Origin: Lachnospiraceae bacterium
GTDB lineage: Bacteria > Bacillota > Clostridia > Lachnospirales > Lachnospiraceae
Direction: 5' to 3'
Length of the DNA: 64,000 nt
Assembly: GCA_017450065.1 (NCBI GenBank)
Contig: JAFSYI010000014.1
Span: 62,001-126,000 of the forward strand
Position numbers and translations under genes: made by a program. The notes beneath the pieces are model-generated. The model ran no database searches. It was given only the letters and a program-made list of their open reading frames with translations, and was not told where the DNA came from. Numbering within the stretch: position 1 is the stretch's first letter; each line of letters begins with the position of its first letter. Shown here one piece after another: positions 1 through 64,000 of this stretch.

Positions 1-59
1 TTGGAAAGCATGTAAAGGATTATCAGCTTGTATAAGGTAAGCATCTCAGTGTTATCCAT
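1..59 (-). CDS. DUF4364 family protein (5' end only)
   Basis: Only the first 19 codons are in the window; the gene runs off the left edge. The start is a minus-strand ATG preceded by AGGAG at 5-bp spacing. The peptide begins MDNTEMLTLYKLIILYMLS, which matches the characteristic start of DUF4364 proteins, a conserved winged-helix-like Firmicutes family of unknown role. It is transcribed divergently from the TetR-type gene and has its own good promoter. The family call rests on this short N-terminus only. Confidence 0.65.
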   Translation of the reverse strand, partial: MDNTEMLTLYKLIILYMLS

Positions 60-90
60 GATGACTCCTCGGAATTATGTTATCTATATT

Positions 91-118
91 ATTATATCAT
101 TCCTTACCGGAAGTGCAA
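91..118 (-). promoter_or_regulatory. Sigma-A type promoter of the DUF4364 gene
   Basis: On the minus strand TTGCAC (113-118) and a perfect TATAAT (91-96) are separated by 16 bp. The predicted start lies about 25 nt upstream of the minus-strand ATG, leaving room for the AGGAG ribosome site. Confidence 0.65.
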
Positions 119-166
119 GATGTGTTAACCGCGGTATTCTGAGCGTGATTTTTTTGGATTTCCGTA

Positions 167-195
167 TTGACATAAAAAAAACGGTATAGTACAAT
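167..195 (+). promoter_or_regulatory. Sigma-A type promoter upstream of the TetR-type gene
   Basis: A consensus TTGACA (167-172) is followed after exactly 17 bp by TACAAT (190-195). The implied leader to the ATG at 383 is about 180 nt. It contains an ATAAC-ATC-GTTAT dyad directly at the start region (194-206), a perfect 8-bp inverted repeat ATGCATAA/TTATGCAT (216-223 and 247-254) and a direct repeat of CGGACCGG near 290-315. The dyads are possible autoregulatory operators. No open frame with a convincing ribosome site was seen in the leader. Confidence 0.7.
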
Positions 196-382
196 AACAT
201 CGTTATATAACAAAAATGCATAACCGTGATACATATCAGTGAAATTTTATGCATGTCTCATCAAAGGGGAAATTTTTGAGTGGAGTATACGGACCGGCTT
301 AGGGAACCGGACCGGAAAGAGAGAAGCCGGGGATCATTATGGATCTGTCCGACATCCAGGGCGATTAAGAAGGGGAAATCAC

Positions 383-946
383 ATGCCTCCAAAAGAAAAA
401 GTGTCCAGGGTCATGGTGCTGAACGCAGCATTTGAAATGACCAGGGAGAATGGTTTCGAGAACGTCACCGCGCGAAAGCTGGCGGAAAGACTGGGGAGCT
501 CGACACAGCCGATATTCCGTGCTTATGAAAACATGGATATGCTGAAGGAAGAGCTGTTCTATAAAAGTGCGGAATTGTTTTCGGATCACATGTTGAAAAG
601 CAGGGAGAAGGGACAGCCGGTATATCTGTCAATGGGAATGGCATATATCGAGATGGCCTGCAGGGAAAAGCATCTGTTCAAGCTTATTGCGGATATCGAT
701 GAATATGAGACGGGCGATCTGAATGAGTTCCTTCAGCAGGGAGACTGCAATGAACTGCTGGAGAATCTTCCGAAGACCGAGAAGCTGACCCCGGATCAGA
801 AAAAGGAAGTATTCCGGATGGTCTGGATGTTCACACACGGGGTCGCCACACTGGTTGCGGCGAAAAGGGTGAGCATGGGGACCGGAGAAATTGAAGAGAT
901 GCTGAAGAAGGCATACGAAGGTTTTGTGAGTTCAATACAGAATTGA
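383..946 (+). CDS. TetR/AcrR family transcriptional regulator
   Basis: A 187-residue protein of typical TetR length. The N-terminal helix-turn-helix covers roughly residues 10-55 (NVTARKLAERLGSSTQPIF, then the aromatic 'YENMDMLKEEL' stretch usual for the recognition helix end). The rest is the variable ligand/dimer domain. ATG 383 was chosen because AGGGG lies 7 bp upstream; a longer frame opening with GTG at 239 has no ribosome site and encodes no family sequence. Ligand and target are unknown; targets could be itself, the divergent DUF4364 gene, or the downstream VWA/MoxR unit. Confidence 0.85.
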   Translation: MPPKEKVSRVMVLNAAFEMTRENGFENVTARKLAERLGSSTQPIFRAYENMDMLKEELFYKSAELFSDHMLKSREKGQPVYLSMGMAYIEMACREKHLFKLIADIDEYETGDLNEFLQQGDCNELLENLPKTEKLTPDQKKEVFRMVWMFTHGVATLVAAKRVSMGTGEIEEMLKKAYEGFVSSIQN

Positions 947-958
947 TATCCGGATTTC

Positions 959-997
959 CTTTATTGCAATACAAACTGCAGATGTATTGTAATAAAG
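959..997. repeat. AT-rich 15-bp inverted repeat after the TetR gene
   Basis: Arms 959-973 and 983-997 match at 14 of 15 positions around a 9-nt centre. There is no T-run on either side, so this is not an ordinary intrinsic terminator. A long AT-rich dyad beside a regulator gene could be an operator or an mRNA-stabilising stem. Confidence 0.6.
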
Positions 998-1057
998 TGA
1001 GTAAACGGATATGTTATAGAAGCTGTCTAAGGGAGAGGGGATCCTTTTGACGGTGGA

Positions 1058-1198
1058 TTCACGCGGTACAGGGGAAGGCCTGTATATTGTTACGTGAAAC
1101 AAATGGATCATATCAGGGTGAGGGAAGCAGATGTTAAGGGCATCTGCTTTTCTGTTATCACAAGGAGGGACCCACGAAGTGGGAGGATTCCCTGTGAT
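1058..1198 (+). other. Structured leader upstream of the VWA/MoxR genes
   Basis: Three consecutive hairpins occupy the gap. The first pairs TTCACG/CGTGAA (1058-1063, 1093-1098) around an inner TACAGG/CCTGTA stem. The second is the terminator-like stem at 1125-1149. The third pairs ATCACA/TGTGAT (1157-1162, 1193-1198) with GGGA/TCCC and an apical CCCAC-GAA-GTGGG stem, and it holds a Shine-Dalgarno-like AAGGAGGGA. The order hairpin-terminator-hairpin suggests an attenuator or riboswitch-like leader, but I could not match it to a known class. Confidence 0.4.
1125..1156 (+). terminator. Intrinsic terminator or attenuator stem
   Basis: AAGCAGATG (1125-1133) and CATCTGCTT (1141-1149) form a 9-bp stem with a 7-nt loop, followed by TTCTGTT. 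It either ends the TetR transcript or acts as an attenuator for the following operon. Confidence 0.55.
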
Positions 1199-1242
1199 GG
1201 CATAAACAGGGATAAAGCCATAGAGCACGAGGAACCGGCGAA

Positions 1243-2583
1243 ATGTCTACCACAGATGAACAGAACGCAGACAAAAAAATATCGTTAAAAGCCGCGGAGC
1301 TTCTCCGCCTTGCATCCGATACCATAATTGTGAACATGCGCTTCATGGATGTTGCGCTGAACAGGCTGAAGCGTGAGGAAAAGACAGGTCTTTTCGGCGT
1401 GGCACCGGACGGGGACAGGTTTTATTACGACAGCAGGTTTCTGCTTAATTCCTACCTTAAGGATGATAACGCCGTTACGAGGATGTACCTTCACTCCCTT
1501 CTGCACTGCATATTCAACCATTCCTTTAATTATGACAGGGTTGATGATGAGGTCTGGGATATGGCCTGTGATATTGCGGTGGAAAATATCATCATGGAGC
1601 TGGAGGTTCCCGATTTTACGCTCCATGATGACAGCGACAGGGTCTGGATGCTGAAGGGTATTGTTAAGGAGGTTCCCTCACTGACAGCTGAAAAGATATA
1701 TAAATATCTTCTTGTCAATCCGCTGTCCAAAGCAGACAGGATAAAGATGACGGAACTGTTTGCGCAGGACCGCCATATTTACTGGCGAAAGGCTGAGAAT
1801 TACGAGATATCGGAAGAGGCATGGAAGAAGATAAGCCGCAGGATCAGAACGGACCTGGGAACCTTCTCCAAAGCCGGGAACGGATCCGAGAGTCTTATAA
1901 AGAATCTTATAGATACCACAAAAAAGAAGTATGATTATAAGAGACTGCTTGAGCGCTTTACCGTAATGGGCGAGGAACTTAAGGTTAACGACGAGGAATT
2001 TGATTACATTTATTATACCTACGGTCTGGAACATTACGGAAACATGCCGCTTATAGAACCGCTTGAGTTCAGGGATGAGAAGAGAGTTCGTGATTTTGCC
2101 ATAGTGCTTGATACTTCCGCTTCCTGCATGGGAGCTACAGTTAGAGCGTTCCTTAAGAAGACCTATGATATACTTAAGGGAAGCGAGAGCCTTGCGAGCA
2201 AGGTTAATGTACATATAATCCAGTGTGACAGCGAGGTGCGTTCGGATGTGAAGATCACAAATGAACGGGAATTCGATGATTATATCGCGGGCGGTAAGCT
2301 GACCGGTTACGGGGGAACCGATTTCAGACCGGCATTTGAATATGTGGACGGTCTTATTGAAGATAATGAATTCGATAATTTCAAGGGACTTATCTACTTC
2401 ACGGACGGATTCGGGATTTACCCCGGAAAGGCGCCGGATTATGACTGCATGTTTGTCTTTGTGAATAATGAAACGAAGCCCGAGGTACCGTGGTGGGGTA
2501 TCAGGGTTGAGCTGGATGAGGATTATATACTCAGGGAAGAGGATAAAGAGGAAGGAGAAGAGAATGAACATAGGACAGGCTAA
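1243..2583 (+). CDS. VWA-like / DUF2201 metallopeptidase-like protein
   Basis: A 446-residue cytoplasmic protein. The N-terminal half resembles the putative metallopeptidase domain of DUF2201 proteins (H84-S-L-L-H88 and H93). The usual catalytic Glu of HExxH is Ser85, so peptidase activity is doubtful. The C-terminal half is a VWA-like domain with an intact MIDAS: DTSAS near residue 290, a GGTDFRPAF threonine motif and FTDG. It overlaps the MoxR-type ATPase gene by 20 bp. MoxR-VWA pairs act together as chaperone or metal-insertion modules; the target here is unknown. AGGA lies about 10 bp before the ATG. Confidence 0.85.
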   Translation: MSTTDEQNADKKISLKAAELLRLASDTIIVNMRFMDVALNRLKREEKTGLFGVAPDGDRFYYDSRFLLNSYLKDDNAVTRMYLHSLLHCIFNHSFNYDRVDDEVWDMACDIAVENIIMELEVPDFTLHDDSDRVWMLKGIVKEVPSLTAEKIYKYLLVNPLSKADRIKMTELFAQDRHIYWRKAENYEISEEAWKKISRRIRTDLGTFSKAGNGSESLIKNLIDTTKKKYDYKRLLERFTVMGEELKVNDEEFDYIYYTYGLEHYGNMPLIEPLEFRDEKRVRDFAIVLDTSASCMGATVRAFLKKTYDILKGSESLASKVNVHIIQCDSEVRSDVKITNEREFDDYIAGGKLTGYGGTDFRPAFEYVDGLIEDNEFDNFKGLIYFTDGFGIYPGKAPDYDCMFVFVNNETKPEVPWWGIRVELDEDYILREEDKEEGEENEHRTG

Positions 2584-4057
2584 GGAATATATAAAACAGA
2601 CGGTTAAGCTGTATCTTACGAAGGGGGAATTCGGTGAATATGTGATCCCGGTCGTCAGACAGAGACCTGTATTTCTTCTGGGGGCTCCCGGAGTGGGCAA
2701 GACTGCGGTAATGGAGCAGATAGCCCAGGAGCTTAACATAGCGCTTGTATCATATTCGATGACACATCATACCAGGCAGTCCGCGATCGGTCTTCCGTTT
2801 ATAAAGCATGAGGAATATGAGGGCATTGGATATGATGTGACCGAATATACGATGAGCGAGATAATAGCAAGTATTTATGAGACCATGCGGGAAACCGGGA
2901 TAAAGGAAGGAATACTGTTCCTTGATGAGATCAACTGTGTATCCGAAACACTGGCTCCGTCCATGCTCCAGTTCCTTCAGTATAAGGTTTTCGGACGCCA
3001 TCAGGTTCCGGAAGGCTGGGTTATAGTCACTGCCGGCAATCCCCAGGAATTCAACAGAGCGGTACGGGAATTCGATGTGGCGGTACTTGACAGGCTTAAG
3101 GTCATGAACGTCGAGGCGGATTACAGAGTATGGAAGGAATACGCGCTTGAACAGGGAATCCATCCCGCAATAATAAGCTTCCTTGATCTTAAGAGGGAGT
3201 ATTTCTACATGATAGAGAATACTGTTAACGGACGCGCCTACGTGACGGCAAGAGGATGGGAAGATCTGTCTGAAATACTTAAGCTTTATGAGGATGCCAT
3301 GCTTCCTGTCGATGATACCCTTATAGACCAGTATATAAGGAACGATTCGGTGGTTAAGGAATTCGCCGCATATTATGAACTGTACAATAAATACAAGAGG
3401 GATTACAGGGTTGAAGAGATACTTACGTCCGGCGCATCACAGGAGGTTGTAAAGAAGGCGGCGGCAGCAGGCTTTGATGAGAGACTGTCCCTTCTGTCGA
3501 TGCTTATGGACAGGGTGATAGCGGATACGAGAAACAATCTTAACGATTCGGATTATCTTGCCGCACTCAATCCGATGCTAAAGAAGCTGAAGGAAGAAAA
3601 GGAGAATGACAGGGTTCTCTCACGTCTTCTTGAAATGGGCGAGAGCTTAAGGAAGGAGCTTAATTCACTTAAGAAGGCTTCGGCCCTGTCGAAGGAGACT
3701 GAAAGGGTTAAACGTTCATGCATAAGGTTTATGGATGCGGCGTATAAGAACGCGCTTAAGGAGGAGCAGGCCTTTGAGGCTGTAAGAAGGGATTACAATA
3801 TGCAGCTTACGGCTGTGAAGGAACGCAGCATCGCTGTCAGGGAAGAGCTTGAAAGACTGTTTGATTTTGCTTCCGGGGCGTATAAGGACGGAAATGAGAT
3901 GCTGATCCTTGTCACTGAGATGACCGTTAATCCGCATACCTCAAGATTCATTGCAAGACATGGCTGCGACCGGTACATGAAGTATAAGGATGAGCTTATG
4001 ATCACGGAACGCAATGCCTCAATGAAGGAAGAGATAGCACAGCTGCTGGAGATGTAA
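2564..4057 (+). CDS. MoxR-type AAA+ ATPase
   Basis: A 497-residue protein. Walker A GAPGVGKT is at residues 40-47, Walker B is ILFLDEIN and a sensor segment reads VTAGNP. The C-terminal half is long, helical and charged, probably coiled-coil. ATG 2564 is chosen because AAGGAG stands just upstream; a frame opening at 2468 would extend deep into the preceding gene. The start lies inside the VWA gene, so the two proteins are probably translationally coupled and form a MoxR/VWA complex. The substrate is unknown. Confidence 0.88.
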   Translation: MNIGQAKEYIKQTVKLYLTKGEFGEYVIPVVRQRPVFLLGAPGVGKTAVMEQIAQELNIALVSYSMTHHTRQSAIGLPFIKHEEYEGIGYDVTEYTMSEIIASIYETMRETGIKEGILFLDEINCVSETLAPSMLQFLQYKVFGRHQVPEGWVIVTAGNPQEFNRAVREFDVAVLDRLKVMNVEADYRVWKEYALEQGIHPAIISFLDLKREYFYMIENTVNGRAYVTARGWEDLSEILKLYEDAMLPVDDTLIDQYIRNDSVVKEFAAYYELYNKYKRDYRVEEILTSGASQEVVKKAAAAGFDERLSLLSMLMDRVIADTRNNLNDSDYLAALNPMLKKLKEEKENDRVLSRLLEMGESLRKELNSLKKASALSKETERVKRSCIRFMDAAYKNALKEEQAFEAVRRDYNMQLTAVKERSIAVREELERLFDFASGAYKDGNEMLILVTEMTVNPHTSRFIARHGCDRYMKYKDELMITERNASMKEEIAQLLEM

Positions 4058-4058
4058 G

Positions 4059-4562
4059 CTATTTGCCGTTTATCCGTTTGGTGATATATGCCCCTACATC
4101 CTTTTTGTCCATTCCGAGTGCATAAGCCAGCTCCTCGTAGAGCTGGTTCTCGGCCTGGCGGAAGTATCGCTCATCCACCACGGTAACCTTTTTGCCCTCA
4201 TCAAGACGTGTCTTCTTACGCTTGAAGAGGGTTTTTATCACTTTAACGAGTTCTTCACAGTCACAGGTGCGCAGAGCGTCCTTGTACTGTGTTTCGCGTT
4301 CCTGCTCGTTGGGTATCCATACATAATCGATGTCGGGGATCTTGCTTATAAGCTCCTCGGCTTCTTCTTTCGAAATGACCGGACGCATTACCGCCGTAAC
4401 ATTGTCGACGGGCACGTATACAGCGGCTTCGCGCTGATAAACCGGACGGAGAGTATAATACTTCTTCTTTCTGTCAACCATGGACATGGACAGGGTGCCG
4501 ATATTTACCACCTCGCATACTCCCTGATTACCGTAAACAACCATATCATTCACATTGTACAT
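4059..4562 (-). CDS. CarD-family transcriptional regulator
   Basis: A 167-residue protein. The N-terminal CarD/TRCF RNA polymerase interaction domain covers about residues 1-60 (NDMVVYGNQGVCEV, then the YYTLRPVY and VYVPVD strands). A helical DNA-binding domain follows. CarD proteins bind the RNAP beta subunit and stabilise open complexes at many promoters. Its stop lies 1 bp from the convergent MoxR stop. AGGAG precedes the ATG. It has its own extended -10 promoter. Confidence 0.93.
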   Translation of the reverse strand: MYNVNDMVVYGNQGVCEVVNIGTLSMSMVDRKKKYYTLRPVYQREAAVYVPVDNVTAVMRPVISKEEAEELISKIPDIDYVWIPNEQERETQYKDALRTCDCEELVKVIKTLFKRKKTRLDEGKKVTVVDERYFRQAENQLYEELAYALGMDKKDVGAYITKRINGK

Positions 4563-4604
4563 ATTTTCTCTCCTGTTTATAAAAAAGACACCTCCGACAA
4601 ATCT

Positions 4605-4613
4605 ATTGTAACA
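4605..4613 (-). promoter_or_regulatory. Extended -10 promoter of the CarD gene
   Basis: The minus strand reads TGT-TACAAT, giving a TG extended -10. The start would be about 36 nt upstream of the ATG. No good -35 was found. Confidence 0.45.
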
Positions 4614-4721
4614 CCTTTTTGCTGAAAATTTCTAATGTTTTTTGTGATTTTTGCTGATTTTTTACCAAATTTCCGATATGTTATCATATTCCGGTCTTTT
4701 GCATGACACTTTATAAAGTAT

Positions 4722-4751
4722 GTGACAAAGGTCATTCCAATGGTGTATAAT
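4722..4751 (+). promoter_or_regulatory. Promoter of the EAL-domain gene
   Basis: GTGACA (4722-4727) and a perfect TATAAT (4746-4751) are 18 bp apart, with the start codon 37 bp downstream. A small TGAC-AAAG-GTCA dyad overlaps the -35 and might bind a regulator. Confidence 0.55.
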
Positions 4752-4787
4752 AATCGTAGCTGTGTGACTTTTTTGGGAGAAACAACG

Positions 4788-6725
4788 ATGGGTATACTTA
4801 ATTTTGACATATGTGCTCTTGTAATTCTGATCATACTGGCTATATCGATAATGACAAGAAAGCTGTATCTTGGGCGTTCAAACCAGCTGTTCTGCGTTAT
4901 GCTGCTATGCATAGCCGTGTCTACGGTTACGGATCTGTTTGCCGGAATGTTCGGTGAGCTTATTCCCATTTCCCCGGATAATAACGGGATAAGAAGCTTT
5001 ATCAATTATATCTATTTCATTTCAAGAAATATAACTCCCGTAGCATATATCCTCTATGTGATCTCATATGTGGGAGTGTGGCATATATATATAAGAGACA
5101 GAAAGAAATGCATCGCGTTTATGATCCCGTGTGCAGTCAGCCTTTTTCTTATTCTGACCAATCCGCTTACGCACCTGATATTCTTTTTTGACGATAACTG
5201 CAAATATACAAGAGGTGCGGCAAGCCCTGTCCTCTATATAATAGCGATCGGATATGTTATAGCAAGCTGGGTGATAATGATCAGATATAAGAGACTGATC
5301 ACAAAGGACAGGCTGTTTGCGCTGATGACACAGCTTCCGGTAAGCCTTGTCACAGTTGTCCTTCAGCTGATCTTCCCGTGGCTGCTGGTTGAGATGTTCG
5401 GTTCGGCTGTTGTGGTACTCATTATAAGTACCATACTGCAAAGGGGTGAGGAGATGCTCGATCCCTTAAGCGGAGTACAGAGCTACAGTGCATCTCTTGT
5501 TGCTGTCAGGAAAGCCTTCGAAACAAACCACGCCATAAATATCATTTATATAAGTATAAATAACTGCCAGGTCTTAAGGACATATCTTGGCATGGACAGA
5601 TTCAATGCGATGCTTAAGGAAGCGGGACTTAAGATAACAAAGACAGGCAGCGTTTATAAGCTTACGTCCGATATCTATTATCTGCAGAACGGACTCTTTG
5701 CGGTCATTACCACGGAAAATGATATGGAGGTCATCATGACGGTGGCGAACGCCATGGTGGATAACCTTGTGAAGCCCTTCGATGTCCAGCATTTTAAGAC
5801 CGAGCTTGACTGCAGGTGCTGTATTGTAAGATGTCCGGAGGATATAGATACCTATGAGGGAGTGGTTAATTTCGAGAATACCTTCAATTCGGTGCTTCCG
5901 GAAGAAAAAAGGGCGGTAATGCTCTCCGAGGTAATAAACAGTGATGATTTCAAGCTTAAGAGTGAGCTGGACGATGTTATTGCGGATGCAATACAGAAGA
6001 AGAAATTCCAGATGTATTACCAGCCGATCTATGATGCGAAAAAGATGAAGTTCGTCTCTGCCGAGGCGCTCATAAGACTTATTGACGATAAATACGGTTT
6101 CGTTTCTCCCGGGCTGTTCATTCCTGCCGCGGAAGCAAGCGGAGCCATTCACCAGATAGGTGATTATGTACTTGATGCCGTATGCGAGTTTATGAGCAAG
6201 TGTGACCTTGAAAAGATGGGACTTGAATATATCGAGATCAATCTCTCTGCAGCGCAGTGCGTCGAGACGGATCTGGTATATAAGGTTCTTACAACACTGG
6301 ACAAATATAAGCTTTCGCCGGACAGGATAAATCTGGAGATGACGGAGACATCGGCCGACTTCGATGCCGCGATGGTTGACAGGAACATGAAGCGTCTCTA
6401 TGAAAAAGGTATCAGATTCTCCCTCGATGATTACGGAACAGGTTATTCCAATATAAAGAGGGTCATATCCCTGCCCTTTGATCTTGTTAAGCTGGATAAG
6501 AGCTTCGTGGATGAAATGGATGATCCCCAGATGTGGATCGTTATAAAGAACACGGTTAACATGCTCCATGAAATGAAGAAGGATATCCTGGTTGAAGGGG
6601 TGGAAGAGGAGAGGACCTTTAACCGCTTCATCAATCTGGGCTGCGAGTATATACAGGGCTATTACTTTTCACGTCCTCTTCCGCCAAGAGAGTTCATAAA
6701 GTTCATGCTGGAAAAGAACAGATAG
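4788..6725 (+). CDS. Membrane EAL-domain c-di-GMP phosphodiesterase
   Basis: A 645-residue protein with three regions. Residues 1-215 form about seven transmembrane helices, a probable 7TM-type sensor. A GGDEF-like middle (about 220-390) lacks the GGDEF motif, which reads as KLTSDI. A full EAL domain follows: EALIR near 426, INLSAAQ, EMTETS, LDDYGTGYS near 546, KLDKSF, EGVE and QGYYFSRP. The EAL residues look catalytic, so it should hydrolyse c-di-GMP at the membrane, with the dead GGDEF fold perhaps binding GTP as a regulator. ATG 4788 has GGGAG upstream. Confidence 0.9.
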   Translation: MGILNFDICALVILIILAISIMTRKLYLGRSNQLFCVMLLCIAVSTVTDLFAGMFGELIPISPDNNGIRSFINYIYFISRNITPVAYILYVISYVGVWHIYIRDRKKCIAFMIPCAVSLFLILTNPLTHLIFFFDDNCKYTRGAASPVLYIIAIGYVIASWVIMIRYKRLITKDRLFALMTQLPVSLVTVVLQLIFPWLLVEMFGSAVVVLIISTILQRGEEMLDPLSGVQSYSASLVAVRKAFETNHAINIIYISINNCQVLRTYLGMDRFNAMLKEAGLKITKTGSVYKLTSDIYYLQNGLFAVITTENDMEVIMTVANAMVDNLVKPFDVQHFKTELDCRCCIVRCPEDIDTYEGVVNFENTFNSVLPEEKRAVMLSEVINSDDFKLKSELDDVIADAIQKKKFQMYYQPIYDAKKMKFVSAEALIRLIDDKYGFVSPGLFIPAAEASGAIHQIGDYVLDAVCEFMSKCDLEKMGLEYIEINLSAAQCVETDLVYKVLTTLDKYKLSPDRINLEMTETSADFDAAMVDRNMKRLYEKGIRFSLDDYGTGYSNIKRVISLPFDLVKLDKSFVDEMDDPQMWIVIKNTVNMLHEMKKDILVEGVEEERTFNRFINLGCEYIQGYYFSRPLPPREFIKFMLEKNR

Positions 6726-6733
6726 AAACGTAA

Positions 6734-7657
6734 ATGGAAAGATTGTATATAATCTTAAAGTATTTCGGATATACGGGACTTGACCACTTTCTGCCTGACG
6801 TAAGGCTTAACGGGATAGAAATCGTTCCTTATGCGGCTGCGGGTGACGTTTTAACAGGAGAAGCTCCCGGGGAAGATAATAAAAACGGTAAGGCGCTCCC
6901 GCCTGAAAGGGAAGTAAGCTCATATCTTGTGACCGATTGCATGCCGGGGATTCTGTTTGCCCGGGAAAAAGGTATGGGCTATGTTTATTATGAAGATGCC
7001 GGAACGGGCTCGGGGGAAGGTGCGGAGGATACACCCGGGGTTCATGATGCGACCGTTAAAGGTCCGTCGGATGCGGAATGCATAATCCAGGGCTTTGACG
7101 GGCTGGATGCGGATTTTATCATAAAGATGTATCAGAGGCACGAACATCTTCCGTGGACAATACTTACAACAGAGAGGCTAAGGCTCCGGGAAATAACTCC
7201 TGCGGATGTGGACCGGCTGTATGAAATATATGCAGAACCGTCTGTTACGCTGTATACCGAGGACCTGTTTGAAAACAGGGAAGATGAGCTTGCATATACG
7301 GAAAGCTATATTAAGAATCAGTATGGCTTCTTCGGATACGGGCTGTGGATCGTGGAAGAGACAGATACGGGACGGGTGGTCGGACGGGCCGGTATCAGCA
7401 ACAGGGAAGGATATGATGAGGCAGAGCTTGGATATGTTATAGAAAGGGAACGGCAGAACAGAGGATATGCCACAGAGATCTGCAGGGCCATAGTTGATTA
7501 TGCGGGGAGTGTTCTCATGATGCAGGGACTTAACTGTTTCGTACGGCAGGAGAATCTTCCTTCCGTCAGACTGTGCGGAAAGCTTGGCTTTGAATATCTT
7601 GAGGATGCGGAAATAAACGGGATCCTTATGAACAGATATCATATTGATCTCAGGTAA
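6734..7657 (+). CDS. GNAT acetyltransferase with extra N-terminal domain
   Basis: A 307-residue protein. The C-terminal half (about 140-307) is a RimJ/RimL-like GNAT domain: LTTERLRLREITPAD at its start, ELGYVIERERQNRGYATE for the acetyl-CoA loop, and ENLPSVRLCGKLGF near the end. The first 140 residues are unrecognised; they contain a Glu/Gly-rich linker and a strand-rich stretch. It starts 8 bp after the EAL gene stop without a strong ribosome site, so it is probably read from the same transcript. The acetyl acceptor is unknown. Confidence 0.8.
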   Translation: MERLYIILKYFGYTGLDHFLPDVRLNGIEIVPYAAAGDVLTGEAPGEDNKNGKALPPEREVSSYLVTDCMPGILFAREKGMGYVYYEDAGTGSGEGAEDTPGVHDATVKGPSDAECIIQGFDGLDADFIIKMYQRHEHLPWTILTTERLRLREITPADVDRLYEIYAEPSVTLYTEDLFENREDELAYTESYIKNQYGFFGYGLWIVEETDTGRVVGRAGISNREGYDEAELGYVIERERQNRGYATEICRAIVDYAGSVLMMQGLNCFVRQENLPSVRLCGKLGFEYLEDAEINGILMNRYHIDLR

Positions 7658-7683
7658 GGCAGGGTGACAGTACTGCTTACCTG
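7651..7683 (+). other. Stem-loop between the GNAT and AAA genes
   Basis: CAGGTAA-GGCAG pairs with CTGC-TTACCTG over 11 bp with one bulged G. The left arm includes the GNAT stop codon. There is no T-run; the stem may mark partial termination or RNA processing within the operon. Confidence 0.5.
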
Positions 7684-7698
7684 AAGGGAGCGTGGATC

Positions 7699-9207
7699 AT
7701 GGATGCGACTTTTAAGGCATTAAGAAAATGCAGGGACATATGCAGGATGTATTGCGGAGTAAACAGCGGCTACAGTCCTGATGAGCTGTTTGACATGTTC
7801 AGGAACAATGCATTGAATATAGCTTATTTTATGGCGTCATGCGACGGGATGGTATCCCAGTCGGAAATACGCATGATAAATGAGATATTCCAGATACTGA
7901 TCGATGAGGATTTTCTTAAGAAAAATTACGGAAATGACATAACGGGCGAGAACAGTGTCATAAGACATGTTCCCAAATGCATCATGGTTATCGCCAAGGG
8001 CGAAAAGGATGCAAACCTCGGAGGCAAGTGTTATCTTGTAAGTACGAGAGAGCTGCTGAACACACTTATTCTTATAGCCAATATAGTGATAAACTGCGAT
8101 GGCAAGAGACTACAGTATCCGGTGATGCTGCTGCAGCATTTTACCAACGTGTGTATGCGCTATATCGGGGGAGTGGAGGAAAACGATGAACTGGCCACGG
8201 GAGAGGTGGCTTACAAAAGTGACAAATTCGGAGGACGGATACCGGGCGCTGTCGGTATCATCACAGATACAGACAGGATAGACGAAGAGAAAGAACAGAT
8301 AAAGGAAAATGCAAGAAAACACATAACTTTACGGGAACAGATGGAAATGGAAAACGCCACTCTGTTTTCCCGGGAAAGCAATGTGGCGAGAAAGGATGTC
8401 AGGCAGATACTTGCAGAGGTCGACAGTCTTACAGGTCTTGCGGGCGTTAAGAAGGAGGTACATGATATAGTTAATCTCCTTACGGTTCAGAAGATGAGGG
8501 AAAGTCACGGACTTAAGACTCCCGAGATTTCCAGGCATATGGTATTCACCGGTAATCCCGGGACCGGCAAGACTACCATTGCCCGCAAAATAGCGATGGC
8601 CTACGGTTCGCTGGGTATACTTAATAAGGGTCATCTTATTGAGACAGACAGGGCAGGTCTCGTGGCAGGTTATATGGGACAGACCGCCGAGAAGGTCAGG
8701 GAGGTTGTGGAGTCGGCCCTTGACGGAGTGCTGTTCATAGACGAAGCTTATACTCTTGTGAGCGACAGGGAAGGGGATTACGGACAGGAGGCTATTGATA
8801 CTCTGCTTAAGATGATGGAGGATAACAGGGACAGACTTGTTGTTATAGTCGCGGGTTATCCGGACCTTATGGAGAAATTCATTGATTCCAATCCCGGCCT
8901 CAGATCCCGCTTTAACAGATATATCCATTTCGATGATTACAGTGATGAGGAGCTGCTGCGTATATTCATGACAAGGGTTAAGGAGCAGGATTACAGGGTT
9001 AATATTTCGCTTAAGCCGCTCCTGCTTGCACGGATTTCACAATTAAGGGCTGAAGAAGGCGAGTCCTTCGGCAACGCAAGAACAGTGAGAAACTACTTCG
9101 AACAGGTGATATCCAATCAGGCGAACCGTATTGTATCGGAAATGAACGGCATGGATGACGAGGGTGAAAAAGACTCACTGATGGAGATAATAAAAGAAGA
9201 TCTGTAA
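7699..9207 (+). CDS. CbbX/SpoVK-like AAA+ ATPase with TerB-like N-terminus
   Basis: A 502-residue protein. Residues 25-165 are helical and resemble a TerB-like module, with acidic patches such as MASCDGMVSQSE and ANIVINCDGK. The AAA+ core begins near 240 (LDSLTGLAGVKKEV-type entry) with Walker A GNPGTGKT at about 285-292 and Walker B VLFIDEAYTL at about 344. The core is of the CbbX/SpoVK class, whose members remodel protein complexes. AGGGAG precedes the ATG. No Rubisco or sporulation partner lies nearby, so the client is unknown. Confidence 0.85.
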   Translation: MDATFKALRKCRDICRMYCGVNSGYSPDELFDMFRNNALNIAYFMASCDGMVSQSEIRMINEIFQILIDEDFLKKNYGNDITGENSVIRHVPKCIMVIAKGEKDANLGGKCYLVSTRELLNTLILIANIVINCDGKRLQYPVMLLQHFTNVCMRYIGGVEENDELATGEVAYKSDKFGGRIPGAVGIITDTDRIDEEKEQIKENARKHITLREQMEMENATLFSRESNVARKDVRQILAEVDSLTGLAGVKKEVHDIVNLLTVQKMRESHGLKTPEISRHMVFTGNPGTGKTTIARKIAMAYGSLGILNKGHLIETDRAGLVAGYMGQTAEKVREVVESALDGVLFIDEAYTLVSDREGDYGQEAIDTLLKMMEDNRDRLVVIVAGYPDLMEKFIDSNPGLRSRFNRYIHFDDYSDEELLRIFMTRVKEQDYRVNISLKPLLLARISQLRAEEGESFGNARTVRNYFEQVISNQANRIVSEMNGMDDEGEKDSLMEIIKEDL

Positions 9208-9211
9208 ATTA

Positions 9212-9238
9212 CTAGCACTCACCCTTGACGAGTGCTAA
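9212..9238. promoter_or_regulatory. CIRCE element (HrcA operator) of clpB
   Basis: CTAGCACTC - 9 bp - GAGTGCTAA matches the CIRCE consensus at 17 of 18 arm positions; only the first base differs. HrcA binding here should block the overlapping promoter. Confidence 0.93.
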
Positions 9239-9253
9239 TAATTGGTGTATGAT
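9225..9253 (+). promoter_or_regulatory. clpB promoter nested in CIRCE
   Basis: TTGACG (9225-9230) lies within the CIRCE spacer and right arm, and TATGAT (9248-9253) follows after 17 bp. Transcription would begin near 9260, inside the long hairpin described separately. Confidence 0.75.
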
Positions 9254-9254
9254 G

Positions 9255-9305
9255 TAACTGTTCAGGATAGCAGATAAAGGTATCTGAGTCTGTCCCGGAC
9301 AGTTA
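9255..9305 (+). repeat. 22-bp leader hairpin of clpB; member of a dispersed repeat family
   Basis: A 16-bp outer stem (9255-9270 with 9290-9305; one mismatch, two G-U pairs) continues into CAGATA-AAGG-TATCTG. The outer arms read TAACTGTTCAGG and, on the other strand, TAACTGTCCGGG. Both belong to the TAACTRTYCRGA family seen at five other places in this window. The hairpin fills almost the whole 5' leader. Confidence 0.7.
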
Positions 9306-9331
9306 TCATTTTTTGCGGGAGGTGAGGTTTT

Positions 9332-11917
9332 ATGGATATCAATTTGTTTACACAGAAGAGCCGTGAGGCATTAAATGACATTGAACAGACAGCCATGGAG
9401 AATGGCAATCAGGAAATGGTGCAGGCGCATCTGTTACTTGCGCTGCTGCAGCAGGAGGACGGGCTTATTCCCAAGATGATCGAGAAGATGGAAATAAACC
9501 TCCCTTATTTTAAAAACGCAGTTCAGAAGGTTATTGACGGGCGTCCCAAGGTTCAGGGCGGGAAGAGATACTGGAGCCAGCAGCTTAATGATGCTGTACT
9601 GTCTGCCGAGAAGGAGCTTAAGCTGTTCGGTGATGAATATGTTTCGGTTGAGCATCTGATGCTGTCACTGATAGCTCATCCCGATCGTGAAATGAAGGCT
9701 CTGTTTACCGAATTCGGCATTACCAGGGAGCGTTTTCTTCAGGCACTTCAGGCGGTAAGGGGCAACCAGCGCGTCAGCAGCGATAATCCGGAAGCAACCT
9801 ATGACACCCTCGAAAAATACGGTGTAGAGCTGGTATCAAGGGCAAGGGAGCAGAAGATGGATCCCGTTATCGGACGAGACGATGAGATCAGGAACGTCAT
9901 AAGGATACTGTCGAGAAAGACCAAGAATAATCCCGTGCTTATCGGCGAACCCGGTGTCGGAAAAACAGCAGTGGTTGAGGGACTTGCGCAGCGTATAGCC
10001 GGCGGAGACGTACCTGAGAATCTAAAGGATAAGAAAATATTCTCGCTTGATATGGGTGCGCTTGTTGCAGGTGCCAAGTACAGGGGTGAATTCGAGGAGC
10101 GTCTTAAGGCGGTGCTTGAGGATGTAAGGCAGTCGGACGGAGAGATCATCCTGTTCATTGACGAGCTTCACTTAATAGTCGGAGCAGGCAAGACAGACGG
10201 TGCGATGGATGCCGGTAATATGCTTAAGCCCATGCTTGCAAGAGGAGAGCTTCACTGCATAGGCGCCACCACACTTGATGAGTACAGGCAGTATATCGAG
10301 AAGGATGCTGCGCTTGAACGCCGTTTCCAGCCTGTCATGGTGGATGAGCCGTCGGTGGAGGAAACGATCTCCATCCTTAGAGGATTAAAGGAGAGGTATG
10401 AGAACTTCCATCATGTTAAAATTACGGATTCAGCCCTTGTATCGGCAGCGACCCTTAGCCACAGATATATCTCGGACAGGTTTCTGCCGGATAAGGCCAT
10501 AGACCTTGTGGATGAGGCCTGTGCGCTCATTAAGACAGAGCTTAATTCCATGCCCACGGAGCTTGATGAGCTTAACCGTAAGGTTACCCAGCTTAAGATC
10601 GAAGCAGAGGCTCTGAAGAAGGAAAACGACCGGCTGAGTCAAGAGAGACTGGAGGCGCTTAACAGGGAGCTCGCCGAGAAAACAGAGGAGCTTACCAACC
10701 GCATGGCTCAATGGGAGAATGAGAAGGCATCGGTTGAGAAGCTTCAGAATTTAAGACAGGATATAGAGGATGCGAAGAATGAGCTTGCCATAGCCCAGAG
10801 GGACGGCAATTATGCCAGAGCCGGAGAGCTTCAGTATGATATCATCCCGCGCCTTACCGGGACTCTTGAAACAGAAGAGAAGCAGATAAAGTCAGGGGAC
10901 GGCGGTCTGGTACATGAAAACGTATCCGATGAAGAGATAGCAAAGATAATCTCACGCTGGACCGGCATTCCGATTGCCAAGCTGACGGAATCCGAGCGCT
11001 CCAAAACCCTTCATCTTGACGAGGAGCTGCATAAGCGTGTGATCGGGCAGGATGAAGCGGTGACCAGGGTATCGGAGGCAATAATAAGGAGCAAGGCGGG
11101 AATAAAGGATCCGTCTAAGCCTATAGGTTCCTTCCTGTTCCTGGGGCCTACCGGTGTGGGAAAGACGGAGCTGGCCAAGTCATTGGCACAGAGTCTCTTC
11201 GATGATGAGAATAACATGGTCAGGATAGATATGTCCGAGTACATGGAGAAGTATTCGGTATCAAGGCTTATCGGGGCGCCTCCCGGATATGTGGGCTATG
11301 AGGAGGGCGGCCAGCTGACAGAGGCTGTCAGGAGAAAGCCGTACTCCGTAGTGCTCTTCGATGAGGTGGAGAAGGCGCATCCGGATGTGTTCAATGTGCT
11401 GCTTCAGGTTCTCGATGACGGACGTATTACCGATTCGCAGGGACGGACGGTTGATTTCAAGAATACCATCCTTATCATGACGAGCAATATAGGCTCCGAA
11501 TACCTGCTTGACGGGATAGATGAGAACGGGAATATTAAGTCTGAGGCTGAGGAAATGGTCATGAATGACCTGAGAGCGCATTTCAGGCCCGAGTTTTTAA
11601 ACCGTCTGGATGAAATGATAATGTTCAAGCCTCTCACGAAGGACAATATAAGCGGTATAGTAGAACTGCTGGTTTCGGATCTTAATAAGAGACTGTCCGA
11701 CAGGAACCTCAGCATCAGGCTTACGGAAGCGGCGCGCGCACATATTACAGACGGAGGATACGATCCGGTGTACGGGGCAAGACCTCTTAAGCGGTTCCTG
11801 CAGAAGACGGTGGAAACCCTGAGCGCAAAGCTCATACTGAGCGGAAATGTGTCGGAGGGAGATGTTATAACCATTGACGAATCGGACGGTGAGCTTGTCG
11901 CATACAGGCAGGCCTGA
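9332..11917 (+). CDS. clpB: ATP-dependent disaggregase ClpB
   Basis: An 861-residue protein of standard ClpB length that resolves protein aggregates with the DnaK system. Order: Clp N-domain repeats (1-145), NBD1 with Walker A GEPGVGKT at 205-212 and Walker B ILFIDELH, a coiled-coil M domain (about 400-520, which separates ClpB from ClpC), and NBD2 with GPTGVGKT at 605-612, [15 protein letters not shown] and the C-terminal D2-small domain (VYGARPLKR). GGGAGGTGAGG precedes the ATG. HrcA control is indicated by the CIRCE site. Confidence 0.98.
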
Positions 11918-11928
11918 GTAATATCTGG

Positions 11929-11976
11929 TAACTGTCCGGACAGCAAATATAACATATATCTGTATCCGGACGGTTA
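11929..11976. repeat. Dispersed inverted repeat downstream of clpB
   Basis: TAACTGTCCGGA (11929-11940) and TCCGGACGGTTA (11965-11976) pair at 11 of 12 positions. The left arm also holds the perfect palindrome CTGTCCGGACAG. No T-run follows. It is the same family as the clpB leader hairpin, so clpB has a copy on each side. Confidence 0.65.
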
Positions 11977-12019
11977 TGTATGACTTTCTGATGAAATTCT
12001 CTGTTCTACGTGAGGTGTT

Positions 12020-12634
12020 ATGAGAAATACAGGAAAGAACTGCGGCTTAGGACGTGCAATACTTTTTGGCGTATATTTAAGTATAACGGTTTTTGCCGTA
12101 TGGCTTACGGGGTGTATGAAGGCTCCCGGTATTTTGGATCAGGAGCCTGTCATACCTCTTACCGGCAGCCCGCAGGTGAAGGATGAGGATACTTATCCTT
12201 CACTGCATCTTAGCGGAGATGCGGAAGAAATAAATGATACTGAGGAAACAAATGATACCGCAGAGACTAAGGCCGCCGGGGACAGTATAAGAAACGGTGA
12301 TTATCAGGTGGAGGGTGTTCAGCTTAGCGGGAAACAGCTTGAAAAGATGTCGGCATATTTCAACCTGAGGGATGTTAATCCCTATCTTCAGCAGGTATAT
12401 CTTATACCGGAGGATTTTGACAAAGAAGCGGAGAATATCCCGGTTAACATAACATGTGTAGCCGGTTCCTATGATTCAAACAGGCTTTACAGTATATTCT
12501 ATAAAAAGGAAGGCAGCAACGCGTTGTGGAATGTTATTATGAGAAGACGTGACCCGGGACAGGATAAGGAGGACGGTGATTACAGATTTCACTCAAACCG
12601 TCTGCTCGACCCTAACGGTGAAGAGATGAAATGA
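12020..12634 (+). CDS. Hypothetical lipoprotein
   Basis: A 204-residue protein with a hydrophobic N-terminus ending in the lipobox LTGC (Cys near residue 32), so it should be lipidated and held on the outer face of the membrane. After a threonine/glutamate-rich linker (about 60-95) a compact domain of about 100 residues follows (VEGVQLSGKQLEKMSAYFN, VPVNITCVAGS-like strands). I do not recognise this domain. It converges on the ECF S gene with only 2 bp between stops. Confidence 0.7.
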   Translation: MRNTGKNCGLGRAILFGVYLSITVFAVWLTGCMKAPGILDQEPVIPLTGSPQVKDEDTYPSLHLSGDAEEINDTEETNDTAETKAAGDSIRNGDYQVEGVQLSGKQLEKMSAYFNLRDVNPYLQQVYLIPEDFDKEAENIPVNITCVAGSYDSNRLYSIFYKKEGSNALWNVIMRRRDPGQDKEDGDYRFHSNRLLDPNGEEMK

Positions 12635-12636
12635 TC

Positions 12637-13200
12637 CTATTTGCTCCTGAACATAAGCCTTGCCATAAGAGGAGTAATGATTATCGCTGTTATTATTCCT
12701 ATCGATGCCTGAAGGCAGTTAAAGGGGAGCGAGATGGCCGAATCCTTAAGGGCCTGTATGAGTATGTTACGGTTAAGCCGGCTGTTGCCGTAGATAATAC
12801 GGGCAACATCATACAGATAATAGCCTGAGATCATGATGAGTTCTCCCACGGCCCCTTCAATGGCCGTGTTTATATAGTTAAAGGAACCCATGCGTGACCG
12901 GCCCGAAAGCAGCATATGACAGATCGCGGCTCCCGTAGCCAGAAAGGCCTTGATCACAAAGGTGGCCGGTGCTATGGATGAGTATCCCCCTATCAGATCG
13001 GCCAGCGCGGATCCGGTACCGGCAGCTATCGAGCCTGCCACGGGGCCAAGTATGATCCCGCATGCCAGTGCGAATCCGTCCCCGAGATTAACATATCCCG
13101 TACCCGGAGTGGGAATCCGTACCGCCATCGTGGCAATACAGGTTATGGCTGCCATAAGCACCATGCCTGTTCTTTTTTCCGAAATAGTAAGATTATCCAT
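12637..13200 (-). CDS. ECF transporter substrate-binding (S) component
   Basis: A 187-residue membrane protein with about five or six hydrophobic segments. The PF07155-like signature is visible: IPTPGTGYVNLGDG, then LGPVAGSIAAGTGSALADLIGGY and FVIKAFLATG. Such S components capture a vitamin or related substrate and dock on a shared ECF energising module, which is not encoded here. The substrate is not decidable; no riboswitch precedes it. ATG 13200 is chosen because the promoter places +1 at that base; the frame could extend to a TTG at 13245, but that lies upstream of the promoter. Confidence 0.85.
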   Translation of the reverse strand: MDNLTISEKRTGMVLMAAITCIATMAVRIPTPGTGYVNLGDGFALACGIILGPVAGSIAAGTGSALADLIGGYSSIAPATFVIKAFLATGAAICHMLLSGRSRMGSFNYINTAIEGAVGELIMISGYYLYDVARIIYGNSRLNRNILIQALKDSAISLPFNCLQASIGIITAIIITPLMARLMFRSK

Positions 13201-13206
13201 GTCAAC

Positions 13207-13235
13207 ATTATATTTTTCACGAAAAAAAATGTCAA
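13207..13235 (-). promoter_or_regulatory. Consensus promoter giving a leaderless ECF S mRNA
   Basis: On the minus strand a perfect TTGACA (13230-13235) and a perfect TATAAT (13207-13212) are 17 bp apart. The ATG begins 6 nt after the -10, which is where transcription should start, and no Shine-Dalgarno sequence is present. Confidence 0.75.
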
Positions 13236-13339
13236 CAAAAGCCAAGTGTGCTATACTATCATAGGAGAATGACGGTAAAGCATTTATTCCGTTATGCTCT
13301 GAACAGTATATTCATACACATGATCAGCCGGGATAAAGA

Positions 13340-14632
13340 ATGAAATTAGTACATATTAAACAGATCAAAGGCTCCCGAAGCCTGTATGGAAGCTTCCTTT
13401 ACATTGCCCTCCTTCCTCTGTTCCTTTTCGGAATAGTGATGATGATATACAGCTCCTATACGCTGAGGGGAAATATCCAGAAGGAAGTAAGTGACAACTT
13501 AAGAAATGTCGGCGTTGCCGTGCTGTCCGCCTACGAAACATCATATGAAGGCGATTATAACGTGATCATAGTGGACGGTGATGTCGAATTCTACAAAGGC
13601 GACGTTCTGCTCAGCAACGATACCGGGCTTATTGATAAGATTAAAGCGGATACGGGAGTCGAGATATCACTTTTCTTTTATGACACCAGAGTGCTTACGA
13701 CCATAGAGGATGCAGAAGGCAACCGGATGGTTAACAAGGGCGTTAATTCGACAATACTCAATACCGTTGTCAATAACCGCACGGGCTGTTTTTACAATAA
13801 TGTGCTCATCGGGGATGAGAGGTATTTCGCCTATTATATGCCTATCATGTCATGGGACGGTCTGACGTGTCTGGGTATGATCGGAACGGCGATTCCCGCG
13901 GACGGGGTAAGCGTTATGGTGAGGAAATCGGTCCTGCGTAATCTGCTCATCATACTTCTTACGCTGTTTGTTACGGCATGGTTTATAATGCATTTTACCT
14001 CGGGGCTTATCGATATAATCAAGAAGATAATGAAATTCCTCTCGGAGATCGCCGAGGGCAATCTGGCGACAGATATAGATACCGTTGTAGTACAGAGGAC
14101 AGACGAGCTGGGAGAAATGGGAAGGCTTACCCTTAAGCTCAGGGGTTCCTTAAGAAAGCTTATTGAGAAGGATGCTCTTACGGGTATATACAACAGAAGA
14201 TACGGAACCGGCAAGCTGGCCGAACTTATCGACAGAGGGATACCGTATACTCTGGCCATGGGAGATATTGATTTCTTTAAGAAGTTTAATGATACATACG
14301 GCCATGAATGCGGAGACGCCGTTCTTATATCTGTATCCAAAACCCTGGGTGAGTATATGAGGCAGTACGGATTCGCGGCAAGGTGGGGAGGAGAGGAGTT
14401 CCTGCTTGTTTATGAGAATATGAATGAGCTTGCGGCGTCTGTTGCAACGGAAAGACTGCTCGACCAGATAAGGGAGATCCTTGTGGAACATGACGGACAG
14501 TATCATTCGGTAACCATGTCCTTCGGTGTGGCCGAGAGCAGGCCGGAGCTTTCGATGGATGATAATATAAATGCCGCGGATGCAAGGCTGTATAAGGCCA
14601 AGGAAAACGGAAGGAATCAGGTAGTATCTTAA
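13340..14632 (+). CDS. Membrane diguanylate cyclase (Cache-like sensor, HAMP, GGDEF)
   Basis: A 430-residue protein. TM1 is at about 15-38, an extracellular Cache-like sensor of about 140 residues follows (ends in YYMPI...GMIGTAIPADG), TM2 is at about 195-215, then a HAMP region and a GGDEF domain. The active site is GGEEF near residue 349, with DALTGIYNRR and DIDFFKKFND upstream, so synthesis of c-di-GMP from two GTP is expected. No RxxD inhibitory site lies before GGEEF. A TG-extended -10 (TGC-TATACT, ending 13257) is a possible promoter. Confidence 0.92.
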   Translation: MKLVHIKQIKGSRSLYGSFLYIALLPLFLFGIVMMIYSSYTLRGNIQKEVSDNLRNVGVAVLSAYETSYEGDYNVIIVDGDVEFYKGDVLLSNDTGLIDKIKADTGVEISLFFYDTRVLTTIEDAEGNRMVNKGVNSTILNTVVNNRTGCFYNNVLIGDERYFAYYMPIMSWDGLTCLGMIGTAIPADGVSVMVRKSVLRNLLIILLTLFVTAWFIMHFTSGLIDIIKKIMKFLSEIAEGNLATDIDTVVVQRTDELGEMGRLTLKLRGSLRKLIEKDALTGIYNRRYGTGKLAELIDRGIPYTLAMGDIDFFKKFNDTYGHECGDAVLISVSKTLGEYMRQYGFAARWGGEEFLLVYENMNELAASVATERLLDQIREILVEHDGQYHSVTMSFGVAESRPELSMDDNINAADARLYKAKENGRNQVVS

Positions 14633-14643
14633 TCAGGCGTAAA

Positions 14644-14658
14644 TGTGGTTTGAAACCA
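14644..14658. repeat. Short perfect palindrome between the cyclase and glgX
   Basis: GTGGTTT-G-AAACCAC is a perfect 7-bp dyad just after the cyclase stop, with no T-run after it. It may be a weak transcript end or a protein site. The rest of this 109-bp gap holds a GGGAGG ribosome site and nothing else recognisable. Confidence 0.35.
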
Positions 14659-14741
14659 CGGAGCAATTTATGAAAGGCGACCGGTAAGACAGGATAATCG
14701 TTTGCTCACGAAAAGATAATTGGAAATACGGGAGGAATAAT

Positions 14742-16862
14742 ATGTCAGCACAGAAGGCGTTGATTGATAGATGGATGCCTACGGATATCATAGATAATTT
14801 CAGGGTACGTCCGGGGTATTTTGACAGAATGGGAGCCAATTATTCTTCCGGAGGCGTAAGCTTTACCGTAAGCTCCGTGAATGCAACCGGCTGTACGCTG
14901 TGTCTGTTCCGCCACCGTGAGGAGGAACCTTTCGCCAAACTCAAATATCCCGACAATTACAAAATCGGTAAGGTATTCTCGATGTTTGTGTTTGATCTTG
15001 ATATTGAGAATATTGAATACGCATACTGCTTTGAGGGCCCTTACGATAAGGGCAAGGGACTTCTGTTTGATCCCGACAGGTACATACTGGATCCTTATGC
15101 AAGGGCAGTTGCGGGTCAGAGCGTCTGGGGGAAGAAGTTCGATGATGCCACCTTTTTTAAGGCCAGGGTGGTGAAGAATGATTTCGACTGGGGTAATGAC
15201 AGATCGCCTCATTTAAAGATGCGGGATCTGGTGATATATGAGCTTCACGTCCGTAATTTTACAATACATGAATCCTCGGGTGTATCAAGTCCCGGAACCT
15301 TCAGCGGAATAAAAGAGAAAATACCTTATCTTGTTGATCTGGGCATAAACTGTGTGGAGCTTATGCCTGTATTTGAGTTCAACGAGATGCATAACGCACG
15401 TGAGGTGGATGGAAAGAAGCTGCTTGAATGCTGGGGCTATAACACCACCTGCTTTTTTGCGCCCAATACGGTATATGCGACTCAGGATAAATACAATCAC
15501 GAGGGGAACGAGCTTAAGGAACTGATCAAGGCACTTCATGCCAACGGAATAGAGGTTATCCTTGATGTCGTGTTTAATCATACGGGTGAGGGTAATGAGA
15601 ACGGTCCTTTCTTCTCGTTCAAGGGTCTTGACAACAATATTTATTATATGCTGACGCCGGACGGGCAGTATTATAATTTCAGCGGGTGCGGCAATACGCT
15701 TAACTGTAATCATCCCATAGTACAGCATCTTGTGAGAGAGAGCCTGCGTTACTGGACGATAAATTACAGGATAGACGGTTTCAGGTTTGATCTTGCTTCC
15801 ATTCTGGGACGGAATGAAGACGGGTCTCCGATGAGTAAGCCGCCGCTTATTCAGAGCCTTGCCTTTGATCCGGTTCTCGGAGATGTTAAGCTTATTGCGG
15901 AAGCCTGGGATGCAGCCGGACTGTATCAGGTCGGGAAATTCCCTTCCTGGAACAGATTCTCGGAGTGGAACGGAATGTACAGGGATGATATGAGACGGTT
16001 CCTGCGCGGTGATGATGATATGGCCCAGAAGGCCATAATAAGACTGACCGGTTCGAGGGATCTGTATCCTGATGATATCGGAGGCAGGAATGCATCCGTT
16101 AATTTCCTGTCCTGTCACGACGGCTTCACACTGTATGATCTGTACGCATATAATGTAAAGCATAATGAGGCAAACGGATGGAACAATACCGACGGTGCCG
16201 ATGATAATAACAGCTTCAACTGCGGTGCTGAAGGAGAAACGGATGATGAAGGGATAAACAGGCTGAGACACAGGATGATCATGAATGCCGCGGTGGCACT
16301 CATGATGAGCCGCGGAACTCCCATGTTCTATGCGGGGGATGAATTCGGGAATACACAGTACGGAAATAACAACGCCTACTGTCAGGATAATGAAGTGGGA
16401 TGGATCAACTGGGAGGATAAGGAGAAGAATAAGGATATTTTTGAGGTATTCAGATTCATGATAGCCTTCCGGGAAGATCACCCCTCAATAAGACATAATC
16501 TTTCAAAGAGTATTTTTGATCTTCCCAAGGTCAGTACCCACGGCTATTCGGCTTTTATGGATCATTATACATGGGAAAGCAAACAGGCAGGCGTAATGTA
16601 TGCCGGGCAGAGCAGGAGTTCCGGAAAGAACGATATCGTATATGCCTGCTTTAATACGTATTGGGAGGAGATAACCATCACGATACCGACGATCGCAGCC
16701 AAAGGAAACTGGTACGTAGTATTGGACACTTATGCCGATGACGTCATTTGTGAAAAAAAGCTTGGAGGGACTGAGTATACAATGGGTCCGAGAAGCGCCA
16801 TCGTAATGGAGTACAGGATAAGTACAGGCAGGAACACTCGCAGAGCGGAGCATGTAAGGTGA
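14742..16862 (+). CDS. glgX: Glycogen debranching enzyme (GH13, GlgX/isoamylase type)
   Basis: A 706-residue cytoplasmic enzyme that hydrolyses alpha-1,6 branches of glycogen or limit dextrin. It has an N-terminal CBM48-like domain (about 25-130) and a GH13 barrel with VVFNHTGEGN, the nucleophile Asp in DGFRFDLAS near 350, the acid/base Glu in AEAWDAAG near 387 and the stabilising Asp in LSCHDGFT near 459. It has the WNRFSEWNG segment typical of GlgX/TreX. GGGAGG precedes the ATG. Its stop overlaps the start of the next gene, and no other glycogen gene is in view. Confidence 0.93.
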   Translation: MSAQKALIDRWMPTDIIDNFRVRPGYFDRMGANYSSGGVSFTVSSVNATGCTLCLFRHREEEPFAKLKYPDNYKIGKVFSMFVFDLDIENIEYAYCFEGPYDKGKGLLFDPDRYILDPYARAVAGQSVWGKKFDDATFFKARVVKNDFDWGNDRSPHLKMRDLVIYELHVRNFTIHESSGVSSPGTFSGIKEKIPYLVDLGINCVELMPVFEFNEMHNAREVDGKKLLECWGYNTTCFFAPNTVYATQDKYNHEGNELKELIKALHANGIEVILDVVFNHTGEGNENGPFFSFKGLDNNIYYMLTPDGQYYNFSGCGNTLNCNHPIVQHLVRESLRYWTINYRIDGFRFDLASILGRNEDGSPMSKPPLIQSLAFDPVLGDVKLIAEAWDAAGLYQVGKFPSWNRFSEWNGMYRDDMRRFLRGDDDMAQKAIIRLTGSRDLYPDDIGGRNASVNFLSCHDGFTLYDLYAYNVKHNEANGWNNTDGADDNNSFNCGAEGETDDEGINRLRHRMIMNAAVALMMSRGTPMFYAGDEFGNTQYGNNNAYCQDNEVGWINWEDKEKNKDIFEVFRFMIAFREDHPSIRHNLSKSIFDLPKVSTHGYSAFMDHYTWESKQAGVMYAGQSRSSGKNDIVYACFNTYWEEITITIPTIAAKGNWYVVLDTYADDVICEKKLGGTEYTMGPRSAIVMEYRISTGRNTRRAEHVR

Positions 16863-19387
16863 TGAAGCAGGAAAAGGAAGAGAATAGAAAGAGATCGGGG
16901 CGTGAAAGTATCTTTATGGCCGGTACGATATTCCTTGGAGTGGTGAGCATCCTTCTGGGAGCGCTGCTTGCAAGGGAGAACAGTACTATCGCGGGATACA
17001 ACGCACAGCTTACACGCATACAGAATACCGCGGAATCGTATGTTCAGATTGAGCGATCCCTTCGTGAAGGATCGGATCTTCTGACCGACTGCGCAAGAAA
17101 TTATATAATCACGGCAAACATAGTATATCTGGATGCGTATTTTGTTGAGCTCGAGGACAGGGGACGCAGGGATGACGCGATACAGATGCTTTCCGAGATC
17201 GAGCATACAGATGAGGCATATAATATTCTGGTAAAGGCAAAGAAGGAATCGGATGATCTTGCAAAGGTTGAAGAGCACGCGATGGCTCTGGCCGCACTTG
17301 CATACGGAGAGTATAATGATACGTTAAGAGATGAGCTGCTGTATTACGAACTGCTTGAATATGAGAGATCGTTAAGCGCGGATGAGCAGAAAAGCATGGC
17401 AAAGGATCTGCTCTTTTCCGAAGTTTATGAGCGTTCGAGACGAAAGATATATTCCCTTCTTGACTCGTTCCTTGATGAGTCGCTCAGAAGCATCGAACAG
17501 AACAGGGCAGGTATCATTAAGGAGCTGAACGTGTCTGTCAGATATCAGAATGTGCTGACATACAGCTTCCTTCTGTTCCTTCTGTGTTCTCTTATTATGC
17601 TTGTCAGGATCAACAGGGCCTATTCAAACAGCGACAGGGAGACTGAAGAGCTGAATTCACAGATCAGACAGCTGAGCGGTGAACTTGAAAAAATGACCAA
17701 ACAGCGGGATGAGGCGAATAACGCCAGAAATGTTTTCCTGAGCAATATGTCGGGTATTATGCGGTCCCCGATAAACAGTATCATAGATCATGCGGATGTT
17801 ACAATGAGATTCGTGGATGATCCCAAACGCATAACGGATCATATAAGAAGCATCGATCACGAGGCACAGATACTGCTTGATCTTGTAAATGAAGTCCTTG
17901 CCCTCGGAAGAAGCGAGAGAGGAATGGTGACCATGCGTCACGATCCCATGGATATAATCGGGTTCTTCAACAGCTGCGCAGGTATTGTCAAGGGTCTTAC
18001 CATGGATGCGTGTATTAATCTTAAAAGAGATGTCGGTCTGATCCTTCATCCGAATGTGCTGGGTGATGAACTGCATCTTAGGCAGGTGATCTTAAACATA
18101 GTCGACAATTCCATTAAGTTTACCCGTGAAGGCGGCGTTATCACGCTCAGGATAAACGAGGAGATCGTAACCGATGCCGGCTCAGATAAGGCTGAGTTTG
18201 TTATAGAAGTGGAAGATAACGGTACCGGAATGAGCAGGCAGTATGTAAAGAATATGTTTGAGAGCTTTTCAAACGTGACAGATGCGATGGCAGCCGGGAA
18301 CGGACTCGGGATCGGAATGAGCATTACCAGAAAATATGTGGAGCTCATGGGCGGTACTATAAATGTCGAGAGTGAACTGCAGGTCGGTACAAAATACACT
18401 GTCAGGCTTCCGATGGATATATTCCGTGCGCCGGCAAAGGACAGTGATTCCGAAAAGATAAAGCAGCTTGAAGGAGCTCATATCCTGATAGCGGAAGATA
18501 ACGAGCTTAACATGGAGATCGCGCGCAAGATGCTTATCGAAGAGGGAGCCACCGTAAGCTCCGCGGGGAACGGACTTATAGCCCTGAGCCTTTACCGTTC
18601 ATCTGAAGAGGGAAGCTATGACGCCATCCTTATGGATGTGGCCATGCCTGTGCTCGACGGAATTGCCACAGCCAAGGAGATAAGGGCAAGCACAAGAAAT
18701 GACGCCAGGACCGTTCCCATAATAGCGATGATCGCAAGCAGTACGGATGATGACATAAATATGCTCCTGGATGCCGGAATGAGTGATTATATTGCCAAAC
18801 CGGTTGACGTTACGCAGCTTGTCAGGACGCTTCTTGCTTCAATGAAGAAGCAGTCAAACGAACTGGCGGAAAGACTGGAGAAGGCTTTAAGAGATGCCAA
18901 TACGGATGCCCTTACCGGTGTTAAGAACAGGAATGCCTATGAGCTGTCGACGGGAAGGATCAACGTTGAGATAGACAGCAGCAATGAAAAGGTAGAATTC
19001 ATGATCGTTATATGCGATGTGAACGGCCTTAAATCCATAAATGACAATATAGGTCATGATGAAGGCAACAAGCTGCTGGTAAACGCCTGCAGGCTCATAT
19101 GCCGCACCTTTAAGAGAAGCCCTGTGTTCAGGATCGGAGGTGACGAGTTTGTGGCCATCCTGAGAAACGATGATTATGCGAACCGCGAAACACTTATCAG
19201 CGGGCTCATGGAACGTATGACAGCCGAGAATTACGATCCCATGGATGCGACGAATGTTTCGTTTGCCATAGGAGCGGCTGATTTTGATCCGGAAATTGAC
19301 AATGACTGCTCTGACGTGTTTAAGAGAGCAGACGCCATGATGTATGAGCATAAGAAGCAGATAAAGGGTGAGGGAAACGTACGGTAG
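16859..19387 (+). CDS. Hybrid sensor kinase-like / receiver / GGDEF protein lacking the phospho-His
   Basis: An 842-residue protein. TM1 is at about 20-42, an extracytoplasmic helical sensor (about 43-225) and TM2 (about 230-250) follow, then a coiled coil and a HisKA-like segment. There the usual MSHEIRTP reads MSGIMRSP, so the phosphoacceptor His is Gly near residue 299. The HATPase domain is intact in outline (NIVDNSIKF, EDNGTGMS, GLGIGMSI). The receiver has AEDNE, acceptor Asp in LMDVAMP and Lys in AKPVD. The C-terminal GGDEF is complete (GGDEF near 760). Start is GTG 16859 or ATG 16862, sharing TGATG with the glgX stop. Confidence 0.9.
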   Translation: MMKQEKEENRKRSGRESIFMAGTIFLGVVSILLGALLARENSTIAGYNAQLTRIQNTAESYVQIERSLREGSDLLTDCARNYIITANIVYLDAYFVELEDRGRRDDAIQMLSEIEHTDEAYNILVKAKKESDDLAKVEEHAMALAALAYGEYNDTLRDELLYYELLEYERSLSADEQKSMAKDLLFSEVYERSRRKIYSLLDSFLDESLRSIEQNRAGIIKELNVSVRYQNVLTYSFLLFLLCSLIMLVRINRAYSNSDRETEELNSQIRQLSGELEKMTKQRDEANNARNVFLSNMSGIMRSPINSIIDHADVTMRFVDDPKRITDHIRSIDHEAQILLDLVNEVLALGRSERGMVTMRHDPMDIIGFFNSCAGIVKGLTMDACINLKRDVGLILHPNVLGDELHLRQVILNIVDNSIKFTREGGVITLRINEEIVTDAGSDKAEFVIEVEDNGTGMSRQYVKNMFESFSNVTDAMAAGNGLGIGMSITRKYVELMGGTINVESELQVGTKYTVRLPMDIFRAPAKDSDSEKIKQLEGAHILIAEDNELNMEIARKMLIEEGATVSSAGNGLIALSLYRSSEEGSYDAILMDVAMPVLDGIATAKEIRASTRNDARTVPIIAMIASSTDDDINMLLDAGMSDYIAKPVDVTQLVRTLLASMKKQSNELAERLEKALRDANTDALTGVKNRNAYELSTGRINVEIDSSNEKVEFMIVICDVNGLKSINDNIGHDEGNKLLVNACRLICRTFKRSPVFRIGGDEFVAILRNDDYANRETLISGLMERMTAENYDPMDATNVSFAIGAADFDPEIDNDCSDVFKRADAMMYEHKKQIKGEGNVR

Positions 19388-19394
19388 GAAATAC

Positions 19395-19424
19395 TTGACA
19401 ATTATATATACGATATATTATGAT
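19395..19424 (+). promoter_or_regulatory. valS promoter
   Basis: A consensus TTGACA (19395-19400) is followed after 18 bp by TATGAT (19419-19424). The leader is about 100 nt. Confidence 0.65.
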
Positions 19425-19466
19425 TGTGCGAGAGCAGTACGGTGAAAGAATTTTCAATGTAATACA

Positions 19467-19496
19467 AAAGCTCAGGTAGTGCAATACCTGGGCTTT
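19467..19496 (+). other. Leader stem-loop of valS (attenuator-like)
   Basis: AAAGCTCAGGTA and TACCTGGGCTTT pair over 12 bp (one G-U) around a 6-nt loop. The stem sits between the promoter and valS and resembles a weak terminator. The conserved T-box sequence GGTGG-ACCGCG is absent and the leader is too short for a T-box, so this is not a standard T-box. Confidence 0.55.
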
Positions 19497-19530
19497 ATAA
19501 CGTTTTAATAAAAGATTCGGAGGAAATAAC

Positions 19531-22404
19531 ATGAGCAGAGAACTGGCCAAGACCTACGATCCCAAAGGAATGGAGGAAAGGATCTATAACAAGTGGATCG
19601 ATAAGAATTATTTTCATGCGGAGGCAGACAGGAGCAGAAAACCGTTTACGATAGTTATTCCGCCCCCGAATATCACGGGACAGCTTCATATGGGTCATGC
19701 CTTTGACAATACAATGCAGGATATCCTTATCCGTTTTAAGAGGATGCAGGGGTATAATGCCCTGTGGCAGCCGGGCTGTGATCACGCCAGTATAGCGACA
19801 GAGGTTAAGATAATAGAGAAGCTTAAGGAAGAAGGTATCAATAAGGAGGATCTCGGACGTGAGGGATTCCTTAAACGCGCATGGGAATGGAAGGAAGAAT
19901 ACGGCGGACGCATAGTATCCCAGCTTAAGAAGCTTGGCTCATCCTGTGACTGGGAGCGTGAGCGCTTCACCATGGATGAGGGCTGCAATAAGGCCGTTAA
20001 CGAGGTGTTCGTTAATCTGTACAATAAAGGACTCATTTATAAAGGAAACAGGATAGTTAACTGGTGTCCGGTATGCCGGACAACGATATCCGATGCAGAG
20101 GTAGAGCATGAGGAACAGGCCGGACACTTCTGGCATATACGTTATCCTGTTGCGGGCACCAAAGAAGCGGAGGCAATGCTTGCCGGAAGAAAATGCGAAT
20201 CTCCCGATGAGAAGAATTACGTCGTTGTTGCCACCACAAGACCGGAAACAATGCTTGGGGATACTGCGCTGGCCGTTAACCCCGGGGATGAAAGATATAC
20301 CTCAATAAACGGAAAAACGGTAGTACTTCCGCTTATGAACAGTGAGATCCCCGTGATCGCGGATTCTTACGTTGATAAGGAATTCGGAACCGGTGTTGTC
20401 AAGATAACCCCGGCTCATGATCCCAATGACTTCGAGGTGGGCAAAAGGCATGGCCTTGAGGTTATCAATATAATGAATGATGATGCCACCATAAATGAAA
20501 AAGGCGGCAGATATGCGGGAATGGAGAGATATGAGGCAAGGAAGCAGGTTGTTGCCGATCTTGAAGCACTCGGCCTGCTTGTTAAGGTAGAAGATCATTC
20601 CCATAACGTAGGTACTCACGACCGCTGCGGATGCACGATAGAGCCCATGGCCAAGGCACAGTGGTTTGTTGCGATGGAAAAGCTGGCCGGCCCCGCCATT
20701 GAGGTGCTTAAGGCTACACGCGAGGGACGCGACTGTAAGTACGGGGAGTTAAGGTTTGTTCCCGAAAGATTCGATAAGACATACCTTCACTGGCTGGAGG
20801 GGATCAGGGACTGGTGTATTTCAAGACAGCTCTGGTGGGGACACAGGATACCCGCATACTACTGCGGGGACTGCGGTGAGGTGACAGTGTCAAAGGAAGC
20901 GCCTTCCAAATGTCCGAAGTGCGGCAGCGTTCATCTTAAGCAGGATGAGGATGTGCTTGATACATGGTTCTCATCGGCGCTGTGGCCGTTCTCGACCCTT
21001 GGCTGGCCGGATAAGACAGAGGAGCTTGATTATTTCTATCCCACGGATGTTTTGGTCACAGGTTATGACATCATCTTCTTCTGGGTGGTACGTATGGTAT
21101 TTTCGGGTATAGAGCATACCGGACATTCGCCTTTCCATACGGTGCTCATACATGGCCTTGTAAGGGATTCGCAGGGCAGAAAGATGTCCAAGTCGCTTGG
21201 TAACGGCATCGATCCTTTGGAGATAATCGATAAATACGGAGCAGATGCACTCCGCCTTATGCTCATGACAGGCAATGCGCCCGGAAACGATATGCGTTTC
21301 TATTATGAGAAGGTGGAGGCATGCAGGAACTTTGCCAATAAGGTATGGAATGCTTCGCGCTTTATCATGATGAATACAGACACCGTTACGTCCGGGGATG
21401 AGAATGTAAGGATCACCAAACCTGCAGACGGAGATCTTGAGCCTGTGGATAAATGGATCATCAGCAGGCTGAACACGGTCGTACGTGATGTGACCGACAA
21501 TATGGAGAAATACGAGCTTGGTGTTGCGGTTCAGAAGATTTATGATTTTATCTGGGATGAGTTCTGTGACTGGTATATTGAGATGGTTAAGCCAAGGCTC
21601 TATAATTCCGGTAACACAGGGAAGGAAGGAATCCTGCAGGATTCCTCTGATGCCTCAAAGCCGGCGGGCTCCCACGAGGCAAAGCTCGTGGGCAGTTCAA
21701 AAAATGCGGCTCTTTATACGCTCAGGAGTGTGCTTGTTGATGCGCTGAAGCTGCTGCATCCCTATATGCCGTTTATTACGGAGGAGATATACTGTGCACT
21801 GCGTGACCAGGAGTCGGAGCAGGGCTTTGGTGAAGAGGTTCCCGCGGAAAGCATAATGATCTCCGCATGGCCCGTTTATTCTGAAGATAAGGAATATGCC
21901 CGGGAAGAGAAGGCTATCGAGACGATCAAGGAAGCGGTACGCGGTATACGTAATGCACGTACCGGAATGAATGTACCGCCGTCAAGAAAGGCTCATGTAT
22001 TTGTGGTGGCAAAGGATGAGGATATAAAGACAACATTCGAAGAAGGAAGACTGTTCTTTGCTTCTCTTGCCTATGCTTCCGATGTAAGTGTACTTCTCGG
22101 GAATGACGATACTTCGGAAGGTGAGAAGCCGTGGGGAGATGATTCGGTTTCGGTAGTGATACCCGGTGCCGATATTTATATCCCTTTTGATGAACTGGTT
22201 GACATAAAGCAGGAGATTGAAAGACTTGCAAAAGAAGAAGCAAGGCTTGAGGGTGAGCTTAAACGTGTCAACGGAATGCTGTCAAATGAACGTTTCATGA
22301 GTAAAGCACCTGCGGAAAAGGTGGCAGAAGAGAAGGACAAGCTCGCGAAGTACACGCAGATGATGGAGCAGGTACAAAAGCGTCTGTCACAGCTTAAAAA
22401 GTAA
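19531..22404 (+). CDS. valS: Valyl-tRNA synthetase
   Basis: A 957-residue class I aminoacyl-tRNA synthetase that charges tRNA-Val. Visible are the HIGH-type motif [10 protein letters not shown], the CP1 editing domain ([12 protein letters not shown]), a zinc-like CGDCGEV...CPKCG cluster, RKMSKSLGN, and a C-terminal coiled coil (about 890-957). It is longer than I expect for clostridial ValS. Between KPRLYN and the ALYTLRSVL helix an in-frame insert of roughly 25 residues is encoded by two perfect palindromes (21627-21692). GGAGG precedes the ATG. Confidence 0.97.
21627..21692. repeat. In-frame palindromic insertion inside valS
   Basis: It begins with a 20-bp perfect palindrome (21627-21646, AGGAATCC-TGCA-GGATTCCT). 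This is followed by CCCACGAG - 6 nt - CTCGTGGG (21671-21692). It encodes a Gly/Ser/Lys-rich stretch absent from usual ValS at this position. The CCCACGA and AGGATTCC words also occur in the leader hairpin at 1157-1198, hinting at a shared repeat family. Confidence 0.6.
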
Positions 22405-22433
22405 GCAGGCAGAGCATAAGATGAGGAGCCGGT

Positions 22434-22649
22434 ATGATTAACTTTGAAGAAGAGCTTAAGAAGTTCCATCCCAGCCTTGAGATAGAGGGTGTTGAGGATG
22501 CGGTCAGGAATCATGATATGACCGATATGACGGACATTTTTCTGGCTATGATGAAGGAAAAGGCAGACGCAGCCATACAGGCGCGTGCTGAGGGTCAGGC
22601 ACAGGCACAGGCCCAGATGGAACAGATGATGTATACACATCTGGGATGA
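22434..22649 (+). CDS. Small hypothetical protein
   Basis: A 71-residue acidic, helical protein whose C-terminus is rich in Ala-Gln (ARAEGQAQAQAQMEQMM). GAGGAG lies 7 bp before the ATG, supporting expression. It follows valS closely and precedes the TPR protein, so all three may share a transcript. I do not recognise a family. Confidence 0.65.
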   Translation: MINFEEELKKFHPSLEIEGVEDAVRNHDMTDMTDIFLAMMKEKADAAIQARAEGQAQAQAQMEQMMYTHLG

Positions 22650-22706
22650 CACGGAAAAAGGACAGACCGGGAATCGGTCCGGCAATACATATTATCAGAG
22701 GTGGAG

Positions 22707-24104
22707 ATGAAGTGTTATCAGTGCGGCAACCGCCTGTCGACAGAGGATTTCTGTACCGGATGCGGAGCGGATGTCGGTGTATATAAGAAAATAATGGCCA
22801 TGTCCAATTATTATTATAATGACGGACTGGCAAAAGCAAACGTACGGGATCTGTCCGGAGCGGCGCTGAGTCTCAGACAGTCTCTTAAATACAACAAGCG
22901 CAACATGGAGGCAAGGAATCTTCTGGGACTTGTGTATTTTGAGATGGGTGAGGCCGTACTTGCGCTTAGTGAGTGGATAATCAGCAAGAATCTCGAACCC
23001 GTAAAAAATATCGCGGATGAATATATCAATGCCCTGCATGAAAGCCCGACAAGACTTGACAACATAGATCAGACCCTTAAGAAATATAACCAGGCTCTGC
23101 AGTACTGTTATCAGGACAGTAAGGATCTGGCGATCATCCAGCTTAAGAAGGTTCTTTCCATAAACAGGAACCTGATCAGCGGATATCAGCTTCTTGGGCT
23201 TCTGTATATATGCACAGGTGATTACGACAACGCCAAGAGAACGCTGTTTAAGGCATTGTCTGTTGATGCCAGCAATACCACGACACTCGGTTATATAAAG
23301 GAAGTTAACAGGCTGATCCGCGAACAGGAGGAAAAGACAGGCAGGAAGGTAAGCAGCCTGCCCATGGATACCGTAAGCTACCAGAACGGTAATGAGGTCA
23401 TAATACAGCCTGTATATGAAAATGAGAAGAGGGGTTTTTCGAGTATTGTCAACATAGCGATCGGTATAGGCGTCGGGATCGCCATCAGCTGGTTCCTTGT
23501 GTTCCCGGCCAGAATGTCGGGACAGAACAGGATGAATGATGAGAAATTCAAGGAGGTCAGCGAGCAGCTGGCATCAGAGCAGGCATCCAGACAGGAAATA
23601 GAGAAGGCACTTCAGGATAAGCAGAATCAGATGGACGAGCTTCAGAGGCAGTATGACGATCTTACGGGAGCTTCGGGTAAAAGGACAGAGCTTGACTATC
23701 TTATGGATGCGGCGACCGCCTATGTGGATGATCCGACAGATTCACTTGCCATTATGGAACAGATGGATCATATTCCGGAGGAGTATGTTGATACGGCTAC
23801 GGAATCTTACCGTAATCTGTATAATGCGTTAAAAGCAGACAGTGCCACCCTGGCAGCCGACCAGTATATAGAGAGTGCCAAATCTGCTGTGAAAGCCAAT
23901 GATTATAAGACTGCGATAGAGGAGTATACGAAGGCATGGCTGCTGGATAAATCCAATTCGGATGTGCTTATGAATCTTGCACACTGCTACAGGCAGGACG
24001 GAGATACCAAAAAGGCGGATGAGCTGTACCTGCAGATCATAGATACCTTTCCCGATACGCAGAACGCGGCAGATGCAAGAGACTATATGACAGAAGGTGA
24101 ATGA
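22707..24104 (+). CDS. Zinc-ribbon, TPR-repeat membrane protein
   Basis: A 465-residue protein. It opens with a zinc ribbon (CYQCGN...CTGCG), followed by TPR-like helical repeats (about 25-210), one TM helix (about 250-272, IAIGIGVGIAISWFLVF), a coiled coil and then more TPRs outside the membrane (about 370-455). This architecture suggests a scaffold linking cytoplasmic and external partners; partner unknown. ATG 22707 is preferred over GTG 22701 because GAGG is spaced 5 bp from it. Confidence 0.8.
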   Translation: MKCYQCGNRLSTEDFCTGCGADVGVYKKIMAMSNYYYNDGLAKANVRDLSGAALSLRQSLKYNKRNMEARNLLGLVYFEMGEAVLALSEWIISKNLEPVKNIADEYINALHESPTRLDNIDQTLKKYNQALQYCYQDSKDLAIIQLKKVLSINRNLISGYQLLGLLYICTGDYDNAKRTLFKALSVDASNTTTLGYIKEVNRLIREQEEKTGRKVSSLPMDTVSYQNGNEVIIQPVYENEKRGFSSIVNIAIGIGVGIAISWFLVFPARMSGQNRMNDEKFKEVSEQLASEQASRQEIEKALQDKQNQMDELQRQYDDLTGASGKRTELDYLMDAATAYVDDPTDSLAIMEQMDHIPEEYVDTATESYRNLYNALKADSATLAADQYIESAKSAVKANDYKTAIEEYTKAWLLDKSNSDVLMNLAHCYRQDGDTKKADELYLQIIDTFPDTQNAADARDYMTEGE

Positions 24105-24106
24105 AC

Positions 24107-24136
24107 CTGTATTTTGAACCTGTTCTGAACAGTTGC
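24107..24136 (-). repeat. Dispersed repeat copy, left end of a glycosyltransferase-flanking pair
   Basis: Read on the minus strand this is GCAACTGTTCAGAACAGG followed by TTCAAAATACA. It matches the copy at 25835-25863 in opposite orientation with only about four differences over 29 bp. It includes the palindrome CTGTTC-T-GAACAG. Confidence 0.7.
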
Positions 24137-24148
24137 TTTTGGCATAAC

Positions 24149-25618
24149 TCAGCGGGCAAAACCAAGCAGCAGATATGCCGATAATGATGCTGCCGCGAAT
24201 ACGAATACGATTGCGGCGAACAGCCTGAAAAGGATATGATGCTTATCCGTACAGGCATCTGTGGAACCCCCCAGAAATACTGATTCAACAACTATTACCA
24301 GTGCGATGTAACGGAAGTTCATCGCACTGTAATTATTTGATCCGAGTGCGAAAATGAAATAGGAAATGAGCAGGGTTACGTACAGTACTCCAAACAGAAG
24401 TCTGTGTTCGGGCAGGAGCGCGTATTTGTTTTTCTTATCCGTAAGTACCTTCACAGTGGCGATCAGGGACATCACCGCAAGAACCAAAGCGGTAGTGAAC
24501 AGTATGAGTGCAAACAGATTGATGCCACTTGACTCCATACCGAGGTTGGAATCATCAAAAAGAGCTGTTTTCAGCATTGCCAGCCATACATTGTATTCGT
24601 CATAAGCATCCCCGTTTGATATAAGGCAGGGATAGATATTGCCTGTTCTTACATCAAACAGCCGCATAAGCATGCTTGCGTTAAGCTGTTCGCCAACGGG
24701 AGGAATGTAATTGAAGGGCATGCCGTAGGCCAGCATATTCTTTATCTCCCACCATATTCCGAGCGGAAACACTATGATACCGAATACCAGATATTGAAGG
24801 ATGTATTTTCCGATATGTTCCCTGTCTTTGATAAGCTTTAGCAGAAACAGGGCGGCTACAGCCGGTGCAACAGTCCCGCCCGAAAGCTTGGCCATCATAG
24901 ACAGGCCTATGGAAATGGCGAGCATGACAATGATCCTGAGTGAGGGCGTTTTGTACCAGAGTATTACAAGATATACGGATAATACCGCCATCATAAGGCT
25001 TAACGCATCATTGTTTATGCTTCCTGACATTATGGTGAGGGCCGGATGAAAGCATACTATAACAAGAACGATCCTTGTTCCCCATTCCTTTAATTTGAGT
25101 TCACGGCATATGAAATAAGAGATCACGGTTACGGCACATATATAAAACAGAGTCAGTAATTGGACATTTTCCTGAACCTGTCTGTATGCAAGACCGAAAT
25201 GCGCGCAGAATCTCATCCACAGACCGGCTATGATATGATGAAGCGGTGGCTGGAAGAAAGCCCATTTTTCCCGCGGGTCACCGGAGGGAAGAGACAGATT
25301 TTCGTATATGTATTCTATATAACCGGCATGTCCCTCGCCGGTTCCGAAATCTATGACATCATGCTGTCTTGTCCAGATCGCAGTATACAAAACATAGGCT
25401 GTCCGGAACATGGTTCCGAGCAGAAGAATGAGAGCCGGTTCGGATATTGATACCAGCTGCCTGAAAACAAACAGGACAAGTATCACAGCGATAAGAAAGA
25501 ACAGATACTGGGGTCTGCGCAGGGTTTCGGCCGTGGTATCCATGCAGAATGCAAGAAACAGCACCAGGGCGCCAAGCAGTATAAAGGGCTGATAATTGAA
25601 GCTTCTTTCTTTATTCAT
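24149..25618 (-). CDS. Polytopic membrane glycosyltransferase (PMT/ArnT-like, GT-C)
   Basis: A 489-residue protein with about 11 hydrophobic segments. The first long extracytoplasmic loop carries the acidic residues typical of GT-C enzymes (HDVIDFGTGEGHAGYI) and a PPLHH motif. GT-C enzymes of this class transfer a sugar from a lipid-phosphate donor to an external acceptor; neither substrate can be told here. It is the only minus-strand gene between 13.2 and 28.4 kb and is bracketed by inverted copies of the dispersed repeat. AGAG precedes the ATG. Confidence 0.85.
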   Translation of the reverse strand: MNKERSFNYQPFILLGALVLFLAFCMDTTAETLRRPQYLFFLIAVILVLFVFRQLVSISEPALILLLGTMFRTAYVLYTAIWTRQHDVIDFGTGEGHAGYIEYIYENLSLPSGDPREKWAFFQPPLHHIIAGLWMRFCAHFGLAYRQVQENVQLLTLFYICAVTVISYFICRELKLKEWGTRIVLVIVCFHPALTIMSGSINNDALSLMMAVLSVYLVILWYKTPSLRIIVMLAISIGLSMMAKLSGGTVAPAVAALFLLKLIKDREHIGKYILQYLVFGIIVFPLGIWWEIKNMLAYGMPFNYIPPVGEQLNASMLMRLFDVRTGNIYPCLISNGDAYDEYNVWLAMLKTALFDDSNLGMESSGINLFALILFTTALVLAVMSLIATVKVLTDKKNKYALLPEHRLLFGVLYVTLLISYFIFALGSNNYSAMNFRYIALVIVVESVFLGGSTDACTDKHHILFRLFAAIVFVFAAASLSAYLLLGFAR

Positions 25619-25834
25619 GATCTCTCCGCGATGTCTGATGATTTACTCCGGCCGGCCGCAGGATGGCCGGGTCATGATAAGTATAACATATTGTGGCTTT
25701 TCGTAACAGACATAATAATTCAGCCCGGAGGTCAGCAGAAAATCATTGCCGAATCAGCTTATTTCTCATATAATTATATGTGGCTACGGTCAGGATTATC
25801 CTGCGGTTTTAATGGTTGAGATATTTGAAATATT

Positions 25835-25863
25835 GTAACTATTCAGAACAGGCTCAAAATACA
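25835..25863 (+). repeat. Dispersed repeat copy, right end of the flanking pair
   Basis: GTAACTATTCAGAACAGG then CTCAAAATACA, the near-exact inverted partner of the copy at 24107-24136. It lies about 30 bp before the next gene. The preceding 210 bp (25619-25834) hold a GC-rich CCGGCC...GGCCGG dyad and no open frame I would support. Confidence 0.7.
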
Positions 25864-25895
25864 TATATGGAAATATAGGATTCTGGAGGCATATA

Positions 25896-27356
25896 ATGGG
25901 CGGAATATTTGGAGTAGTATCTAAAAAGGACTGTGTACTTGATGTTTTTTTCGGGACAGATTATCATTCACACCTGGGAACGAGGAGAGCGGGAATGGCA
26001 ATGTATGGGGACCGTGGATTTGACAGAGCCATCCATAATATACAGAATTCACCGTTTCGTACCAAGTTTGAAAGAGATGTAACAGATTTCAACGGAAATA
26101 TCGGTGTCGGATGTATATCCGATTACGAACCTCAGCCGCTTCTTATACAGTCTCATCTGGGAAGCTATGCGATCACGACTGTCTGTAAGATAAATAATCT
26201 GGATGAGCTTGTAGCCGAAGCATATAATGTGGGACGGACGCAGTTCCTTGAAATGAGCGGAGGCAATATTAATCCCACGGAGCTGGTGGCAACACTCATC
26301 AATCAGAAGGACACGATAGCGGAAGGAATACAGTATGCGCTTGAAAGAGTAGACGGGTCGCTCACCCTGCTTGTGATGACGGATAAAGGGATATATGCCG
26401 GACGCGATCTCTACGGCCGGACGCCCCTTATGATAGGGAAAAAGGAAGATGAGGCATACTGTGTCGCATTTGAGAGCTTTTCATATATCAACCTCGGATA
26501 TAAGGATGAGAAGGAACTTGGTCCCGGAGAGATAGTTTACATAACTGCGGACGGGTACGAAACTCTCAGACCGGCGCAGGATATAATGAAGATATGTACC
26601 TTCCTGTGGATATACTACGGCTATCCCACATCCACATATGAGGGGGTAAATGTTGAAGCCATGAGATATAACTGCGGCAAGGCACTTGCCATAAGGGACA
26701 AGAGCTCATGGGCAGATGATGTAAGACCGGATCTTGTAGCGGGAGTTCCGGATTCGGGTACCGCACATGCCATAGGATATGCGAATGAATCGGGAATACC
26801 TTTTTCGCGTCCGTTTATAAAATATACTCCCACATGGCCGCGTTCATTCATGCCGACCGACCAGAACCAGAGAAATCTGATCGCCAGGATGAAGCTTATT
26901 CCGGTTGACCGTCTGATAAGAGGTAAATCACTGCTTCTTATTGACGATTCTATCGTAAGAGGAACCCAGCTCCGTGAGACTACCGAGTTCCTTTATAACA
27001 GCGGAGCCGGGGAGGTTCATATAAGACCTGCGTGTCCGCCGCTCCTTCATGGATGCAGGTTCCTTAATTTTTCCCGTTCGAATTCGGAATATGATCTTAT
27101 AACGCGCCGGGTCATCCGGGAAAGAGAGGGCGAGAATGTATCTGATGAGATCCTGAAAGATTATGCGGATCCCGACAGCACGAATTATAAGGAAATGCTT
27201 GATGAGATAAAGAAGCAGCTTAATTTCACATCCCTGCGTTTCCACCGCCTTGACGATATGGTGGAATCGGTGGGACTTCCGAAGGAGAAGCTGTGTACAT
27301 ACTGTTGGGACAAACAGGGAGACTGTCATAAGTGTGCATCATGCACCGGATGCTGA
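25896..27356 (+). CDS. PurF-type amidophosphoribosyltransferase homologue without catalytic Cys
   Basis: A 486-residue protein with the two-domain layout of glutamine PRPP amidotransferase. The N-terminal Ntn-glutaminase domain opens MGGIFGV instead of MCGIFGV, so the nucleophilic cysteine is Gly2. The phosphoribosyltransferase domain is intact around residues 345-358 (LLIDDSIVRGTQL). The C-terminus ends in a Cys cluster (CTYCWDKQGDCHKCASCTGC) that could hold Fe-S or zinc. It may use ammonia or a separate amidotransferase, or have another role; no purine genes adjoin it. GGAGG precedes the ATG. Confidence 0.88.
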   Translation: MGGIFGVVSKKDCVLDVFFGTDYHSHLGTRRAGMAMYGDRGFDRAIHNIQNSPFRTKFERDVTDFNGNIGVGCISDYEPQPLLIQSHLGSYAITTVCKINNLDELVAEAYNVGRTQFLEMSGGNINPTELVATLINQKDTIAEGIQYALERVDGSLTLLVMTDKGIYAGRDLYGRTPLMIGKKEDEAYCVAFESFSYINLGYKDEKELGPGEIVYITADGYETLRPAQDIMKICTFLWIYYGYPTSTYEGVNVEAMRYNCGKALAIRDKSSWADDVRPDLVAGVPDSGTAHAIGYANESGIPFSRPFIKYTPTWPRSFMPTDQNQRNLIARMKLIPVDRLIRGKSLLLIDDSIVRGTQLRETTEFLYNSGAGEVHIRPACPPLLHGCRFLNFSRSNSEYDLITRRVIREREGENVSDEILKDYADPDSTNYKEMLDEIKKQLNFTSLRFHRLDDMVESVGLPKEKLCTYCWDKQGDCHKCASCTGC

Positions 27357-27365
27357 AGTTTGTAT

Positions 27366-27457
27366 TATAACTGTTCTGATCCTCTTACGAAAGTATGGGG
27401 TGACTGCCGGAAAGTAACAGGGCTCATGTTAAAATGGTGTGCGGTTCCGGACAGCTG
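27366..27457. repeat. Degenerate copy of the dispersed inverted repeat
   Basis: ATAACTGTTCTGA after the PurF-like gene and TTCCGGACAGCTG before the next gene resemble the two arms of the repeat family, about 75 bp apart with several mismatches. Confidence 0.35.
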
Positions 27458-27474
27458 CGCAAAGAAGGATTGAT

Positions 27475-27861
27475 ATGGGTATATTGTATGATGCAAGAAA
27501 ACTGAAGGCGCTGGAATTCTTAAATGATCTGTGTGAATATGCAGGCAAGGGAAGTGATTTCACGCAGGAACTGTGGACCGAATTCCTGAATGATGATGAG
27601 CTGTACAGGGAATTCGTTTATTATGCCGACAATCATACTTTTCTTGATGATATGAAGATAAGCGGATATTCAATGTCGGATATGTATGTCTGGCAGATGG
27701 ACCGTTATAATATCGTACGCGAGCTGGGCAAGAACCCGGCCGCGTGCAACAAGGAGACTCTGGTGCTGAATGCATTCCGTGAGATGGCAAATATGAAGAG
27801 GGATCCTGCTACATACGTAAAACGCATAGAATCGGGAAAGGGTAATGACCGTTTGTCTTAA
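27475..27861 (+). CDS. Hypothetical protein
   Basis: A 128-residue soluble, acidic, mostly helical protein (LEFLNDLCEYAGKGSDF, MSDMYVWQMDRYN). GAAGG lies about 7 bp before ATG 27475; an upstream start in the same frame at 27439 has no ribosome site. Nothing in its sequence suggests a known family to me. It ends just before the long gene-free region with the candidate RNA. Confidence 0.65.
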   Translation: MGILYDARKLKALEFLNDLCEYAGKGSDFTQELWTEFLNDDELYREFVYYADNHTFLDDMKISGYSMSDMYVWQMDRYNIVRELGKNPAACNKETLVLNAFREMANMKRDPATYVKRIESGKGNDRLS

Positions 27862-27977
27862 TTGTAGCAACAGAATGTATTATACGTATTGTTTGGGAAA
27901 TGTATAAACAACAGACAAATAATACAATAATTTAGCAAAAATATACAGCAAAATTATAAAAAATACTGAAAATACTG

Positions 27978-28009
27978 TTGACATAACACAAAACATGTGT
28001 TAATATAAT
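27978..28009 (+). promoter_or_regulatory. Promoter with operator palindrome for the candidate RNA
   Basis: TTGACA (27978-27983) is followed by TAATAT at 17 bp (28001-28006) or TATAAT at 20 bp (28004-28009). A perfect inverted repeat TAACACA-5-TGTGTTA (27984-28002) fills the spacer exactly, the usual place for a repressor operator. The 110 bp upstream (27862-27977) are very AT-rich and hold no gene. Confidence 0.65.
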
Positions 28010-28012
28010 TTC

Positions 28013-28347
28013 AACACCAAGATAAAAGCCTCATCAGAGGTACAGTACTTGGTTGAAGATAAATCAGTCTGATAAAGGAGGTACGGTCCAAAGGATAGGT
28101 TAGTTTAAGGCATAAGCCTTTGCATTCGGAATTATCGCAGGTCTAATGTGAATCGGATATGAAAATTGGAAAACCACCATATAGGGTGAAGATGATCACA
28201 GCTGAAATCAGACATAAACGATAAGGAAGAAGAAGTCCGGCGTACTTACCCGAACGTTATCGGGAACGAAATGGGAAGAGAGGTATATTCCATTGATAAG
28301 CAATCTTTAAGAGACCACGGTGAGGATAAAAAAAGCCGTGGTCTCTT
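28013..28347 (+). ncRNA. Candidate structured non-coding RNA of about 335 nt
   Basis: The stretch has a promoter, no plausible reading frame and a strong terminal hairpin. Near the 5' end TTCAA-CA-CCAAG (28010-28021) pairs with CTTGGTTGAA (28048-28057) around an inner CCTC-ATCA-GAGG stem. Further on there is AAGGC-ATAA-GCCTT (28107-28120). A Shine-Dalgarno-like AAAGGAGGT (28075-28083) has no start codon behind it. The nearest plus-strand gene is about 760 bp away, so this is not an obvious leader. I could not match it to RNase P, tmRNA, SRP RNA, 6S RNA or a riboswitch. Confidence 0.55.
28309..28347 (+). terminator. 3' hairpin of the candidate RNA
   Basis: AAGAGACCACGG and CCGTGGTCTCTT form a perfect 12-bp stem with a 15-nt A-rich loop. 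The T-tract after it is weak (TTGCTGTTT). It may act with the next terminator at 28370. Confidence 0.7.
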
Positions 28348-28369
28348 GCTGTTTGAGGTCATACAAAAC

Positions 28370-28401
28370 AAAACCCCGGAAGCCGTGGGCTCCGGGGTTT
28401 T
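28370..28401. terminator. Bidirectional terminator between the RNA and mscL
   Basis: AAAACCCCGGA (28370-28380) and TCCGGGGTTTT (28391-28401) form an 11-bp stem with T-runs on both strands, so it can end the plus-strand RNA and the mscL transcript. Confidence 0.85.
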
Positions 28402-28429
28402 ATGTAAAAGGATATCCGTATCTTAAACA

Positions 28430-28867
28430 TCAGGCATCAAGATCTGCCGTACAGCAGGGACACTTGGTTGCCTTGATGTTGATCTCGGACTGGCATTTGG
28501 GACAGATCTTTGTTGTGGGATCTGCAGCAGCTTCTTCTTTCTTTTTAAGGTTGGCAGCCTTCTCTACGGCACCGTTTATTGCCTTGAGCATGCAGAACAG
28601 TACAAGAGCGATAATAAGGAAGTTGATCACTGCGGAAAGAAAACTGCCGTAATCGAAGGCAACACCGTTAATAACGAACTGGCCGCCTATCTTGACGCCG
28701 TCTTCGGAATTTCCGCCGCATATAAGCGCTATCAGCGGATTTATAAACGAATCGGTGAGAGAGCTTACTATGTTACCGAATGCTGCACCGATGATAACAC
28801 CGATCGCCATATCCATAACATTACCCTTTAATGCAAACTCCTTGAATTCTTCAAAAAACTTTTTCAT
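28430..28867 (-). CDS. mscL: Large-conductance mechanosensitive channel with C-terminal zinc ribbon
   Basis: A 145-residue protein. The MscL core has the amphipathic N-terminus (MKKFFEEFKEFALKGN), TM1 with VMDMAIGVIIGAAFG, and TM2 (about 75-97). The channel opens under membrane tension to release solutes in osmotic down-shock. After the usual C-terminal helix, residues 122-139 form a zinc ribbon (CPKC...CPCC), which standard MscL lacks. AGAGGTAAGG precedes the ATG. Confidence 0.95.
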   Translation of the reverse strand: MKKFFEEFKEFALKGNVMDMAIGVIIGAAFGNIVSSLTDSFINPLIALICGGNSEDGVKIGGQFVINGVAFDYGSFLSAVINFLIIALVLFCMLKAINGAVEKAANLKKKEEAAADPTTKICPKCQSEINIKATKCPCCTADLDA

Positions 28868-29055
28868 ATTCCTTACCTCTTTTCATTTAATATAAGTTGC
28901 CTGCAACAGATAGAATTTTACCATATTTTAACCGGACTATACAATAAAATTATGGAAAAAAAGCAGCCTTTTTGCCCCGGCAGGGACCTATCGAAAAAAA
29001 AATACAAAAAAATCATGCAAATTATCTATACATTATAGCGAAATTGTGACATATG

Positions 29056-29064
29056 TGCTACAAT
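29056..29064 (+). promoter_or_regulatory. Extended -10 promoter of the chemoreceptor gene
   Basis: TGC-TACAAT forms an extended -10 with no clear -35. The leader then carries a small GGGGC-CAT-GCCCC hairpin (29074-29086) before an AAGGAG ribosome site. Confidence 0.4.
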
Positions 29065-29110
29065 AGCTTTTACGGGGCCATGCCCCAAATAACTGTAAAG
29101 GAGACCTGCT

Positions 29111-30826
29111 ATGAAATTTTTGAAAAATGTTAGTGTTAGGATCAAGCTGTTGATACTTGTGGTACCGCTTTCTCTGGCTCTGATTGTCGCTTGTATTGTG
29201 ATGGGTGTTGAAATGTCCGGTACATCCGAAGAAGTGACGGGTATATATTATGATACCCTGTTTAAAGCTTCGGAAGCATTTATAAGCGCGGACAGGGATT
29301 TTTATCAGGCACGTGTTTCCCAGACTGCGAAGAACCTGAGTAAAACGGATGCCGATTATAAGGCTAATCAGGAGGATTTCCAGGAGAATATGCAGCAGGC
29401 TTATGACGGAGTACATGAGGGCGTGACGATCGCGTCGGCTGTTCCTTCGCTGTATAACGAGGTTCTGGCCGGTTCGAGTTCAAGTATTGCGTCTCTGGTG
29501 AGCGTGTTTGACGAGCATTACGCCAATGCACTGCAGCAGGGTACCAACGGAAATGATGTTAATTATGCGGCAGAATTCGATCTTGCAAGAGAAGCACTCG
29601 ATGAGATGACAATCATTACGGAGCAGTGGGCTGTAGAAGAGCATGAAGTGCTTCAGAAGAGTATAACAACCAAGATCGTGATCCTTTCGGTGATATTCGG
29701 TATACTTATTTTATTACTTCTATATATTGCCATTGTCATTATAAAGGAAATAACCCAGGGAGTTAATTCGGCTACTTCCAATCTTAACCAGCTCGCGGCA
29801 GGTAAGCTTGGCATAAAGCTTCCGGATGAGAAGAAGCTTGGCAATGATGAAATCGGTCAGATGCAGAAGGCTACCAGCCAGCTGACGCTTAAGCTTCGCG
29901 ATATAATGAGCAGAAGTAATGAGATGGCAAGGGATCTTTCCAGTGCGGGAAGCGATCTTGCACTGTCATCGGATCAGGCTTCACAGGCTTCCGGACAGGT
30001 TACGATAGCTGTAGACGAAATCAGCCAGGGCGCTGTATCACAGGCGGAGAGCGTTGAACATGCAGCCGGAAATACCAACGATATAGGAAACAATATTGAA
30101 GTAATAGCAACCAATGTTGAGCAGCTGGACGGATATGCAGAGAGCATGAAGGTTACCTGTGATGAGGCAATGGATGCTCTTAACAAGCTGCTTGATCAGA
30201 GCAGGGATGTTCAGGAGTCTGTACGAAACATCGGTCAGACAATTGATTCGACCAATGAATCGGCAAACGGCATACATGGTTTCGTAACTGCCATCACTTC
30301 AATTGCCAGCCAGACGAATCTGCTGTCACTGAATGCTTCGATAGAGGCTGCAAGAGCAGGAGAAGCAGGACGCGGGTTCGCGGTTGTTGCAGAAGAGATC
30401 GCGGCACTTGCAGAGCAGTCGAACCAGAGTGCCCAGGAGATAGGACGTATCGTAGACCAGCTTATGTATGATGCATCGGCATCGGTCGATGTTATGGCCA
30501 AGCTGAATGAGAGCTTCGAGAACCAGTCGATCCAGATGGAAGCGACGAGAGACAACATGGAATCCATGGCCAGAGGCGTAATAGCCGTAGCGGAGAGCGC
30601 AGAGGCTATAGCCTCCAAGATCGAAGGCCTTACGGGAGCGAAGGATACTCTGGTGGGAATAGTCAGCGATCTGTCGGCAATATCGGAAGAGAATGCAGCT
30701 TCAACAGAAGAAACCAATGCATCCATGCAGGAGCTTAATGCTACATTCAGTATAATCAATGATTCCGCATCAAACCTTCAGGAGCTTGCAAAAGAGCTTC
30801 AGGAGCTTATAAGCTATTTCGGATAA
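29111..30826 (+). CDS. Methyl-accepting chemotaxis protein
   Basis: A 571-residue receptor. TM1 is at about 14-36, an extracellular four-helix-type sensor of about 150 residues follows, TM2 is at about 190-212, then HAMP and the long cytoplasmic coiled coil. The signalling tip is recognisable ([22 protein letters not shown], then [10 protein letters not shown]). It would control CheA through CheW, neither of which is in the window. The ligand is unknown. Confidence 0.95.
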
Positions 30827-30864
30827 GAGTATTTCCGTTTCCGGAAATATCCGATGATTTCTCA

Positions 30865-30899
30865 GGGCATTCCGTTTTTGAAAAACGGGATGCCCTTTT
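30865..30899 (+). terminator. Intrinsic terminator after the chemoreceptor gene
   Basis: GGGCATTCCGTTT and AAACGGGATGCCC form a 13-bp stem (one G-U) followed by TTTT. Confidence 0.88.
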
Positions 30900-30962
30900 A
30901 ATATGATACTTGTTGAAAATGAACTAATCTGTTAGAATTGTATCTATTATTAAAAGTCAAAA

Positions 30963-31021
30963 GTAACTATCCGGAATTGAAGGCTCATATTCAAAATATA
31001 TGTGCTGTTCTGAATAGTTAC
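30963..31021. repeat. Dispersed inverted repeat upstream of glnS
   Basis: GTAACTATCCGGAA (30963-30976) and TTCTGAATAGTTAC (31008-31021) are imperfect inverted arms around 31 bp. The left arm with its GGCTCA and CAAAATAT tail aligns to the copy at 25835. The repeat lies directly before the glnS ribosome site. Confidence 0.65.
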
Positions 31022-31049
31022 AGTCAAAAAACATATAGGGAGAAAAGAA

Positions 31050-32765
31050 ATGGCAGATGAGAATAATATAAAGGAAAACAGCGCAGAAGCGGCCGGAGGG
31101 GAAGATAAAGAGGTGGTTTCCCGTAATTTTATAGAGAATGAGATTGATAAGGATCTGGCGGAGGGTCATTATAAGACGGTCCATACGAGGTTCCCGCCCG
31201 AGCCTAACGGATATCTGCATATAGGACACGCGAAATCAATACTTCTTAATTACGGCCTGGCGCAGGAATACGGCGGAAAGTTCAATTTAAGGTTTGACGA
31301 TACCAACCCTACAAAGGAGAAGACGGAATTTGTCGAATCCATAAAGGCTGACGTAGAGTGGCTGGGTGCCGATTTTGAAGACAGGCTGTTCTTTGCATCG
31401 GATTATTTCGATCAGATGTATGAAGCGGCTGTCAAGCTTATAAAGAAGGGTAAGGCCTTTGTCTGTGATCTCAGCGCGGAGGAGATAAAGGAGTACAGGG
31501 GAAACTTCGAGACGCCGGGTAAGAACAGTCCGTACAGAGACAGGAGCATTGAGGAGAACCTTGAGCTTTTTGAGAATATGAAGAACGGCATGTATAAGGA
31601 TGGGGAGAAGGTCCTCAGGGCCAGGATTGATATGGCAAGTCCCAATATTAATATGCGTGATCCCGTGATTTACCGCGTAGCTCATATGAGTCATCATAAT
31701 ACGGGGGATAAGTGGTGCATTTATCCTATGTATGATTTTGCCCATCCCATTGAGGATGCGATCGAGGGAATCACCCATTCGATATGTACTCTTGAGTTCG
31801 AGGATCACAGACCGCTGTATGACTGGGTGGTCAGAGAGGTCGGGTATGAATATCCTCCGAGGCAGATCGAGTTCGCCAAGCTGTATCTTACCAATGTTGT
31901 AACGGGAAAGAGATATATTAAGAAGCTTGTTGAGGACGGTATCGTAGATGGCTGGGACGATCCGAGGCTTGTATCGATCGCAGCGCTCAGAAGACGCGGG
32001 TTCACGCCTGAATCGATCAGGATGTTTGTTGATCTGTGCGGCGTCAGCAAGAGCAATTCGAGCACGGACTATGCGATGCTTGAGTACTGCATAAGAGAGG
32101 ATCTTAAGTGCAAACGAAGCCGTATCATGGCAGTACTCGATCCGGTAAAGCTCATCATAGATAATTATCCGGAGGATAAGACAGAATGCTTCGAGATCGC
32201 CAATAATCTGGAGAACGAAAGCCTCGGTTCAAGGAAGGTGGCTTTCTCAAGAGAGCTGTATATTGACAGGGAGGACTTTATGATAGATCCTCCGAAGAAA
32301 TATTTCAGGCTCTTTCCGGGAAACGAGGTGCGTCTCATGAATGCGTACTTTGTTAAATGTGAAAGCTATGAGACCGATGCTGACGGTAATGTTACGACAG
32401 TCCACTGTACATACGATCCCGAGACAAGGAACGGAGAATGTTCCACAAGGAAGGTCAAGGGCACGATCCACTGGGTGAGCGCAGCACACAGCGTTAACGC
32501 AGAGGTCCGTCTGTATGAGAACCTTGTTGATGAGGAAAAGGGGGTATACAATAAGGAGGACGGTTCTCTTAACTTAAATCCCGACTCAAGGAGAATACTT
32601 AAGGATTGTCGCATAGAGGAGAACATTAAGGGAGCGAAGGCCTATGACAGCTTCCAGTTCGTAAGGCAGGGGTATTTCTGCGTGGATTCGAAGGATTCAA
32701 GGGATGATGCGCTCGTGTTTAACCGTATTGTTTCTCTGAAGAGCTCCTTTAAGCTTCCGTCATGA
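31050..32765 (+). CDS. glnS: Glutaminyl-tRNA synthetase
   Basis: A 571-residue class I synthetase that charges tRNA-Gln directly. It has the [12 protein letters not shown] nucleotide motif near the N-terminus, the FDDTNPTKE loop that marks the Glu/Gln group, and VSKSNS as the KMSKS equivalent. The C-terminal beta-barrel anticodon-binding part fits GlnRS, and GTIHWVSA is typical of GlnRS. Its presence means this organism need not rely only on GatCAB transamidation. No T-box precedes it. AGGGAG lies before the ATG. Confidence 0.96.
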
Positions 32766-32882
32766 GGCGGCGAGGATGATGATGGAGGAGCTGAAGGGCC
32801 CGGTTGAAGGAGTGGAGTATACGGCTCCGGTGAACGGATAAAGAGAGTTCAGGGAAGTTCTTTGCACAGGTACGAACCGGTA

Positions 32883-33407
32883 ATGGATAAGGAAGAGATA
32901 TTTGAAAAGCTGATAGATGCCTATGCAGGCTATTATAATATTGAAAGGGCCGGGGATAAGACAGAAGAAGGCAGGGACAAGGTGCCTGAACCCTTCGACG
33001 CGTTGGGCTTTCTGGCAAATGAGGCACAGCAGTATTTCCTGGTTAAGGCTGCCGGGATAGCAGATGTAAATTCCTATGAGTATGTTTATTTCAAAAAATG
33101 CAGAAGCCTCGATCCGGATATGCTGCAAGAGCTTGACAGGACAGCATGGGAAGACGGGATATCAAGGGTAAGGCCATATTCCGGCCACAAGAATACCGAT
33201 GTTGCCCTTATAGTAACAGCTGATGAACTGACTTCAGGTGTCAGGGAGGCAGTTCCGGCATACAGGCATTCCAAAAATTATAAACTGGGTCTGTACGGAT
33301 TCTCCAACTACAGACTGGTTGTAATCGAAGCCCGCAGCGGTCTGATCCTCACAAACCGCCGGGGAAAGGATTTAAGGGACTTCGTTACACATATAACAAA
33401 TAAATAA
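32883..33407 (+). CDS. Hypothetical protein, possibly co-transcribed with cstA
   Basis: A 174-residue protein from ATG 32883; a TTG at 32862 with AGGGAAG upstream is an equally possible start (181 residues). The first half is helical; the second half is strand-rich (DVALIVTADEL, YKLGLYGFSNYRLVVIEA). It ends 25 bp before cstA. I recognise the general sequence type from Clostridia but cannot assign a function; a link to CstA is only suggested by position. Confidence 0.7.
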   Translation: MDKEEIFEKLIDAYAGYYNIERAGDKTEEGRDKVPEPFDALGFLANEAQQYFLVKAAGIADVNSYEYVYFKKCRSLDPDMLQELDRTAWEDGISRVRPYSGHKNTDVALIVTADELTSGVREAVPAYRHSKNYKLGLYGFSNYRLVVIEARSGLILTNRRGKDLRDFVTHITNK

Positions 33408-33432
33408 AAAGTGGGAAAAGGAGAGTGATAAA

Positions 33433-35136
33433 ATGTTGGCTTTGTTCATCATTTTAGCTGCTATTGTCTGCCTGATCGTGGGTTACGTAACTTATGGTTC
33501 ATGGCTTGCAAAGCAGTGGGGTATTGACCCTTCAAGAAAGACTCCTGCGATCGAGAGAGAGGACGGCGTTGACTATGTTTCCGCTCCGCCTGCAGTCCTT
33601 ATGGGACATCATTTCTCATCTATCGCCGGTGCAGGTCCCATAAACGGACCTATTCAGGCTTCTGTTTTCGGATGGCTTCCCGTCTTTCTGTGGTGTGTAC
33701 TCGGAGGCATTTTCTTTGGCGGTTTACAGGACTTCGGTTCCTTGTTTGCTTCGATACGTCACGACGGAAAATCACTCGGAGAGATCATTCATGATACCAT
33801 GGGTAAGAGGGCAAAGAGGCTGTTCCTTATATTTGCGCTTCTGGTTCTTATCCTGGTTATCGCTTCATTTGTCAACGTTGTTGCGGGTACCTTCTTTACG
33901 GAGGAGGGAGGATTCGGCTTCACGGCAAGTCCTACCAATAACCAGACAACAGCGATGATATCGCTTCTGTTCATTGTTCTTGCGATAGGCTACGGCTATA
34001 TCACGAACAAGATGAATGTTAAGACGCTTCCTGCGTCCATAGGTGGTATCATAGGCATTATCATCATCACGGTTATTGGTCTTAACTGTGGATTTGTTAT
34101 GGGACGCACGGCATGGATTTTATTTATAGGTGTTTATATAGTGATCGCTTCGCTGGTTCCCGTATGGATACTGCTCCAGCCTCGTGATTACCTTTCGAGC
34201 TTTCTGCTGTATGCAATGATGGGTGTTGCTGTTATCGGTATCCTGTTGAATGCTTTTACCGGCAATGCTTCATTTACGATTCCCGCGTTTACGGGATGGA
34301 AGACAGGAATAGGAACGATGTTCCCGGCGCTGTTCATAACAGTTGCCTGCGGTGCCTGCTCGGGCTTCCACAGCCTTATATCGACAGGAACATCCAGCAA
34401 GCAGCTGCGTAATGAGAAGGATGCAAAACCCATAGGCTACGGCTCGATGCTTATAGAATCGGCTCTCGGTGTAGTATCACTTATTGCTGTTGGAATGGTA
34501 TTCCAGAAGTATACGGATGGCGGCTTCGGTTCGCCTTCGGCTGCATTCGGCGGTGGTATTGCGATCATGTTCGGTCCGGAGGGTTCGGGAATCTACAATA
34601 CGATCTCAGCGCTTCTTACCCTTGCTGTTTCCGTATTCGCCCTTACCTCCCTTGATACCGGTACAAGGCTTTCACGTTTCATGTTCTCTGAGCTCTTCCT
34701 CGCAGAAGATGAAGCGACCTGGAAGGATGCCAAAGGCATGCGAAAGCTGTTTGCCCATCCTCTGTTCGGTACGATTTTCATGGTTGTTATCGGCTGCGTT
34801 CTCGGAGGACTTAAGCTGTCAGCTATCTGGGCACTTTTCGGAGCTGCAAACCAGCTGCTTGCAGGTATTGCGCTTCTGGCTGTATGTGCATGGCTCGGTG
34901 AAGTGGGTAAGAACAATAAGATGTTCTTCTTCCCTATGTGCTTCATGCTCTGCGCTACGCTTACAAGCCTTGTGCTCACCATATTAAAGAAGTTTGCGGC
35001 TATAGGAGAGGGCGCTGCAGAATGGGGTGATTACTTCCAACTGGTATTTGCACTTGCAATGGCTGTTCTTGCAGTTATACTTGTTGTTGAAGGTATTCAG
35101 ACCTTCAAACAGCAGGCGGCCGGAAAGAAGGCATAA
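33433..35136 (+). CDS. cstA: Carbon starvation protein CstA-family transporter
   Basis: A 567-residue protein with about 15 TM helices and the CstA N-terminal signature (DYVSAPPAVLMGHHFSSIAG, then GPINGPI). Family members import pyruvate or peptides during carbon limitation. The signature ACGACSGFHSLISTGTSSK and the C-terminal CstA_5TM-like part are present. AAAAGGAGA precedes the ATG. Transport specificity cannot be read from the sequence. Confidence 0.93.
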   Translation: MLALFIILAAIVCLIVGYVTYGSWLAKQWGIDPSRKTPAIEREDGVDYVSAPPAVLMGHHFSSIAGAGPINGPIQASVFGWLPVFLWCVLGGIFFGGLQDFGSLFASIRHDGKSLGEIIHDTMGKRAKRLFLIFALLVLILVIASFVNVVAGTFFTEEGGFGFTASPTNNQTTAMISLLFIVLAIGYGYITNKMNVKTLPASIGGIIGIIIITVIGLNCGFVMGRTAWILFIGVYIVIASLVPVWILLQPRDYLSSFLLYAMMGVAVIGILLNAFTGNASFTIPAFTGWKTGIGTMFPALFITVACGACSGFHSLISTGTSSKQLRNEKDAKPIGYGSMLIESALGVVSLIAVGMVFQKYTDGGFGSPSAAFGGGIAIMFGPEGSGIYNTISALLTLAVSVFALTSLDTGTRLSRFMFSELFLAEDEATWKDAKGMRKLFAHPLFGTIFMVVIGCVLGGLKLSAIWALFGAANQLLAGIALLAVCAWLGEVGKNNKMFFFPMCFMLCATLTSLVLTILKKFAAIGEGAAEWGDYFQLVFALAMAVLAVILVVEGIQTFKQQAAGKKA

Positions 35137-35170
35137 GCTTACATAACTCATCCCATGAAACAGGGAGCAA

Positions 35171-35199
35171 AAAAGAGGTCTGCATCGCAGACCTCTTTT
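35171..35199. terminator. Bidirectional terminator between cstA and the YtxH-like gene
   Basis: AAAAGAGGTCTGC and GCAGACCTCTTTT form a perfect 13-bp stem with a 3-nt loop and T-runs on both strands. Confidence 0.92.
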
Positions 35200-35232
35200 G
35201 CTTTATGTGGGAGAAATGCTTCCCCTGATAAA

Positions 35233-35634
35233 TTATTGATCCTCCTCCGTTGCGAGGGCTTCAAACTCAAACTGAACGGTATCCTTATCCTCTGCATCCC
35301 TGACAAGCCCTACTCCGTCAGCAGCCTCCCTGGCTTTCTCTTTGAGCTCTTCGGCAGCTTCGTTAAGCTTGTTCATGATCGCTTCCTTGGTTTCGGATGC
35401 TGCTTCACTGATCTCTTCGCCGGCTTCCTTTACTGATTCGGCAGTCTCACCTGCGTCGCCGCTGTTGAGCGACACATATTCCCTGTCGTTATTGTTTACA
35501 AAGAAATCGCTGCTGTCGTCATCGGCAGAAGAAACGGCTTCGTTATCTTTTTTGCCCAAAATGTAGTATACAGCACCGCAGGCTGCTCCTACCACAGCCG
35601 TAAATGCCAGGAATTTACCAAATTTCTTAGCCAT
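35233..35634 (-). CDS. YtxH-like membrane-anchored helical protein
   Basis: A 133-residue protein with a single N-terminal TM helix (about 8-27, FLAFTAVVGAACGAVYYILG), an acidic linker, and an Ala/Glu/Lys-rich helix with repeated A-x-E-x-x patterns (about 60-112). This fits the YtxH/gas-vesicle-like envelope stress group, but similarity is mostly compositional. AAAGGGG precedes the ATG. A TTTTCA-17-TATACT promoter is visible upstream on the minus strand. Confidence 0.6.
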   Translation of the reverse strand: MAKKFGKFLAFTAVVGAACGAVYYILGKKDNEAVSSADDDSSDFFVNNNDREYVSLNSGDAGETAESVKEAGEEISEAASETKEAIMNKLNEAAEELKEKAREAADGVGLVRDAEDKDTVQFEFEALATEEDQ

Positions 35635-35813
35635 TTTTTACCCCTTTCGCTGTTGCTTTTTGTGTGAACTACCGCATAACAGTATAATTCAAAAAATCCG
35701 TGTTGAAAAGAGTATATTTTACCAAATATTGAAATAGGATGGACTAAGTGCTCTAAATGTGGTAGGTTAAGTCTGTAAATACCGGAAGCAGACCGGGTTT
35801 TCGGAGGAAGAGG

Positions 35814-36902
35814 ATGTCTTACATGTTAAAAAAACAAATATCCATATTGCTGGTGCTTTCCCTGATTCTTTCAACCGTCACGGGATGCGGAAAGGGAAAG
35901 AAGACAGAGATAATACTCACCACCGATTTTGAAGCGAATGAGGTATTCCGTATAGAGGACATTTCATGCTATATACCTGAGGTGATGGTATATCTTGTGA
36001 ACAGTGAGAATCAGTATGACAAAATTTTCGGCGGGCAGATCTGGCAGATCCCGATGGATGGTACCACGCTTGAGGATAAATACAAGGAAACAATACTTGC
36101 CAGATTGGCACAGATAAAGGTTATGAACCTGATGGCGCGCGATCAGGATTTTTCCATCAATGAAGATGATGAGCTCCGCGTCAAGGCTGCGGCGAGAGAC
36201 TATTACGGGTCACTCAACGAAAAGGAGAAGGAACTCATGGGAGTGGATGAGAACACGATATATACACTGTATTATGAATTCGCAACGGCAGATAAGCTGT
36301 ATCATGACATTACCGACAAGGTTAAGCCGGAGATAAGTGATGATGAAGCAAGGATAGTGACTGTAAGGGATATATTGATAAAAACATACAAACCGTCTGC
36401 AAGGGGAACCGTATCGTATAATGCGGCAGAGAAGCAGGAGGCATATGAAAGGATAGAAAAGATCAAACAGAAGATAGATGAGGGAGCGGACTTTGATATC
36501 ATAGCTGAGGGCGTTGAGAATGAGGATACGAAGATAGAATATACCTTCGGAAGGGGAGTGATGCCACCCGCTTATGAGGATGCCGCTTTCAACCTTGTTG
36601 TGGGTCAGGTAAGCGATATTGTTGAAACGGAGTACGGATATCATATCCTGAAATGCATAAGCGCCTATGATCCGGAGGAAGCGGATAAAAACAGGGAAGC
36701 CATAATCAAGGTTAAAAAACAGGAATCTTTCAATGTTATATATGACGGCTATGTTTCGGAGCTTAACTCAAATCTGAACGCCGATTTGTGGAAAAGTGTC
36801 AGGTATGTAAGAAACCCTGCCGTGACAACCACAAGCTTTTTTGATATTTATGATACTTATTTTGTCCCCGTGACGGGAGCATCATACGGGATACAGCAGT
36901 AA
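35814..36902 (+). CDS. PrsA-like PPIC-type peptidyl-prolyl isomerase lipoprotein
   Basis: A 362-residue exported protein. The signal peptide ends at a lipobox (TVTGC, Cys about 25). A SurA/PrsA-like helical region follows, then a parvulin domain (about 180-290: VRDILIKTY, FGRGVMPPAYEDAAFNL, VETEYGYHILKC). Such lipoproteins help fold secreted proteins at the membrane-wall interface. GGAGG is spaced 6 bp from ATG 35814. It lies just upstream of the htpG heat-shock promoter but has no CIRCE of its own. Confidence 0.9.
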   Translation: MSYMLKKQISILLVLSLILSTVTGCGKGKKTEIILTTDFEANEVFRIEDISCYIPEVMVYLVNSENQYDKIFGGQIWQIPMDGTTLEDKYKETILARLAQIKVMNLMARDQDFSINEDDELRVKAAARDYYGSLNEKEKELMGVDENTIYTLYYEFATADKLYHDITDKVKPEISDDEARIVTVRDILIKTYKPSARGTVSYNAAEKQEAYERIEKIKQKIDEGADFDIIAEGVENEDTKIEYTFGRGVMPPAYEDAAFNLVVGQVSDIVETEYGYHILKCISAYDPEEADKNREAIIKVKKQESFNVIYDGYVSELNSNLNADLWKSVRYVRNPAVTTTSFFDIYDTYFVPVTGASYGIQQ

Positions 36903-36959
36903 AGCGCCACAATGCATGGCATGGCAGGAAAGGGAATAAACCGGATTCCGGATCACTTG

Positions 36960-36986
36960 TTAGCACTCATCTAAAATGAGTGCTAA
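36960..36986. promoter_or_regulatory. Perfect CIRCE element of htpG
   Basis: TTAGCACTC - 9 bp - GAGTGCTAA is an exact match to the HrcA operator consensus. It lies 7 bp upstream of the htpG -35 box. Confidence 0.97.
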
Positions 36987-36993
36987 TTTTTTC

Positions 36994-37022
36994 TTGACTT
37001 TTGTATATTTGAGTTTTACAAT
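36994..37022 (+). promoter_or_regulatory. htpG promoter
   Basis: TTGACT (36994-36999) and TACAAT (37017-37022) are spaced 17 bp, immediately downstream of CIRCE. The leader is about 80 nt. Confidence 0.8.
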
Positions 37023-37108
37023 AACTATTGCGGATACGAAAACCGAAAGGTTTGTAAATATTCAAGGCGTCAGAGCCTTACAGAAACAAAAGAAAGAAGG
37101 AGTATGAT

Positions 37109-39244
37109 ATGGCAGTAAAAAAAGGAAATCTATCGATCAATAATGAAAACATTTTTACAATTATCAAGAAGTGGGTTTATTCGGATCATGATATCTTTGT
37201 AAGAGAGATGATATCGAACGGCTGTGATGCCATAACCAAGCTTAAGAAGCTTGATATGATAGGCGAATATTCATATCCCGATGATTTTGAGAATAAGATC
37301 ACGGTCATAGCCGATCCGGAGAAGAAGACGCTTAAGTTCATTGATACCGGTATAGGTATGGATGCACAGGAGGTTGAAGAGTATATCACACAGATAGCAT
37401 TCTCGGGTGCTACGGATTTCATCGAAAAGTATAAGGACAAGGCAAATGACGATCAGATCATCGGTCATTTCGGACTGGGCTTCTATTCGGCGTTTATGGT
37501 TGCGGATGAGGTTCATATCGATACGCTTTCATATAAAGAAGGAGCCGTGCCGGTACACTGGGAGTGCGACGGAGGAACGGAATATTCAATAGACGAGGGA
37601 GACAGAACCGAAGTAGGTACCGAGATAACCCTGTTTCTTAATGAGGACTGTCTTGAATTCTGTAATGAATACAGGATCCGCGAGATAATAAAGAAATACT
37701 GCTCATTCATGCCGGTTCCCATTTACCTTGAGAAAGCAGGCGCGCAGACCGAATACGAGACGATCGATGCAGCCGATAAAACGGATAAAGACGTTGTGGT
37801 AGAAGAGATACATGAGGAAGCCAAATACGAGGAGAAGGAAAAGGAAGACGGAACAAAGGAGAAGGTAGAGATATCTCCCGCAAAGGAAAAGCTTAAGATC
37901 GTTAAGCGTCCGGTTCCGCTTAATGATACAAAGCCTCTCTGGACGAAACATCCCAATGACTGCACGAAGGAAGAATATCAGGAATTCTACCGTAAGGTAT
38001 TTCTCGATTACAAGGAGCCGCTGTTCTGGATCCATCTTAACATGGATTATCCGTTTAACTTAAAGGGTATCCTGTACTTCCCGAAGATCAACATGGAGTA
38101 TGAATCGATCGAGGGAACCATAAAGCTTTATAACAATCAGGTATTCATAGCCGATAACATAAAGGAAGTGATCCCGGAATTCCTGATGCTCTTAAAGGGA
38201 GTTATAGACTGCCCGGATCTTCCGCTTAATGTTTCGCGTTCGGCACTCCAGAACGACGGTTTCGTTAAGAAAATCTCAGATTATATAAGCAAGAAGGTTG
38301 CTGACAAGCTTGCCGGAATGTGCAAGACCGAAAAAGAGGATTATGAGAAGTACTGGGATGATATAAGCCCGTTTATCAAGTTCGGCTGCCTTAAGGATGA
38401 CAAGTTCTGTGAGAAGATGACAGATTATATCCTGTTCAAGAACCTTGACGGCAAGTATGTGACCCTGCCGGAGTGCCTTGAGGTTAAACCGATCGATACT
38501 GAGGAAGGTGAGAAAACGGAAGCAACCGGAGAAAACGGCGAAAAGATAGAGGCTGAGGTCGTAGACGATAAGAAGAATGAAGACGAAGCCGGCAAAGAGG
38601 ATGCTGAGGACGGCGACGGAAAGGACGAAGTCAGAAAGATCATCTACTATGTGACCGATGAGCAGCAGCAGAGCCAGTATATAAAGATGTTCAGAGATCA
38701 GGGAAAGGAAGCCGTGATCCTTACACATAACATTGACCAGCCTTTCGTACAGCAGCTTGAGAGCAAGAATCAGGACGTTAAGTTCATGAGGATAGACGCA
38801 GACCTTACCGATGAGTTCAAGGAAGAGGTGAGCGAGGATGACAAAAAGACTATCGAGGAACAGACAACGGCTCTTTCCGAGCTCTTTAAGAAGGTTCTTA
38901 ACAAGGAGCACCTCGAGGTAAAGGTGGAGAAGCTTAAGAATGAGAATACATCATCAATGCTGACTGTATCCGAAGAGACCAGAAGAATGCAGGATATGAT
39001 GAAGATGTACTCGATGAACGGAATGGGAATGGGTCCGATGGGAGATATGGGTGAAACCCTTATCCTCAATTCGAACAATAAGCTGGTTCAGTATATCCTT
39101 GATAATAAAGACAGTGACAATACGCCGCTTATCGTTGAACAGCTCTATGACCTTGCCAAGATCGCGAACCAGCCACTTGAGCCGGAGGCCATGAGTAAAT
39201 TCGTTGAACGCAGCAACAGAATACTTGCAGTTTTGACTAAGTGA
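37109..39244 (+). CDS. htpG: Molecular chaperone HtpG (Hsp90)
   Basis: A 711-residue Hsp90. The N-terminal GHKL ATPase shows SDHDIFVREMISNGCDAITKL, DTGIGMD and GHFGLGFYSAFMVA. The middle domain contains LNVSRSALQND and the C-terminal dimer domain follows. It is some 85 residues longer than the E. coli protein because of two charged inserts at about 230-275 and 465-510 (runs of Glu, Lys, Asp), reminiscent of the charged linker of eukaryotic Hsp90. AAGGAG precedes the ATG. CIRCE places it under HrcA. Confidence 0.97.
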   Translation: MAVKKGNLSINNENIFTIIKKWVYSDHDIFVREMISNGCDAITKLKKLDMIGEYSYPDDFENKITVIADPEKKTLKFIDTGIGMDAQEVEEYITQIAFSGATDFIEKYKDKANDDQIIGHFGLGFYSAFMVADEVHIDTLSYKEGAVPVHWECDGGTEYSIDEGDRTEVGTEITLFLNEDCLEFCNEYRIREIIKKYCSFMPVPIYLEKAGAQTEYETIDAADKTDKDVVVEEIHEEAKYEEKEKEDGTKEKVEISPAKEKLKIVKRPVPLNDTKPLWTKHPNDCTKEEYQEFYRKVFLDYKEPLFWIHLNMDYPFNLKGILYFPKINMEYESIEGTIKLYNNQVFIADNIKEVIPEFLMLLKGVIDCPDLPLNVSRSALQNDGFVKKISDYISKKVADKLAGMCKTEKEDYEKYWDDISPFIKFGCLKDDKFCEKMTDYILFKNLDGKYVTLPECLEVKPIDTEEGEKTEATGENGEKIEAEVVDDKKNEDEAGKEDAEDGDGKDEVRKIIYYVTDEQQQSQYIKMFRDQGKEAVILTHNIDQPFVQQLESKNQDVKFMRIDADLTDEFKEEVSEDDKKTIEEQTTALSELFKKVLNKEHLEVKVEKLKNENTSSMLTVSEETRRMQDMMKMYSMNGMGMGPMGDMGETLILNSNNKLVQYILDNKDSDNTPLIVEQLYDLAKIANQPLEPEAMSKFVERSNRILAVLTK

Positions 39245-39259
39245 CAGAAATTTATATGG

Positions 39260-39286
39260 CGCCCCGGATTCCGGGGCGTTTTTTAT
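39260..39286 (+). terminator. Intrinsic terminator after htpG
   Basis: CGCCCCGG-ATT-CCGGGGCG is an 8-bp GC-rich stem followed by six T. Confidence 0.95.
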
Positions 39287-39292
39287 TGGGTC

Positions 39293-39321
39293 TTTTCATA
39301 AGCAGATTTATTTGGTATAAT
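39293..39321 (+). promoter_or_regulatory. Promoter of the class A PBP gene
   Basis: TTTTCA (39293-39298) is followed after 17 bp by a perfect TATAAT (39316-39321). Confidence 0.6.
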
Positions 39322-39368
39322 AGGTTGATTTTGTAAGCAAATTTACCGAGAGTTCAGGAGGCAGGTAA

Positions 39369-42002
39369 TTGAACTACGGAAGACGAGGAGTAGTAAGAAG
39401 GCGTAAGGCATTAAAGGCGGTGGGACCCAGATTTGCCAATCTGTTTGCCACGCTTATGTTCAAAGGCGCTGTCTTTGCGGCAGTATGTGCGGGAGCGGCC
39501 GGGATCTGTGCAGGGGTCGGACTGTACATGGGTGTCATAGATACAGCACCCGACGTAACCGGAATAGACGTATCGCCGGCAGGCTATTCGACTTCGATCT
39601 ATGACTCCAAGGGCAATCAGACCACCAAGCTGATCGCAGAGAATTCCAACAGAATATATGTAACCATAGACAAGATCCCGGTGCATCTGCAGAATGCGTT
39701 TATCGCAATAGAGGATGAACGGTTCAGACAGCATAACGGTATCGATATAAAGGGTATCATGCGTGCGGGCGTCAAGGCACTGACCTCGGGAGACCTCTCC
39801 CAGGGTGCTTCGACCATTACACAGCAGCTTCTTAAGAATAATGTGTTTACCTCATGGACTTCCGAATCAAGCAAGATAGAGAAGTTCAGACGTAAGTTCC
39901 AGGAGCAGTACTGCGCCATCCAGCTTGAAAAGATAATGGATAAGGATACCATCCTTGAGAATTATCTTAATACGATCAACCTTGGACAGGGAACACTGGG
40001 CGTTCAGGCCGCGGCAAACAGATATTTCGGCAAGACCGCATCGGAGCTTACGATATCCGAGTCGGCGGTTATTGCTTCGATAACCCAGAATCCGACCAAG
40101 TGGAATCCGATCTCGCATCCGGATAAGAACGCAGAGCGCCGTGCTGAGGTCCTCAAGAAAATGCGTGATCAGGGATACATTAACCAGCTTGAATATGACA
40201 GCGCGATGGCGGATGATGTGTATTCAAGGATCAAGGTGGTTGACGAAACGGTTGAAAAACAGTCAATTTATACGTATTTCGTCGATGAATTGACTGAACA
40301 GGTCATCACAGATCTGCAGGAGATAAAGGGCTATTCGTATACACAGGCGTATAATGCGCTGTACAGCGGTGGCCTGAGCATATTTACGACCCAGGATCCG
40401 GAGATACAGAAGATATGTGATGAAGAATTCCTTAATCCCGACAATTTCCCGGAGAGCGTTAAATACTACCTTACATATGAGCTGACCCTTGAAGATCCGG
40501 ACGGGGAGAAGGTTAATTACTCGACCCAGCAGTTCGAAGCATATTTTAAACAGCAGAATAAGAGCTTTAACAGTATATTCAGTTCCGAGGAGGCTGCGCA
40601 GGAGGCGGTTGATGAATTCAAGGCAGCCAAGACGGAGCCGGGATATACCTTTGTTGCAGAGAATATTTCAATGACTCCGCAGCCCCAGGCGTCGGTGACC
40701 GTAATGGACCAGTCCACAGGCGCGGTCAAGGCAATAGTCGGAGGCCGCGGAACCAAGGCTGCCAGCCTTACGCTTAACCGTGCGACGGACACAAAGCGGC
40801 AGCCGGGATCCTGCTTTAAGGTACTGGCGGCTTATGCACCGGCTCTTGACAGTGCGGGATTTACGCTGGCATCGACACAGGTTGACGAGCCGTATAACTA
40901 CGCTAACGGCCGTCCGGTCAAGAACTGGTATAAGGGATACAAGGGAACCTGTACGGTCAGATACGGTATCGAGCAGTCTCTTAATATAGTTGCGGTTAAG
41001 ACGATCACGGATATTACCCCGCAGCTGGGTTATGACTACCTTCTTAATTTCGGCTTTACTACTCTTGTAAGCAGGAGAACCTATGCCGACGGAACGGTGG
41101 CATCCGATATCACACAGGCGCTGGCACTGGGCGGACTTACGGACGGTGTTACCAATCTTGAGCTTACGGCTGCATATGCGACTATAGCGGATAAGGGAAT
41201 ATATAATAAGCCTTCCTTCTATACCAAGATAATAGATCATGACGGTAATGTGCTGATAGATAATACACCAAGAAGCAGGCAGGTGCTTAAGGATACAACA
41301 GCCTGGCTTCTGACATCCGCCATGGAGGATGTGGTCACGAAGGGAACCGGTGCCAAGGTTAACTTCGGAAATATGGCAATCGCAGGTAAGACCGGTACCA
41401 CGACCAGCAACGTGGACGTGTGGTTCGCCGGATTTACTCCGTATTATACCTGTGCCACATGGTCGGGATACGATAACAACGTGCATATGAGCGGTGTGGA
41501 GACAAATACTGCCAAGCTTTTATGGAAGTCCATCATGGGAAGGATCCATGAGAACCTTGAGTATAAGGAGTTCATTAAGCCTGACGGAGTTGTTACGGCT
41601 ACCATCTGCCGCCAGTCGGGCAAACTGGCTTCCGCAATGTGTACGGCGGCGGGAACTGCGGTTACGGAGTATTTTGATGAGTCCAAGCTCCCCAAGGAAA
41701 CCTGTGACGGACATGCTGTAGGCAGGGTATGCTCAATAACCGGCCTTAAGGCATACGATACATGTCCTTTCGGCGTTCCGGGAGTGGTAAATACAGAGGA
41801 GTACTGCCCGCACAGTTATCTTAACGGCATACCGTTGTTTGATGTAAATAAATATACAAACGGAATACCGATGGTACCGGCAGCTCCGGCAGGAGGTGAA
41901 GGCGGAGGAGGAGCCGAACAGCCGGCTGCAGCCGCACCGATCCCGGGAGACGTCACCCAGTCGATCTTCCCTCAGACGGCACTTCCGCTGCCCGGACAGT
42001 AA
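39369..42002 (+). CDS. Class A penicillin-binding protein (PBP1a type)
   Basis: An 877-residue bifunctional peptidoglycan synthase. It has a cytoplasmic basic N-tail, a TM helix at about 28-55, a GT51 glycosyltransferase domain (EDERFRQHNGIDIKG near 115, GASTITQQLLKN), and a transpeptidase with nucleophile Ser in SCFK near 481 and KTGTT near 674. The C-terminal tail is Pro/Ala/Gly-rich and probably disordered. The start is TTG, supported by GGAGG 9 bp upstream; no ATG in the right place exists. It builds glycan strands and crosslinks them outside the membrane. Confidence 0.95.
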   Translation: MNYGRRGVVRRRKALKAVGPRFANLFATLMFKGAVFAAVCAGAAGICAGVGLYMGVIDTAPDVTGIDVSPAGYSTSIYDSKGNQTTKLIAENSNRIYVTIDKIPVHLQNAFIAIEDERFRQHNGIDIKGIMRAGVKALTSGDLSQGASTITQQLLKNNVFTSWTSESSKIEKFRRKFQEQYCAIQLEKIMDKDTILENYLNTINLGQGTLGVQAAANRYFGKTASELTISESAVIASITQNPTKWNPISHPDKNAERRAEVLKKMRDQGYINQLEYDSAMADDVYSRIKVVDETVEKQSIYTYFVDELTEQVITDLQEIKGYSYTQAYNALYSGGLSIFTTQDPEIQKICDEEFLNPDNFPESVKYYLTYELTLEDPDGEKVNYSTQQFEAYFKQQNKSFNSIFSSEEAAQEAVDEFKAAKTEPGYTFVAENISMTPQPQASVTVMDQSTGAVKAIVGGRGTKAASLTLNRATDTKRQPGSCFKVLAAYAPALDSAGFTLASTQVDEPYNYANGRPVKNWYKGYKGTCTVRYGIEQSLNIVAVKTITDITPQLGYDYLLNFGFTTLVSRRTYADGTVASDITQALALGGLTDGVTNLELTAAYATIADKGIYNKPSFYTKIIDHDGNVLIDNTPRSRQVLKDTTAWLLTSAMEDVVTKGTGAKVNFGNMAIAGKTGTTTSNVDVWFAGFTPYYTCATWSGYDNNVHMSGVETNTAKLLWKSIMGRIHENLEYKEFIKPDGVVTATICRQSGKLASAMCTAAGTAVTEYFDESKLPKETCDGHAVGRVCSITGLKAYDTCPFGVPGVVNTEEYCPHSYLNGIPLFDVNKYTNGIPMVPAAPAGGEGGGGAEQPAAAAPIPGDVTQSIFPQTALPLPGQ

Positions 42003-42079
42003 ACAGTTCCGGAAGCAGACAGACACTATAAATAAGCTAACTATGCAGTACAAAATGACTGTACCAAGGAGGAAAAACA

Positions 42080-42964
42080 ATGGCAATTTTTAAAGGAGCC
42101 GGTGTTGCGATAACAACACCCTTTAAAGAAAACAAAGAAGTGGATTATGATGTTTTCAGGGAGCAGATAGAGTACCAGATAGCGAACGGGACTGATGCCA
42201 TCATAGTATGCGGTACTACGGGAGAAGCTTCAACGCTTAACCATGAAGAGCATCTTGATGTAATAAAATTCTGTACAGATGTTGTGAATAAGAGAATACC
42301 GGTTATCGCCGGTACGGGATCCAACTGTACCGAAACGGCCATATATCTGTCAAAAGAGGCAGAAGCGGCCGGAGTAGACGGAATCCTGGTTGTTACGCCG
42401 TATTACAATAAGGCTACACAGAAGGGACTCATAGAGCATTTTACGATGATAGCGAATAGCGTTAAAATCCCTCTTATCATGTATAATATTCCGGGAAGGA
42501 CAGGCTGCAATATACTGCCTGAGACAGCGGTATACCTTGCGAAGAATGTTGAGAATATTGTTGCGATCAAGGAGGCGACAGGCAATATATCCCAGATCAC
42601 AAAGCTGATGTCCATGGCTGAAGGATGTATAGACCTGTATTCGGGCAATGATGATCAGATCGTACCGCTTCTTTCGCTTGGCGGACTCGGGGTTATCTCC
42701 GTACTGTCCAATGTAGCACCGAGACAGACACATGATATCGTTGCGTCATATTTGGACGGGGATGTTAAGAAAAGCTGTGAACTTCAGCTTAAGGCTATTC
42801 CTATGTGTAATGCCTTGTTCTGTGAGGTTAATCCCATCCCGGTTAAGAAGGGGCTTGAGCTTCAGGGAAGGGACAGCGGTATCTTAAGACGTCCGCTTAC
42901 AGAGATGGAGCCCGAGAATGCGGCGAAGCTTGAGAAGGCTATGAAGGAATACGGGGTATTGTAA
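42080..42964 (+). CDS. dapA: 4-hydroxy-tetrahydrodipicolinate synthase
   Basis: A 294-residue TIM-barrel enzyme. It condenses pyruvate and aspartate semialdehyde in the lysine/diaminopimelate branch. Visible are CGTTGEASTLNHEEH, YYNKATQKG and MYNIPGRTGCN, and the Schiff-base lysine in VAIKEATG. AAGGAGG is spaced 8 bp from the ATG. It lies directly after the PBP gene and before dapB, grouping precursor synthesis with cell-wall building. Confidence 0.98.
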   Translation: MAIFKGAGVAITTPFKENKEVDYDVFREQIEYQIANGTDAIIVCGTTGEASTLNHEEHLDVIKFCTDVVNKRIPVIAGTGSNCTETAIYLSKEAEAAGVDGILVVTPYYNKATQKGLIEHFTMIANSVKIPLIMYNIPGRTGCNILPETAVYLAKNVENIVAIKEATGNISQITKLMSMAEGCIDLYSGNDDQIVPLLSLGGLGVISVLSNVAPRQTHDIVASYLDGDVKKSCELQLKAIPMCNALFCEVNPIPVKKGLELQGRDSGILRRPLTEMEPENAAKLEKAMKEYGVL

Positions 42965-43057
42965 TTCCGGATATACAGGTTTTTTGACCGGTATGTGCAT
43001 ATTGAGATGCCTGTGCCGGTATAAAATGGATATGACAGATGTTATGGGAGAAGATAA

Positions 43058-43813
43058 ATGGTTGACATAATTATGCACGGCTGCAATGGCCGTATGGGAC
43101 AGATGATAACGGGGCTCGTGGCTGACGATCCGGATGTGAGGATAGTTGCGGGTATAGATGTTGCGGGCGGACAGAAGAATGATTATCCTGTCTTTACTTC
43201 GGTTAATGACTGTGATGTAAAGGCTGACGTGGTAATAGATTTCGGCGCGGCTTCGGCGGTGGACAGACTGCTTGACTGGTGTGTATCCAACAGGATCCCC
43301 TGTGTTGAATGTACAACGGGCCTCAGTGGGGAACAGACGGAACATCTTAAGGAATGCAGCGAAAAAGTGGCAGTGCTTAAGTCCGCAAATATGTCGGTCG
43401 GAGTAAATGTGCTTATGAAGCTGCTCAGGGAATCTGCCGGGGTATTTGCCGATGCGGGATTTGATGTCGAGATAGTGGAGAAGCATCACAGGATGAAGCT
43501 GGATGCTCCGAGCGGTACGGCGCTCGCACTGGCTGATTCGATCAATGAAGCAATGGACAATGAGTACGATTATGTTTATGACAGGAGTCAGGTAAGACAG
43601 AAGAGAGGAAGTAAGGAACTCGGGATCTCCGCAGTGCGCGGAGGAACGATAGTGGGTGACCATGATGTCATATTCGCCGGACAGGATGAGGTTGTAACAT
43701 TTTCACATCGCGCATATTCGAGGGCTGTATTCGGCAAGGGCGCGATACAGGCGGCCAAGTTCTTAAAGGGTAAGCCGGCGGGTCTTTATACCATGCAGGA
43801 GGTTATCGGGTAA
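43058..43813 (+). CDS. dapB: 4-hydroxy-tetrahydrodipicolinate reductase
   Basis: A 251-residue enzyme that reduces the DapA product with NAD(P)H. It has the Rossmann start IIMHGCNGRMGQ, the CTTGLS loop, the EKHHRMKLDAPSGTAL substrate motif and the DHDVIFAGQDEVVTFSHRA segment. GGGAGAAG precedes the ATG. The 93-bp gap to dapA has no strong terminator, so the two are probably co-transcribed. Confidence 0.97.
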   Translation: MVDIIMHGCNGRMGQMITGLVADDPDVRIVAGIDVAGGQKNDYPVFTSVNDCDVKADVVIDFGAASAVDRLLDWCVSNRIPCVECTTGLSGEQTEHLKECSEKVAVLKSANMSVGVNVLMKLLRESAGVFADAGFDVEIVEKHHRMKLDAPSGTALALADSINEAMDNEYDYVYDRSQVRQKRGSKELGISAVRGGTIVGDHDVIFAGQDEVVTFSHRAYSRAVFGKGAIQAAKFLKGKPAGLYTMQEVIG

Positions 43814-43878
43814 TACCGACAGGGTATAGACGGCAAAAAAGAAGTCAAACACGAGATTCCGGTATTTTGGAGAGTAAA

Positions 43879-45846
43879 GTGAGAAAAGAGATCAACAGAA
43901 CAGAGATCAATTATCTTAAGATACTTGCGGATAAATATCCTACGATAGCTGCGGCGTCAACGGAGATAATAAATCTGCAGTCAATACTTAACCTTCCCAA
44001 GGGAACCGAGCACTTTATGACGGATATACATGGGGAATACGAGCAGTTCAACCATGTGCTGAAGAACGGCTCCGGTTCCATCAAGAGAAAGATAGATGAG
44101 GAATTCGGCAATACCTTAAGTGTGAGGGATAAGAAAAGTCTTGCAACCCTTATCTATTATCCCAAGGAGAAGCTGGATATAATCCTTAAACAGGAAGATA
44201 ACATCGAGGACTGGTATAAGATCACTCTTCACAGGCTTGTACAGATTACAAAACGTGTTGCCAGTAAATATACAAGATCGAAGGTCAGAAAGGCTCTGCC
44301 GGAGGATTTCTCCTACGTTATAGAGGAGCTTATAACAGAGAAGGCAGAGGTTCAGGACAAGGAAGCTTATTATAACGAGATCATACATACGATAATAAGG
44401 ATCGGAAGAGCCCAGGATTTTATAATAGCTCTCAGCAATCTTATACAGCGTCTGGTGATCGATCATCTTCATATAGTCGGTGATATATTTGACAGGGGCC
44501 CCGGTCCTCACGTTGTTATGGATACGCTGAGAAATTATCATTCGGTTGATATCCAGTGGGGTAATCATGACGTGGTCTGGATGGGAGCGGCAGCAGGACA
44601 GCCCGCGTGTGTGGCAACTGTTTTAAGGCTTGCGATAAGGTACGGTAATCTTGATACGCTTGAAGAGGGCTACGGAATCAACCTTGTGCCGCTCGTGACC
44701 TTCTGCCTTAATACGTACAGGGATGTTAACTGTGATGTTTTCAAGACTCCCGTGAACAATGATTACGATGCAAGAAACGTCGAACTCAACAATATGATGC
44801 ACAAAGCCATGACGGTGATCCAGTTCAAGCTGGAAGGACAGGTGATAAAGAAGTATCCGGAATGGCAGATGCAGGACCGGCTGCTTCTTGACAGGATGGA
44901 TCTGAAAAAGGGAACGGTGTGTATTGACGGGAAGGAATATCCGCTTAAGGATACTGATTTTCCCACGATCGATCCTGATGATCCCTACAAACTGTCAGAT
45001 GCAGAGAAGGATATGATGGAACGGCTGATCCATGCGTTTATGAGGAGCGAGAAGCTTCAGAAGCATGTACGTTTCCTGTACAGTAAGGGAAGCATGTATA
45101 AGATATATAATTCCAATCTTCTGTATCACGGCTGTGTACCGCTTGATGAAAACGGGGATTTCAAGAAGGTGACCCTGTTCGGAAAAACCTACAGCGGCAA
45201 GAGCCTGTATGACATTCTCGAAGCGTATGCAAGGAAGGGATATTACGGTTCGGATACCGATGAGGAATGCATAAGGGGAAAGGATATTCTGTGGTATATA
45301 TGGACCAATCCCAATTCGCCGGTGTTCGGCAAGGAGAAGATGGCTACCTTTGAGCGCTATTTCATAGAGGATAAGGCAACCCATACCGAGAAGAAGAATA
45401 AGTACTATGAACTTCTCGACGATGAGGAAACGGTCAATAAGATATTAAGGGAGTTCGGCCTTGATGAGAGATTTTCACATATAGTTAACGGTCATGTGCC
45501 GGTAGAACAGAAGAAGGGGGAGAGCCCAATTAAATGCCGCGGCAAGCTTCTTGTCATAGACGGGGGATTCTCCAAGGCTTATCAGAGCAAGACGGGCATA
45601 GCGGGATATACGCTCGTATATAACTCGCACGGAATGTGGATCGCGGCGCATGAACCCTTCGAAAGCAAGGATGCGGCTATACTTAAGGAAACAGATATAG
45701 TTTCGGATTCCTTTGTGGTGGAGAGCTCAACGATAAGGCTGAGAGTTGCCGACACGGATACGGGTTATGATATAAGAGAGCAGATATGTGAGCTCGAGGA
45801 TCTGCTTGATGCGTACCGTGAAGGTGTGATAGTGGAACGTTCATAG
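43879..45846 (+). CDS. fbp: Fructose-1,6-bisphosphatase class III
   Basis: A 655-residue enzyme of the Firmicutes class III type, which dephosphorylates fructose-1,6-bisphosphate in gluconeogenesis. It contains calcineurin-like metal motifs: DIHGEYEQF, GDIFDRGPGPH, WGNHDV and the late NGHVPV plus DGGFSKAYQ. GTG 43879 is preferred because GGAGAG lies 4 bp upstream; the TTG at 43867 overlaps that ribosome site. It is followed 9 bp later by hisA. Confidence 0.96.
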   Translation: MRKEINRTEINYLKILADKYPTIAAASTEIINLQSILNLPKGTEHFMTDIHGEYEQFNHVLKNGSGSIKRKIDEEFGNTLSVRDKKSLATLIYYPKEKLDIILKQEDNIEDWYKITLHRLVQITKRVASKYTRSKVRKALPEDFSYVIEELITEKAEVQDKEAYYNEIIHTIIRIGRAQDFIIALSNLIQRLVIDHLHIVGDIFDRGPGPHVVMDTLRNYHSVDIQWGNHDVVWMGAAAGQPACVATVLRLAIRYGNLDTLEEGYGINLVPLVTFCLNTYRDVNCDVFKTPVNNDYDARNVELNNMMHKAMTVIQFKLEGQVIKKYPEWQMQDRLLLDRMDLKKGTVCIDGKEYPLKDTDFPTIDPDDPYKLSDAEKDMMERLIHAFMRSEKLQKHVRFLYSKGSMYKIYNSNLLYHGCVPLDENGDFKKVTLFGKTYSGKSLYDILEAYARKGYYGSDTDEECIRGKDILWYIWTNPNSPVFGKEKMATFERYFIEDKATHTEKKNKYYELLDDEETVNKILREFGLDERFSHIVNGHVPVEQKKGESPIKCRGKLLVIDGGFSKAYQSKTGIAGYTLVYNSHGMWIAAHEPFESKDAAILKETDIVSDSFVVESSTIRLRVADTDTGYDIREQICELEDLLDAYREGVIVERS

Positions 45847-45855
45847 GAGATATAA

Positions 45856-46656
45856 GTGTTATTCCGTCCATGCATAGATATTCACAACGGAAAAGTTAAA
45901 CAGATCGTGGGTGGAAGCCTGAGGGATTCGGGAGAAGATCTGACCGAAAACTTTGCTTCGGATAAGGATGCGGATCATTATGCCGGTATATATAAGGCAT
46001 ACGGACTCACCGGCGGACATATAGCGATGCTTAATGCGGGAGGTACTCCCGCGTATGATGCAACAAAGGAACAGGCAGTAAAGGCACTTAAGGCTTTCCC
46101 GGGGGGTCTGCAGGCCGGTGGCGGAATAAATGCCGGAAATGCGTATGATTTTATCGAGGCCGGAGCATCGCACGTCATAGTCACCTCATATGTCTTCAGG
46201 GACGGGAGGATAGACTTTGAGAGGCTGGATAAGCTGAGGAATGCGGTGGGCAGGGAACATATAGTTCTTGACTTAAGCTGCAGGTTCAGAAGCCTTCGGG
46301 ATGAAACGGGTAATGAAGAAGGAGCATATTATATAGTTACCGACAGGTGGCAGAAATTCACAGATACCAGGCTTGAAAACAGAACCTTTGACATTCTGGC
46401 GGATTACTGTGATGAATTCCTGGTTCACGCTGTGGATGTGGAAGGAAAAAAATCAGGAGTCGATGATAAAGTACTTGGCATACTTGCCAATATACCTTAT
46501 ACTGTAACCTACGCGGGCGGTGTGTCGTCTCTTTCGGATATAGAGAAGATAAAGAGTATCGGCAGGGGCAGGATAGACGTTACCGTAGGAAGCGCATTGA
46601 AGCTGTTTGGTGGTCATCTTGGCATAGAGGAGGTTGTCGGATGTATTCAATCATGA
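45856..46656 (+). CDS. hisA: Eukaryote-type phosphoribosylformimino-AICAR-ribotide isomerase (HisA/HIS6)
   Basis: A 266-residue barrel enzyme that isomerises ProFAR to PRFAR in histidine synthesis. The sequence follows the fungal/plant HIS6 form rather than common bacterial HisA: FRPCIDIHNGKVKQIVGGSL at the start, a NAGGTPAYDATKEQ insert, LQAGGGIN and VTYAGGVSS late. The start is GTG with AGGAG 5 bp upstream. It overlaps the next gene by 16 bp. No other his gene is in the window. Confidence 0.92.
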   Translation: MLFRPCIDIHNGKVKQIVGGSLRDSGEDLTENFASDKDADHYAGIYKAYGLTGGHIAMLNAGGTPAYDATKEQAVKALKAFPGGLQAGGGINAGNAYDFIEAGASHVIVTSYVFRDGRIDFERLDKLRNAVGREHIVLDLSCRFRSLRDETGNEEGAYYIVTDRWQKFTDTRLENRTFDILADYCDEFLVHAVDVEGKKSGVDDKVLGILANIPYTVTYAGGVSSLSDIEKIKSIGRGRIDVTVGSALKLFGGHLGIEEVVGCIQS

Positions 46657-47777
46657 TATTGGATAACAGTGAAGTAGAGCTTGTCATGATGCAGAAGGCA
46701 TTGGAAAAGGAGTACAATGTCATAGCCATGAACAACAGCAAGCAGGCGTTGGCAAGGCTTTCCAAGGCAAACATAATGCCGGATATTATGGTGATCGATG
46801 TTGTCCTTCAGGGCGTGAGCGGTTTTGAAGTATTAACGCGGCTTAAGACATCGGAGAAGACCAAAGAGGTAAGGGTCATCTTCATTTCCGGTGACAAGGA
46901 TGCGACGACCGAGGTTGAAGCATACAGGATGGGCGCCTCTGATTTCCTTAGAAAACCCGTAAATACACAGATACTTAAAAAACATATAGAGACGCAGGTG
47001 GAGCTGCTTGAAAGCAAGAAGCAGATGGGCAATTATTCCGGCCAGCTTCAGCAGTCGATGGCGGCAGCCAATCAGAATACATTAAAGCTTGAATATTTCA
47101 TCATCGGTGTAATAACGGACCTTATAACGGTTAAGGATACCTATGCGGGTATGAGCTCGCTGGCTGTTTCCAGATATATGGGACTGATACTCCGCGAAAT
47201 GCTTATGTCGGGTGTTAATTACGGTATAGACCCTTCGGATTTCGAGCTTATCATCCTGTCATCCCAGCTTCATGATATGGGGAAGATAGGTATTCCCGAT
47301 TCGATACTTCAAAAAACAGGTAAGTATACGGATGAAGAATTCGAAATGATGAAGAAGCATACCGTACTTGCGGCTAACGCCATACAGCGCTATTCTTATT
47401 TAATACCCAATTCGAAATTCCTGAATTATACATATCAGATGGCCAGATACCATCATGAAAGATATGACGGAGGCGGTTATCCCGATCATCTTATGGGCAA
47501 CAACATACCTTTGCTCGCAAGGATCCTTTCCGTAGCGGATACATATGACGCTTTGGTATCGACAAGGTCATACAAGCAGGCGAAAACTCATGAGCAGGCT
47601 TATAACATAATAACCCAGGCTGCGGGACTTCAGTTCGATCCGACGGTTGTTTCGGCTTTCCAGAGAGCCCATATGGAGATATATGAGATGTCAAGGCAGC
47701 TGGAGATGCTTGAGGCCCAGCACAGAAAACAGCAGATGAGCGCCCAGGCAATGACACAGATGCCGCCGGCATCATAA
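46641..47777 (+). CDS. Response regulator with HD-GYP phosphodiesterase domain
   Basis: A 378-residue protein. Residues 1-120 are a receiver domain (acceptor Asp in MVIDVVLQG near 53, Lys in LRKPVN near 104), a coiled linker follows, then an HD-GYP domain with [11 protein letters not shown] near 211, HH in [12 protein letters not shown] near 277 and [15 protein letters not shown] enzymes hydrolyse c-di-GMP or related dinucleotides. The Gln-rich C-terminus is probably disordered. The start lies within hisA, with GAGGAGG upstream. No cognate kinase adjoins. Confidence 0.95.
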
Positions 47778-47871
47778 TATATCTTTACAATGTCACAGAT
47801 TTATGATAATATCTTTAAGATGTTATTTGCATCTGTCAATATTATTTAATTTTCTTTATTGGAGGTACTAT

Positions 47872-48069
47872 ATGAAGGGTACAGTAAAGTGGTTCAATAA
47901 CCAGAAGGGATACGGATTCATCTCTGACGAGCAGGGACAGGACGTGTTCGTTCACTATTCGGGACTTAATATGGAAGGCTTCAAGTCACTTGACGAGGGC
48001 GCATCCGTAGAGTTCGATGTAGTGCAGGGTGAGAAGGGACCTCAGGCAACAAATGTAACAAAGTTATAA
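47872..48069 (+). CDS. Cold-shock protein, CspA family
   Basis: A 65-residue RNA-binding OB-fold protein with RNP1 KGYGFI and RNP2 VFVHY. Cold-shock proteins melt RNA secondary structure. GGAGG is spaced 8 bp from the ATG. The upstream 90 bp are AT-rich with two near-direct repeats of ATATCTTTA-AATGT type (around 47780 and 47811); no clear promoter was fixed. Confidence 0.97.
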
Positions 48070-48172
48070 TCCGGTTTTTACAACTTGTGCCTTTTCTTAG
48101 ATATATACATTGTGCTTTTTAAAGATTACATGAGTTTATGTTAGGGGAAGTAGCAGTCGTATTAAACAGATT

Positions 48173-48207
48173 AAAAAACAGGGGTGCGCAGGCATCCCTG
48201 TTTTTTT
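48173..48207 (+). terminator. Intrinsic terminator after the cold-shock gene
   Basis: AAACAGGGGTGC and GCATCCCTGTTT pair over 12 bp (one G-U) around GCAG, followed by seven T. Confidence 0.92.
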
Positions 48208-48218
48208 CCACCTTCCGA

Positions 48219-48247
48219 TTGAAATGAATCTCCATATAAGGTACAAT
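48219..48247 (+). promoter_or_regulatory. Promoter of the lysozyme/T2SSF operon
   Basis: TTGAAA (48219-48224) and TACAAT (48242-48247) have 17-bp spacing. Transcription would begin near 48254, so an ATG at 48250 cannot be the start of the next gene. Confidence 0.72.
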
Positions 48248-48285
48248 AAATGGTTGTAGCCTTAAAGAACAGGGAGTATAAAGGT

Positions 48286-49332
48286 TTGAAAAAAAAGAGG
48301 ATGAAGAACATAACCAAGCTGTATATGGTGCTGGGTGTTCTTGGACTTACGATATTACTGCTTGGTATTACGGTAGGTTTTCTCATAGGCAGCCATATGG
48401 GAAAGAAGGAAGCAAAGAAGAATGCTCCTGCGGAGGAAACAGGTCAGGATGCTTCGGAAGTTACGGAGGATGAAGCCGCCGGGGATTCCGGGAATATCCC
48501 TGAGATCGTAGTGGATGATCCGGAGGATAATGTTACCAGGGTATATATTCCCGCAAGGGAACGTGTACTGGGTCAGATACCGGTCAACCCGTATAATACA
48601 GAATTCTTTTATCTGGAAGACGGGTTTATGGCATATCATGATGAGAACGGGAAAAAGATATCATGGCTTGGAGTGGATCTTTCCTACCATCAGGAAAATG
48701 TCAACTGGGACGAGCTTCAGAACTCAGGTATTGATTTTGTTATATTAAGATGCGGATACAGAGGATATTCGGAAGGCGGTCTTGTCAAGGACGAGAAGTT
48801 TGACGAATATGCGGCACAGTGCAATGCAAGAGATATTCCTCTTGGCGTTTATTTCTTCACACAGGCCATAAGCGTGGAGGAAGCCGAGAGGGAGGCGGAT
48901 TTTGTCATAGACCTCATAAAGGATTACAAGATAAGCTATCCGGTCGCTTTTGATACGGAATATGTGTCGGATGCGGGAGCAAGGACCAATACAGAGGAAA
49001 TAGATGAGGATCTGAGGACGGAAATGTGCATTGCTTTCTGTGAAAGGATCAGGAAGGCCGGTTATTATCCCATGATATATGCATCCGAGAACTGGATCAG
49101 GCGCGAACTTAACTTTGAGGCACTGCAGGACTATGATTTCTGGGCACCGCAGTATCTTGAGGAAAATGATTTCATGTATGACTTCACGATATGGCAGTAT
49201 ACGGAAAGGGGTTTTATAAAAGGTGTTGACGAGCAGGTCGATCTTGATATAAGCATGGTTGACTATGCTGAGTTTGTGCCTGCTTTAAGAGAGGCTGTAG
49301 TAAACGGCGGTGAGATAATATATGACGAATGA
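48286..49332 (+). CDS. Membrane-anchored GH25 lysozyme-like muramidase
   Basis: A 348-residue protein from TTG 48286 (GGGAG 9 bp upstream). A basic start, one TM helix (about 15-40) and an acidic linker are followed by a GH25 barrel: LGVDLSYHQ near 130, FVILRCGYRGYS, LGVYFFTQA, the acidic pair in AFDTEYV near 222, and TIWQYTERG. GH25 enzymes cut beta-1,4 bonds between MurNAc and GlcNAc. It overlaps the T2SSF gene by 11 bp, suggesting a wall-opening role for that system. ATG 48301 is a possible alternative start. Confidence 0.92.
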   Translation: MKKKRMKNITKLYMVLGVLGLTILLLGITVGFLIGSHMGKKEAKKNAPAEETGQDASEVTEDEAAGDSGNIPEIVVDDPEDNVTRVYIPARERVLGQIPVNPYNTEFFYLEDGFMAYHDENGKKISWLGVDLSYHQENVNWDELQNSGIDFVILRCGYRGYSEGGLVKDEKFDEYAAQCNARDIPLGVYFFTQAISVEEAEREADFVIDLIKDYKISYPVAFDTEYVSDAGARTNTEEIDEDLRTEMCIAFCERIRKAGYYPMIYASENWIRRELNFEALQDYDFWAPQYLEENDFMYDFTIWQYTERGFIKGVDEQVDLDISMVDYAEFVPALREAVVNGGEIIYDE

Positions 49333-50947
49333 TGATTTTGATTTTCAGCCGTTGGCGGCTCAGGACAGAGACATACTTTCGATGGATGATTTTATGACAC
49401 AGGATCAGAAGCCTCCCGTGCCTGATTCTGTGCGCCCTGACAATAAGAAGGAAGGTGAGGGGGAAAAGCGCAGGAGCAGGAAACGCGCAGCAGCGAAGAA
49501 AGAGGATGATTCCGCCGATCTTGAATATATAGAACCCGAGATCCCGGTGAAAAACAGAACCCGGGATGACGACGAGAAACAGGCGAAGAAAAAAACGGCT
49601 GCCGGGAAGACCGGTAATGAACCGGTCCGCAGGCCAAAGAAACGGCGTGAAAACCCCGGTGATGATAATGCTCCTTATTCGGAGCCGCCAACCGGTGACT
49701 GGAGCGAACTTACGGACGCTGCAGCTGAAGAAGACACAGTAAAAAAGAAGCACCGTAAGAAGAATCGTGATAAAAACACCGGTGGCGATGAGGATGGGAT
49801 GCAGCCCCCGGTACCGGATGGGAGCAGGATAGTCGATGCGTATACGGTGGTTGAGAAGGCCGATTATGAAAAGGTTGACATAAGTCCTGATGAGGCTGCC
49901 GGAAGTATTCCGTATGATGCGCTCAGGGATATGTGCAATGAGTTTTCGAGAATACAGAGTGCGGGCGTGAGCGTTCGCGGAGCGCTTCGCATAGTTAAGG
50001 AACAGACAGAAGATGAGCAGCTCAAGGAGGCACTCGACAGGGTATACGAAAGAGTAAAGATGGGCGATGATCTGTCTGAAGCGATGAATAAGTGCAAGTG
50101 CTTTCCCTTTGCGTTTACCATAGCGGTTTCGGCAGCTGAAAAGAACGACATGATCGCAATGCTGTTCGGAAGGTTCGGAGAGATATTCGCGGCAGAGGTA
50201 AGGGATAAAGAGCACAGGAAGGTTTCGGTGTTCTATCCTCTTCTGACAACCGGATGCGCATTGGTCATAATGCTTGTTATGTGTCTTGCTGTATTTCCGG
50301 CATTTATGGATATGCTGGCCGCACTGGGCCTTGATGGTTCCGGAGCAACCGCGGCGATATTTTCGGCGGCAATGACTGTAAAAAATGTGTGGTGGCTGCT
50401 GCTGATTATTATAATACTGATATTTGCCGTTATAATACTGTTTAAGGTGGTCAGGGAGAATAATCTGTTCGGGAGCGGAAGAAAAGAAAAAGACATTCCT
50501 GAGGGATCCTACGAAAGGATGACCGTCTATGTCAAGTTCGTAAGATATATGAATGCCCTGCTTAAGGTGGGCGTTGCGACCAGGGATGCACTGTTTGTTA
50601 CGGCACATTCATTCCATGATTATCCGTTTATGACCGATATGCTGCTTGAGGCAGCCAATGCAGCTGCGGGAGGTTCGACACTTTCAAACGCTCTCTGCGT
50701 ATCGGATTTCTTTCCGATGATGATACTTCAGATGATATCCGTGGGAGAGGAAATGGGGGATACACCCGAGATGCTTCAGTATATCGCGGATTATTATGAG
50801 GATGAGTCGCATAAAAAAGAGGCTGAGGAACAGGCAGCCAGGGGGCCGGTCACCATTATCGTTATGGCGGTGTCCGTCCTTATACTTCTTCTGATGATGC
50901 TTCTTCCAATGCTGTCGCTGTTTAAAGCAGTGAGCGGAATACAGTAA
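49322..50947 (+). CDS. Type II secretion system F-like (PilC/GspF) membrane protein
   Basis: A 541-residue protein. Residues 1-185 are highly charged and probably disordered (Lys/Arg/Asp/Glu-rich, Pro-rich). Two T2SSF-type helical domains follow (about 200-300 and 405-510) with TM helices near 303-328, 350-378 and 515-538. In T2SS and type IV pili this protein is the inner-membrane platform turned by the assembly ATPase. No ATPase, prepilin peptidase or pilin lies nearby, so it may work with distant partners or in a reduced system. Confidence 0.85.
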   Translation: MTNDDFDFQPLAAQDRDILSMDDFMTQDQKPPVPDSVRPDNKKEGEGEKRRSRKRAAAKKEDDSADLEYIEPEIPVKNRTRDDDEKQAKKKTAAGKTGNEPVRRPKKRRENPGDDNAPYSEPPTGDWSELTDAAAEEDTVKKKHRKKNRDKNTGGDEDGMQPPVPDGSRIVDAYTVVEKADYEKVDISPDEAAGSIPYDALRDMCNEFSRIQSAGVSVRGALRIVKEQTEDEQLKEALDRVYERVKMGDDLSEAMNKCKCFPFAFTIAVSAAEKNDMIAMLFGRFGEIFAAEVRDKEHRKVSVFYPLLTTGCALVIMLVMCLAVFPAFMDMLAALGLDGSGATAAIFSAAMTVKNVWWLLLIIIILIFAVIILFKVVRENNLFGSGRKEKDIPEGSYERMTVYVKFVRYMNALLKVGVATRDALFVTAHSFHDYPFMTDMLLEAANAAAGGSTLSNALCVSDFFPMMILQMISVGEEMGDTPEMLQYIADYYEDESHKKEAEEQAARGPVTIIVMAVSVLILLLMMLLPMLSLFKAVSGIQ

Positions 50948-50970
50948 GTAACGGATATGTAAGGCAGGTT

Positions 50971-52284
50971 ATGAAAGAAAACAGGTTGGCAATATTTATG
51001 CTGGGTCTTATGAGTATCACCGCAGTAGCGGTGGTACTTGTTTGTATACAAATGGTAAACATGACCGGTGTACTCGCGCGGAGCATGGAAACAGCATCAA
51101 AGGATGTTGCCATGGATGAGGCACAGCAGGAGCTTCAGGACGGGATGCAGGAGCTTATAGACGGAGTCTGTGCCGGCATATATGAAGATATGGTCATGGA
51201 ATACGGGGCGGAAACGGACGGTCTTCTCGGTACGGGATATAAGGCTGAATACAGCGGGAAATGTGCCCGCGCTCTTAACAAAAAGCTTGGGAACGGTGAA
51301 GCACTTACGGATATTTTAAGAGACCTTCTTCCGGCTTCTTCCGATACCGGGTTTGTGATAAGCGATGCGCCCGCACCTTCATTTACAATAGATCTGGATG
51401 AGTCTTTGGGTGAGCTGAAACAGTGTGTGGTAAAGGACGTCATTCTGGGATATATGAAGAACGGAAGCAATGCGGGACAGAGGATCATTGAGTTAAGAAT
51501 CAGTCCCACAGCGGCGGAATTTGCCGATGCGGAGGTGGACATCAATGATTACTGTATGATGGGAATGAAGGGAATCTATATAACGGGCGGGACTTCGTCC
51601 ATAGAGGGGAATGTATATGCGGGGACTCACATTTACGAAGAGAGCCGCGAAGATGAAACCGCATACGGAGAGAAGGATCCTTACGGTGGTATAAACATAT
51701 TGGATACGGTGGTTGACATGCATGGCGATACCATCATAACCACGGGTGATATCAATATAAAGGGATCCGCTGTGATCATGGGCAGTGAGAAAGAGAGTAT
51801 ATCCGTGTTTGCAAATACCCTTAATGAGATTGAAAGCTTACCCGGTGAAACCGGATATACCGTCAACGGAAAACTGTTTTTAAAAGACGGAAGTACCGGA
51901 TACTCAAACGAAGAGCGCTATGATGAGATAATGGCGGTCATGAATGAAACAGAAGGACGTATAAGCGTTATTAATTCCGTTTATTCAAGCGATGATGACA
52001 GCACCTACAGCGCAGGCGTACAAAAGACGCTGTCGGATAAAGATGTTACCGTGGAAAACGATTATAGAGGCGTTATTATCACTACGGGAAATATCTATGT
52101 GGAAGAGGGAGTAAATGTTGAAGGGCTTCTTATTGCCGGCGACAGGATCTGTGTCAGGGGCAACAACAGTATTGTAAGGAACAGCGAAGCGGTAAATACG
52201 CTTCTTGCCGAAGAAGAGGAGCTTAAGAACAGCGGTGCTTTGTCGATTGGAGAATGTGTCGGTGATTATATAAAGAGGCTGTGA
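50971..52284 (+). CDS. PilX-like single-pass exported protein
   Basis: A 437-residue protein. The N-terminus is short and basic followed by a TM helix (about 8-30), like PilX/prepilin-type proteins but without a clear prepilin cleavage site. A helical region (35-80) precedes a strand-rich part with repeated Gly/Asn/Val turns (SSIEGNVYAGTHIY, DTIITTGDINIKGSAVI, VIITTGNIYVEEGVNV), suggestive of a beta-solenoid. It starts 23 bp after the T2SSF gene. Likely a surface or pilus-associated component; the family is not certain. Confidence 0.7.
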   Translation: MKENRLAIFMLGLMSITAVAVVLVCIQMVNMTGVLARSMETASKDVAMDEAQQELQDGMQELIDGVCAGIYEDMVMEYGAETDGLLGTGYKAEYSGKCARALNKKLGNGEALTDILRDLLPASSDTGFVISDAPAPSFTIDLDESLGELKQCVVKDVILGYMKNGSNAGQRIIELRISPTAAEFADAEVDINDYCMMGMKGIYITGGTSSIEGNVYAGTHIYEESREDETAYGEKDPYGGINILDTVVDMHGDTIITTGDINIKGSAVIMGSEKESISVFANTLNEIESLPGETGYTVNGKLFLKDGSTGYSNEERYDEIMAVMNETEGRISVINSVYSSDDDSTYSAGVQKTLSDKDVTVENDYRGVIITTGNIYVEEGVNVEGLLIAGDRICVRGNNSIVRNSEAVNTLLAEEEELKNSGALSIGECVGDYIKRL

Positions 52285-52319
52285 AAAACTCTTTTTTTAA
52301 GTCAATTTTACAAACTTGC

Positions 52320-52348
52320 TTGCAATATCAATCACTTGGTGATATTAT
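52320..52348 (+). promoter_or_regulatory. Promoter with spacer operator before the BTAD regulator
   Basis: TTGCAA (52320-52325) and TATTAT (52343-52348) have 17-bp spacing. A perfect inverted repeat AATATCA-9-TGATATT (52324-52346) covers the -35 edge, the spacer and the -10, placing a probable operator across the promoter. Confidence 0.6.
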
Positions 52349-52396
52349 CATAATTGATTAAGTTTGTGACGAATAAACATGAATATGGAGGTTATT

Positions 52397-53527
52397 ATGT
52401 CAGAAAAAGTAAGAATCACATTATTTAATGGTTTCGGTATATATATGGAGGATAAACCGATCCTTGACAGTCTGGCAAACACCAGGAAGACCAAGCTGTT
52501 CCTCTGTTACCTTCTGCTGAATAAGGACAAGCCTATTTCACATAAGGAGCTGTTTGAACTTCTGTGGTCAGGAGAGGATTATGCCAATCCGGGTACGGCT
52601 TTAAGAACACTTCTGTACCGTTACAGGGCTTTGGTGGAGGCGACCGGAATAGATGCATTGGAGAATTCCATATTAAGCCGCCGCGGCGCTTACCAGTGGA
52701 ATCCGGATCTTGATGTTTCCATTGACATATATGATTTTGAGGATGCGGTAAACAGAGCGACTGAATGTACAGATGACGACAAAGAGAAGGAGAAGCTCCT
52801 GCTTCAGGCAATGGAGCTGTATACGGGTAACCTGCTTCCCGATTCCAATGAGGAGCACTGGGTTGTGCCCAAGGCTGTTATATTAAGGGACGAATATATA
52901 CAGACCGCGCTTGCGTATATCGAACTGCTTAAGAAGTCCGGCAAGTATGATGAGATAATAAGTGTATGCAACAGGGTACAGGAATTCATACCCGTATCGC
53001 TGGATATTGAAAACGAGATGAACCTTGCACTGCAGAAGGGGCTTGAAACGGAGAGCATGAAGAACGAATATGATCTTTTCCGTGATGCCTCAGAGGATAT
53101 GAAGCGCATGATCGGCGGCGTCAGAGAGGAAATGGAAACCGATTCGTCTGAGAATACCGCCTTTGTCTGTGAGTATGATATGTTCAGAGAGGTATACAGG
53201 CTTCAGAGAAGGCTTCTTATGCGTACCGGGGAAACAATGTTCCTGACGATGGCTACGCTGCGTTCAAAGAATAAGGACAAGCATGAACCGCTTAAGAACG
53301 AGCGGGCGATGAGTGCTCTTCTTGAGTGCTGCAAGCATGAGCTCAGAATGGGCGACAGCATATGCAGGTATTCGGAGGATCAGTATGCGATAATGTTCCC
53401 GGTGGATTCTTATGAAAATGCCGTTAAGGTTATGGAAAGAGTGCGCATGAGCTTCTACAGAAAGAGTAATCTCAATGAGTACATGCTGGTCTACAGGATA
53501 ACTCCGCTTAAGAACTCAAAGGAATAA
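52397..53527 (+). CDS. BTAD/SARP-like regulator with degenerate GGDEF-like domain
   Basis: A 376-residue protein. It has an N-terminal OmpR-type winged helix (about 5-95; SHKELFELLWSGED, ALRTLLYRYRALVE), a bacterial transcriptional activation domain of TPR-like helices (105-225), a linker, and a C-terminal fold like GGDEF with SEDQYAIMF where RxGGDEF would be. Cyclase activity is therefore not expected. GGAGG is spaced 6 bp from ATG 52397. It lies 20 bp before the sensor-like gene and probably acts with it. Confidence 0.85.
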   Translation: MSEKVRITLFNGFGIYMEDKPILDSLANTRKTKLFLCYLLLNKDKPISHKELFELLWSGEDYANPGTALRTLLYRYRALVEATGIDALENSILSRRGAYQWNPDLDVSIDIYDFEDAVNRATECTDDDKEKEKLLLQAMELYTGNLLPDSNEEHWVVPKAVILRDEYIQTALAYIELLKKSGKYDEIISVCNRVQEFIPVSLDIENEMNLALQKGLETESMKNEYDLFRDASEDMKRMIGGVREEMETDSSENTAFVCEYDMFREVYRLQRRLLMRTGETMFLTMATLRSKNKDKHEPLKNERAMSALLECCKHELRMGDSICRYSEDQYAIMFPVDSYENAVKVMERVRMSFYRKSNLNEYMLVYRITPLKNSKE

Positions 53528-53547
53528 GAGCAGAGGGAGAGTCATAT

Positions 53548-55350
53548 ATGGTAACCAGACGGAAAAGAATAGGAGTTCTCATAGGAAGTGCCATAGCTTC
53601 ATATATGAGGAAGATAATAAACGGCATGTATCAGGCTGCCAACGATCTGGGGATTGACATAGTGGTATTTGCCGGAACACAGCTGGCGTATAATTTCCTT
53701 GACGGCGGTGAAATAGACAATGACCATGATTTCATGAACCGCATGCTGCGTGAACATGCAAGAAGGAATGAACTGGACGGCATGGTCATCTGTTACGGTT
53801 CCTACTCTGTGTTCATGGATGGGGACGCTAAGAAAAGACTGCTTGAAATGTACAGCGATACTCCATATATGCTGATAGGTGAGTTTACCGACAAGACGGG
53901 CACCGGATACATGATAAATGACAACTATTACAGTATGCGTAAGATCGTGGAGCATATGGTGGTCTATCACGGTTATACGGATATTCTGTATATGGGCGGT
54001 CAGCCTGACAACAGAGAAGCCGCTGAGAGAGAAAGAGCCTTCAGGGATGTCCTTATAGAGAATGATATTCCCATCAGGAATGAAATGATGGCAAACGGAA
54101 GCTTCAGGGAAACATGCGATGATGTGGTCGAGGAGCTTCTTGACAGGAATAAAAAACCCGAAGCCATTATATGCGCCAATGATCTTATGGCATATGCGGT
54201 ATACAGGGTTCTGAAAAAGAGGGAAATACCCATAGGAAATCCCAGGCTGATCCCCGGGGCAATAGCTGTGACCGGCTATGATGACGATACGAGATCTGCT
54301 TCCTCGGATCCGCCGATAACCACGGTGCAGCAGGATTTCTATTACATGGGTTATACTGCGGTTGAGAAGCTGCTTGCATTAATAAGAGACGGTATGGTAG
54401 ACAGCGGTATCGTACCTACCGTGATCCAGAAAAGGGCATCCTGCGGATGCAGCAGCGGCCAACAGCACAGATATATTCCGATGAGTGAAACCGACAGATC
54501 CAATCCTGAGTTCTATGCGATCAAGGTAGCGGAGCTGATGAGGGAGGAGATACTCATCTCCAATGTTAAGGAAGAAATAGGTGACAGGGTCTATGATATC
54601 CTGTATGAGGCTATATATAAAGACGTCCTTATGTTTAGCGGCCTGATCCAGGAAACACTTAATGCCGATGTTGTGATAGGGCAGCTGAGGGAACTGGTTG
54701 ATTCGGAATACAGGGACCACATATCGCTTCATTCACTTGTGATGGCCTTCTCTGATTATGTTTCGAGTCTTATAAATGCGACCGATAACCAGAGAGCGAT
54801 GGCAGTCCTGTCCAATATTCTGGTTGAGGGTATGAAATACCTTCAGAACTGTATCCTTAATGTTTCCGTTGTTGAGGCTACGAGACATCAGACAGAGGCA
54901 CTTCAGCTTTCTCTTATAGCAAGAAACATGGATCTGGCTGCCGATTCGGATGAACAGGCCATGTACCGTGTGGCTCTTAGTAAGATGGATTTCTCTGACA
55001 AGTCCGATATTTATATATTTGTAAATGATGTTCCTGTTTCGTATAAGGAAGGTCTTAATGTATTTGCAACGTCCGGACTCAAACTTGCTGCGTCAAAGAC
55101 TGCGGCCGAGGGTATAATAACATATCCTGCAGGAAAACGTCCTTCTGTCGGCAATGATGAAATGCTCCTGAAATATGCTTCGAGATTCGGCCAGAATAAG
55201 AGCAACAGGTACTGTATTGTGGATGTTTATCATGCGGATAGGCTGTACGGTGTGCTGGTAAGCCGTATGGATACCGATGATGTTATGTACCTTACCCTGC
55301 TTGCACTTCAGATCGCCATGATGCTGAGCAAGAGAAACAGTGGGAAATGA
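53548..55350 (+). CDS. LacI-type periplasmic-binding-fold sensor with C-terminal GAF-like domain
   Basis: A 600-residue soluble protein. Residues 5-300 have the type 1 periplasmic-binding fold of LacI/GalR effector domains (RIGVLIGS at the start, PEAIICANDLMAYAV, AVTGYDDDTRS, TTVQQDF), but without the N-terminal DNA-binding headpiece and without a signal peptide. A helical linker (330-450) and a C-terminal strand-rich GAF-like part follow. In relatives this scaffold often ends in GGDEF; none is present here. It may sense a sugar and signal to the BTAD partner. Confidence 0.82.
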   Translation: MVTRRKRIGVLIGSAIASYMRKIINGMYQAANDLGIDIVVFAGTQLAYNFLDGGEIDNDHDFMNRMLREHARRNELDGMVICYGSYSVFMDGDAKKRLLEMYSDTPYMLIGEFTDKTGTGYMINDNYYSMRKIVEHMVVYHGYTDILYMGGQPDNREAAERERAFRDVLIENDIPIRNEMMANGSFRETCDDVVEELLDRNKKPEAIICANDLMAYAVYRVLKKREIPIGNPRLIPGAIAVTGYDDDTRSASSDPPITTVQQDFYYMGYTAVEKLLALIRDGMVDSGIVPTVIQKRASCGCSSGQQHRYIPMSETDRSNPEFYAIKVAELMREEILISNVKEEIGDRVYDILYEAIYKDVLMFSGLIQETLNADVVIGQLRELVDSEYRDHISLHSLVMAFSDYVSSLINATDNQRAMAVLSNILVEGMKYLQNCILNVSVVEATRHQTEALQLSLIARNMDLAADSDEQAMYRVALSKMDFSDKSDIYIFVNDVPVSYKEGLNVFATSGLKLAASKTAAEGIITYPAGKRPSVGNDEMLLKYASRFGQNKSNRYCIVDVYHADRLYGVLVSRMDTDDVMYLTLLALQIAMMLSKRNSGK

Positions 55351-55368
55351 TACTGTAATAACACTGCT

Positions 55369-56586
55369 TCAGCCGGCCTTGACAGGTGTGTCCTTTGTCT
55401 TGTCATGGTTGAAGAGCAGCTTGAGTATTATTGGTGTTAATATGGATGAAACAATAATAAGCAGAATAACACTTGTGAAATAAACCGGCTTGAGAAGCCC
55501 TACGGAGAGTCCTTTTTGCGAAACGATAAGAGCTACCTCTCCACGGGTCATCATGCCGACACCTATCTTGAGACTGTCGCCTGCGGAGAACCTGCATAGC
55601 TTTGCTACTGCTCCGCAGGCGATTATCTTTGTCAGAAGAGCCACGATCACAAATCCTACACTGAACCACAGTATACTTGTTGAGAAATCGGCAATATCTG
55701 TTTTCAAACCTATACTGGCAAAGAATATCGGCCCGAAGAGCATATAGGAGTTGATATCCATCTTTTCCGCAATATAGTCCGAGTCCTTGATGCTGCAGAG
55801 GATTATCCCGGCAAAATAAGCACCTGTGATATCTGCTATGCCGAAATATTTTTCTGCAATATATGCAAAGGCAAAACAGTAGGCGAGCCCGAGTATGGGT
55901 ATACGTCTTGTATGCGGCCATCTCTTGTCGAGCCATTTGAATACATGATAGGAAATGACTCCGACTACGGCCGAGAAGATAAAGAAAAGGATGGTCTTTA
56001 ACAGTACGCTTCCGGTGCCACCCGTATTACCGCGCATTCCGATGACAAAGGTGAGTACCACGATGCCGATGACATCATCGATGATCGCTGCGGCCAGCAC
56101 AGTGGTTCCGACTCTGCTCTTAAGAAATCCGAGCTCCTTAAGTGTCTGGACGGTTATGCTTACACTGGTTGCTGTCATTATAACGCCTATGAACAGTGAA
56201 ACAACGAAGCCCGACGTTCCGGGAGGGTTGAAGCCGTAGAAACACATATGCAGGATACAGCCGCCGGCTAAGGGAACAAACACGCCTGCACATGCAATAA
56301 GAACGGCGATGGGGCCTGTTTTCAGAAGTTCCTTCAGATCTGTTTCCAGTCCGGCTGAAAACATAAGGAGAACCACACCTATTTCAGCCATTTCGTTTAG
56401 GAAGGCTGTGGGCTCGCACAGATGGAGGAGGCTCGGACCTATAAGAAGGCCGGCCACTATCTCCCCGACAACCTGGGGAGCCTTGACCTTTCTTGCAGCT
56501 ATGCCGAATACCTTTGCAAATATGATTATTATCGCAAGACTTCTGAATATTTCATATGCCTGAACGGAAACTTCATCCATTTTCAT
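55369..56586 (-). CDS. CPA2-family cation/proton antiporter
   Basis: A 405-residue membrane protein with about 12 TM helices and Na_H_Exchanger signatures: KAPQVVGEIVAGLLIGPS, LLMFSAGLETDL and the paired acidic AAIIDDVIGIVVL in the ion site. It should exchange Na+ or K+ for protons. There is no TrkA-N or TrkA-C domain, so it is the short form. AAGGAG stands 5 bp before the ATG. It converges on the sensor gene with an 18-bp gap and no visible terminator. Confidence 0.93.
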   Translation of the reverse strand: MKMDEVSVQAYEIFRSLAIIIIFAKVFGIAARKVKAPQVVGEIVAGLLIGPSLLHLCEPTAFLNEMAEIGVVLLMFSAGLETDLKELLKTGPIAVLIACAGVFVPLAGGCILHMCFYGFNPPGTSGFVVSLFIGVIMTATSVSITVQTLKELGFLKSRVGTTVLAAAIIDDVIGIVVLTFVIGMRGNTGGTGSVLLKTILFFIFSAVVGVISYHVFKWLDKRWPHTRRIPILGLAYCFAFAYIAEKYFGIADITGAYFAGIILCSIKDSDYIAEKMDINSYMLFGPIFFASIGLKTDIADFSTSILWFSVGFVIVALLTKIIACGAVAKLCRFSAGDSLKIGVGMMTRGEVALIVSQKGLSVGLLKPVYFTSVILLIIVSSILTPIILKLLFNHDKTKDTPVKAG

Positions 56587-56762
56587 TCATCTCCTTTATA
56601 ATATCAGGTAAACCGTAACTGTGCGGATACCGTCAAACCGTAAATAACCGTTAAAGCATAGTATATGACCTGAGCTGTCCGGTAGCAATAGCGTAATTGA
56701 CGATTTTTCTTCCGGCAGAGGAAAAAAATTATGCTTTTTTGCGGTAAAGTTGTCGCACATAA

Positions 56763-56791
56763 TTGCGCGGAAGAGCGATTTGTGATACACT
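56763..56791 (+). promoter_or_regulatory. cheC promoter
   Basis: TTGCGC (56763-56768) and TACACT (56786-56791) are 17 bp apart, with a TG extension (TGA-TACACT). Confidence 0.55.
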
Positions 56792-56840
56792 ATCGTAAAC
56801 GAAGGATTTCGTTTTCAGTAAGGAGAAAGGATCACACTTA

Positions 56841-57458
56841 ATGGGTACATACGACAACTTCAGTGATATGCAGATAGATGTTCTTAAGGAGATAGGAAAT
56901 ATCGGTTCCGGTAATGCGTGTACCGCACTGGCGATGCTTCTCAATACCTTTGTTGATATGTCTGTCCCGAGTATCAGGTTTCTGGATTTTGAATCCGTTA
57001 AGGAATTTCTGGGCGGGGACTCCATAGAAGTACTGGGAATAAGGATCGGCGTTAAAGAGGATCTGACGGGAATGATGTTCCATATAGTTAAGAAGGAATT
57101 CGCTTCCCGTATAATAAATACATTTTATCCTAAGGAGCTTAATACATTAAGCGAGCTTAACGAGATGGATCTTTCGGTACTTTCCGAGATGGGTAATATC
57201 ACATCCGGGGCTTATGCCAATGCACTTGCCTCACTGTCAAACATGAAGGTTGATATCATGACACCGGAGTATCATGTAAATACGGTCGGTGAAATACTCA
57301 AGATCCCGCTTCATGAATATGCCGAGGTGGGCGACAAGATCCTTGTTATTGATGAACAGTTCATTATGGGTGAGGAGAAGCTTACGGATCATATGTTGCT
57401 GATACTCGACGGAGCCTCATTAAGTAAGCTGTTTACAAGACTGGGTATAGCATCATAG
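56841..57458 (+). CDS. cheC: CheC-type CheY-P phosphatase
   Basis: A 205-residue protein with two copies of the CheC active-site helix: D13xxxE17xxN20 (DVLKEIGNIGSGNA) and S112xxxE116xxN119 (SVLSEMGNITSGA). Both copies keep the Glu and Asn needed for phosphatase action, as in CheC/FliY. It would dephosphorylate CheY and adapt chemotaxis. AAGGAGAAAGG precedes the ATG. No che or fli operon surrounds it, which is unusual; yerC follows after 41 bp. Confidence 0.93.
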   Translation: MGTYDNFSDMQIDVLKEIGNIGSGNACTALAMLLNTFVDMSVPSIRFLDFESVKEFLGGDSIEVLGIRIGVKEDLTGMMFHIVKKEFASRIINTFYPKELNTLSELNEMDLSVLSEMGNITSGAYANALASLSNMKVDIMTPEYHVNTVGEILKIPLHEYAEVGDKILVIDEQFIMGEEKLTDHMLLILDGASLSKLFTRLGIAS

Positions 57459-57499
57459 GACGGTTTCCCGAATATTAACGTGAAAGAGAGTAGCGGTAA

Positions 57500-57793
57500 A
57501 TGAATCCGAAGTTAAGAACCGAAGCGGTGGATCATCTGTTTGATGCGATACTGCAGCTTCGAGACAAGGAAGAATGTTACATTTTTTTTGAGGACATATG
57601 CACGATCAATGAGATCATTTCTTTGTCACAGCGTTTTGAGGTGGCAACAATGCTGCGGGATAAGAAGACCTATGTGGAGATAGCGGAGAAGACCGGAGCA
57701 TCCACAGCAACCATAAGCCGTGTCAACCGGTCGCTTAATTACGGGAATGACGGATACGACATGGTTCTTGAAAGAATGAAGGAACAGGAATAA
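57500..57793 (+). CDS. yerC: YerC/YecD-type TrpR-related regulator
   Basis: A 97-residue helical DNA-binding protein of the TrpR/YerC group: LSQRFEVATMLRDKKTYVEIAE, then the HTH TGASTATISRVNRSLNYG. The fold is like Trp repressor without evidence for tryptophan binding. In Firmicutes it commonly sits near pcrA, as here (263 bp). A terminator separates it from pcrA. Confidence 0.93.
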   Translation: MNPKLRTEAVDHLFDAILQLRDKEECYIFFEDICTINEIISLSQRFEVATMLRDKKTYVEIAEKTGASTATISRVNRSLNYGNDGYDMVLERMKEQE

Positions 57794-57816
57794 AGCCAGA
57801 CGTTATAAGAATAAAT

Positions 57817-57844
57817 AAAGCAGGTGCCATGCACCTGCTTTTGC
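57817..57844 (+). terminator. Intrinsic terminator after yerC
   Basis: AAAGCAGGTGC-CAT-GCACCTGCTTT is an 11-bp stem followed by TTGC; the stem itself supplies the first T residues. Confidence 0.85.
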
Positions 57845-57874
57845 TGTATGGGAAGGACCGGCAAACATTTGTTC

Positions 57875-57904
57875 TTTACATTGATGACGGAACTGTGATA
57901 TACT
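57875..57904 (+). promoter_or_regulatory. pcrA promoter
   Basis: TTTACA (57875-57880) is followed after 18 bp by TATACT (57899-57904). The leader of about 145 nt contains no recognised element. Confidence 0.6.
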
Positions 57905-58055
57905 AACAGAGCTTACCGCAAAAAGTCTTACCGTAAAACACATATGATCGCATATAACCCGTGAACCACATGAAAAAAGGAACATTACAGAGTCTGCAGA
58001 CAGCAATTCTGCGGTCAGGCAGGAAGAATTCAGACATTTATAACAGAGGAATAAT

Positions 58056-60461
58056 ATGAGTAATATAATTGAAATGCTTAATGACAGACAGAAGGAAGCG
58101 GTACTTCATACAGAAGGCCCGCTTCTTATACTGGCGGGTGCGGGATCGGGCAAGACCCGTGTGATAACCAGCAGGATAGCCTATCTTATAGATGAATGCG
58201 GGGTTAATCCGTGGAATATACTGGCTATAACCTTTACCAACAAGGCGGCCGGGGAGATGCGTCAGAGAGTTGACGATATGGTGGGTTACGGTTCGGACAG
58301 CATATGGGTAGCCACCTTCCACAGCACCTGTGTGAGGATACTCAGAAGATTTATCGACAGGATAGGATATGACAATAATTTCACCATATATGATACGGAC
58401 GATCAGAAAACCGTTATGAAGGGGATATTAAAGCGGCTGCAGATAGATACGAAACAGATGCCCGAACGCGCCTTTCTGTCAGCTGTTTCGCATGCCAAGG
58501 AAGAGCTTATGACGCCCTCGGATCTTATGAAGGATGCAATGGGGGATTACGGCGCGGCCCAGGTGGCTAAGGTGTATGCCGAGTATGAGAAGGAGCTTAA
58601 GAAGAGCAATGCACTTGATTTTGACGATCTGCTCCTTAAGACGGTTGAACTGTTTACGGCATGGCCGGATATACTTGAGTCCTATCAGGAACGGTTCAGA
58701 TACATAATGGTCGACGAGTACCAGGATACAAATACTGTCCAGTTTGAATTCATAAGACTGCTTGCCTCAAAGTACAGAAATATCTGTGTGGTGGGTGACG
58801 ACGATCAGTCAATTTATAAGTTCAGGGGAGCCAACATAAGGAACATCCTTGATTTTGAGAAGGTTTATAAGGAAGCCGGAGTTATAAAGCTTGAGCAGAA
58901 TTACCGTTCGACGCAGGCGATCCTTGATGCTGCGAATGCTGTTATAAGTAATAACAGAGGCCGTAAGGACAAGTCGCTGTGGACAGATAAGGGAGATGGG
59001 GAGAGGATACATTTCAGACAGTGTAATTCCGCTTATGAAGAAGCGGAGTATGTTGCTGATTCCATAATTAAGGAGAAACGGGAAGGTAAATACGATTACA
59101 GTGAGCAGGCCGTTCTGTACCGTACCAATGCACAGGCTCGTCTTATTGAAGAACAGCTTATAATGAGCGGAATACCCTATGATGTGGTGGGTGGCGTTAA
59201 CTTCTATTCAAGGCGTGAGATCAAGGATATACTGGCTTATCTTAAGACTATTGACAATGCAAGGGATGATGTTGCGGTAAAGCGCATAATCAATGTGCCT
59301 GCACGCGGGATCGGAGCAACCACGATCAACAGGGTGCAGGAGTATGCGAATGACAATGATATTACCTTCTATGAGGCACTTAAGGATGCGGACAGGATCC
59401 CTTCGATAGGCAGAAGCGCCGGAAAGCTTGGGGCTTTTGTGAACATGATACAGGTTTTCAGGAGTAAGATACCTCATCTTACACTGGAAGAGCTGGTTAA
59501 GGATGTGCTCGGTACAACGGAATACATAGAGAAGATGGAAGCTGCCGATAAGGAGGATGCCGAACAGAGAAAGGAGAATATAGACGAGCTTATAAACAAG
59601 GTTGTTGCCTATGAGGAGGAGCAGGACGGAGATGAAGACGTCACTCTTTCGGGCTTCCTTGAAGAGGTGGCGCTGGTGGCTGATATAGACAGTGTTTCCG
59701 CAGACAACAGCCGTGTTCTTCTGATGACCCTGCACAGCGCCAAGGGTCTTGAGTTCCCGCATGTTTACCTCACCGGTCTTGAGGAGGGACTGTTCCCTTC
59801 ATATATGAGCATGACCTCGGATGATCCGTCCGATCTTGAAGAGGAGAGAAGGCTGTGCTACGTAGGGATCACAAGAGCGATGGATGAGCTGACCATTACC
59901 TGTGCGCGACAACGTATGTTGCGTGGAGAGACTCAGTATAATACGCCGTCAAGGTTTCTTAAGGAGATTCCCCCGGAACTGCTTGAGATGAAAGGTACGG
60001 GCGGCTTCGGGAGAAGATCCCTGCCTGAGGATGACGGATATACAAAGGAAATCTTCGTAAGGAAATCCCCGGCGGGAGTACCTTCGAGACCGTCTGCCGC
60101 ATCACCGGCCGGCAGAAGCGCATATGCAAGGCCGTTCATTGCAACGGCCAACAGTACGGCTAATGAGGTTTCGGTTCTGGCTGCGGAAAGACAGAATGTA
60201 AAAAAGGGTATGGGCGGTATCAGGCTTAACAATGGTTTCGTCAGATCGGGCAACAAGCCGGCGGTCGCGCCTGGCAGGGATATCGGTGCCGGTGAAGCCC
60301 CGGATTACGGGGTCGGTGATACAGTACGACATGTTAAATTCGGCGAAGGAGTGGTCAAGAAGATCGAAAAGGCACCGCGTGATTATGAGATCACGGTGGA
60401 TTTCAAAGGCTTCGGAATAAAGAAAATGTTTGCCGGATTTGCCAAACTTAAGAAGATATAA
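58056..60461 (+). CDS. pcrA: UvrD/PcrA-type ATP-dependent DNA helicase
   Basis: An 801-residue SF1A 3'-5' helicase active in repair and plasmid replication. Motifs in order: Q motif LNDRQKEAVLH, Walker A GAGSGKTR near 28, TFTNKAAGEM, motif II VDEYQDTN, motif III VGDDDQSIYKFRGA, motif IV YRSTQAIL, motif V TLHSAKGLEF, motif VI YVGITRAMD. The C-terminal 60 residues form the Tudor-like RNAP-binding domain (GDTVRHVKFGEGVV). GAGG precedes the ATG. Confidence 0.97.
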   Translation: MSNIIEMLNDRQKEAVLHTEGPLLILAGAGSGKTRVITSRIAYLIDECGVNPWNILAITFTNKAAGEMRQRVDDMVGYGSDSIWVATFHSTCVRILRRFIDRIGYDNNFTIYDTDDQKTVMKGILKRLQIDTKQMPERAFLSAVSHAKEELMTPSDLMKDAMGDYGAAQVAKVYAEYEKELKKSNALDFDDLLLKTVELFTAWPDILESYQERFRYIMVDEYQDTNTVQFEFIRLLASKYRNICVVGDDDQSIYKFRGANIRNILDFEKVYKEAGVIKLEQNYRSTQAILDAANAVISNNRGRKDKSLWTDKGDGERIHFRQCNSAYEEAEYVADSIIKEKREGKYDYSEQAVLYRTNAQARLIEEQLIMSGIPYDVVGGVNFYSRREIKDILAYLKTIDNARDDVAVKRIINVPARGIGATTINRVQEYANDNDITFYEALKDADRIPSIGRSAGKLGAFVNMIQVFRSKIPHLTLEELVKDVLGTTEYIEKMEAADKEDAEQRKENIDELINKVVAYEEEQDGDEDVTLSGFLEEVALVADIDSVSADNSRVLLMTLHSAKGLEFPHVYLTGLEEGLFPSYMSMTSDDPSDLEEERRLCYVGITRAMDELTITCARQRMLRGETQYNTPSRFLKEIPPELLEMKGTGGFGRRSLPEDDGYTKEIFVRKSPAGVPSRPSAASPAGRSAYARPFIATANSTANEVSVLAAERQNVKKGMGGIRLNNGFVRSGNKPAVAPGRDIGAGEAPDYGVGDTVRHVKFGEGVVKKIEKAPRDYEITVDFKGFGIKKMFAGFAKLKKI

Positions 60462-60642
60462 TGTTTTGCTTGCTTTTTGGGATGTAATATGGTTAAATTA
60501 GGTCGTAACGATCAGGAGTAAAGATCAGCCGGACTGATGTATTGTCCCGGATCGTTATCAGATCGGCACATCGACACACTTCGTGTTATATCCCGATATT
60601 GAAGCTGAAAAGTATCTAATAATAAGCTTATAGGAGAAATAT

Positions 60643-62097
60643 ATGAGTAACAGAGCAAAATACGAAACGCTTGGACTGGCTGTACTTAAGGATCTTGCAA
60701 AGGCGCGTGGTATTAAGGGTATAACGGGGATGAAGAAGGCCGATGTGGTGAATGCCATGTGCCAAAAGGATGAGGAGGAGTCCGCTGCCGCAGCTACCGC
60801 CGCAGCCGAAGCCGAATCTGCCGTTGCAAAGGCAGTACATTCTGCACCTGAAAAGAAGAAAAATGAGGCCGCGGCCGAAGAGGCTCATGCGGTTGAGAGC
60901 AAAGAAGCACAGCCTGATGAGTCCGGTACTTCGGGGGATGTTGATATTTCCGAGGAGAAGAAGAATCTGGACAGTGGTATAGAAGCCAGCGGTATTCTCG
61001 AAGTACTGTCCGACGGATACGGATTTATCAGAAGCGAGAATTATCTTCCCGGTGAGAATGATGTATATGTGGCACCCAGCCAGATAAGAAGATTCTCTCT
61101 TAAAACGGGAGATATAATTACGGGAAATACAAGGATAAAGACACAGACCGACAAGTTCGGTGCTCTATTGTTTGTAAAGACCATAAACGGACTTACTCCA
61201 TCTGAACATGCCAAGAGGAAGAATTTCGAAGACCTGACACCAATATTCCCGGATGAGAGATTAAGACTTGAAATACCGGGTGGCACGGTGGCCATGAGGA
61301 TAATGGATCTGATGTCGCCTGTCGGCAAGGGTCAGAGAGGTATGATAGTTTCACCGCCCAAAGCAGGTAAGACGACATTGCTTAAGGATGTCGCAAGATC
61401 GGTCAAGCGGAATAACCCGGAAATGCATCTTATTATCCTGCTTATTGATGAACGTCCTGAGGAAGTGACGGATATAAAGGAAGCCATAGAGGGACCTAAG
61501 GTTGAGGTTATCTATTCCACGTTCGATGAACTTCCCGATCATCACAAACGTGTTTCCGAGATGGTAATAGAGCGGGCAAAGAGACTGGTAGAGGCAGGAG
61601 AGGATGTTATCATCCTGCTTGATTCCATAACAAGACTGACAAGAGCTTATAACATGACGGTTCCGCCAAGCGGACGTACTCTGTCGGGTGGTCTTGATCC
61701 CGCGGCGCTGCATATGCCCAAGAGATTTTTCGGCGCAGCAAGAAATATGAGGGAAGGCGGCAGCCTGACTATTCTGGCGACTGCTCTTATTGAGACCGGA
61801 AGCAAGATGGATGACGTGGTATACGAGGAATTCAAGGGAACCGGTAACATGGAGATGGTTCTTGACCGTAAGCTTTCAGAGAGAAGGGTATTCCCGGCAA
61901 TAGATATACCCAAGTCGGGAACAAGAAGGGAAGATCTGCTGCTTGATGAAGAAGAGCTGGAAGCCATAAATGTGATCCGCAAAGCATTTAACGGCCTTAA
62001 GCCTGAGGAAGCGGTGGAAAAGGTGCTGGATATGTTCGTGCGCACGAGGAGTAACCGTGAATTTGTCCAGATGGTTAAGAAGATAAGATTTATATAG
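60643..62097 (+). CDS. rho: Transcription termination factor Rho
   Basis: A 484-residue hexameric RNA helicase. It has an N-terminal Rho_N helical domain (1-40), an Ala/Glu-rich low-complexity insert (about 45-105), an RNA-binding cold-shock-like domain (SDGYGFIRSENYLP to about 175), then the RecA-type motor with Walker A PPKAGKTT near 236, LIDERPEEVTD, LLDSITRLTRAYN and the C-terminal R loop. Its 180-nt leader holds an AACGATC/GATCGTT pairing and ACAC-TTC-GTGT, which may serve autoregulation. TAGGAG precedes the ATG. Confidence 0.97.
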   Translation: MSNRAKYETLGLAVLKDLAKARGIKGITGMKKADVVNAMCQKDEEESAAAATAAAEAESAVAKAVHSAPEKKKNEAAAEEAHAVESKEAQPDESGTSGDVDISEEKKNLDSGIEASGILEVLSDGYGFIRSENYLPGENDVYVAPSQIRRFSLKTGDIITGNTRIKTQTDKFGALLFVKTINGLTPSEHAKRKNFEDLTPIFPDERLRLEIPGGTVAMRIMDLMSPVGKGQRGMIVSPPKAGKTTLLKDVARSVKRNNPEMHLIILLIDERPEEVTDIKEAIEGPKVEVIYSTFDELPDHHKRVSEMVIERAKRLVEAGEDVIILLDSITRLTRAYNMTVPPSGRTLSGGLDPAALHMPKRFFGAARNMREGGSLTILATALIETGSKMDDVVYEEFKGTGNMEMVLDRKLSERRVFPAIDIPKSGTRREDLLLDEEELEAINVIRKAFNGLKPEEAVEKVLDMFVRTRSNREFVQMVKKIRFI

Positions 62098-62145
62098 AAG
62101 ATTTCCGTACTGAAGAAGTTTGCTGTAAGTTTGCAAAGAAAAGGC

Positions 62146-62174
62146 TTGCACAAACGTGCATAGCATGATATTAT
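62146..62174 (+). promoter_or_regulatory. rpmE promoter
   Basis: TTGCAC (62146-62151) and TATTAT (62169-62174) are spaced 17 bp; a TATAAT overlaps 3 bp further on. The leader is about 90 nt with a CCGG...CCGG self-pairing around 62214-62231. Confidence 0.55.
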
Positions 62175-62268
62175 AATACACGTGCGTTGAGAATACTGAT
62201 ATGCATTGATTTTCCGGGAGGTTTTTACCGGGATTACAGTATACAAGGAATTTAAGCGAGGTGAGATC

Positions 62269-62475
62269 ATGAGAGAAGGAATACATCCTAATTATCAGCA
62301 GGCAACTGTAACATGCAACTGCGGGAATACCTTTGTTACAGGTTCGACAAAGCCCGAGATTCACGTTGAGATCTGTTCCAAGTGCCATTCGTTCTATACA
62401 GGACAGCAGAAGAGCGCAAGAGTGGACGGACGTATTGAGAAGTTCAATAAGAAATACGGCGTGACAGGTAAATAG
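62269..62475 (+). CDS. rpmE: 50S ribosomal protein L31
   Basis: A 68-residue zinc-type (C+) L31. It starts [16 protein letters not shown] and has CNC and CSKC pairs that bind zinc, ending EKFNKKYG. The start ATG 62269 is set by GAGGTGAG at short spacing; earlier codons in frame lack the family sequence. Retaining zinc ligands marks it as the form made when zinc is sufficient. Confidence 0.97.
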
Positions 62476-62488
62476 CATGGTTTTAAAG

Positions 62489-62514
62489 AGCCGAGGTAAT
62501 ACCTCGGCTTTTTT
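62489..62514 (+). terminator. Intrinsic terminator after rpmE
   Basis: AGCCGAGGT-AAT-ACCTCGGCT is a 9-bp stem followed by five further T. It lies just before the yqhQ start, so yqhQ needs readthrough or a promoter overlapping it. Confidence 0.9.
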
Positions 62515-62531
62515 GAGTATAGAGGTATCAA

Positions 62532-63494
62532 ATGAAGAAAAAAAAGCAGGATCATTATTCCGGTATAGGAGGACAGGCTGTAATCGAAGGAATAATGATG
62601 AAGAATAAGGACAGATATTCCGTGGCAGTAAGGCTGCCTGACGGGCAGATCAATGTAGCTCTTGAAGAGTATGATTCTTTTGCACCGGTAAAGAGCCTTA
62701 ATAATATCCCTTTTGTAAGAGGAATATTCAGTTTCATTGATTCACTGATACTTGGAACAAGAACTCTTAATTATTCAGCACGTTTTTATGAGGAAGAGGA
62801 GCCATCGGGTGCTTCGGATACGGAGGAGGGACAGGTAAAGGAAGTAAGCGATACGGCGTCCAACATCGTGTCGGTCATTACGGTCATTGTTTCAATAGTG
62901 TTCGCTGTGGGGCTGTTCATGCTTCTGCCGTATTTTCTGTCGCAGTTCATAAGAAGATGGATAGTGTCGGATACGGTTATAGCAATCCTTGAGGGTGTTA
63001 TAAGGATAGCTATTTTTGTACTCTATCTGGTCGCCATTTCCTGTATGAAGGATATAAGACGTGTGTTTATGTACCACGGAGCCGAGCATAAATGTATAAA
63101 CTGTCTGGAAAGCGGATTGCCGCTGACCATAGATAATGTGGCGATGAGTTCAAGACAGCATAAGAGATGCGGAACCAGCTTCCTGTTTTTTGTCGTGTTT
63201 GTCTCGGTTGTCCTGTTTGTTTTCATCAGGGTTGACGATCCTGTAATGAGGGTGGTAGCCAGAGTGCTTCTTATTCCGGTGATTGCCGGAATATCTTATG
63301 AGATAATAAGGCTTGCCGGAAAAACGGATAATATTTTTATCAGGATATTATCGGCTCCGGGACTCATGCTTCAGAAGCTGACTACCAGGGAACCGGATGA
63401 TGACATGATAGAGGTTGCGATCATAGCGGTGGATGCGGTATTTGACTGGAGAGAGTATCTTCAGAGAGAGTTTGGTATGGAGTACGGAGTATGA
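62532..63494 (+). CDS. yqhQ: DUF1385 (YqhQ-type) membrane protein
   Basis: A 320-residue protein with the DUF1385 signature YSGIGGQAVIEGIMMKN at the start and YHGAEHKCINCLE and HKRCGTSFLFF later. About four or five TM helices lie between 110 and 275. The function is not known; the gene is conserved beside rpmE, prmC and prfA in Clostridia. GAGG precedes the ATG. It ends 106 bp before the double-glycine peptide gene. Confidence 0.95.
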   Translation: MKKKKQDHYSGIGGQAVIEGIMMKNKDRYSVAVRLPDGQINVALEEYDSFAPVKSLNNIPFVRGIFSFIDSLILGTRTLNYSARFYEEEEPSGASDTEEGQVKEVSDTASNIVSVITVIVSIVFAVGLFMLLPYFLSQFIRRWIVSDTVIAILEGVIRIAIFVLYLVAISCMKDIRRVFMYHGAEHKCINCLESGLPLTIDNVAMSSRQHKRCGTSFLFFVVFVSVVLFVFIRVDDPVMRVVARVLLIPVIAGISYEIIRLAGKTDNIFIRILSAPGLMLQKLTTREPDDDMIEVAIIAVDAVFDWREYLQREFGMEYGV

Positions 63495-63600
63495 CAGGCC
63501 GGGAGTAATTTATCCTTGCCATATGAAAAAGTATTGCGTATAAATATATAGAAAAAAGAAAAGAAACATATGTATATACAGAATGAAAGGAGACAGTATC

Positions 63601-63819
63601 ATGGATAACAAAGACTTGAACAACGCTAAGATTTCTGAGGAAGAGCTTAAGGATATCAATGGTGGTGCATCTAACGACTGGCAGATCGAATACCAGAAGA
63701 AGCTTCAGGAGCAGCTGCAGCGTCAGTGGGAAGAAGAAGCCAGAAAGAGAGAGGAAGCTGAGGAGTATGCAAGAAAGCAGCAGCAGGAATGGCTGCGTGC
63801 AAGAGGACTTGCAAAATAG
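63601..63819 (+). CDS. Double-glycine-leader peptide (bacteriocin-like precursor)
   Basis: A 72-residue peptide. Residues 1-22 form a typical leader with KISEEELKDINGG, the recognition and cleavage motif of C39-peptidase ABC exporters. The predicted mature part (50 residues) is a highly charged Glu/Lys/Arg/Gln-rich amphipathic helix with spaced Trp (ASNDW, RQWEEE, QEWLRA) and no Cys, unlike membrane-active class II bacteriocins. AAGGAG lies 9 bp before ATG 63601. No exporter, immunity or modifying gene is in view. A signalling or toxin peptide is possible. Confidence 0.75.
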   Translation: MDNKDLNNAKISEEELKDINGGASNDWQIEYQKKLQEQLQRQWEEEARKREEAEEYARKQQQEWLRARGLAK

Positions 63820-63841
63820 CTTTGATCGGAAAACATTAAAT

Positions 63842-63882
63842 ACCCCGGTTTGGCACTATGGGTGTAACCGGGGTGCTTTTTG
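63842..63882 (+). terminator. Intrinsic terminator after the double-glycine peptide
   Basis: ACCCCGGTT and AACCGGGGT pair over 9 bp around a 15-nt loop, followed by GCTTTTTG. It isolates the peptide transcript from prmC. Confidence 0.85.
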
Positions 63883-63924
63883 TGTTTTTGCAGGATGGAT
63901 GATCTGTAATACCGGTTTGGCAGA

Positions 63925-64000
63925 ATGACAGTAAATGAATTAAGACGCGAAGGAAAGAATAAGCTGGCTGAAAGCGGAATAAGAGATGCGGATACGGATT
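63925..64000 (+). CDS. prmC: Release factor N5-glutamine methyltransferase PrmC (5' end only)
   Basis: The first 25 codons are present; the gene runs off the right edge. The peptide MTVNELRREGKNKLAESGI followed by Asp-rich sequence fits the helical N-terminal domain of PrmC/HemK, which methylates the GGQ glutamine of release factors. The position after rho-rpmE-yqhQ agrees with the common Clostridia order. No strong ribosome site precedes the ATG. Confidence 0.75.
   Translation, partial: MTVNELRREGKNKLAESGIRDADTD

What the first reader, a model, noticed from the sequence alone, without database searches (positions are those of the whole stretch)
27978..28347. Regulated, structured RNA of unknown class
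A 568-bp gap holds a consensus -35, a -10, a perfect 7-5-7 inverted repeat filling the promoter spacer, several hairpins, a 12-bp terminal stem and no open frame. An anti-Shine-Dalgarno-complementary AAAGGAGGT has no start codon after it. The next plus-strand gene is about 760 bp away, so it is probably a free-standing RNA under repressor control.
Basis: seen in the sequence. Interest (0 to 1): 0.82.

Follow-up and report, generated by a model that had tools for sequence, protein, structure and literature searches.

The report
Modular ribosome-site RNA family in Lachnospiraceae
The gap holds a gene for a free-standing RNA that belongs to an apparently undescribed family in gut and rumen bacteria, built from ribosome-landing-like modules and ending in a tiny reading frame just before its terminator.

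Summary
The gap 27862-28429 encodes a free-standing RNA (about 28013-28352) with an extended -10 promoter and an intrinsic terminator. No Rfam family matches. Homologues follow the same purF-like gene in 8 of 37 genomes of the genus. Core columns are 55 of 74 invariant, against 6 of 164 fourfold sites of that gene. Downstream genes differ, which argues against a cis leader. The promoter palindrome is not conserved, so the repressor idea is unsupported.

It is one copy of a recurrent module, SD-GGUAYRGWCCA-[codon]-few codons-stop. A second copy at 28278-28310 (TTG ATA AGC AAT CTT TAA) abuts the terminator. The module led to a second RNA in the same genomes and to RNAs of other genera of the family with up to 9 modules. 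Some modules are AUG minigenes; others have CCA, CCG or AAG in the start position. A strict tandem pattern hits 23 of 131 family genomes (not the window's own), 2 of 261 others, and 0 of 392 reversed.

Best reading: an autonomous RNA that engages ribosomes through serial SD modules. Anatomy is shown; function is inferred.

The parts
27978..28006 (+). Promoter: TTGACA (27978-27983), 17-nt spacer, TG at 27998-27999, TAATAT (28001-28006)
   Evidence: TTGACA, spacer 17 and TG in 8 of 8 homologues
27984..28002 (+). 7-5-7 inverted repeat in the promoter spacer; not conserved, probably incidental
   Evidence: 7/7 pairs here, 6/7 in three relatives, 3/7 in four
28013..28352 (+). Predicted transcript; the 5' end is inferred from the -10 and was not measured
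   Evidence: no transcript data available
28016..28053 (+). 5' arm: ACCAAG/CUUGGU around CCUC/GAGG; present in 4 of 8 homologues
   Evidence: Read by eye from the alignment of those four: one pair is C-G in the window, U-G in L002, U-A in L003 and L004
28074..28108 (+). Module 1: AAAGGAGGT (28074-28082), GGTACGGTCCA (28080-28090), AAG in the start position (28091-28093), in-frame TAA at 28106-28108
   Evidence: present in the window, L002, L003, L004, absent in L005-L008
28124..28237 (+). Conserved core (most conserved 28140-28213), enclosed by helix P1
   Evidence: 55 of 74 columns invariant; R1 model; pair counts
28249..28264 (+). Extra hairpin CCCGA/TCGGG present only in the window and L002 among the 8
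   Evidence: alignment
28278..28310 (+). Module 2: SD GAGAGG (28278-28283), GGTATATTCCA (28282-28292), micro-ORF TTG ATA AGC AAT CTT TAA (28293-28310)
   Evidence: TTG, 4 codons and TAA/TAG in 8 of 8 homologues, with GAGG before it in all 8 (by eye)
28309..28352 (+). Intrinsic terminator: 12-bp stem 28309-28320/28336-28347 and a weak T tail
   Evidence: 6 of 13 pairs of the aligned stem have changes on both sides

Best explanation
This is the gene of an autonomous, sigma-A-transcribed, intrinsically terminated RNA belonging to an apparently undescribed RNA family of the Lachnospiraceae. Shown by sequence: members carry one to nine modules made of an anti-SD-complementary purine run, GGUAYRGWCCA, one codon in the start position, a few codons and an in-frame stop. 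Modules come in two kinds: with AUG or UUG (mini-ORFs; in most members the last one lies just before the terminator) and without a start codon (CCA, CCG, AAG). In the window RNA and paralogue B a lineage-specific conserved core lies before the last module. Inferred: the modules bind 30S subunits or ribosomes. Start-bearing modules are translated into peptides of 2 to about 20 residues. Start-less modules, which pair better with the anti-SD on average, hold 30S subunits without productive initiation. The RNA would thus act in trans as a ribosome-engaging or titrating regulator, with the core setting when it acts or what else it binds.
For: New RNA gene: 8 of 37 genus genomes, fixed place after the purF-like gene, promoter 8 of 8, core 55/74 invariant against 6/164 fourfold sites, covarying terminator. 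Family: second RNA in the same genomes; hits to the 5' module alone in seven further genomes, five of them of other genera; strict tandem pattern in 25 of 392 genomes, 23 of them among 131 of the own family, reversed pattern 0 of 392. Anatomy: of 54 loci, 52 have a promoter-like site within 620 nt upstream of the first motif match (lenient rule); 44 have an AUG/UUG module; in 42 of 54 the 3'-most module found is AUG or UUG. Frame: CCA/CCG/ACA modules have an in-frame stop by the third codon after the start position in 42 of 53 distinct copies (other frames 7 and 2; shuffled mean 14.6, maximum 24 in 1000); AUG modules 12 of 14 (other frames 6 and 1; shuffled mean 3.6, maximum 11). SD: 107 of 109 copies pair with the anti-SD better than the mean of their own shuffles. 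Micro-ORF: the stop is kept while its codon differs among relatives (TAA/TAG in the 8 homologues; TAA, TGA and TAG read by eye in L215, L230 and L220).
Against: No transcript or ribosome data. AAG modules, the type of window module 1, show stops by that point in frame 0 (9 of 11) and equally in frame +1 (9 of 11), so they do not discriminate; window module 1 has its stop only at the fifth codon after AAG. The window's own genome does not match the strict tandem pattern: its two modules lie 202 nt apart. The TTAA after CCA modules sits mostly at one fixed distance (stop at the third codon in 39 of 53) and could be a sequence motif rather than a stop. Some members do not end in a start-bearing module by the rule (12 of 54, among them L174). 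Copies are related, were chosen with a purine filter and a codon list drawn up afterwards, and the shuffles do not correct for that. The GG..CC invariance over 109 copies is partly imposed by the search pattern, and the motif is stricter than SD function needs, which points to an additional or different binder. CCA/CCG cannot be ordinary start codons.
Confidence: 0.5

Rival explanations
1. Sponge RNA: the repeated GGUAYRGWCCA modules are binding sites for an RNA-binding protein or a partner sRNA, in the manner of CsrB/RsmZ, and the SD likeness arises because the partner normally binds translation start regions.
For: Motif stricter than SD function needs (column counts, partly imposed by the pattern); copy number from 1 to 9; RNA gene with promoter in varied contexts.
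Against: No partner identified. Stops at different distances but in one frame in AUG modules, and the mostly start-bearing last module, are not explained. The CsrA core ANGGA (recalled) is not a constant of the copies (listing, by eye).
Confidence: 0.28
2. Micropeptide mRNA: the product is the terminal peptide (MISNL here, MGTEEQV, MDNEN, ..DEYSV, MGSxxRGGTS elsewhere) and the rest is its regulatory leader.
For: SD-led AUG/UUG frames in 44 of 54 loci, last in 42 of 54; GAT/GAC and TTT/TTC interchange and interchange of stop codons.
Against: Peptides differ between lineages and can be 5 residues; in the 8 homologues the core is much better conserved than the peptide.
Confidence: 0.13
3. Cis-acting leader or attenuator: ribosomes on the modules decide whether the terminator forms and a downstream gene is read.
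For: A stop codon abuts the terminator; paralogue B precedes an amidase-like gene (named by eye) in some genomes.
Against: The window RNA faces convergent mscL in 4 of 8 homologues, and other genes in the rest. Contexts of other members differ.
Confidence: 0.06
4. Ordinary lineage-specific base-pairing sRNA under repressor control; the modules are coincidental.
For: Strong promoter, terminator and highly conserved stretches.
Against: Palindrome not conserved; the modules recur in tandem in other genera; a target search by complementarity gave little above its control (19 sites against 15).
Confidence: 0.03

Closest known systems
CsrB/CsrC, RsmY/RsmZ protein-sponge RNAs (recalled)
   Same: Free-standing RNA with imperfect repeats of a short motif and varying copy number
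   Different: Repeat unit is SD + GGUAYRGWCCA + codon + stop, not GGA in hairpin loops; a micro-ORF usually ends the RNA; no CsrA link was tested
Phage lambda bar minigenes (recalled)
   Same: SD, AUG and one or two sense codons before a stop, like the AUG modules of L174 and L212
   Different: Arrays in one RNA, many modules without a start codon, chromosomal; no match in the phage collections searched (window RNA; one exact pattern each)
Dual-function sRNAs with micro-ORFs (recalled; PMC5521070 seen in the search listing only)
   Same: An sRNA carrying a small SD-led ORF
   Different: Peptide not conserved across the family; repeated start-less SD modules
Clostridiales-1 RNA (RF01699; PMC2864571, passages seen)
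   Same: Clostridial orphan RNA; one match lies beside paralogue B in the own genome (L150 1131-1366)
   Different: Opposite strand, separate stretch, no overlap with the module RNA
6S RNA (RF00013)
   Same: Autonomous RNA of a few hundred nucleotides
   Different: The genome has its own 6S match at another place (G000:C52)

Membership tests
Any Rfam 15 family | Match at the gathering score | tested here: not met
   0 in the window; in the gap the best match up to E 10 is E 0.12 on the other strand and below its gathering score; in module loci nothing at gathering on the RNAs (one search left out L229)
6S RNA | Match to RF00013 at this locus | tested here: not met
   6S found elsewhere; none here
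Cis riboswitch or attenuator | Conserved downstream gene on the same strand | tested here: not met
   downstream genes differ or are convergent
CsrB/RsmZ-type sponge | Repeated short motif in an autonomous RNA | tested here: met
   (two copies in the window RNA, up to nine elsewhere)
CsrB/RsmZ-type sponge | Repeats contain the CsrA core ANGGA (recalled) and bind CsrA | tested here: not met
   ANGGA not constant in the 109 copies (listing, by eye, not counted); binding not testable here
Minigene RNA (lambda bar-like) | SD, start, 1-3 codons, stop | tested here: met
   AUG modules of other members: 12 of 14 stop by the third codon after the start position. The window RNA has no AUG module, only a UUG frame of 5 codons
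Minigene RNA (lambda bar-like) | Translation with peptidyl-tRNA release | not testable with these tools
   Needs ribosome profiling and tRNA assays
Autonomous structured sRNA | Own promoter, terminator and compensatory changes | tested here: met
   both-side changes in 8 pairs, 6 of them in the terminator, one in P1, one in P5

The most novel reading that the evidence does not exclude
Lachnospiraceae carry a family of RNAs whose working parts are serial ribosome-binding modules, many deliberately lacking a start codon (CCA/CCG/AAG in the P-site position, stop a few codons on) and mostly ending in a translated micro-ORF. They would act as RNA-encoded 30S traps or minigene arrays that tune global translation, a kind of riboregulator not known to me.
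Probability: 0.33. Interest if true: 0.92.

Novelty: new variant of a known kind. Interest (0 to 1): 0.7.

Why it matters
Lachnospiraceae are dominant gut and rumen anaerobes (general knowledge). A recurrent RNA family in them that matches no Rfam 15 family would matter by itself. If the modules bind ribosomes without a start codon, it would be a way for an RNA to control translation capacity, and it makes a concrete prediction (30S footprints at each GGUAYRGWCCA) that one ribosome-profiling experiment in a cultured commensal can settle.

Tried and rejected
Rfam: nothing. Phage records by DNA and viral contigs by exact pattern: nothing. Covariance model of the core beyond the 8 genomes: most of the weak-hit loci were read and look like chance matches, many inside apparent protein-coding sequence. 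6S identity: rejected. A 9- to 21-codon AUG frame in the core (MKIGKPPYRVKMITAEIRHKR in the window, whose script picked a wrong ATG for L003 and L005): rejected because I see no SD before it, L007 has a frameshift, conservation extends upstream of the AUG, and variable sites fall at second positions about as often as third (my reading, not counted). Base-pairing targets: the reverse complement of a conserved core stretch, two mismatches allowed, gave 19 sites outside the RNA itself in the 8 genomes against 15 for the reversed pattern; three of those site sequences recur in two genomes each and were not followed. The same kind of search with the 3' motif found paralogue B. Clostridiales-1: neighbour on the other strand. 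A first pair count with the terminator mis-registered by one column was replaced. In one search loci were chosen by hand and a few spurious matches are included. One search left out L180, L181, L229, L232 and L256 and kept only copies with a codon from a list drawn up. The 20 stretches were picked by me from the list; one of them (L229) looks like coding sequence and not a module RNA. In one search, L178 gave no hit and is not among the 54; 10 of 54 loci have no AUG/UUG module by the strict rule (L173, L179, L215, L220, L221, L225, L226, L230, L231, L253), six of them (L215, L220, L221, L225, L226, L230) having a TTG frame by eye behind a variant SD. That call's stem finder gave a stem of 9 or more pairs after the last AUG/UUG module in 43 of 44, but it is lenient, had no control, and in L174 and L255 the 'stem' lies among further modules and is no terminator.

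Literature: ten searches of the held PMC library gave no description that I recognised of this RNA or motif; several of them were aimed at related subjects, I saw listings only except for passages of two papers, and subscription papers are missing from the library.

Full report
Observation. None of 100 shuffles folds as well as the predicted transcript, about 28013 to 28352 (z -3.34). Rfam gives nothing in the window at gathering scores and nothing credible in the gap up to E = 10.

Homologues of the whole RNA. A DNA search of 37 genomes of the genus found the RNA in 8. A covariance model of the core found the same 8 in the genus and, of 295 genomes of the order, only the own genome convincingly (weak hits read). 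An exact-pattern scan of the GTDB genome set gave 7 records, all titled Lachnospiraceae, two naming goat or sheep rumen. In all 8 the RNA follows a purF-like gene, in 7 with a 128-codon gene between; in G026 that gene lies elsewhere. The gene after the RNA changes: convergent mscL in 4, and other genes in G035, G027, G023 and G026 (partly identified by eye). In a PurF tree of 30 genomes the carriers fall in one supported clade of 11 with three non-carriers, G003, G011 and G013 (bootstrap not settled). G003 and G011 have the locus intact without the RNA; in G013 the contig ends inside the purF-like gene, and G017 has no close purF match.

Constraint. Across the 8, 55 of 74 core columns are invariant, whereas 6 of 164 fourfold-degenerate sites of the adjacent gene are. 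TTGACA, a 17-nt spacer and TG before the -10 are kept in 8 of 8. The palindrome in the spacer is not: 7, 6, 6, 6, 3, 3, 3 and 3 of 7 pairs. On alignment A1 the proposed helices are paired in 97.1% of cells, against at most 51.7% when slid. Of 500 shuffles, none reaches the covariation score or the number of cells with both-side changes, 28 reach the number of pairs with both-side changes (8), and 499 reach the number of further pair types, which is therefore not raised. Of the 8 pairs, 6 are in the terminator, 1 in P1 and 1 in P5. Two inner helices never vary and so prove nothing. The core fold itself has modest support; the terminator is well supported.

From one RNA to a family. A search for complements of the conserved 3' motif turned up a second locus in 7 of 8 carriers. 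This is a second RNA, B, about 500 nt long, with its own promoter-like site, a long conserved core and a terminator hairpin. It shares with the window RNA both the 5' stretch AAGGAGGTACRGWCCA (in some genomes) and the 3' stretch GAGAGGTANNNTCCATTG. Long B matches occur in 11 of 295 genomes, all of the genus, including G026, where one search had missed it. The 5' module is present in both RNAs of G000, G032, G021 and G036 and absent from both in G035, G023, G026 and G027. Because the four carriers are two sister pairs, this is suggestive rather than many independent events. The same search hit only the 5' module in seven further genomes, two of the genus and five of other genera of the family. 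Reading those loci showed tandem modules: 9 in L174 and 4 in L177 by the rule.

Extent. The simple motif GGTACRGWCCAHHRR occurs in 161 of 392 genomes of the order, but its reversed control also has many hits, so it is not specific alone (I did not total the control). The strict tandem pattern is: 25 of 392 genomes match, and the reversed pattern matches in none. By my count of the rows, 23 of the 25 lie among the 131 genomes of the window's own family, in four genera (g26, g34, g37, g219). The two outside (G057, G099, of 261) do not look like modules. The window's own genome does not match this pattern, because its modules lie 202 nt apart. Twenty loci picked were fetched and read; 19 look like module RNAs. 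None of the loci scanned matches Rfam on the RNA at gathering scores.

Anatomy of a module. The unit is a purine run complementary to the anti-SD, then GGUAYRGWCCA, then a codon, then a short frame. In 109 distinct copies the codon is CCA/CCG/ACA 53, UUG 31, AUG 14, AAG 11. CCA/CCG/ACA modules have a stop in that frame by the third codon after the start position in 42 of 53, against 7 and 2 in the other frames and a shuffled mean of 14.6 (maximum 24 in 1000). AUG modules do so in 12 of 14, against 6 and 1 in the other frames and a shuffled mean of 3.6 (maximum 11). AAG modules show 9 of 11 in frame 0 but also 9 of 11 in frame +1, so they give no frame evidence. UUG modules never stop that early (0 of 31, against 7 and 13 in the other frames); wherever one search lists one it is the last module, and its frame is longer: MISNL, MITNQ, MTQSE, MTQSN, MAQSH and MITGN in homologues of the window RNA; MGTEEQV and kin in B; MDNEN, MDNEF..DEYSV and MGSxxRGGTS elsewhere. 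The stop is kept although its codon differs among relatives. 107 of 109 copies pair better with the anti-SD than the mean of their own shuffles. Start-less modules pair better on average (AAG -11.0, CCG -11.4, CCA -10.7 kcal/mol) than UUG (-9.0) or AUG (-7.6) modules. In one search, of 54 loci, 52 have a promoter-like site upstream (lenient rule), 44 have an AUG/UUG module, and in 42 the 3'-most module found is AUG or UUG; exceptions include L174, whose last modules are CCA. In the window, three places match GGTANNN[AT]CCA on either strand; the two that follow a purine run are those at 28080 and 28282, and the third (36065, minus) does not.

Interpretation. Shown: a conserved autonomous RNA gene, kinship with a modular RNA family, SD complementarity, and frame-linked stops for two of the module kinds. 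Inferred: that ribosomes use the modules. The most economical reading is an RNA that engages ribosomes in series, some modules being minigenes and some lacking a start. A protein or sRNA sponge using the same repeat is the main rival, because the GGUAYRGWCCA core is stricter than SD function requires. No experiment was available to choose between them.

Literature. Searches of the held library returned no description that I recognised (calls listed in Tried and rejected). Two ncRNA-discovery papers were looked at by passages only (PMC11109978; PMC2864571), and neither passage set mentions such an RNA; their supplements were not read. CsrB-type sponges and lambda bar minigenes are compared from memory.

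Noticed in passing
L150:1395-1910 (minus), G000:C100:8314-8829: Second module RNA (B), about 500 nt with a large conserved core, no Rfam match; none of 100 shuffles folds as well (z -2.20).
   Followed up: partly
L150:1131-1366: Clostridiales-1 RNA (RF01699, 58.5 bits) next to B on the opposite strand in the window's own genome.
   Followed up: partly
L153:73-159: GA-cis RNA (RF02987, 63.4 bits) about 1.3 kb from the B motif in G032.
   Followed up: no
window 25896-27356: PurF-like protein (only GATase_7 found, at its cutoff) that coexists with a second PurF-like protein, mostly 30-39% identical, in many genomes of the genus; perhaps a diverged paralogue.
   Followed up: no
window 27475-27861: 128-aa protein without a Pfam match, conserved beside the purF-like gene in 7 of 8 carriers; 29 of 37 genus genomes show two matches to it.
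   Followed up: no
window 28368-28403: Minus-strand terminator-like hairpin, probably that of the convergent mscL (28430-28867).
   Followed up: no
L246-L254 (genus g34): Terminal micro-ORFs MGSxxRGGTS with a conserved C-terminus and a GC-rich stretch, which look better conserved than those of other genera.
   Followed up: no
G021/G036, G032/G023 and G035/G023 (places listed): Three two-mismatch complements of the conserved core stretch recur in two genomes each; possible targets or shared coding sequence.
   Followed up: no
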